Part shown: piece after piece, positions 1-24,364 of the stretch
Position numbering within the stretch: the stretch's first letter is position 1
Layout: each line of letters starts with the position of its first letter
Source of the DNA: a virus
Reading direction: 5' to 3' (one strand)
Virus record (IMG/VR): IMGVR_UViG_3300030090_000116
Location: 1-24,364 of that record
DNA: 24,364 nucleotides
The notes under the pieces: generated by a model
What the model saw: the letters and a program-made list of their open reading frames with translations, nothing else
Told to the model about the DNA's origin: nothing
The model's database searches: none
Position numbers and translations under genes: made by a program

Positions 1-3000
1 CTTCCTAATGTGTCTGACGTTAAAGATGTTGCTCCTATCGCTACGTTGTAGTCTGCATCTGTAAGTGCGTCACCTGCGGTGGCCCCCATGAGGGTGTTGC
101 TAACGCCCGTAGTGATGTCGTTACCAACAAAGTGTCCAACAGCAGTGTTGTTGGCACTTGTGGTGGTAGTGAAGTTTTGTGCCGCTAATGTATCAGAGCC
201 AATTGCAACAGACCTTGTACCCTCAGTGTCTACGCCTAAAGCGTTGTAGCCCAGTGCGGTATTCAATCCGCCTGTTTGCAGAGCGTCTCCAGAAAAACCA
301 CCGATTAAGGTATTTTTAGTGCCTGTTGTTACAGAAATCCCAGCGCCATAGCCAACCGCTGTGTTATAGGTAAGGGTTGCAGTTGTCATATTTTGAGCGG
401 CCAGAGTGCCATAACCTACAGCAGTCGAACGGCTTCCTAACGTATCAGCACTCAAAGCTGAAGTGCCTACTGCAACATTACGATCTGCGTCAGTAAGTGA
501 ATCACCAGCTAAACCGCCAATAATTACGTTATTAAGTCCTACGGTTAAAGAAGCCGCTGAGTTATAACCAACAGCAACATTATAATGAACAGTTGCTGTC
601 GTGAAATTCTGGCTAAGAAGAGCGCCATACCCTATAGCTGTGGCTGTAGCTCCTTGAACATCCGCGCTTAAAGAAGCATACCCAAGGGTCGAATTATAAT
701 ACCCGGTGGTCAGAACATCTCCTGCAAACGTACCTATGAGGGTATTCCTAGTCGCCGTAGTAATGTCATTACCAGCGGCGTAACCAACGGCTACGTTAGC
801 AACGGTTGTTGATGTAGCACTGGTTTGATTTTCAAGAGCGCCATAGCCTACTGCCGTACTTGCATTCCCTTCAACCTCTGTACTCATAGCATCAGGGCCA
901 ATCGCTATGTTGTAATCTCCACCATTAACAGCATCACCAGCATTCGCTCCTACGAATACGTTATATCTGCCGTCAGTTAATTGTTGCCCTGCATAGTACC
1001 CCACAGCAACATTGTTACTAGCTAACGATGTCGTAAAGTTTTGATTTTGTAGCGCCCCCATTCCTAGGGCGGTGGTGCGTGTTCCTCTTGTGTCGCTACT
1101 TAAAGCAGCTTGCCCAACGGCGGTATTAAGATTAGCGTCTGTAAGCGCGTCTCCAGCACTAGCACCAATCAGGGTGTTTGAAGTCCCCGTAGTAATTTCT
1201 TTTCCCGCTAACGTGCCAACTGCGGTGTTCAAACTATTTTGGGCTGTGCCCATGTCTTGTTCTTTAAGGGCTTGAAAGCCTATTGCAACTGAGCGACTTC
1301 CTACAGTATCTGAACTTAATGCTTCCACACCCACTGCGACGTTGTAATCTGCGTCAGTAAGCGCATCACCAGCAGCACCGCCGATGAGGGTGTTTTGAAT
1401 TCCTGTGGTCACTGCAAAACCAGCAATATGACCCACGGCAGTGTTATAGGTTGTTGTGCCTCCACCAACATTTTGTGTTGTTAGCGCAGAAGAACCAATT
1501 GCAACAGACCTTGTACCTGCGGTCTCTTGACTTAAAGCGTTGTAGCCAAATGCAGAATTAAAATCGCCTGTTGTAATCGCATCGCCAACATCGGCACCAA
1601 CTAAGGTGTTCTTAATGCCCGTTGTGACGTTGTAACCAGTTTGAAATCCAACAGCAGTATTAAACGAATTAGTTGCGGTCGTAAATTCTTGGTTATATAA
1701 GGTTGAATACCCCAAAGCAGTTGAACGGCTTCCGTTCACGTCTCTGGTTAAAGCGCCCATGCCAACCGCTACGTTGTAATCTGCGTCAGTTAGGGCATCC
1801 CCTGCCGTACTTCCAAGCAAAACATTCCTAATGCCTGTGGTGACGGCGGCTCCAGCATTGTTACCGACAGCGACGTTGTGACTGTCTGTTGCGGTCGTAT
1901 AGGCTTGGTTATTAAGAGCGGCATAACCTATAGCAGTCGAACGACTTCCTAATGTATCAGTGCTTAGAGCGGCCATGCCCACGGCGGTGTTGTAATCTGC
2001 ATCAGTGAGGGCATCACCTGCAAGACCGCCAACGATAGTGTTGTTAATTCCTGTTGTTACAGCACCGCCAGCACTAGTGCCCACGCCTACATTGTAGCCA
2101 TTAGTTGCTGTCGTAAAATTTTGAACACCCAGTGCCGCATACCCCACAGCAGTTGCGCGACTTCCCATTGTGTCTGAACCCAAGGCGCTATACCCAATGG
2201 CTACATTATTGTCAGCATCAGTAAGAACATCTCCCGCAAGACTGCCAATGAGGGTGTTGAGAGTCCCAGTGCTTATATCATGACCAGCCTGATATCCAAC
2301 CGCTACGTTGTAACTATTTGTTGCGGTCGTAAAATTCTGAGCCACAAGAGCCTCATGCCCCATCGCTGTGGCCCTACTCCCTAAAGTATCTGATCCTAGT
2401 GCAGATTTCCCAACGACTGTATTAGAGTCAGCGTCAGTAAGAGCATCCCCTGAATATGCTCCCAATAAGGTATTCTCAATGCCTGTTGTGACGGCCCCAC
2501 CAGCAGAATAGCCTACCGCTACGTTAGCACTGTTAGTCGCGGTAGTGTAGTTTTGTGAGCTAAGAGTTTGATACCCTACAGCGGTTGAGCGGCTTCCTAC
2601 AGTATCTAACTGTAACGATGTTCGCCCTATACCAACATTACGGACACCAGTTGTAAGTGATGTTGCTGCACCAGCGCCAATAATTACATTCTCAGTTCCT
2701 GTCGTGACATTTCGCGCAGCAAGGTCGCCAATAGCTACGTTGTGACCATCAGCACCAGCATTTTGATCTTCAAGCGCCTTATAACCAACAGCTACGTTTT
2801 TACCATCTCCATCTTCTGTTTTAAGGGCGTCCACGCCAATGGCAATATTACGGTCGCCCGTCGTAATGGCGGTGCCAGCATCCTTACCAATAGTAATGTT
2901 GTATGCGCCATCAGAGGTAATACTGTCGCCAGCATCTTCACCAATACGAAGGTTATCTGTACCCGCTGTTGCGGTGATTAAGTCTGCGCCAGCCTCAATC

Positions 3001-4088
3001 GTGGTGTTGCCAGAGATCGCAACAGTGCCGTTGAAATCGAGCGCGGTTGCATTAAGTTCAATTTCATCTGTCGCGTTAATGTCTAGGACAGTATTACTTG
3101 GAGCATTAATAAACTGACTAGCATCATGAAACTGCAATGCCATTGTGCTATTAAGAAGTAAGCCGGTATCTGCAACGTGCGTTAGTGTTACATCGTTGTC
3201 CGCACCGAACCCAAGGACTGCTGCATCGCTGTTTAGCTTGAGGTCATCTGCAACACTTACGTCTCCACCTACAGTAGCATCACCTGATAAGAATAAATTG
3301 CGAGGGCGAGTGGCCCCAGACGCACCAATATCATAGGTGTTATCGGTAAAAATAAGGTTTGATGCGACTGTGGACGTTACAGTCAACGTATCAGACGCGG
3401 CATTACCAATTACTGTATTACCAGTGATGGTTAAATCAGCCGCTGAAATAGACCCCGTTAGTGACGGTGACGAGATTGTAGGTCCTGTCAGAGTCTTATT
3501 CGTAAGCGTTTCAGTACCAGCTAACGTAGCCAACGTGCCCGTGGTGGGAAGTGTTACGTTAGTTGCACCTGTAGTTGTTAGGGTGAGTGCATTCGCACCA
3601 GATGTTGTAAACGCCGCTGCGGTCGTTAAGTTTCCTGCAAGAGAGACTGTATACCCACCAACTGATAACGATGCGATATTCGTAGCACCTTCAAGGACAT
3701 TAGTGCCATCGCAGAAAAGAAACATTGTCTTGCCGTTTGGTATCGCAATACCTGTACCGCTAGACGTTTTAAGTGTAGCGGCTTGGCCTGAAGCATTCTT
3801 AGCGATGTAGATTTTAGCCGCTGCGGGGCATATAACAGTCGCTGCCCCAGTAAGACTTGACCCAGTATCTGTAAACTCCAGCATGGCTGCACGCGACTCG
3901 GAGGTAGTTCCATCTGCGGTAGTCAACGTATGCGAGTTGGAAGACCACGAGTTTATAACTGCACGGCCAGCAATAGCCTCTTCAACCATAGACGTGATGT
4001 TGTTGTTTACTACATCACCCCAAGTACCGCTAAGTTCTCCTTGGACAGGAAGGGCGAGTTTAAGTATCGAAGTGTACTGTGTTGTCAT
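1..4088 (-). CDS. Large repetitive tail fibre / adhesin-like protein (3' end outside window)
   Basis: The frame is open from the ATG at 4088 to the left edge, giving at least 1362 codons without a stop. TGAGGATTAAAAC precedes the ATG and supplies a Shine-Dalgarno site. The N-terminus contains LKLALPVQGELSGTWGDVVN followed by EEAIAG, an opening I associate with marine phage fibre or tail proteins. Residues about 100-330 are Thr/Ser/Ala-rich and include TLTNKTLTGPTISSPSLTGS, typical of fibre shafts. From about residue 370 onward the protein is made of NVAIGxxAG / TTGxxNTLIG motifs, which resemble the YadA head repeat (a left-handed beta-roll). The last gene of the visible late operon, it most likely forms a trimeric host-contact fibre. 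Fibre assignment is good; receptor, chaperone domain and true length cannot be seen. Confidence 0.8.
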   Translation of the reverse strand, partial: MTTQYTSILKLALPVQGELSGTWGDVVNNNITSMVEEAIAGRAVINSWSSNSHTLTTADGTTSESRAAMLEFTDTGSSLTGAATVICPAAAKIYIAKNASGQAATLKTSSGTGIAIPNGKTMFLFCDGTNVLEGATNIASLSVGGYTVSLAGNLTTAAAFTTSGANALTLTTTGATNVTLPTTGTLATLAGTETLTNKTLTGPTISSPSLTGSISAADLTITGNTVIGNAASDTLTVTSTVASNLIFTDNTYDIGASGATRPRNLFLSGDATVGGDVSVADDLKLNSDAAVLGFGADNDVTLTHVADTGLLLNSTMALQFHDASQFINAPSNTVLDINATDEIELNATALDFNGTVAISGNTTIEAGADLITATAGTDNLRIGEDAGDSITSDGAYNITIGKDAGTAITTGDRNIAIGVDALKTEDGDGKNVAVGYKALEDQNAGADGHNVAIGDLAARNVTTGTENVIIGAGAATSLTTGVRNVGIGRTSLQLDTVGSRSTAVGYQTLSSQNYTTATNSANVAVGYSAGGAVTTGIENTLLGAYSGDALTDADSNTVVGKSALGSDTLGSRATAMGHEALVAQNFTTATNSYNVAVGYQAGHDISTGTLNTLIGSLAGDVLTDADNNVAIGYSALGSDTMGSRATAVGYAALGVQNFTTATNGYNVGVGTSAGGAVTTGINNTIVGGLAGDALTDADYNTAVGMAALSTDTLGSRSTAIGYAALNNQAYTTATDSHNVAVGNNAGAAVTTGIRNVLLGSTAGDALTDADYNVAVGMGALTRDVNGSRSTALGYSTLYNQEFTTATNSFNTAVGFQTGYNVTTGIKNTLVGADVGDAITTGDFNSAFGYNALSQETAGTRSVAIGSSALTTQNVGGGTTTYNTAVGHIAGFAVTTGIQNTLIGGAAGDALTDADYNVAVGVEALSSDTVGSRSVAIGFQALKEQDMGTAQNSLNTAVGTLAGKEITTGTSNTLIGASAGDALTDANLNTAVGQAALSSDTRGTRTTALGMGALQNQNFTTSLASNNVAVGYYAGQQLTDGRYNVFVGANAGDAVNGGDYNIAIGPDAMSTEVEGNASTAVGYGALENQTSATSTTVANVAVGYAAGNDITTATRNTLIGTFAGDVLTTGYYNSTLGYASLSADVQGATATAIGYGALLSQNFTTATVHYNVAVGYNSAASLTVGLNNVIIGGLAGDSLTDADRNVAVGTSALSADTLGSRSTAVGYGTLAAQNMTTATLTYNTAVGYGAGISVTTGTKNTLIGGFSGDALQTGGLNTALGYNALGVDTEGTRSVAIGSDTLAAQNFTTTTSANNTAVGHFVGNDITTGVSNTLMGATAGDALTDADYNVAIGATSLTSDTLG
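3..2594 (-). repeat. Twelve in-register 216-bp (72-codon) repeats inside the fibre gene
   Basis: The Ser/Arg codon of the DTLGS-like motif falls at 2, 434, 1298, 1946 and 2594. These intervals are exact multiples of 216, so twelve units of 72 codons are packed without a net indel, and the array continues past the left edge. Each unit holds about four rungs: STAVGYxAL-QNxTTAT, NVAVGxxAGxxVTTG, NTLIGxxAGDALTDAD and NVAIGxxALxxDTLGS. Units have diverged in DNA sequence while rung glycines and asparagines are kept. Shorter, irregular rungs of the same kind lie at about 2600-2960. Confidence 0.85.
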
Positions 4089-4098
4089 GTTTTAATCC

Positions 4099-4743
4099 TC
4101 ACGCGGCTATATCTTGCCAATTCGGAGTCTGCCCTGTTGAAACACTACCCCAAGTTGGTGTCTGTGCGCCAGTAATATTTTGCCAACTCGGATTGTGGTT
4201 GTCATCGACAGCCCCCCAAGTTGGTGTTTGTGTGTCAGTAATATTTTGCCAATTTGGGTTGAGGTTGTCATCGACATCCCCCCAAATGAAGACTGTACCT
4301 ACTGCGCCTGTTGCGTTTACACCTGTTACTGCCGTACTTGTAATAACAGTAACATCTACGTTTCCTACTTGTGCTTGTCCGTGGACCCCTGTTACTTGCT
4401 CTACGATGCTAAGAGATACAGCAACGGTGCCTATGGCTCCCGTAGCCGCAAGCCCTGTTGTGGAGACGTTTGCGTCTGCGGTTACAGTAACAGTGCCAGC
4501 AGCACTTGTGGCGCTTACCCCAGTTGGGTAGATATTTGCTTCGGCAACGACACTTACGGTGCCTACACTAGTAGTAGCAGATAACCCTGACGGTTGGACA
4601 TTTGCGTCAGCAGCTACACTTACGGTACCAAGTGCGCTTGTAGCTTGAACGCCATCGACTGCTACAACGATAAGGTCCGTACCCCAAGAGCTTTGGCCCC
4701 AAGAGGTAGACCCCCATCCTACATAAGACGTTGACGATGGCAT
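4099..4743 (-). CDS. Repeat-containing virion protein of unknown function (214 aa)
   Basis: I do not recognise a named family. The N-terminal 25 residues are Ser/Trp/Gly-rich (GWGSTSWGQSSWG). Residues about 30-150 hold roughly six copies of a 22-residue unit with core ATxxxGTVxVxAxANV, predicted to be beta-strand rich. Residues about 150-214 carry three Trp/Pro units of the form NPxWQNITxxQTPTWG. Such small-period beta repeats fit a structural or fibre-associated protein. The stop lies 10 nt upstream of the fibre ATG and AGGATG precedes its own start, so it is probably translated together with the fibre. A fibre-base or adaptor role is only suggested by position. Confidence 0.7.
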   Translation of the reverse strand: MPSSTSYVGWGSTSWGQSSWGTDLIVVAVDGVQATSALGTVSVAADANVQPSGLSATTSVGTVSVVAEANIYPTGVSATSAAGTVTVTADANVSTTGLAATGAIGTVAVSLSIVEQVTGVHGQAQVGNVDVTVITSTAVTGVNATGAVGTVFIWGDVDDNLNPNWQNITDTQTPTWGAVDDNHNPSWQNITGAQTPTWGSVSTGQTPNWQDIAA

Positions 4744-4752
4744 TTAAGCATC

Positions 4753-5181
4753 CTACGCGATCCTAATAATAGCGTTAGAAGCGTCCGCAGTAGGGAATTG
4801 AATTTGGAAATTACCTGCTGTAGCCGTCTTATCCGCCCCGAAATCAAGAACTGCAACGGCGGGATTACTACCACCTGACTTATATATTAAGGCCCCACGC
4901 GCCGTAATTGTTGCTGTGGACCATGTAGTATCTGAAAAATCCAGTAACGCGGTGGTACTGGATGTTGTTGGAGCAACAACTGTTAACGTGTTACCACCCG
5001 CTGTATAACCCGTACCAGATACTTCGTTTGTTGTTGCATACGCTGTTGTAGCCGCACTTAACGTAGCTGAGCTTGTATACAAAGCGATCTTAAATGTTTG
5101 TGACGTATCACCACTAAAGTCCATCTCCCCATCGAGAAGGGCTTTTTTGAAAGACGTGCACATTGCTTGAGTGATTGCCAT
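4753..5181 (-). CDS. Conserved phage structural protein, unknown function (142 aa)
   Basis: A strong Shine-Dalgarno, AGGAGG, stands 6 nt before the ATG. The protein begins with a short helical segment (MCTSFKKALLDGEMDF) and then becomes Thr/Ser/Ala-rich with alternating hydrophobic residues, including a FKIALYTSSATL stretch and a C-terminal NFQIQFPTADASNAIIRIA. This looks like a compact beta-sandwich. I recall similar proteins in marine podovirus and siphovirus structural regions but cannot assign a family name. It sits between an adaptor-like gene and the repeat protein, which favours a virion component. No catalytic motif is visible. Confidence 0.7.
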   Translation of the reverse strand: MAITQAMCTSFKKALLDGEMDFSGDTSQTFKIALYTSSATLSAATTAYATTNEVSGTGYTAGGNTLTVVAPTTSSTTALLDFSDTTWSTATITARGALIYKSGGSNPAVAVLDFGADKTATAGNFQIQFPTADASNAIIRIA

Positions 5182-5191
5182 TTATAACCTC

Positions 5192-5821
5192 CTATCCTAC
5201 TTCCATTCTAAACTGCCCGGAACGGTAAGTGTCTCCACGAAGTTTGCCATCGCCAAGCGTTTTTAACAGTTGTAACGCTTGAACATACATGCGTTCATAC
5301 ACTTGAACCATGTCTGGTTCACCCTTCATAAACCTTAACGCTTCTAATAACGCACCGTTAAGTAGAGCAGAATCAAACTCGTCCCCAAGCCATGTAGTAC
5401 TAGCAGTAACAATGGACTCAGGGTAGTACCCGTAATGTAGCTCCATTGTGTAGTTACTGTTTGGGGTAGGCCCAAGGATAATTGAGTCATCGTCAAAGTA
5501 AGCATAATGTTTTGGCATACCCGTAGATGTCGGCGTGGGGTAAGCCTCTCTAATAAAGTTAACATCCTTGTTTAACAAGAAATGATACTCTCCACTACTG
5601 TCTACAACCGCGAGGCTATAGGTGTAAAGAAAGTCAGATGGAGCGCCTAAGTACTTATTACCAGATGTTAACGTGCCTGTAACATTACGTCGTAACGCAG
5701 GAATCTGAACAGTGTTGTATATTTTTTGCTCAGCCTGCTTAGTAAACATGGCGAGCTGATCTGCGGTGAACGCATTCTCCGTAATATCTTCTATATTTGC
5801 AGTCAGCTCACTATAGTTCAT
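5192..5821 (-). CDS. SU10-like head-tail adaptor protein
   Basis: This 209-aa protein resembles the phage adaptor family typified by SU10. It has a helical N-terminus (residues about 1-40, MNYSELTANIEDITENAF... FTKQAEQKIYNTVQIPALRR) and then a beta region with GNKYLGAPSDFLYTYSLAVVD and ILGPTPNSNYTMELHYGYYP. The C-terminus is helical (LLNGALLEALRFMKGEPDMVQVYERMY). That order, and the aromatic-rich 'PxPxxxYxMELHYGYYPE' section, is typical of ring proteins that bind under the portal. The assignment is from remembered family pattern, not a search. It lies in the virion block, 3 nt from the small basic gene upstream. Confidence 0.65.
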   Translation of the reverse strand: MNYSELTANIEDITENAFTADQLAMFTKQAEQKIYNTVQIPALRRNVTGTLTSGNKYLGAPSDFLYTYSLAVVDSSGEYHFLLNKDVNFIREAYPTPTSTGMPKHYAYFDDDSIILGPTPNSNYTMELHYGYYPESIVTASTTWLGDEFDSALLNGALLEALRFMKGEPDMVQVYERMYVQALQLLKTLGDGKLRGDTYRSGQFRMEVG

Positions 5822-5824
5822 CGC

Positions 5825-5935
5825 TTACCCCATAGGTCCACGGGCGTACAACCCTTTTGTTGCAGCGCCAGTACCACGTACTTTAACGCCACCTTTTTTC
5901 GTTTTATTAGCGGGTTTTTTAGTTTTCTTACGCAT
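5825..5935 (-). CDS. Tiny basic protein with VRGTGAATKG motif (36 aa)
   Basis: An ATG at 5935 preceded by TAGGAG opens a 36-codon frame ending with TAA at 5827-5825. The first 15 residues are almost all Lys, Arg, Thr, Asn and Pro; the second half reads GGVKVRGTGAATKG and ends LYARGPMG. The same GG-x-VRG-x-G-x-A-x-KG pattern closes the proteins at 7466-7915 and 7925-8215, so this is the smallest member of a motif family repeated in this block. Its high net charge suggests DNA or capsid-interior binding, which is inference. It fits snugly between flanking genes, supporting a real gene. Confidence 0.65.
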   Translation of the reverse strand: MRKKTKKPANKTKKGGVKVRGTGAATKGLYARGPMG

Positions 5936-5945
5936 AGTACTACTC

Positions 5946-6275
5946 CTATGTAATTTGTACTGTAACTTGCCCTACAAATCCAGTCCCGACCGTTCCCCCA
6001 CTATCCTCTGCGCTACGCACAGGAATAATTTGCGCACGGCTAGCTGCAAATTGATTAGAGTCCGGTCTTGGGTCTTGTAATGCCTGTGGGTCATGGACCG
6101 GGGTTTCCCCCAGATTCAACTGTGGATTATCTGGACTCCAACATTCAGGACAGGCTTTAATGTTCGTATCTCGGTTTTTACGCACCAAATTACGAAGTTC
6201 ACGAAGGCGGTAAGTAAACCCGCACACATCACAAACCCCGAGAGCTTTTTGGCTTGATGCGAACCTAGTCCCCAT
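5946..6275 (-). CDS. Zinc-ribbon-like phage protein (109 aa)
   Basis: Two CxxC knuckles are visible, CDVC at residues about 15-18 and CPEC at about 42-45, separated by a basic helix (RLRELRNLVRKNRDTNIKA). This is the layout of a treble-clef or zinc-ribbon fold. The second half is low in secondary structure, with DPQALQDPRPDSNQF and a C-terminal hydrophobic TVGTGFVGQVTVQIT. I recall this CDVCGF...CPEC...DPQALxDPRPD pattern from marine phages, with no known role. Only 1 nt separates it from the adaptor-like gene upstream, and AGCGAGG supplies the ribosome site. A zinc-bound structural or connector part is the most likely job. Confidence 0.7.
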   Translation of the reverse strand: MGTRFASSQKALGVCDVCGFTYRLRELRNLVRKNRDTNIKACPECWSPDNPQLNLGETPVHDPQALQDPRPDSNQFAASRAQIIPVRSAEDSGGTVGTGFVGQVTVQIT

Positions 6276-6276
6276 G

Positions 6277-6963
6277 TTAAATCCTCGCTACACGAGGTAC
6301 AAAACGAGCGGGGGTTTTTTCCCTATCTTCACCTGCGGCTATCTGAAACTGCTCTTCATATACTTGTTTGAGAAGCGATACTCGCTCTACAAGTTCTGGT
6401 TCTTTTAACGCAATATTGTACGCCAAACCGGCAACAAGACAGGGCAAAAACCTGTAATTCATATCCGCAGTTTCAACGCCATCACCAGCGTCCTGTATAC
6501 GCCGCATACGCCAATAGCGAAATATGTAGTCATTTGTGTCAGGAACAGGCCAAAAATTGACCTTGGGGTTGTCACGTAGCCTCTCGATCCAAACTTGAAT
6601 GGGCCTACCACGTGATAACTTGTTCGGGATCGAAGCGTAAGTACTTACGCTGATACGAGTTATAGTAAGATCAGATTGTGTTGATTGATTGCCCTGCCCT
6701 GTACGTATTACTTGTTCCAACAAATCAATCGTATCTGCGGGTAAATCATACTCGGATGTACCTGCTGTTAAAGTTACAGAGCCTTCATCAATAGTCCAAA
6801 GATTTATGCCACGATTTTGCCACTCAATCGTCAAAAGATTCATGGAACGTCGTGCGGTACGTAGGTCGTAACCCGACCGCATTTCACGACCAGCACGTTC
6901 CCACGCTTCTTCAGCGATTTCCGTGAAGTCCATATCAAATGCGGTTGTACCTGATGTTGCCAT
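6277..6963 (-). CDS. Head-completion / tail accessory factor, P22 gp4-like (candidate)
   Basis: This 228-aa protein has a helical N-terminal third (DFTEIAEEAWERAGREMRSG, then LRTARRSMNLLTIEWQNRG), followed by a short beta part with TLTAGTSEYDLPADTIDLLE, and a helical C-terminus rich in Glu/Arg. The 'AWERAG...R.A..S.N.L...WQNRGINLW' and 'YDLPAD..D' pattern is that of phage proteins placed between portal and tail, P22 gp4 being the reference. Position in the virion block, close to a second adaptor-like gene at 5192-5821, agrees. Family membership is remembered rather than searched; another adaptor class is possible. Confidence 0.6.
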   Translation of the reverse strand: MATSGTTAFDMDFTEIAEEAWERAGREMRSGYDLRTARRSMNLLTIEWQNRGINLWTIDEGSVTLTAGTSEYDLPADTIDLLEQVIRTGQGNQSTQSDLTITRISVSTYASIPNKLSRGRPIQVWIERLRDNPKVNFWPVPDTNDYIFRYWRMRRIQDAGDGVETADMNYRFLPCLVAGLAYNIALKEPELVERVSLLKQVYEEQFQIAAGEDREKTPARFVPRVARI

Positions 6964-6972
6964 GCTATCCCT

Positions 6973-7302
6973 TTACGTATACAAAGTTTTCTTTCGTCTA
7001 TCTTCCATTACAACCCCGCAGCCGCGTGCTATCGCTCGTTTCCGCCTAGCAAGCCCACCGTTGTCAAATTTAACCTCAGCCTTCTTGGTGTTCTTAACTA
7101 CTGTCTTGCCCTTGCTACCTTCTCGCTTCTTCTTTTTTGCAGTAGAAGCGCGTTCTTTTTTTGAGAGACTCTGAGCCTTGCTCCGTGGTAGACATCGGTC
7201 TGGATTCTTTTTGTCTTTAGAAGTGCCGCACTCACCTTTAATCTTCCCATCGGTACCGATGCGAACCCATTGTTGATCACGCCATTTCTTTAACTCGCCC
7301 AT
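6973..7302 (-). CDS. Small basic virion-associated protein, DUF5872/DUF6321-like (109 aa)
   Basis: The N-terminus reads MGELKKWRDQQWVRIGTDGK, then GECGTSKDKKNPDRCLPRSKA, a motif I associate with short marine-virus proteins grouped as DUF5872/DUF6321-like. Residues about 45-65 contain KKERASTAKKKKREG, encoded by a 30-bp stretch identical to one in the gene at 7466-7915. The C-terminal part has GGLARRKRAIARGCGVV. Net charge is strongly positive. The start overlaps the upstream stop in a TAATG, so translation is coupled. Binding to packaged DNA or to capsid is plausible but not shown; the family name is tentative. Confidence 0.7.
   Translation of the reverse strand: MGELKKWRDQQWVRIGTDGKIKGECGTSKDKKNPDRCLPRSKAQSLSKKERASTAKKKKREGSKGKTVVKNTKKAEVKFDNGGLARRKRAIARGCGVVMEDRRKKTLYT
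7125..7154 (-). repeat. 30-bp exact repeat, copy 1
   Basis: The 30 bases here are identical, including synonymous positions, to 7855-7884 and are read in the same frame in a different gene, encoding RASTAKKKK. The copies lie 730 bp apart. Confidence 0.9.
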
Positions 7303-7469
7303 TACTTCTTCGCTTTTTTACCCTTCGCGCCTTTAGCGTAGTTTGGGTCTTTGCAATACTTGGACGCAGCCATGTTTGCGTAAGCGGACGGGTATGTGTC
7401 AAAGGTGCGTTTTGCCCACGCTTTACCTTTAGCACATATTTTACCACCCGATTTATAATAACGTCTCAT
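7302..7469 (-). CDS. Small Cys/Lys-rich phage protein (55 aa)
   Basis: ATG at 7469 opens a 55-codon frame ending TAA at 7304-7302. It begins MRRYYKSGGKICAKGKAWAK and continues RTFDTYPSAYANMAASKYCK before a Lys/Gly tail (AKGAKGKKAKK). I remember this KSGGKICxKGKAxAKRTFDxYPSAYAN pattern from many marine viral genomes; no function is known. The MRRYYK start matches the protein at 8893-9216. Overlaps at both ends (ATGA with the upstream gene, TAATG with the downstream gene) strongly support it as a real, translationally coupled gene. It is a likely virion or DNA-binding accessory. Confidence 0.75.
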   Translation of the reverse strand: MRRYYKSGGKICAKGKAWAKRTFDTYPSAYANMAASKYCKDPNYAKGAKGKKAKK

Positions 7470-7915
7470 CGTATTTTTACTGGGCGAACGCCTTTACGAG
7501 CTATACCAGCACCTCTGACTTTACCGCCCTTTTTATAATTAAACCCACCCTTTAATAAACTAGGGTTAGCTAAAGCACGTTCTCTATTTTGGTTTATTCT
7601 TTTGTCGTTATCTTCTTTCTCTTTTTCTTGTCTGGCTAGACGGTCTTTACTAGGGTCACCGTAGATAGTTCTCTCATAATCAATACGCCTTTGAAGTGCT
7701 TCAAGCGAAGGTTTTATGGATAATGGCGCTCTTTCTCCAGTGGCGGTGGCATAACGCGCCCCGTCTGCTGGGTGCCTAAAGTACCTCGCCCTACGTTTCT
7801 CAGCGGCTTCTCTCGCGGCTTCTTTCGCGTTGGCGTATTCTTCTTGTTCTTCTTGCTTCTTCTTTTTTGCAGTAGAAGCGCGTTTTTCCGGAGTGGGATA
7901 TCTTATTCTAGGCAT
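7466..7915 (-). CDS. Basic coiled-coil-like protein ending in VRGAGIARKG motif (149 aa)
   Basis: Residues about 8-20 contain KRASTAKKKKQEEQEE from the shared 30-bp repeat. Residues about 20-110 are a charged Glu/Arg/Ala/Lys-rich region likely to be helical (AREAAEKRRARYFRH; RQEKEKEDNDKRINQNRERA). The end is GGFNYKKGGKVRGAGIARKG and VRPVKIR, nearly the same tail as the gene at 7925-8215. AGGAGT precedes the ATG. The gene therefore combines a head piece shared with 6973-7302 and a tail piece shared with 7925-8215, as if assembled from modules. Function is unknown; the tail may be a shared capsid or DNA docking peptide. Confidence 0.7.
   Translation of the reverse strand: MPRIRYPTPEKRASTAKKKKQEEQEEYANAKEAAREAAEKRRARYFRHPADGARYATATGERAPLSIKPSLEALQRRIDYERTIYGDPSKDRLARQEKEKEDNDKRINQNRERALANPSLLKGGFNYKKGGKVRGAGIARKGVRPVKIR
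7855..7884 (-). repeat. 30-bp exact repeat, copy 2
   Basis: Identical to 7125-7154, same reading frame, encoding the RASTAKKKK peptide near the start of the 149-aa gene. Outside the 30 bases the two genes are unlike each other. Confidence 0.9.
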
Positions 7916-7924
7916 ATCTGACTC

Positions 7925-8215
7925 CTATACTATCTTAGCGGGGCGAACGCCTTTACGTGCAATACCTGCTCCGCGTACCTTACCGCCTTTCTTGTACCCC
8001 TTGGTCATCATCTTAGCGCCAGACTGCTTCTTCTTTTTCTTCATAGGCATGGCTTCTTCTAGCAAACCGCCCATACTCATTTGCTTGACCTTACCGCCTG
8101 CTTTCATGTCACCAACGCCATCAGCAGCAAACTCAGGAATCATTTTTCCTGTTTTAGGGTCTTTTACCATTGGCATCTTGCCACCGGCTCTATAGCCTTT
8201 AGTCTTCATCTTCAT
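7925..8215 (-). CDS. Small Lys/Met/Gly-rich protein with VRGAGIARKG tail (96 aa)
   Basis: The protein is rich in Lys, Gly and Met (MKMKTKGYRAGGKMPMVKDP; MKAGGKVKQMSMGGL) and ends KKGGKVRGAGIARKGVRPAK-IV. Three GGK islands (GYRAGGKMP, MKAGGKVKQ, GYKKGGKVRG) look like internal repeats of one docking motif. The start overlaps the upstream gene by 17 nt, so translation is probably coupled; the third codon is also ATG, so the start could be 6 nt later. The 17 bases coding the end of the tail motif (7941-7957) are identical to 7482-7498 in the neighbouring gene. Role unknown, probably virion-associated. Confidence 0.7.
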   Translation of the reverse strand: MKMKTKGYRAGGKMPMVKDPKTGKMIPEFAADGVGDMKAGGKVKQMSMGGLLEEAMPMKKKKKQSGAKMMTKGYKKGGKVRGAGIARKGVRPAKIV

Positions 8216-8891
8216 GATCTATCTCCGCATAGAGGTTATCGAATACTTGGTTTACATCAAGCGTGTAATCTAAGTCAGATTTACTGTAGTGAATGTGTTG
8301 TGACGGCCTAAAATCAGGAGCGCCTATTCCCATCTCAAACCATGCGGGGTGGGATACCCGAACACGGTTATTTGGAAGGGCAACAATATTGCCTGTCCAA
8401 TTATCTGCATCTAGCAACTCAAGCACATGGGCTTGTTTGTGTTGCGCAGGGTCATCCGCAATCTCGGAGTCAGTATAATCAACGGTAAAATAATACTTTG
8501 CTGGGTATAACCTACCGTCAATTTTTGCCATCCACGGACAGGGAGAGCAACGTTCAAGGACATACACACTATGTGTTCTTGAGGCGCAGTCCCAAGGTTG
8601 CGCTGCCCAAACGGGCATAGGGTCAGGCCACTCTTCGAGCGGTGTATCTCCTACAAGCGCAGTTATGGGCATTCTTGCCCACATTGCCCCGCCATGCGGG
8701 TTTGGCTCATCGGTGTCGTATGTCTCAGCACCTGTAAAAACCATCTGAAAAGAAAGACATCGTTTTGGGACAGTAGTTACCGCAATAGCCATAGCGTGCA
8801 AAAACTCACCATGATATTTCTCATGGTTATGCGTGTATTCTCTACGTACCCAACACTTAAAATACGGTATGTTGGACTGTAAGTATGCCAA
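8199..8891 (-). CDS. Conserved marine-phage protein of unknown function (230 aa)
   Basis: It opens MAYLQSNIPYFKCWVRREYT and continues HGEFLHAMAIAVTTVPKRCL, GGAMWARMPITALVGDTPLE and QPWDCASRTHSVYVLERCSP. Trp, His, Cys and Pro are enriched, giving a compact globular profile rather than a coiled coil or fibre. The C-terminus is acidic (YAEIDHEDED). I recall close relatives in many marine phages, always without a function, beside structural genes. No nuclease, hydrolase or ATPase motif is obvious; four Cys and several His could bind metal but show no clean zinc pattern. The gene abuts its upstream neighbour with a 1-nt gap. Confidence 0.7.
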   Translation of the reverse strand: MAYLQSNIPYFKCWVRREYTHNHEKYHGEFLHAMAIAVTTVPKRCLSFQMVFTGAETYDTDEPNPHGGAMWARMPITALVGDTPLEEWPDPMPVWAAQPWDCASRTHSVYVLERCSPCPWMAKIDGRLYPAKYYFTVDYTDSEIADDPAQHKQAHVLELLDADNWTGNIVALPNNRVRVSHPAWFEMGIGAPDFRPSQHIHYSKSDLDYTLDVNQVFDNLYAEIDHEDED

Positions 8892-8892
8892 T

Positions 8893-9216
8893 TTAACATC
8901 TCCATCTTTTTCGCGCCTGTCGCAGCCTTGAATTGGGGTCTTTTGCTGCTTTAGGGAATTTTTTCATCTGCCCCGCTGAACGTGCGCAGAAAGACTTTCT
9001 ACGCTTCGCCCGTTTGCCCGTAGGACTTTTCTCGGTAACCGCCGTCTGCAATTTGCTTCCGGGGTTCTGTCGTCTGTACTTCGCAACGCCTTTCTTTGTC
9101 ATTCCAGCGCCGGATTTAGTGGGGCGTTTATCCCCACTTTTTACAGACATGCCAGCCATACCACCCTTCTTGAAGGAAGGACAACTATCAGCTTGCTTTT
9201 TGTAGTACCTACGCAA
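8893..9216 (-). CDS. Small basic protein, DUF6321-like, TTG start (107 aa)
   Basis: The frame opens with TTG at 9216; no ATG lies upstream before the previous stop. The encoded MRRYYKKQADSC parallels the MRRYYKSGGKIC start of the 55-aa gene at 7302-7469, which supports this start. The core is GAGMTKKGVAKYRRQNPGSK, then KRAKRRKSFCARSAGQMK, ending RQARKRWRC. The KYRRxNPGSxL ... KRRKSFCARxxG ... RWxC pattern is the one I associate with DUF6321-like phage proteins. Very high Arg/Lys content fits nucleic-acid or capsid-lumen binding. Function unknown; family call moderately sure. Confidence 0.7.
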   Translation of the reverse strand: MRRYYKKQADSCPSFKKGGMAGMSVKSGDKRPTKSGAGMTKKGVAKYRRQNPGSKLQTAVTEKSPTGKRAKRRKSFCARSAGQMKKFPKAAKDPNSRLRQARKRWRC

Positions 9217-9221
9217 GATTA

Positions 9222-9629
9222 CTAGCCAAACTTCTTACGTAAATACATTATGACGGTGTAGGTATCACCACTGCTGGCACCGACTGTGGTGAACTTTATG
9301 TCCCCCGTTTTGCCAGTTCCTGCATTGTTAACTAACCCACCAAATATAGAGTAGTCGTGATCTCCGCTTTGGTTTTCACCTAACTCTATTGCCATAACAT
9401 CTGTATCTGCATCAAATAAGATGCGGACTTTCATGCCTATGCACTGCCACCATATACGATCTATATTTACATCAGTACAAGACAATCCAGTGCGTGAATC
9501 TGCTTCTAACGCACTCACATCTATTTTAGTAACAGCAGATTCGCCAGTACCATCAGAGATGTTTGTTAGTTTGATAGCCACATAAGATGACCCATCAACT
9601 ATTGTTTGGGAAGCTACTGCATCAGCCAT
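9222..9629 (-). CDS. Virion structural protein, unknown (135 aa)
   Basis: A strong AGGAGG site lies 6 nt upstream of the ATG. The sequence alternates short hydrophobic strands with polar turns (SYVAIKLTNISDGTGESAVT; VDIDRIWWQ-like core with WWQCIGMKVRILFDADTDVM) and ends YTVIMYLRKKFG. The pattern suggests an all-beta protein. I recall the ...MYLRKKFG ending from small structural proteins in marine phages, where it is usually unnamed. It is the second gene after the capsid terminator, next to another likely capsid-surface protein, so a decoration or cement role is possible but unproven. Confidence 0.65.
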   Translation of the reverse strand: MADAVASQTIVDGSSYVAIKLTNISDGTGESAVTKIDVSALEADSRTGLSCTDVNIDRIWWQCIGMKVRILFDADTDVMAIELGENQSGDHDYSIFGGLVNNAGTGKTGDIKFTTVGASSGDTYTVIMYLRKKFG

Positions 9630-9641
9630 AACCGCCTCCTA

Positions 9642-10151
9642 TTACTGATCAGCAAAAGCTGGAGCAGTGGTGCTCGTAACATTTCCAAAAATTTGATAGT
9701 TAGTTGTGTTCAGTCCCATGATAGTGACATCAAAACCAGCAGGTACATTAAATTGAATGCTGCTATTAGAGTTACCGTCAGAGAAAACGCTGCTAACTTC
9801 GTTACCATCCGTGTCTAGGAATGTCACGCCACCGATGTAGAAATTAGTATTTCCGGGGGTGATGACAAGCGCATCTGTCGCATCAGCCGCACCACCAGCG
9901 TAAACAAACCTAAACATAGAACCAGCAATAGGCGCTGGCAACGTATAGGTATTGTCCTGTCCACCATCTGGGACAAGCAGAATCCTGCCACTGTGCGTTG
10001 CGTTGGTTAGAGTTACGTTTCCGTCAGACAGACTAACAGGACCGTCACCTAATGTTGCAATCTCAGTGACTGCTCCAGTGGTCGAGTTTTTGCTAATTGT
10101 CTTAAAGGTACTTTCAGAGCGAACCGCACCTGAAAAGGTTGTATTAGCCAT
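9642..10151 (-). CDS. Probable virion surface/structural protein (169 aa)
   Basis: The sequence starts MANTTFSGAVRSESTFKTIS and shows a beta-rich pattern with a TLTNATHSGRILLVPDGGQD segment, YTLPAPIAGSMFRFVYAGGA and a glycine/asparagine-rich C-terminal half. Stretches such as 'TYTLPAP..G..FRFVY' are common in phage head-fibre and decoration-type proteins. AGGAG 7 nt before the ATG is the ribosome site. It is the first gene after the capsid terminator, transcribed by read-through or from the candidate promoter at 10210-10238. A decoration role is inferred from composition and position; no exact family can be named. Confidence 0.65.
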   Translation of the reverse strand: MANTTFSGAVRSESTFKTISKNSTTGAVTEIATLGDGPVSLSDGNVTLTNATHSGRILLVPDGGQDNTYTLPAPIAGSMFRFVYAGGAADATDALVITPGNTNFYIGGVTFLDTDGNEVSSVFSDGNSNSSIQFNVPAGFDVTIMGLNTTNYQIFGNVTSTTAPAFADQ

Positions 10152-10209
10152 TGTGATCTCCTGTCTTGGCTAGTGTCAGACGCGGGATGCGCCTGTCAGG
10201 GATATGAGT

Positions 10210-10238
10210 TTTATACAGTAGAAAAAGAAAAGGGGCAA
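10210..10238 (-). promoter_or_regulatory. Candidate promoter inside the capsid terminator
   Basis: On the minus strand TTGCCC (10238-10233) and TATAAA (10215-10210) are 17 nt apart, matching sigma70 spacing with 4/6 and 5/6 consensus bases. The -35 lies in the terminator stem and loop. Transcription would start about 50 nt before the gene at 9642-10151. Confidence 0.35.
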
Positions 10239-10252
10239 CAAGTGCCCCTTTC
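10221..10252 (-). terminator. Rho-independent terminator after the major capsid gene
   Basis: The stem is 9 bp, AAAGGGGCA (minus strand, from 10251) pairing with TGCCCCTTT, around a 5-nt loop, followed on the minus strand by TTCTTTTTC. It begins 7 nt past the capsid stop codon. It may act as a partial terminator that keeps capsid transcripts more abundant than the downstream virion genes. Confidence 0.75.
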
Positions 10253-10257
10253 ATTCA

Positions 10258-11166
10258 TTAAGCACCGGGTGAACCGAAAATACCTAATGGGTCACTCACA
10301 CCAAATGAGTAACGCTCTCTGGCTTTATAACGCGAGTTACCAGTATCGAAATCAGCATCCATAGAGGTGCTCATTGGGGTACGAGTAAAATGCTTCAAAC
10401 CGTTAGGAACGTCAGTCATCAAGAACCAAGCGTCGGTATCAGTCAGATAATGGTTAACTGCGTAACCTTCTGGGATAGAACCATTGTTGCGAATCGCATT
10501 CAGGTCATTATCCGCAGTTCCAACACGACCTTCGGTTTCTAGCAAACGAGTTGCTACGAACTGAAGATTAGGTGGAATTACCAACTTACGAGGCTTGGCA
10601 GCAATCAAAAGGCCACGCTCATCCGTCCAACCAGCGATCTGAATAACGGCAGCTTCAAGAGAAGTTTCGTTAAGATCAGCAGCAGTGCTGGGTTCGTTTG
10701 AGTTAGTGCCCCCGCTTACCAATGGGTGGTCAGTAGCACAAAGCTCCTTTCCGTCACCATAGGTCGTACCTGAATCAAACGCGTTGTTCAGGATAGCGGC
10801 TGCTTTAACCTGCTTAGTATACGCCATAGCGCGAGCAAGAGCCTTGGTGTAACGAGCAGACAATGAGTCATACAGGTTATCTTCAATGGCTTCCTCGGTA
10901 ATAGCGAAGCCCATTGCCACGGTCTCGTGCGTATAGCGTGCAGTCCATGCTTCTTGAGCATTGTCATACTCAATTGCAGCGCCTTCATCTTTAACAGGTG
11001 CTGCTGAGAAACCGGACAGCTTGGTTTCTTCTTCAAACGAGCGATCTGAAGATTCGTTTTCGTAAATTTCGGTGTGCTCTTCACCGTATTTTGCGTACTC
11101 CATTCCAAACAGCGCGTTCAGGCCGGGAAGGAGTTCTTTAAGTAGCTGGGCGCGTGAAATTGCCAT
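10258..11166 (-). CDS. Major capsid protein, Mu gpT-like HK97 fold
   Basis: This 302-aa protein has the features of the gpT-like major head subunit family: an N-terminal arm (LLPGLNALFGMEYAKYGEEH), an E-loop-like acidic stretch (EIYENESSDRSFEEETKLSG), then YTHETVAMGFAITEEAIEDN, a Lys/Ala-rich spine helix (ARAMAYTKQVKAAAILNNAF), LCATDHPLVSGG, and AKPRKLVIPPNLQFVATRLL near the A-domain. Length is normal for a gpT-like subunit. A strong AAGGAGATATAAGGC leader precedes the ATG and a terminator follows the stop, both as expected for the most highly expressed virion gene. It lies immediately after the 197-aa structural gene and downstream of the scaffold-like gene. Confidence 0.9.
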   Translation of the reverse strand: MAISRAQLLKELLPGLNALFGMEYAKYGEEHTEIYENESSDRSFEEETKLSGFSAAPVKDEGAAIEYDNAQEAWTARYTHETVAMGFAITEEAIEDNLYDSLSARYTKALARAMAYTKQVKAAAILNNAFDSGTTYGDGKELCATDHPLVSGGTNSNEPSTAADLNETSLEAAVIQIAGWTDERGLLIAAKPRKLVIPPNLQFVATRLLETEGRVGTADNDLNAIRNNGSIPEGYAVNHYLTDTDAWFLMTDVPNGLKHFTRTPMSTSMDADFDTGNSRYKARERYSFGVSDPLGIFGSPGA

Positions 11167-11179
11167 GCCTTATATCTCC

Positions 11180-11773
11180 TTATACGCCTGTGGTGTTGTC
11201 GTACTGATGACCTGCGTTCCATTTAACGTAAGCCTCAGTAAAACCACCAGATGCGTTTTTGGTTTCCTCAACCAGTCCGACAATACGGAAAGGTAGTGTT
11301 GCAGTTGTTGCAGACGAATCTGAGATTGCACCACGAGAATTACCCGAAGTTGAATCACCAGTGTTATCTACACCTGCGACGTTTGCACCGATGTCAGTCA
11401 GAGCAAGATCGCCAATGGTTGTACCAGAGGATACAACAGCGGCCTTAAACAAAAGGTCAGTTGCATCAGCTACATACGCTTCGATATCAGAAGCCACAGT
11501 GCTCGCAGGATAAGACTGACGAAACACTTTGTACTTCAGATTTGGGTCGGTGTATGTACAACCAAGAAAGACACCAACAGGTGTCATAGCAGCGTCAAAC
11601 GTATCACGCTCAACGGTGCCTCCGGTAACCAATTTTACAGCGTCTCCGTAAAAAATAGCGGTAGCATAGCCACTTGCAATTTGAAAGTGACGAGTTACGC
11701 CCACGAAAGGAGAGCCGCTCAACAGTTTTACCGGAACTAGGCCATAAGGCCCGTCTACAGTAGGATAAGCCAT
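11180..11773 (-). CDS. Conserved capsid-associated structural protein (197 aa)
   Basis: The protein opens MAYPTVDGPYGLVPVKLLSG and carries IASGYATAIFYGDAVKLVTG, TPVGVFLGCTYTDPNLKYKV and TATLPFRIVGLVEETKNASG, ending VKWNAGHQYDNTTGV. I know this pattern as a widespread marine phage protein always encoded directly before a gpT-like capsid gene; its role is unnamed but position suggests a capsid cement or decoration protein. The sequence is beta-rich with an extended Ser/Thr/Gly linker at residues about 135-160. AGGAGC is the ribosome site and the capsid gene follows after 13 nt. No protease or chaperone motif is visible. Confidence 0.7.
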   Translation of the reverse strand: MAYPTVDGPYGLVPVKLLSGSPFVGVTRHFQIASGYATAIFYGDAVKLVTGGTVERDTFDAAMTPVGVFLGCTYTDPNLKYKVFRQSYPASTVASDIEAYVADATDLLFKAAVVSSGTTIGDLALTDIGANVAGVDNTGDSTSGNSRGAISDSSATTATLPFRIVGLVEETKNASGGFTEAYVKWNAGHQYDNTTGV

Positions 11774-11785
11774 TTTTAGCTCCTA

Positions 11786-12235
11786 TTAAGTTCCGTTACC
11801 AAAAGTAACCTTCGTTTTTCTCTCGTTAAAGAGAGGCATACGAGGGTCGTTTTCTCGCATGAGGTTGTTGTCAACGGACTGCATCTGCGAACGTGTTTGC
11901 TGTTGATAGTAGTCATTACGTTCATCGACGAGTTCTGCTGGAGCTTTACAGAGCAATAGACCACCAATGACTACATTGTCTTTGAATCTATCGTTTTCGA
12001 TAGTAACCAATGTAATTTCTGGATGATCTGTCGCCTTTACAGGCTCCCAACCTTCACGCAGTTTGGAGGAAACATTTGTGGCATCAACAGTACCTAACGA
12101 ACTCACTCTAACCCAACGAAATTCATAACCCGGCTCGGGATTTGGTGACGGTAACACCTCTGGGCGCTGCCAAGCCTTTTTACGGGTCGTTTTTTCACGA
12201 GTTTTGTGTTCTCGATTTATATGGTTTTCAGCCAT
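11786..12235 (-). CDS. Conserved head-operon protein, unknown function (149 aa)
   Basis: An Arg/Lys/Glu-rich N-terminus of about 30 residues leads into PEVLPSPNPEPGYEFRWVRV and NVSSKLREGWEPVKATDHPE, then GGLLLCKAPAELVDERNDYY and LMRENDPRMPLFNERK near the end. I recall this combination (PEPGYxFRW, REGWEPV, CKAP, MRENDPRMPLF) from many marine phages between scaffold and capsid genes; the function is not known. The start overlaps the scaffold stop in ATGGCTGA, so the two are translationally coupled. A head-assembly helper is the simplest reading. Confidence 0.7.
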   Translation of the reverse strand: MAENHINREHKTREKTTRKKAWQRPEVLPSPNPEPGYEFRWVRVSSLGTVDATNVSSKLREGWEPVKATDHPEITLVTIENDRFKDNVVIGGLLLCKAPAELVDERNDYYQQQTRSQMQSVDNNLMRENDPRMPLFNERKTKVTFGNGT

Positions 12236-13262
12236 TTTCTTTCCTCATATCTAATGCAACCTGTTTGGCGTACTGTTCAGGGGTAAGACCTAAACGCTTT
12301 GATAAAGTAAGTTGTGTTTGCGTAAGCCTAATTTTTCTAGGCGCTGTGCTCCGCGTAGCGGGGGCAACCACATTCGACTTTCTCTTTTGTTTACGTTCTA
12401 CCTCCGGTTCATCCTCGAAGTTCTCGGGGAATAACTGTCGCATACGAGTATCAATTCGCTCGTAGTATTCATCAGTCTGAGGGCTTATGCCTTCTTCATC
12501 GACAAGTTTTTTGTGCAACCCCAGAGCATAACTTGTCATCTCTATGTCTTTATTGAACCAAGGATTAGCTTCTTGCCAAGCTAAACCCCTTTCGTCAACT
12601 CGAACAGGCTCTGGGGCGGATTCTGCGGCAACCTTATCAGGATTTTCCTCGTTCTGTAAAGCTGGTAACTTGAAATTATTTAGCCTGTCAGCCTTAATCT
12701 TAGCATTCGTTAGGCTTTCTTGCGCTTCAAGAACTTTGTCTGAGTCTCCAGCCTCATACGCGTCTTTGTACAGTTTTTTAGCACTTTCTAACTCTGTAAC
12801 CGCGCTTCTTTTAGCTTGTTCAAGCAGTGCTGTCTGATTTTTATTTACGTCAGCTTTAAGGCTTTTATTCTCTTCCACAAGTTGATGAGAAAACCTTTCC
12901 AACTCCTCACGCTCTCGCTGAGCTTGTTCTTTAGCCCTGCGTTCATCGTGATAGCCCTTGCTAAAATGTTGAATACGTTTTCGGACTTTCTCCGAATAGT
13001 CTTCCAACTCTTCGTCAGTAACGTCTTCAGGTGGCTCAGATGGTTTACGATTGCGATCCGCTTTGGGCGTGTCGTCAACCACTTCAATTTCAACGTTATC
13101 GTCGTCGTTATCCATTTCGTCTTCAACGACAGTATCAAGTTCCTCAACTTTCTTACCACCTATGTTTACCTCTTGTGCACTGGAAGGCTCAACGTCTATG
13201 ACAACATCTTCTTTTTCTTGATCCCCATCGGGAAAATCAAATTCTACTTTCTGAAATGGCAT
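12228..13262 (-). CDS. Scaffolding-like capsid assembly protein (344 aa)
   Basis: Residues 1-80 are extremely acidic (EDVVIDVEPSS; VVEDEMDNDDDNVEIEVVDD). Residues about 90-200 form a long charged coiled coil (KVRKRIQHFSKGYHDERRAK; ELERFSHQLVEENKSLKADV; LEQAKRSAVTELESAKKLYK). The C-terminal 60 residues are basic (ERKQKRKSNVVAPATRSTAP; KIRLTQTQLTLSKRLGLTPE). An acidic start, helical middle and basic capsid-binding end are the usual architecture of internal scaffolds. Position, two genes before the major capsid, agrees. Identity to a named scaffold family is not claimed. AGGAG precedes the ATG. Confidence 0.75.
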   Translation of the reverse strand: MPFQKVEFDFPDGDQEKEDVVIDVEPSSAQEVNIGGKKVEELDTVVEDEMDNDDDNVEIEVVDDTPKADRNRKPSEPPEDVTDEELEDYSEKVRKRIQHFSKGYHDERRAKEQAQREREELERFSHQLVEENKSLKADVNKNQTALLEQAKRSAVTELESAKKLYKDAYEAGDSDKVLEAQESLTNAKIKADRLNNFKLPALQNEENPDKVAAESAPEPVRVDERGLAWQEANPWFNKDIEMTSYALGLHKKLVDEEGISPQTDEYYERIDTRMRQLFPENFEDEPEVERKQKRKSNVVAPATRSTAPRKIRLTQTQLTLSKRLGLTPEQYAKQVALDMRKENG

Positions 13263-13272
13263 GAGTTATCTC

Positions 13273-13668
13273 CTATACTGCCATGACCCCACGGGGATCG
13301 GGAATTACGGCTTCAATAGAATCGTCGTTCATCAAACGAAACTCTTTGCCATTTACCTTAAAACGTGTGCCCGTATTCATACGAAACATCACATAATCAC
13401 CCGTTTTGCACCAAGGGCCTTCAGGGAACCTGTCTTTGTCACTGTAAGCATCAGCACCCATATCAATGACAACACCCATAATTGAAGTGATGTACTCTCT
13501 GTGCATAGCTTCAGTCGTTTTGAGCAGCGTGTTACCTTGGTAGTACTCTTCTATATCTGGTAGAGCAACAAGAACACGGTATCCAACAGGTTGAGGCAAT
13601 TGTGCTTCTAAATCAGCTAACTCTTGCTCTGATGCATCAGGCATTTTTAATGTCTGAGGTTTAGTCAT
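13273..13668 (-). CDS. Phage GroES-like co-chaperonin (131 aa)
   Basis: Residues 26-131 follow the Cpn10 plan: QPVGYRVLVALPD is the first strand (GroES has P-L-x-D-R-V-x-V), a polar loop at about 40-60 holds GNTLLKTT with a hydrophobic triplet like the GroES mobile-loop IVL, then GVVIDMGADAYSD, a FPEGPWCKTGDYVMFRMNTG segment equal to the roof and core strands, KVNGKEFRLMNDDSIEAVIP at the end. Phage T4 gp31 is the known precedent for a phage GroES used to fold its capsid protein. I start at 13668 because GGAAG is well spaced there and the stop of the upstream gene overlaps by 8 nt; 13674 and 13725 are other in-frame starts. Confidence 0.8.
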   Translation of the reverse strand: MTKPQTLKMPDASEQELADLEAQLPQPVGYRVLVALPDIEEYYQGNTLLKTTEAMHREYITSIMGVVIDMGADAYSDKDRFPEGPWCKTGDYVMFRMNTGTRFKVNGKEFRLMNDDSIEAVIPDPRGVMAV

Positions 13669-13858
13669 GGTCATCTTCCATAAAGGTACGCGAGAGGTCT
13701 TCAATGTGTTGTTTGCTGGTTTCAAGACCCCGAATTAAACCAACAACTTCTCTATAATTAGCGTAGTCCTTAGCGGACCCACTACTTAGAAAAACTTGTG
13801 CAGATAAGATTTGCTCATCGATACGATCATTTAGCACGTCAAAGACGGTTTTCGCCAT
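13661..13858 (-). CDS. Small conserved protein after portal (65 aa)
   Basis: A short helical protein with MAKTVFDVLNDRIDEQILSA, then SGSAKDYANYREVVGLIRGL and an acidic end (SRTFMEDDHD). Small helical proteins with DYAxYRxxVGxIxGL sit just after the portal gene in many marine phages; no role is known to me. I use ATG at 13858, which overlaps the portal stop in TGATG; a GTG one codon earlier is possible. Overlaps at both ends (portal and GroES-like gene) indicate translational coupling and support the gene. Confidence 0.7.
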   Translation of the reverse strand: MAKTVFDVLNDRIDEQILSAQVFLSSGSAKDYANYREVVGLIRGLETSKQHIEDLSRTFMEDDHD

Positions 13859-16311
13859 CACTCACCCCGTTTAGGCTTTTCTGTCATCATTTTTGCAATC
13901 TCTAAGTCAAGTTTGTTGTTGTCCTTACGACGGCTTGCCGCCACACGAACACCTTCTTTTTGAGCGTCTAATTCAAGTTCCTGCCGGTCCAATTTAATTT
14001 TTTCTGCGTCTAGCACTGCATCAACTTGATTCTTCTGGGCTTTAAGCTGCAATTCTGCCTGTTTGATCTGTACCTCTTGTTGATCTTTTGCAGCCTTGCG
14101 TTGTACTTCTTGCCCTTTGAGTTGCAACTCTGCTTGTTTTTGTTGGAACACTGGGTCTTGTTGCTGTTGCTGCGCTTGCTTTTGCGCTGCTTCTTTTTGG
14201 TGCCCTTGCATAACCTGTGCTCCCGCCTCTGCAACCAACCGCGACAAATCCACTTCGATCTGCTCTGGCAGTTCTTCTCCGGGTGGTGGAAGTGGTGCGC
14301 CCAACTTGTCTTCGATCTGTTGGCGGTATTGGAACCCAAGGTGCTCTGCTATGTGCGCTTGTAGCGACGACATAATTTGTTTTGCTTGTGGGTTTTGCCC
14401 AATCATCTGCGCAACCGTAGGGTCTTGCATAAACGACGTGTGCGCTGCGATGTGCGCTTCGTGATCTTGATAGATAAACGCTCGCATCGGTTTACCAACA
14501 AGCGCGTCCATGTTCTCGCCGACAGGATCGGTAGGCTTAGCATCATCTCTTGTGGGAACAAGTTTGTCTGCGTTCTTTACGCCCAACACCTCAATCATTT
14601 GTCTGTGAAGCTGTGGCAAGTCGTAAATTTGAGGCGCGGACTGGGCCATCTGTAAAACAGCCTGATACTGCACAACACGCTGTGCCATCGTAGAACTATT
14701 AGGATCGCTAACGGGGATAACATCCACCATCGCGTAGTCCAACTGACGCGCACTAATCTCTCCACGATGAGGCTCATAGCCGTACTCTTCAGGAGCATAC
14801 TCAGCCATGATCTCCTTGAGCATCTTGAACTCTTGTTTCATGGCGTAATGGACACGGGCTTGTACCGCAGCCATAGGCTTCAACGTACGCTCCAAGAGCG
14901 CCAGCGTAGTACCTACAGGCGCATTCGCTGACATGTCTGAAATGTTCATGTCACTGATAGCGCCTAGCCTACGTCCTTCATTCGTTATTTGATTCAGTAA
15001 GGCGAGAAGCGTCTGACTAGGTTCTTTGTAGGGAAGCGGCATAATGTTGTCGCGGATAGACCCGCTAGGTACATCAACATCTTTCCATTCACCGGGTTCA
15101 ATCGGTGTGTCATCGCCCTTAATACGAAGTCCACGAGACTTCAAACCACCGGGAAGATTCGACAGAGTCCCAGCATCAACAAGCTGACGTATCAAGGATG
15201 TGCCTGCTCTCGCATATCCACCAATGATATGAATGAGTCCAAGCCCGTAAAAACCAAACCCCGGCACATATACGTAATGTACGAAGTGTTGACGCTTCAA
15301 AAATAGGTTGTCTTCTTCGTTCCAGTTACGGCGAATAGCCAGAATCTCACCAGAACCGCGTTCCATAGTAACTACATAGGGTTTAGCAATATCTTCGTCT
15401 GAGTCATCAACGCCATCAATTACAAGGTCTGCATGGACTTCGTAGAGGGCAAAACGATTGTCATCAGTGAGTGAGAACCCGCCTTCCTCTGCCTTACGCT
15501 CCTCAATATCTGAGTGGTAGGGCTGGGGGTCTCCAAGCTCCACATCTCTGTAGAAACCCACTGCTTGTAGTTTCCGTAGCTCGTTCTTCGTTTTACGCAT
15601 TACGTGCGTTACACGCTCTGCGGTCTCGATATGACTTGCGCCGTAAGGCACGATAACGTCTTCTGCGGGAATGTAGATAGCTACCTGACGCCCCACATTA
15701 GGGTCGTAGTAAACCTTCTTAAATGCACTACCAGCAAGCCCTAGACTGTATAGTAGCCGCTCATGCTCTGGGCGGTACTCCACCATACGATCAGTCAATT
15801 CGTAGTTCATGTCCGCTTTGACACGTTCAGCAGCTTCAACCTTCTCCTTGGTATCTTCCCCAAGGATTTTGACCTTTACAGGGCCAGCGGCGGGGAATGT
15901 TTCAGACATTGTTTCTGCTTGGAAACGAATAGCAGCTTCTGCCAGTACCGTAGAATAGACGCCACACGCGCCCTCCCACGGGTCTGTACGCTCTTCATAC
16001 TTGAAGCCCAACACGTCCAGACCTTTTACAAACGTATCAGCCCACTCTTTACGACCGTCTATGTCAGCCTCAATGAGTCCCGATAGCTCGTCAGAAATTT
16101 CTTGCAGGTGGCCGTCATCTAAAACTTCAGCGAGATTCATATCGAATTCGACAAAGTCAGAAATCTCTGCATCCGGTATGATCGTAATCTCCATAGACCC
16201 ATCACTTAACGTGACAGCCTCGGGTTCAATAATTTCGATCTCTAGCTCTTCATCGTTCTCTTCTTCAGAGACGCCTTCAGGAGCGGAGTAGATACCTTTT
16301 TCAATCGCCAT
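13858..16311 (-). CDS. Portal protein, P22/SU10-like with long C-terminal helix
   Basis: The 817-aa product starts with an acidic tail (EEENDEELEIEIIEPEAVTL) and has the portal clip/stem pattern: KEWADTFVKGLDVLGFKYEE, RTDPWEGACGVYSTVLAEAA, AAGPVKVKILGEDTKEKVEA, then YVPGFGFYGLGLIHIIGGYA and NLPGGLKSRGLRIKGDDTPI in the core. Residues about 655-800 are a Gln/Lys/Glu-rich helix (QAQQQQQDPVFQQKQAELQL) which would form the barrel of a P22-type portal. Length is on the large side, as in P22-like portals. GAGAGGT precedes the ATG and the gene follows terL by 10 nt, the standard packaging order. Confidence 0.9.
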   Translation of the reverse strand: MAIEKGIYSAPEGVSEEENDEELEIEIIEPEAVTLSDGSMEITIIPDAEISDFVEFDMNLAEVLDDGHLQEISDELSGLIEADIDGRKEWADTFVKGLDVLGFKYEERTDPWEGACGVYSTVLAEAAIRFQAETMSETFPAAGPVKVKILGEDTKEKVEAAERVKADMNYELTDRMVEYRPEHERLLYSLGLAGSAFKKVYYDPNVGRQVAIYIPAEDVIVPYGASHIETAERVTHVMRKTKNELRKLQAVGFYRDVELGDPQPYHSDIEERKAEEGGFSLTDDNRFALYEVHADLVIDGVDDSDEDIAKPYVVTMERGSGEILAIRRNWNEEDNLFLKRQHFVHYVYVPGFGFYGLGLIHIIGGYARAGTSLIRQLVDAGTLSNLPGGLKSRGLRIKGDDTPIEPGEWKDVDVPSGSIRDNIMPLPYKEPSQTLLALLNQITNEGRRLGAISDMNISDMSANAPVGTTLALLERTLKPMAAVQARVHYAMKQEFKMLKEIMAEYAPEEYGYEPHRGEISARQLDYAMVDVIPVSDPNSSTMAQRVVQYQAVLQMAQSAPQIYDLPQLHRQMIEVLGVKNADKLVPTRDDAKPTDPVGENMDALVGKPMRAFIYQDHEAHIAAHTSFMQDPTVAQMIGQNPQAKQIMSSLQAHIAEHLGFQYRQQIEDKLGAPLPPPGEELPEQIEVDLSRLVAEAGAQVMQGHQKEAAQKQAQQQQQDPVFQQKQAELQLKGQEVQRKAAKDQQEVQIKQAELQLKAQKNQVDAVLDAEKIKLDRQELELDAQKEGVRVAASRRKDNNKLDLEIAKMMTEKPKRGE

Positions 16312-16321
16312 GTTCTACCTC

Positions 16322-17875
16322 TCAGTAATACCCGCCGCGTCTTTGCTTAAAGTATTGCGTTTCTTCAGGTTCATCCGTGGGCAATCTAATAAAGCCCCCT
16401 TGCCTGAAACGCATGAGTGCCATCACCGTTGAGTCCACTAAGTCATCATGACTCATAAAAGGAAATCCGGCAATTTCTTCTATCACCTCTTCTGCCCATC
16501 TGGTAGGAGGTGCCCACACAAGTTCCGATGCGACAATATCTGCTACCGAGTTTAAGCGTGCTAACTTATCACCAGACCCTCGATGTGGAGTGTACTCAGA
16601 AACAGGTAGCCCCATACGCCGCATCTCTTGGTAAAGGGCTGTACCCGCAGATTTCTTTTCTACGATAAACGCATCAGGGTTCCATTCCTCATACTCTTCC
16701 ATAGCAAGTTGTTTTAGCTCTGGAAACTCCATGCGTTTTTTTATGCTATTAAGCAAAATAATATTGTACGCGCTTACCTCTTCATTGAGAAATACACCCC
16801 ATGTAGTAAGCGCCGTGTAGTCCGCACGGTTGTGCGTTTCTGCCGCCGCGTCCAAGGACATAATGATGTACTCGCAAGGAGGCGGACTATCCTGCTCCCA
16901 CAGGTTCCACCACTCACGTTTAACTATCGACGCCTCTTCTGCGGTAGGTTGCTGTTGATACTGAGCGTTCCACTGGAACGTCGGCATCGAAGCCTTGGTT
17001 CGGAGTAGCGCCTCTAAATCGAAAAACTCAGGCCACAGAGGCTTCTCAACATATTTCTTCGTCTTCTTGTTTTGAACCTCCAGTATCGCTGGAAACTCTA
17101 CAACCTCATACTGGTCAGCACTGGCATTCTTTACCATGTCGTTTGTCACGCGACCCGTCAGATCATCCATGTGCCAACGTGTTTGGATTATGGCTACACG
17201 CCCCCCCGGCATCAAACGAGTTCTAGCACCAAAGGTAAACCACTCGTATGCCTTCTCAAACACCTCGAAGTTGCCGTTAATAACGTCTTGCTCCGAGTGA
17301 GGGTCATCAACGAGCAACAGATCAGCACCACGACCCGCCAAGGCTGAACCAATACCACACGCGTAGTATTCCCCTCCGACGTTTGTGTTCCATCTACCTG
17401 CTGACTTACTATCCTGCGCTAGTAATGTAGCAGGAAATACGTTTTTGTACGCCTCTGTTGCAATTAAGTTACGTACCTTACGACCAAAATCTACCGCGAG
17501 ATCAGTGGTATGGGACACCATCATGACCTTTTTATTAGGGTTACGGCCTAAAAACCACGCTGGAAAGAAGATCGAAACAAGCTGAGATTTACCGTGACGA
17601 GGGGGTATATTGACGCAAATACGGTCTTTATCACCCCCTTCAATCGCCATAAGCATGTCCGCAAGCATCCGGTGGTGCTTACCGACTATAAAATCAGGCA
17701 TCATGAGCTTACAAAACGCAATCAAATCGTTATAAGCGGCTGTATTTTCTTTGCGGGTGCTCAATTCCCCCGCTAATTTGTCTATTTCAGCTATTTCTTC
17801 AGGAGAAAAGTAGTCAAGGTTGTCCAACATCTGCTGAACTTCGGCATCAGAGAAGTCTAAAGCCGTGTCAGTCAT
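16322..17875 (-). CDS. terL: Terminase large subunit (ATPase-nuclease)
   Basis: The packaging motor protein. Counting from the ATG at 17875, the Walker A is PPRHGKS at about 91-97, the Walker B LLLVDD at about 186-191, the coupling motif QTRWHMDDL at about 231-239. The nuclease domain shows the acidic residues of the RNase H-like fold: MSLDAAAETHNRADY at about 339-353, VEKKSAG at about 406-412 and SHDDLVDS at about 475-482. Length (517 aa) is normal. ATG at 17875 overlaps the terS stop in ATGACTGA, matching other overlaps in this operon; an in-frame ATG at 17911 would add 12 residues. All motifs look intact. Confidence 0.93.
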   Translation of the reverse strand: MTDTALDFSDAEVQQMLDNLDYFSPEEIAEIDKLAGELSTRKENTAAYNDLIAFCKLMMPDFIVGKHHRMLADMLMAIEGGDKDRICVNIPPRHGKSQLVSIFFPAWFLGRNPNKKVMMVSHTTDLAVDFGRKVRNLIATEAYKNVFPATLLAQDSKSAGRWNTNVGGEYYACGIGSALAGRGADLLLVDDPHSEQDVINGNFEVFEKAYEWFTFGARTRLMPGGRVAIIQTRWHMDDLTGRVTNDMVKNASADQYEVVEFPAILEVQNKKTKKYVEKPLWPEFFDLEALLRTKASMPTFQWNAQYQQQPTAEEASIVKREWWNLWEQDSPPPCEYIIMSLDAAAETHNRADYTALTTWGVFLNEEVSAYNIILLNSIKKRMEFPELKQLAMEEYEEWNPDAFIVEKKSAGTALYQEMRRMGLPVSEYTPHRGSGDKLARLNSVADIVASELVWAPPTRWAEEVIEEIAGFPFMSHDDLVDSTVMALMRFRQGGFIRLPTDEPEETQYFKQRRGGYY

Positions 17876-18470
17876 CGGATTCTGTCTCGATTCCGAGTTC
17901 TGCATCAACATCTATCGTCCCCGTCTCCACAAACTCTGCATCTACTACGTCTTCCTCTGGATTTACGAGCTTCGACAGCTTTGCACGTAGACTTTCGCGT
18001 AATTCGTCAGTGGTTCTATGGGTAATTGTGACTTCGGTCTTGTCTGTAAACAACCCAACGTCCGAAATCTTACCCAAAAGCTCCAACGCACGGATACGAA
18101 CACGGGGATCAGGGTTCTCAGTCTCCTCGATCAGCTTATTTGTGACCAAGTGACGTACTTGAACTGCACTTTCTACCACGGAATGACCGAATTCAGTCAA
18201 TATATTGTGTGTCATCATGAGTGCAGCAGGGGGTAGCGTAGATGCACGCTTTGTTGAAACCTTTCTTGAGGTCTTTTCAGGGTTATCTGCGTACGCCAAG
18301 GCTAGCTTTGCCGCAATTTCTTCGTCTTCACTGCTAGGTTCTACGTCTAAGCCATGCTCTTCGAGCATAGCAGCAGTATTACACGCCGCCTCTGCACGTG
18401 CACGCAGGTCCATGTACGGAATATCGTCCGAATATGGCACACCAATATCTGGTTGAAGCACTAAAGCCAT
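17868..18470 (-). CDS. terS: Terminase small subunit (candidate)
   Basis: First gene of the late operon, directly before terL. The 200-aa product starts MALVLQPDIGVPYSDDIPYM, continues with a helical section (RARAEAACNTAAMLEEHGLD), a linker, then a helical oligomerisation part (LMMTHNILTEFGHSVVESAV) and ARALELLGKISDVGLFTDKT-like core ending TEVTITHRTTDELRESLRAK; the ALELLGKxxDVGLFTxKTEV pattern is common in phage small terminases. The tail is acidic. A TTG at 18533 in the same frame would lie within the promoter -35, so the ATG at 18470 is preferred. No strong Shine-Dalgarno is seen. Confidence 0.78.
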   Translation of the reverse strand: MALVLQPDIGVPYSDDIPYMDLRARAEAACNTAAMLEEHGLDVEPSSEDEEIAAKLALAYADNPEKTSRKVSTKRASTLPPAALMMTHNILTEFGHSVVESAVQVRHLVTNKLIEETENPDPRVRIRALELLGKISDVGLFTDKTEVTITHRTTDELRESLRAKLSKLVNPEEDVVDAEFVETGTIDVDAELGIETESDD

Positions 18471-18504
18471 ATTGTTTTCGCAGGTTACTAACCGTTCGTA
18501 GCGA

Positions 18505-18533
18505 GTTATACATAATAATTTGTTTTTGTACAA
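18505..18533 (-). promoter_or_regulatory. Late-operon promoter (sigma70-type)
   Basis: Minus strand TTGTAC (18533-18528) and TATAAC (18510-18505) are 17 nt apart. The expected start is near 18498, leaving about 28 nt of leader before the terS ATG. It is the only good minus-strand promoter visible upstream of the packaging genes. Confidence 0.65.
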
Positions 18534-18764
18534 GGAGGTTGGGACTCCTACCGGGGGGTGTTCCTATATATGAGGGGGGTGGGGGTCGAACTCAGGAAAA
18601 ACACGATAGTTCGTGCAGATTAGTAATATATAGATAATACAGAGTCCCAATGTGACAACGGGGTCATGGGGGGCGGGTATGGTCTAGCCGATCCGGTTTT
18701 GTTAGTGTCGCACTAACAAACGTGACAGATAATATATAAACGTGCCAGATTGTACGAACATCTA
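18534..18764. other. Divergent intergenic control region
   Basis: No gene is supported here. It holds three plus-strand G-tracts (18551-18590 and 18669-18680), a 9-bp inverted repeat TTGGGACTC (18539-18547) / GAGTCCCAA (18642-18650), a small hairpin CACGA-TAGT-TCGTG (18602-18615), two extra GATAAT boxes (about 18632 and 18728) without good -35 partners, and palindrome copy 1. It separates the leftward late promoter from the rightward early promoter. A cohesive-end or pac site near terS is conceivable but nothing proves it. Confidence 0.6.
18701..18717. repeat. 17-bp palindrome GTTAGTG-N3-CACTAAC, copy 1
   Basis: GTTAGTG TCG CACTAAC. The symmetry extends 3 bp further on each side (TTT/AAA). 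It lies 47 bp upstream of the -35 of early promoter 1. Confidence 0.9.
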
Positions 18765-18793
18765 TTGACACGTTACCATGTGTTCGCGATAAT
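18765..18793 (+). promoter_or_regulatory. Early promoter 1
   Basis: TTGACA (18765-18770), 17-nt spacer, GATAAT (18788-18793): a perfect -35 and 5/6 -10. Expected start about 18800. The same hexamers and spacer occur in early promoter 2. Confidence 0.8.
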
Positions 18794-18802
18794 GGTCGGC
18801 GT

Positions 18803-18820
18803 CAACAGCGGGTGCTGTTG
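18803..18820 (+). promoter_or_regulatory. Leader hairpin of early unit 1
   Basis: CAACAGC-GGGT-GCTGTTG gives a 7-bp perfect stem with a 4-nt loop, a few bases after the predicted transcript start. Bases 18807-18819 are the exact complement of 20202-20214 in the other early leader. Downstream, AACTTAAC (18829-18836) is also shared with that leader. Confidence 0.6.
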
Positions 18821-18857
18821 GCTATATAAACTTAACTGTCAACATAAGGATATTGAC

Positions 18858-19370
18858 ATGCGCACTTTAACTACTCAGACAATCTCAGCAATTTCAAATG
18901 CTGTATCACGTTCGATCAATGCGGACAAAGCAGGGGTCAAGGCGCTCGACGCACTGATAGCAGACGGGTTCGATAAACCCACTGATTTCACTTCCCCGAA
19001 ATCGGCTGACTCTACCGCGACAGCGGATGAGTTCGAAGCGATCAACGCGGCCATCGTCATGGGGTTCAGCGCTGACGTTCGGAAGCTGCTACTTAAACCA
19101 GTAAAGTCACTGTCGGAAGAACAAAAAACGACACGGCGCTACTGGCAGCAACAGATAGGTGCACGTCGTAATGACTTCAAACGCCAGCTTGAAAAGAGAC
19201 TGGCTGCTGACAAGCCAGACGGTGCTGGACCACGCAACCGCACGCTAGACCAGCGGGTTCGGGACAACCTGAACGATGTGATCAAGGCGTGTCAGAACGC
19301 TGAGGAAGCCACCTTCGATGTGCCTGACATGGTCGCGAGAGTGAAAGCAGCTCTCGAAATCTTGAAATGA
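18858..19370 (+). CDS. Early basic helical protein, unknown function (170 aa)
   Basis: AAGGA at 18846-18850 is spaced 7 nt from the ATG at 18858, and the predicted transcript starts near 18800; a frame extending back to 18750 would begin upstream of that start, so it is not used. Residues 1-65 are Ala/Ser-rich and helical. Residues about 85-125 are strongly basic (TRRYWQQQIGARRNDFKRQL, EKRLAADKPDGAGPRNR). The C-terminus is helical (VRDNLNDVIKACQNAEEATF, VKAALEILK). I recall short phage proteins with KRYWQQQIGxRxxDxxRxL but not a function. First gene of early unit 1; DNA or RNA binding is an inference from charge. It could be the regulator of the nearby palindromes, but no HTH is clear. Confidence 0.75.
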   Translation: MRTLTTQTISAISNAVSRSINADKAGVKALDALIADGFDKPTDFTSPKSADSTATADEFEAINAAIVMGFSADVRKLLLKPVKSLSEEQKTTRRYWQQQIGARRNDFKRQLEKRLAADKPDGAGPRNRTLDQRVRDNLNDVIKACQNAEEATFDVPDMVARVKAALEILK

Positions 19371-19543
19371 AACGACTGGGAGAGACAGCGGGGGCCATCA
19401 TGGCCCTCGCACTCACCGGGTCTCTGATAGCACTCATGTTTGCTAACGTGTTACTGGGATGTGACACATGGGACGAGACGCTTTGGACCCCATCCAATTC
19501 ATGCATAACACCAACGATGGTCTGGGAAGCCATCACAGGGTAA
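19367..19543 (+). CDS. Small membrane or lipoprotein-like peptide (58 aa)
   Basis: ATG at 19367 overlaps the previous stop (ATGA). The product is MKRLGETAGAIMALALTGSL followed by IALMFANVLLGC and then a soluble tail with two Trp-containing stretches and a second Cys. A basic start, one hydrophobic segment (about residues 9-31) and LLGC at 29-32 resemble a lipoprotein signal with a lipobox, though the signal is long; a single-pass inner-membrane anchor is the alternative. A terminator begins 8 nt past the stop, so the gene closes the operon. It could act at the host envelope (superinfection exclusion or lysis control), which is speculation. Confidence 0.65.
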   Translation: MKRLGETAGAIMALALTGSLIALMFANVLLGCDTWDETLWTPSNSCITPTMVWEAITG

Positions 19544-19550
19544 CAATTGA

Positions 19551-19576
19551 AACAGGGCTTCGGCCCTGTTTTTTTG
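19551..19576 (+). terminator. Rho-independent terminator of early unit 1
   Basis: AACAGGGC-TTCG-GCCCTGTT gives an 8-bp perfect stem closed by a UUCG tetraloop, followed by TTTTT. A textbook terminator right after the 58-aa gene. Confidence 0.9.
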
Positions 19577-19584
19577 TGCCTGTT

Positions 19585-19617
19585 GATACCAGTTCCTAAT
19601 GTCGCGCTAAGCCTCTG
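19585..19617 (+). repeat. 33-bp direct repeat, copy 1
   Basis: GATACCAGTTCCTAATGTCG followed by CGCTAAGCCTCTG. It matches 19736-19768 at 30 of 33 positions, 151 bp apart. Its TAATGTCGCGCTAAG part looks like a decayed version of the 17-bp palindrome. Confidence 0.8.
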
Positions 19618-19659
19618 AGCACGTGTTAGCACAAGCGGTGTGACGCGAGACTTGGTCCT

Positions 19660-19713
19660 ACCATTGGTAATATTGCCGCCCGCATCATTACCCACAACAG
19701 CATTGTACGAAAC
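19660..19713 (-). other. Short fragment resembling the fibre repeat
   Basis: Read on the minus strand the 54 bases encode V-SYNAVVGNDAGGNITNG. The fibre repeat at about 1840-1890 reads SHNVAVGNNAGAAVTTG and others read SYNVAVGYQAGHDISTG, so 9-10 of 17 residues match, including the N, G and AG anchor positions. There is no start codon or surrounding gene. It may be a stray copy of fibre sequence; chance similarity is not excluded. Confidence 0.4.
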
Positions 19714-19714
19714 T

Positions 19715-19731
19715 GTTAGTGCCGCACTAAC
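19715..19731. repeat. 17-bp palindrome, copy 2
   Basis: GTTAGTG CCG CACTAAC, with symmetry extended by one T/A pair. It lies between the fibre-like fragment and the second 33-bp direct repeat. Confidence 0.9.
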
Positions 19732-19735
19732 ACAA

Positions 19736-19768
19736 GATACCAGTTCCTAGTGTCGCGCTGAGCCTTTG
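19736..19768 (+). repeat. 33-bp direct repeat, copy 2
   Basis: GATACCAGTTCCTAGTGTCG followed by CGCTGAGCCTTTG; three differences from copy 1. It starts 5 bp after palindrome copy 2. Confidence 0.8.
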
Positions 19769-20126
19769 TTCGGGGTAATGTTCGTAATGTTCGGTAAAAG
19801 TTCGGTTTTTGAAAGTATCAATCGTACAATACGTTTTGATGTCAGCCGTTAGCAATTCACGCGAAGCGTTGGCATATCCTTCCTATCAGCTTTTGTAGTT
19901 TATTTAGTTTTCTTATTATATATATATATTATTCGTTTTATAAAAAAGTATATACGGGGGGTAAAGTTAGTGTGGCACTAACAATATTCGTTTTCTCCCC
20001 TCTTCGTTCTCCCCTCTCCGCGCTAGTCCTCACTCCTAAAATTAGCGAACAATCGAACTTTACTTTCAAATCAAATACTTACTTCCGAACAATGTAAGAA
20101 CTTTACACATAACAACAGAACTTTAC
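19765..20126. other. Candidate replication origin / iteron region
   Basis: Gene-free stretch. TAATGTTCG occurs twice in perfect tandem (19776-19784 and 19785-19793), followed by GTAAAAGTTCGG. An AT-rich core spans about 19885-19955 and includes a run of alternating T and A at about 19915-19930. On the far side CGAACAAT (20046-20053 and 20086-20093) is close to the reverse complement of the left-hand motif, and GAACTTTAC is repeated at 20055, 20098 and 20118. Short repeats of opposite orientation flanking an AT-rich core fit an origin; no initiator gene is in view, so this is a proposal. Confidence 0.4.
19966..19982. repeat. 17-bp palindrome, copy 3
   Basis: GTTAGTG TGG CACTAAC, at the right border of the AT-rich core. 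Confidence 0.9.
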
Positions 20127-20151
20127 ACTTCTAAACACGTTTTGGTAACAT

Positions 20152-20180
20152 TTGACATACCTCGCTACCTATGAGATAAT
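20152..20180 (+). promoter_or_regulatory. Early promoter 2
   Basis: TTGACA (20152-20157), 17-nt spacer, GATAAT (20175-20180). Expected start about 20187. It drives the 305-aa, AAA+ and VWA genes. Confidence 0.8.
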
Positions 20181-20181
20181 A

Positions 20182-20255
20182 GTTAAGTTGGTGAGGGGTC
20201 TAACAGCACCCGCTCTTGTCCTAACGACAGGTGGCCCCTCATCAACGAACTTAAC
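20182..20255 (+). promoter_or_regulatory. Structured 5' leader of early unit 2
   Basis: GTTGGTGAGGGG (20187-20198) pairs with CCCCTCATCAAC (20235-20246), 12 bp with one G-U, starting at the predicted first transcribed base. Inside, CACC...TGTC-CTAAC-GACAGGTG can form a second hairpin. GTTAAG (20182-20187) and CTTAAC (20250-20255) add an outer inverted repeat. Bases 20202-20214 are exactly complementary to the leader of early unit 1. AGGAG at 20268-20272 is left free for ribosomes. No known riboswitch class was recognised. Confidence 0.6.
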
Positions 20256-20278
20256 CATATGTCATACAGGAGAACGAC

Positions 20279-21196
20279 ATGACAGACCAAAACAATGTTA
20301 GTGCGACACTAACAAGTCAACCCGCAGTAACGGCACCATCCATTGGCTCTGCGTCAATGTTGGTAGAACTCAGCATCAGCACATGGACTGGACGCAAGCT
20401 AGACAAGAGTGCGTCACGTAATGTTGTCGCAATGAACAATGCCGACCGAGGTATTGCCAATGTGCACAAAAAGCTGCTGGGCAACTGCGATGAACTCACG
20501 GCTGTACAGAAGTTTACAGCTAACGTCCGTAACCTACATTACGACATGACCATGCCGTGGTCCGACACTGGACTTCGACTACTGCCGACTGCTCAGTACT
20601 TCAAGTATCACGAAACATTGACCGAGGTGCAGTCCGAGTATCAGCGTCTCGTAGATGAATTCCTTAACACATACGACTGGGCCATCAGCCAGTCACAAGC
20701 TCGACTGGGTAAGTTGTTCTCATACAGCGACTATCCATCCGCCAGTAGTCTAGCGTCGAAATTCAAGTTTCGGTTCAGCTACATCCCACTGCCAGATGCG
20801 GGTGACTTCAGGGTGGACATTGGCAACGAGGGTAACGAGTTAGTACGTAACCACTACGAGAATTACTACTCCGAGCAACTGACCAACGCTATGAATGATG
20901 TATGGCAGCGAGCGTTCAAAGCATTGAGCAAGATGTCCGAGCGACTCGACTATGCCGATCACGAACAGAAGAAGGTGTTTCGTGACACCCTCGTATCCAA
21001 CGTGGTCGATCTTGTCGAGCTACTGGACGTATGCAACATAACAGGTGACAGTCAGATGTCAGCTATGCGTATGAAACTGGACGATGCCCTACGTGGTATC
21101 ACACCGGATGCGTTGCGCGAGGACGGCTACCTACGTGCAGAAACTAAACGTGCCGTTGATGATGTCATCAAGTCACTTCCTTCAATTGACCTTTAA
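20279..21196 (+). CDS. MoxR/VWA-associated protein, possibly DUF3150-like (305 aa)
   Basis: No catalytic motif is visible. After a low-complexity Ser/Thr/Ala start of about 25 residues comes SMLVELSISTWTGRKLDKSA, then VVAMNNADRGIANVHKKLLG, a helical middle (YHETLTEVQSEYQRLVDEFL) and a long helical C-terminus (LTNAMNDVWQRAFKALSKMS). Proteins with an LxISxWxGRKxDK start are encoded beside MoxR ATPase and VWA genes in phages and plasmids; I think DUF3150 is the right family but cannot verify. AGGAG stands 6 nt before the ATG. Codons 7-12 contain palindrome copy 4. It is probably a partner or substrate adaptor for the ATPase-VWA pair encoded next. Confidence 0.75.
   Translation: MTDQNNVSATLTSQPAVTAPSIGSASMLVELSISTWTGRKLDKSASRNVVAMNNADRGIANVHKKLLGNCDELTAVQKFTANVRNLHYDMTMPWSDTGLRLLPTAQYFKYHETLTEVQSEYQRLVDEFLNTYDWAISQSQARLGKLFSYSDYPSASSLASKFKFRFSYIPLPDAGDFRVDIGNEGNELVRNHYENYYSEQLTNAMNDVWQRAFKALSKMSERLDYADHEQKKVFRDTLVSNVVDLVELLDVCNITGDSQMSAMRMKLDDALRGITPDALREDGYLRAETKRAVDDVIKSLPSIDL
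20297..20313. repeat. 17-bp palindrome, copy 4 (inside gene start)
   Basis: GTTAGTG CGA CACTAAC, 18 nt downstream of the A of the ATG at 20279, encoding VSATLT at residues 7-12. Symmetry extends by one T/A pair. Confidence 0.9.
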
Positions 21197-21199
21197 TCA

Positions 21200-21216
21200 G
21201 TTAGTGCCGCACTAAC
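21200..21216. repeat. 17-bp palindrome, copy 5 (between stop and ribosome site)
   Basis: GTTAGTG CCG CACTAAC, 3 nt after the stop of the 305-aa gene and just before the AGGAG of the AAA+ gene. Confidence 0.9.
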
Positions 21217-21230
21217 AACAGGAGAACTAT

Positions 21231-22325
21231 ATGAACTCTGCAACTCAAATGTACTCACTCGGTCTTGCCCAAATAGGTAACGCTATTCGTGTCGGTGGTC
21301 ATCAACGCACCATTCTAGTCGAAGGGCACATGGGCACAGGTAAATCCTCACTGCTCAACACGCTATCGCGTGAGTTACCAAACCGCCTTTCGTGCTACTT
21401 CGACTGTACCACCAAAGACCTCGGTGACATTTCCATCCCCGATCTGGCTCACCTCGACAACGGTTCAGGGTACGTTACATACCTGACCAATGAGGAACTG
21501 GGTGCACACAACGATAAGCCGATTATTCTGATGATCGACGAATACGGCAAGGCCAACCCTGCTGTGAAGAACTCACTGCTACGCCTCATGCTCGAACGCA
21601 AGATTGGTAGCTACACGCTACACCCTGACTCGATAATCTTTGCCACCACTAATCTTGGTGCTGAGGGTGTCGGTGATCTACTGCCACCCCATGCACGGAA
21701 CCGCATCACGGTCGTGACCTCACGCAAGCCAGACAACATGGAGTGGATCGAGTGGGGTATCAACAACGGTGTCGAACACACCCTGCTAGGTTGGTGCAAG
21801 GACAACCCGCACCTGTTTCACAGTTTTGAGGATGTCAAAGACCCCGACGACAATCCCTATATCTACCACCCCAAGCAGCAGCGCAAGGCGTTCGTCACAC
21901 CGCGTTCACTTGAGGCGGCGTCCGACTGGCTCAAGGTTCGAGATCAGTTTGATGATCAGACCCTTACAAGTTTACTCATGGGTACTATTGGTGAACGTGG
22001 CGCTATGGACCTGATGGCCTTCGTCAAGCTGGCTGACCAGCTACCGTCATTGCAATCCATCAAGGATGAACCCAAGACCGCCAAGGTGCCGGACAGTGCT
22101 GCCGCAGTATGTATGGTTGTCTACCGTACGTTGTCTACTCTTGGGGCTGACTGGGTTGACGCATGGATGGACTACATGGTGCGACTCGACAAGGAAGCGC
22201 AGGGTATGTTCGCCAACGGTGTGCAACCCGCGACCTATGCCAACCGCAAGGTGGTGATGACCAACAAGAAGTTTACTCAGTGGGCGATGGACAATAACTA
22301 CATGTTCGCCGCAGACAAGAAGTAG
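21231..22325 (+). CDS. MoxR-like AAA+ ATPase (364 aa)
   Basis: Walker A is EGHMGTGKSS (residues about 31-40), Walker B IILMIDEYGK (about 98-107, with D103 and E104), sensor 1 FATTN (about 137-141) and a candidate arginine finger in PPHARNR (about 152-158). The insert between Walker A and B is short, as in MoxR/RavA-type enzymes. The C-terminal half has FVTPRSLEAASDWLKVRD, typical of the lid of these ATPases, followed by helices. MoxR ATPases act as chaperones with a VWA protein, and such a gene follows here after 9 nt. AGGAG precedes the ATG, with palindrome copy 5 just upstream. All ATPase motifs look intact. Confidence 0.88.
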   Translation: MNSATQMYSLGLAQIGNAIRVGGHQRTILVEGHMGTGKSSLLNTLSRELPNRLSCYFDCTTKDLGDISIPDLAHLDNGSGYVTYLTNEELGAHNDKPIILMIDEYGKANPAVKNSLLRLMLERKIGSYTLHPDSIIFATTNLGAEGVGDLLPPHARNRITVVTSRKPDNMEWIEWGINNGVEHTLLGWCKDNPHLFHSFEDVKDPDDNPYIYHPKQQRKAFVTPRSLEAASDWLKVRDQFDDQTLTSLLMGTIGERGAMDLMAFVKLADQLPSLQSIKDEPKTAKVPDSAAAVCMVVYRTLSTLGADWVDAWMDYMVRLDKEAQGMFANGVQPATYANRKVVMTNKKFTQWAMDNNYMFAADKK

Positions 22326-22334
22326 GAGACCGTA

Positions 22335-23570
22335 ATGCTAGCCATAGGTAAACAACTTACACCAGAGCAGCGACTGTCCAAGGCCGTCGTTGACATCATG
22401 GGCAACCCCAAATACGTTGCCCTCGCAGGTGTCCTTATGATTGGTGACCGCACGGTGGTGGACGATGTCCCTACCGCATGTACCAACGGACGTGATGAGA
22501 AGTATGGGCGTGGCTTTGTCGATTCGCTCAACGATGCGGAGCTACGGTTCCTCGTGCTTCACGAGGTATACCACAAGCTGTACAAGCACCTAACCACGTG
22601 GCGTCATCTGTATGACGACAATCCGCAGCTTGCTAACGTAGCCTGTGATTACGTCATCAACGTCAAGATTGCAGATGACAACACGGACGGTTGGGCTACC
22701 CTACCGCAGGGCGGATGCTACTCAGACAAGTATCGTGGATGGGACAGCGCCGCAGTCTTTCGTGACATACGTGAAAACGGTTCACCACAAGATCAGCAAC
22801 AGGGGGCAGGTGTAGCGTCAGGTGATGGTCAGCCGAGTGGTGATGGTCAGCCCCAACAACCGCAGGGGTTCGATGACCATGACTGGGATGGTGCTGCCGA
22901 ACTCACACCCGATGAGCAGCGTGAACTTGCGCGTGATGTTGACGAGGCCATACGCCAAGGCGCATTGATCGCAGGTAAGGTTGGGTCAGGTGGTGATCGT
23001 GACCTCGAAGATTTGCTTACACCACAGGTGGATTGGCGCGAGGTATTGCGCGAGTTTGTTTACACCACATGTGCCGGTAATGACTACTCCACTTGGCAAC
23101 GTCCCAATCGTCGCTACGTGTCATCAGGTTATTACATGCCTAGCGGTATCAGCGAGCAGGTGGGTGAGTTGGTCATTGCTGTTGATACGTCTGGCTCCAT
23201 TGGTCAGAGGGAGCTTACGGTGTTCATGTCCGAGATACGTGGTATTTGTGACACGGTGCAGCCCGAGGCCATACGCCTACTGTACTGGGATACCAAAGTA
23301 TGTCAGGACGAGAAATACGACATGCACCAGCTCGATGATCTCGTCAAGACAACCAAGCCCAAGGGTGGTGGTGGTACTAACGTAGAGTGCGTCACCAAGT
23401 ACCTCACTGCCGAGGGTATCAAACCGCAAGCCGTCATCGTGCTAACGGACGGGTACCTTGGCGCATCATGGGGGCAATGGGCGTGCCCTCTGCTATGGTG
23501 CATCTTAGACAACAAATTAGCAAAGCCTGACACGGGTAAATACGTCAACATATCACCACAAAACTTCTGA
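22335..23570 (+). CDS. Metallopeptidase-like plus VWA domain protein (DUF2201/vMAP-like, 411 aa)
   Basis: The N-terminal part holds HEVYHKLYKH, an HExxH zinc-peptidase motif at residues 76-80, and ANVACDYVIN with a candidate third ligand D105. Residues about 148-182 are a Gln/Gly/Asp-rich linker with two GDGQPS-like repeats. The VWA domain begins near 275: DTSGSIG (284-290) is the DxSGS metal-site motif, GGGGTN supplies the Thr (348) and LTDG the Asp (372). This matches DUF2201-type proteins, also described as von Willebrand metallopeptidases, which pair with MoxR ATPases. GGAG is 6 nt before the ATG. Whether the peptidase is active is not shown, but its zinc motif is intact. Confidence 0.87.
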   Translation: MLAIGKQLTPEQRLSKAVVDIMGNPKYVALAGVLMIGDRTVVDDVPTACTNGRDEKYGRGFVDSLNDAELRFLVLHEVYHKLYKHLTTWRHLYDDNPQLANVACDYVINVKIADDNTDGWATLPQGGCYSDKYRGWDSAAVFRDIRENGSPQDQQQGAGVASGDGQPSGDGQPQQPQGFDDHDWDGAAELTPDEQRELARDVDEAIRQGALIAGKVGSGGDRDLEDLLTPQVDWREVLREFVYTTCAGNDYSTWQRPNRRYVSSGYYMPSGISEQVGELVIAVDTSGSIGQRELTVFMSEIRGICDTVQPEAIRLLYWDTKVCQDEKYDMHQLDDLVKTTKPKGGGGTNVECVTKYLTAEGIKPQAVIVLTDGYLGASWGQWACPLLWCILDNKLAKPDTGKYVNISPQNF

Positions 23571-23581
23571 GGAGAAGTAGC

Positions 23582-24364
23582 ATGTATAAGTACAAATTAG
23601 TTAGTGAAGCACTAACCCACCTTGATGCCGAAGGTAGAGAACCGACAGCCGCCAAGCAAGATCGAGCGCACAGATTTGCGGAAGCAGTTTGCAATCACCT
23701 AAGTGCCAAGATGTGCCTTAAAAATAGTTGCAGTTATTGGATATACCGTGACGATTGTCCCTATTGTCTTGGGTGGGTGGCATACGGTGACTTTCGTTAT
23801 ACCGGCAGTACAGACGATATGTATGTTGTGTACTCTCACAACATCACGAATGGCAAGTACAACGAGACTGCTAACCAGTATTACATGAAGATGTCCACCA
23901 ACATCAATACGGCAGTGCGTAATGCTAAGAAGTTTTTACGTATTATGTCACCGCAAGAGATTGCAGGCATACGTCTAAATCTAGCGCAGATAGCAGTGCA
24001 AGGCGTGGTTACTGACGCACGTGAAGAGTTTATTGATATACGTAACAGGATCATAGACGTGGAGACAAGCCTGTACTCCGCACGAATCAGTAGGGACTCG
24101 GTGCTCATGACCGAGTTACGTCATCTGATGAACAGTAACCACAAGTTTATCGATCCTACTTTCGGTGAAAATCTCACTACATTCTTTGCTAAGTGGGATG
24201 AGCTTGACACCTTGCAGACTCGCACAGTGCCTATGTGGTTTGTCCGTGTGTATGAACGCACGGGGCAGCAGATGTTCGATGTGGTTTCCATCGACAATGC
24301 CGAGGATTCGTGGAAAGCAAAGATGGGTGATGTATTACGTTACACAACAGATGACTTGCCCGAG
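23582..24364 (+). CDS. Unknown early protein (3' end outside window, at least 261 aa)
   Basis: ATG at 23582 follows GAGGAG and the frame stays open for 261 codons to the window edge. It begins MYKYKLVSEALTHL, and has Cys at CNHL, MCLKNSC, DDCPYC (CxxC at about residues 59-62), which could bind metal. Then comes FRYTGSTDDMYVVYSHNITN, a helical section (NTAVRNAKKFLRIMSPQEIA), and SARISRDSVLMTELRHLMNS. I do not recognise the family. It directly follows the VWA gene (11-nt gap), so it belongs to the same unit. Palindrome copy 6 lies at codons 7-12, exactly where copy 4 lies in the 305-aa gene. Confidence 0.75.
   Translation, partial: MYKYKLVSEALTHLDAEGREPTAAKQDRAHRFAEAVCNHLSAKMCLKNSCSYWIYRDDCPYCLGWVAYGDFRYTGSTDDMYVVYSHNITNGKYNETANQYYMKMSTNINTAVRNAKKFLRIMSPQEIAGIRLNLAQIAVQGVVTDAREEFIDIRNRIIDVETSLYSARISRDSVLMTELRHLMNSNHKFIDPTFGENLTTFFAKWDELDTLQTRTVPMWFVRVYERTGQQMFDVVSIDNAEDSWKAKMGDVLRYTTDDLPE
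23600..23616. repeat. 17-bp palindrome, copy 6 (inside gene start)
   Basis: GTTAGTG AAG CACTAAC, 18 nt downstream of the A of the ATG at 23582, encoding VSEALT at residues 7-12: same offset and frame as copy 4. Confidence 0.9.

Follow-up and report, generated by a model that had tools for sequence, protein, structure and literature searches.

Dispersed palindromes in the early region of uncultured phages covary with a phage-encoded protein and suggest a stoperator-like switch

The 24,364-nt stretch of viral DNA analyzed here, referred to as the window, carries a 17-bp palindrome repeated six times in and around its early genes, and a literature search found no paper describing such sites. The question that this locus raises is which molecule reads the palindromes and to what effect.

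Six exact palindromes in the window

A sequence-only reading of the window had reported six copies of GTTAGTG-NNN-CACTAAC, with about 0.0001 expected by chance. All six were recovered where it had placed them, with the same centers and zero mismatches (6/6), and base composition gives an expectation of 9.6e-5 full sites in the window. No additional copy with one or two mismatches is present in the window, and the only two matches with three mismatches (at 493 and 4226) are no more than shuffling leads one to expect (1.48). Unpaired GTTAGTG half-sites lie at 3181, 3457, and 10702, of which the first and last had been noticed earlier and the one at 3457 overlooked; as 1.4 are expected per strand, all three are attributed to chance. 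Two of the six palindromes (20297 and 23600) are inside coding sequence rather than intergenic, each within codons 7 to 12 of its gene. The TerL and portal proteins of the window are closest to those of isolated Pelagibacter, Planktothrix, and other phages at ≤48% identity, which is too distant for annotation by name.

Table 1 Palindromes, predicted promoters, and genes of the early region
Feature	Coordinates	Strand	Description
Palindrome 1	18701..18717	unstranded	GTTAGTG-TCG-CACTAAC; divergent late/early intergenic region, 5′ of first early gene
Sigma-70-like promoter	18765..18793	+	TTGACA-17-GATAAT, first early gene; 11/12 consensus bases
First early gene	18858..19370	+	170-aa protein, proposed cognate DNA-binding regulator
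Palindrome 2	19715..19731	unstranded	center CCG; noncoding, 3′ of regulator gene
Palindrome 3	19966..19982	unstranded	center TGG; noncoding
Sigma-70-like promoter	20152..20180	+	TTGACA-17-GATAAT, 5′ of DUF3150 gene
DUF3150-like early gene	20279..21196	+	E 3e-5, slightly below Pfam cut-off
Palindrome 4	20297..20313	unstranded	center CGA; in frame, ATG + exactly 18 nt (V-S-A-T-L-T), in DUF3150-like gene
Palindrome 5	21200..21216	unstranded	center CCG; gap between DUF3150 stop codon and Shine-Dalgarno of AAA gene
MoxR-like AAA ATPase gene	21231..22325	+	phrog_1297
DUF2201 metallopeptidase/VWA-like gene	22335..23570	+	
Early gene	23582..24364	+	no assigned function; continues past contig end
Palindrome 6	23600..23616	unstranded	center AAG; in frame, ATG + exactly 18 nt (V-S-E-A-L-T), in 23582..24364 gene

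Related phages carry their own versions of the palindrome

The palindrome system is present in hundreds of uncultured water phages of ~60 to 68 kb, each of which carries 4 to 13 copies of its own palindrome, built of 7-bp arms around a 3- or 4-bp center. The sites are limited to the early region, where they spread across 3 to 15 kb and occupy 5 to 25% of the 60- to 68-kb contig. About ten arm sequences are known, each phage lineage having its own version, and the palindromes are perfect in all types. Arms drifting freely among relatives would have refuted the selection on the arms proposed earlier. Within each phage no such drift is seen, the arms being near-invariant; between phages the arms do change, the whole set switching together. 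Phages that are 90% identical in DNA may differ in their palindrome version at shared gene boundaries with conserved flanks, as in L199 (TTTACGG) and L200 (GTTAGTG), which share 90% nucleotide identity over 7.4 kb.

The free center described in the same reading held only in part. The centers of a given phage mostly resemble each other, and other types have partly constant, self-complementary ones (AATT, AGCT, ACGT, or A-N-T). Centers of 3 and 4 bp are both accepted by some phages, a mixture that is unusual for a rigid dimer.

When the copies were mapped against genes, as had been proposed, the majority of 153 sites across 18 contigs lay at the start or stop of a gene or close to it. Many are 10 to 24 nt 5′ of a start codon, directly 5′ of the Shine-Dalgarno sequence, or 18 to 24 nt inside an ORF. 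These positions, together with the location of sites within transcribed leaders, would also suit RNA hairpins in early mRNA, with 7-bp stems and tri- or tetraloops, through which the same phage protein would repress translation or steer RNA processing. All palindrome types can be folded as such a hairpin, and the tolerance of both center lengths is compatible with loops of 3 and 4 nt. However, the arms are fixed within a phage without compensatory variation, AAT and ATT centers are mixed inside one phage, and self-complementary centers are needless for a loop but needed for a two-fold reading of DNA. Moreover, the promoter nearest to palindrome 1 starts downstream of it. Hairpins are therefore an unlikely explanation, although one that retains some support.

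Sites lie downstream of predicted promoters

A site is found at +20 to +190 of 12 of the 13 strong sense sigma-70-like promoters (2.1 expected) and of 26 of 39 promoter-like sites (6.1 expected); none of 2000 shifts matched this downstream enrichment. In the window, the center of palindrome 4 is at about +117 relative to the promoter preceding the DUF3150 gene. The site count upstream of promoters is at chance level, and the nearest site overlaps −45 to +20 at only 3 of 39 promoter-like sites, unlike the operators of classical HTH repressors, which overlap the promoter. The promoters were called solely from matches to the consensus, and those that related genomes share by homology are not independent. 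As far as predicted positions can tell, the downstream placement is the geometry of an elongation roadblock, with the stop in transcription itself inferred.

The presence of sites downstream of promoters in one early transcription unit after another also recalls the nut sites of antitermination, and the phage protein could act near early promoters or transcripts to aid transcription instead of blocking it. The absence of an integrase match in 11 contigs makes the need for a silencer less obvious and speaks for such an activator or nut-like role. Nonetheless, lambda-type nut sites are few, are accompanied by boxA, and act as RNA, and the usual binding position of activators is upstream of −35, a region in which the sites are no more frequent than chance. 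We regard an activating or antitermination role as quite improbable.

The arms covary with the 170-aa early protein

The first early gene, which encodes the 170-aa protein, is the only neighboring gene found to change with palindrome type. Among pairs of phages with an AAA identity of 0.85 to 0.95, the median regulator identity is 70% when the operator is the same versus 32% when it differs. The regulator family was found in 148 loci covering eight arm types, and L416 and L432 have a second paralogue. An unbiased window scan peaked at residues 95 to 107 (beta 0.229) and 42 to 54 (0.200) and was about 0 elsewhere; the linked residues lie in a long helix (94–107) and in a loop (42–54). The controls gave 0.064 for AAA and 0.072 for VWA, and the DUF3150 peak was confined to the stretch coding the operator itself. 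The proposed recognition helix spans residues 87 to 118 and contains the motif R94-YWQQQIGARRND106.

Residue–base contingencies were compiled for 77 non-redundant proteins. At residue 106, Asp is paired with G7 in 64 of 67 cases and Lys with C7 in 9 of 10; at residue 94, Arg is found with G1 (66/72) and Ala with T1 (5/5); and at residue 105, Lys accompanies G6 (8/10) and Val or Ile accompanies A6 (4/4). The pairings R94/G1, D106/G7, and K106/C7 look chemically sensible. A further pairing, R98/G2, is not claimed, its support coming from a single clade. The pairings were recorded before later loci were fetched. The later-fetched L356, of the GTTATAC lineage, has GTTAGYC sites and carries SRLNK like the GTTAGTC proteins, and L276, of the GTTAGGG lineage, has GTTAGTG sites and, at residues 102 to 106, ALVND replacing the SKLKD of its sister G025. 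The regulator is cut off in L433 and L457 (type GTTATGC) and in L373 (type GTTATCC). Exceptions occur at G7 (A in L072, G in L429, and Q in L329), at C7 (Q in L425), at residue 105 (L215, K105 with T6; L430, S105 with G6), in type D, which has T at the D106 position, and in L090, L076, and G001-like proteins, which are without R94. For base 6, phylogenetically independent pairs gave three for, none against, and two unchanged (sign test p 0.25). Such tree-based sign tests are underpowered.

The 170-aa family is modeled by AlphaFold with a pLDDT of 92.9. No convincing match to the regulator was found among Pfam, PHROGs, PDB sequences, and isolate phages, or to its fold among PDB and BFVD folds, and no HTH was recognized in the family. 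In the absence of an HTH and of a match to a solved fold, DNA binding is without homology support. The type D regulator was assigned chiefly by position, and its AlphaFold model, built from two sequences only, has a pLDDT of 42; the members found in G001 (E 3e-4) and G002 (E 9e-3) are only remotely homologous.

The sequence-only reading had included stoperator-like silencing among its options and the 170-aa protein as a candidate, and the comparative evidence favors both that protein and that geometry. Judged by sequence comparison, the palindromes are probably dispersed operators of a two-fold-symmetric phage DNA-binding protein, namely the 18858–19370 product and its homologues, with binding inferred.

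Searches for lifestyle, host, and other families

No match to PF00589, PF00239, PF02195, or PF01656, which served as an integrase and partition test, was found in 11 contigs; in the search for ParB_N, the controls were positive. The XRE/cI-like repressor family HTH_3 (PF01381) likewise had no match in the 11 contigs. Phage RNA polymerase (PF00940) had no match, but its controls were also silent. As to N4-type hairpin promoters, in-frame sites 18 nt inside ORFs misfit such a role for those genes. A search for prophages or hosts among 84,980 genomes of bacteria and archaea did not turn up the AAA protein, and matches to the capsid protein were limited to 20 contigs, almost all of them from MAGs; the host is thus not identified.

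These searches bear on the possibility of an element for partition, packaging, or replication to which a structural DNA-binding protein would bind, which is very unlikely. Multicopy palindromes that a phage protein binds are a common feature of centromeres and origins. However, the sites here extend over 3 to 15 kb at single gene starts and in frame within coding sequence, where they track promoters, and the lack of any ParB_N or ParA-like match across 11 contigs disfavors the partition signal that had been suggested earlier. A mobile palindromic repeat (REP or MITE-like) spread by copying would account for the similar centers within a phage and for some homologous positions that are cleanly site-free (L210 against L214), but it can be set aside almost entirely, as the copies have unrelated flanks, sites keep their positions although their sequence changes and types replace each other in place, and the arms covary with the helix of one protein.

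Comparison with known dispersed sites

The stoperators of Cluster A mycobacteriophages such as L5 and TipsytheTRex are many dispersed identical sites, found close to gene starts in short gaps between genes, and their motif varies among related phages together with the repressor (PMC6550527, PMC9283540). Those of L5 are 13-bp, asymmetric, and oriented, and the protein that binds them is a monomer containing an HTH plus a stoperator domain (PMC6550527, PMC9283540). The system described here resembles Cluster A in its dispersed gene-boundary sites, a motif changing with the protein, and a small phage-encoded protein. Unlike Cluster A, it has perfect palindromes instead of an asymmetric, transcription-oriented site, its sites are confined to the early region with late genes excluded, no integrase was found in 11 contigs, and there is no L5-type repressor homologue, the 170-aa family matching no known family.

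Coliphage T1 and Citrobacter phage Stevie, both lytic, carry 16 to 20 mostly intergenic 22-bp dispersed repeats of unknown role, which the authors likened to stoperators; these repeats are asymmetric, oriented, and degenerate, and no cognate protein was put forward (PMC4319613). In contrast, the palindromes here are symmetric and exact, and a cognate protein is proposed. In the KorB/OB system of plasmid RK2, about a dozen identical short palindromes across one replicon are bound by one protein, KorB, a ParB-family member with KorA as partner, whereas no ParB_N domain was found in 11 contigs of the phages here.

A cultured distant relative, Planktothrix phage Pag-Yong1 (OL906435), has a palindrome of its own in about 20 copies, with the core GGTTCA-NNN-TGAACC. 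Like the window phage, it has AAA ATPase and VWA genes. Its arms differ, however, and its copies extend across most of the 50 kb that was read, partly in late genes; judged by eye only, none of its first early genes evidently resembles the 170-aa family.

A proposed mechanism and its meaning

In the proposed mechanism, a dimer of the 170-aa protein would insert one helix into each half-site, with R94 reading G1, residue 105 reading base 6, and D106 or K106 reading base 7. The protein bound downstream of a promoter would halt RNA polymerase, and early genes, including the regulator's own, would be shut down or silenced. More speculatively, specificity may diversify since the protein would also silence related incoming phages, as immunity repressors do. 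Our best reading is that the operator and regulator pair works like mycobacteriophage stoperators yet is unrelated to them, with DNA binding and silencing both inferred in the absence of binding or expression data. This suggests a dispersed on/off switch with an evolving DNA-recognition code. Only tentatively do we propose a new family of sequence-specific DNA-binding proteins with a long helix and a readable residue-to-base code, which may define immunity-like specificity groups in integrase-free phages through in-place swaps of ~ten-site sets within an almost unchanged genomic surrounding.

The system would represent a stoperator-like control layer beyond actinobacteriophages, operated by an unrelated protein without a known fold, in phages that are abundant, uncultured, and seemingly nonintegrating. 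It offers hundreds of natural regulator and binding-site pairs from one family, so that the evolution of DNA-recognition specificity becomes directly testable, including the joint switch of a ~ten-site network. If the palindrome types correspond to immunity groups, the type of each phage would predict with which of its relatives it can share a host cell.

The palindrome is repeated across the early region and across related phages

The six exact copies of GTTAGTG-NNN-CACTAAC claimed by the sequence-only reading, with about 1e-4 expected, were all recovered where it placed them. The window, an IMG/VR fragment that is linear and 24,364 bp long, has terminase, portal, and capsid genes on its minus strand. 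The plus-strand early genes begin at 18.7 kb and encode, in order, the 170-aa protein, a DUF3150-like protein, a MoxR-like AAA ATPase, and a DUF2201 metallopeptidase/VWA-like protein, followed by an open gene. Two sites are in frame, exactly 18 nt past an ATG, and code for the peptide V-S-x-x-L-T; as the motif can be read through in a single frame, it can lie within coding sequence in that frame only. The remaining four are intergenic, and palindrome 5 immediately precedes the Shine-Dalgarno of the AAA gene.

Features of the window and of related sequences
Feature	Coordinates	Strand	Remark
Palindromes 1-6	18701, 19715, 19966, 20297, 21200, 23600
First early gene (170-aa protein)	18858-19370	plus
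First promoter	18765	plus	exception: nearest site 92 bp upstream of start
Second promoter	20152	plus	site at about +117
~30-bp repeat GATACCAGTTCCTARTGTCGCGCTRAGCCT	19579-19780		two copies adjoining palindrome 2
DUF3150 mRNA leader	20182-20260		potential long hairpin, GTTAAGTTGGTGAGGGGTC ... GGCCCCTCATCAACGAACTTAAC
Open-ended repetitive protein	3-4088	minus	at least 1362 aa; degenerate repeats AVGYxAL, TGxxNTxxG; probably tail fibre or adhesin
Related locus L416	3047-3568, 3904-4428		two diverged regulator gene copies in one early region
Related locus L432	80-718, 1691-2272		two diverged regulator gene copies in one early region
Related locus L477 (CP070693.1)	1083058-1099963		capsid gene 82% identical to window's, inside chromosome-scale Dehalococcoidia MAG; prophage or mis-join
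Pag-Yong1 (OL906435)	38932-39495, 32003-32842		paralogue-like genes; candidates for its regulator

A scan of viral contigs found the GTTAGTG-type pattern in at least 119 viral stretches, and 355 encode relatives of the AAA protein. When repeated palindromes were sought in AAA-bearing phages without presupposing their sequence, almost all phages had one palindrome that was present 4-13 times, its arms 7 bp and its centre 3 or 4 bp long; the next unrelated family in the same phage usually had 1-2 copies. The arms were GTTAGTG (commonest), GTTAGTC, GTTAGGG, TTTACGG, TTTAGGG, TGTAGTG, GTTATAC, GTTATAG, GTTATGC, and GTTATCC, with a relaxed version, GTTAGT-N5-ACTAAC, in two further relatives (G002 and L322). 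Within each phage, they are nearly invariant: contig G015 has nine exact copies of GTTAGGGANTCCCTAAC and no one-mismatch copy. In contigs of 60-68 kb, the sites occupy only 5-25% of the length, in the early and middle region. In loci L383 (17 sites) and L376 the palindromes take the form GTTAGG-N6-CCTAAC, their inner bases vary, and no homologue of the regulator could be detected; perhaps the code is relaxed there or another protein is involved. An element like AGAACTGGTWTC recurrently adjoins a palindrome in four relatives (L052, L092, G004, and G006); this element and GATACCAGTTCCTARTGTCGCGCTRAGCCT may represent a conserved RNA or an additional binding site.

Operator type switches in place

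Among phages with AAA proteins 76-100% identical to that of the window, different palindromes occupy the same spot upstream of the AAA gene. In the clearest pair, loci L199 (TTTACGG) and L200 (GTTAGTG) share 90% nucleotide identity over 7.4 kb and 98% identical AAA and VWA proteins, yet differ in operator type at homologous positions, including the in-frame DUF3150 site. Loci L210 and L214 (AAA 97%) likewise differ, and at some positions the site is cleanly absent. The positions thus predate the sequences, and the sets change as wholes. In a tree that excluded the motif, GTTAGTG, GTTAGGG, and GTTAGTC show at least 5, 5, and 3 supported changes, respectively, so switching has been repeated. How some 10 sites switch jointly is unexplained.

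The 170-aa protein covaries with the operator

In a comparison of 18 contigs, the first early gene is much more divergent than its neighbours: its product in contig G004 is 25-48% identical to most others, whereas AAA identity is 70-81% in most. Homologues occur in 148 loci covering eight arm types, with remote forms at the same place in three contigs (G001, G002, and G019). At AAA identities of 0.85-0.95, the median identity of the first early protein is 70% for pairs of phages that share an operator type and 32% for pairs that do not. Association with operator type, scanned in 13-residue windows while controlling for overall protein similarity, peaked at residues 95-107 and 42-54 and was near zero elsewhere. 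The maximum in the controls was 0.064 (AAA) and 0.072 (VWA); in DUF3150 the only signal came from residues 4-19, the stretch whose codons contain the operator, which serves as an internal positive control. In the AlphaFold model (pLDDT 93), residues 87-118 form a single long helix. Searches of Pfam, PHROGs, PDB sequences, and PDB folds gave no convincing match to any family or solved structure, and the best viral fold match was an uncharacterised phage protein (E 0.02).

Residue-base pairings were written down from the first alignment, before further loci were fetched, and counted over 77 non-redundant proteins, the first-alignment set included. Asp106 accompanied G7 in 64/67 and Lys106 C7 in 9/10; Arg94 accompanied G1 in 66/72 and Ala94 T1 in 5/5; Lys105 accompanied G6 in 8/10 and Val or Ile105 A6 in 4/4. 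The residue 106 pairing holds in nine new lineages (L356, L426, L378, L358, L319, L321, L352, L385, and L430) and fails in three (L425, L429, and L329), as well as in L072, an early locus outside the first alignment, and in operator type D, its alignment being assumed. By its remaining sequence L356 belongs to the GTTATAC clade, yet it has GTTAGYC sites and the helix SRLNK, as in GTTAGTC proteins; L276, of the GTTAGGG clade, has GTTAGTG sites and ALVND in place of its sisters' SKLKD. Formal pair tests lacked power (3 pairs for, 0 against, and 2 unchanged; p 0.25). Asp-cytosine opposite G7, Lys-guanine opposite C7, and Arg-G1 are chemically ordinary contacts. The pairings are known from sequence only; no contact has been observed.

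Sites tend to lie downstream of sigma-70-like early promoters

Sigma-70-like promoters were located on the early strand of 15 contigs of several types, counting sites 20-190 bp downstream. Of the 13 promoters that match the consensus at 11-12 of 12 bases, 12 had a downstream site (2.1 expected), as did 26 of the 39 that match at 10 or more (6.1 expected), counts reached in 0/2000 random shifts. Upstream counts were at chance level, antisense promoters were few and near chance, and the nearest site overlapped the promoter in only 3/39. Sites also crowd 10-24 nt ahead of start codons. The main rival reading is an RNA hairpin acting on translation. DNA is favoured because the centres are often self-complementary (AATT, AGCT, ACGT, A-N-T), because the arms keep fixed bases and show no compensatory changes, and because the promoter nearest to palindrome 1 lies downstream of it. 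A protein bound at a downstream site would meet elongating polymerase, hence the best-supported reading, a roadblock that would shut down the early genes; binding and silencing are both inferred. Stoperators, the dispersed repressor sites of Cluster A mycobacteriophages, have been proposed to act likewise (PMC9283540).

The palindrome system works like the stoperator system, as far as its inferred mode of action goes, without belonging to it: its sites are symmetric rather than asymmetric and are confined to the early region, the protein is unrelated, and there is no sign of lysogeny. Eleven contigs of 60-68 kb yielded no integrase, resolvase, ParB_N, or ParA-like families, and a search of 84,980 bacterial and archaeal genomes did not detect the AAA protein. 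On this evidence the phages seem not to integrate, with the reservation that it is not known how complete the contigs are. Immunity repressors silence incoming relatives (PMC6550527). The regulator may also silence incoming related phages, which would make diversifying specificity sensible, but this driver of code change is speculation by analogy. In the cultured Planktothrix phage Pag-Yong1, a distant relative, a palindrome of its own (core GGTTCA-NNN-TGAACC) is present in about 20 copies, which may allow an analogous system to be tested in the laboratory.
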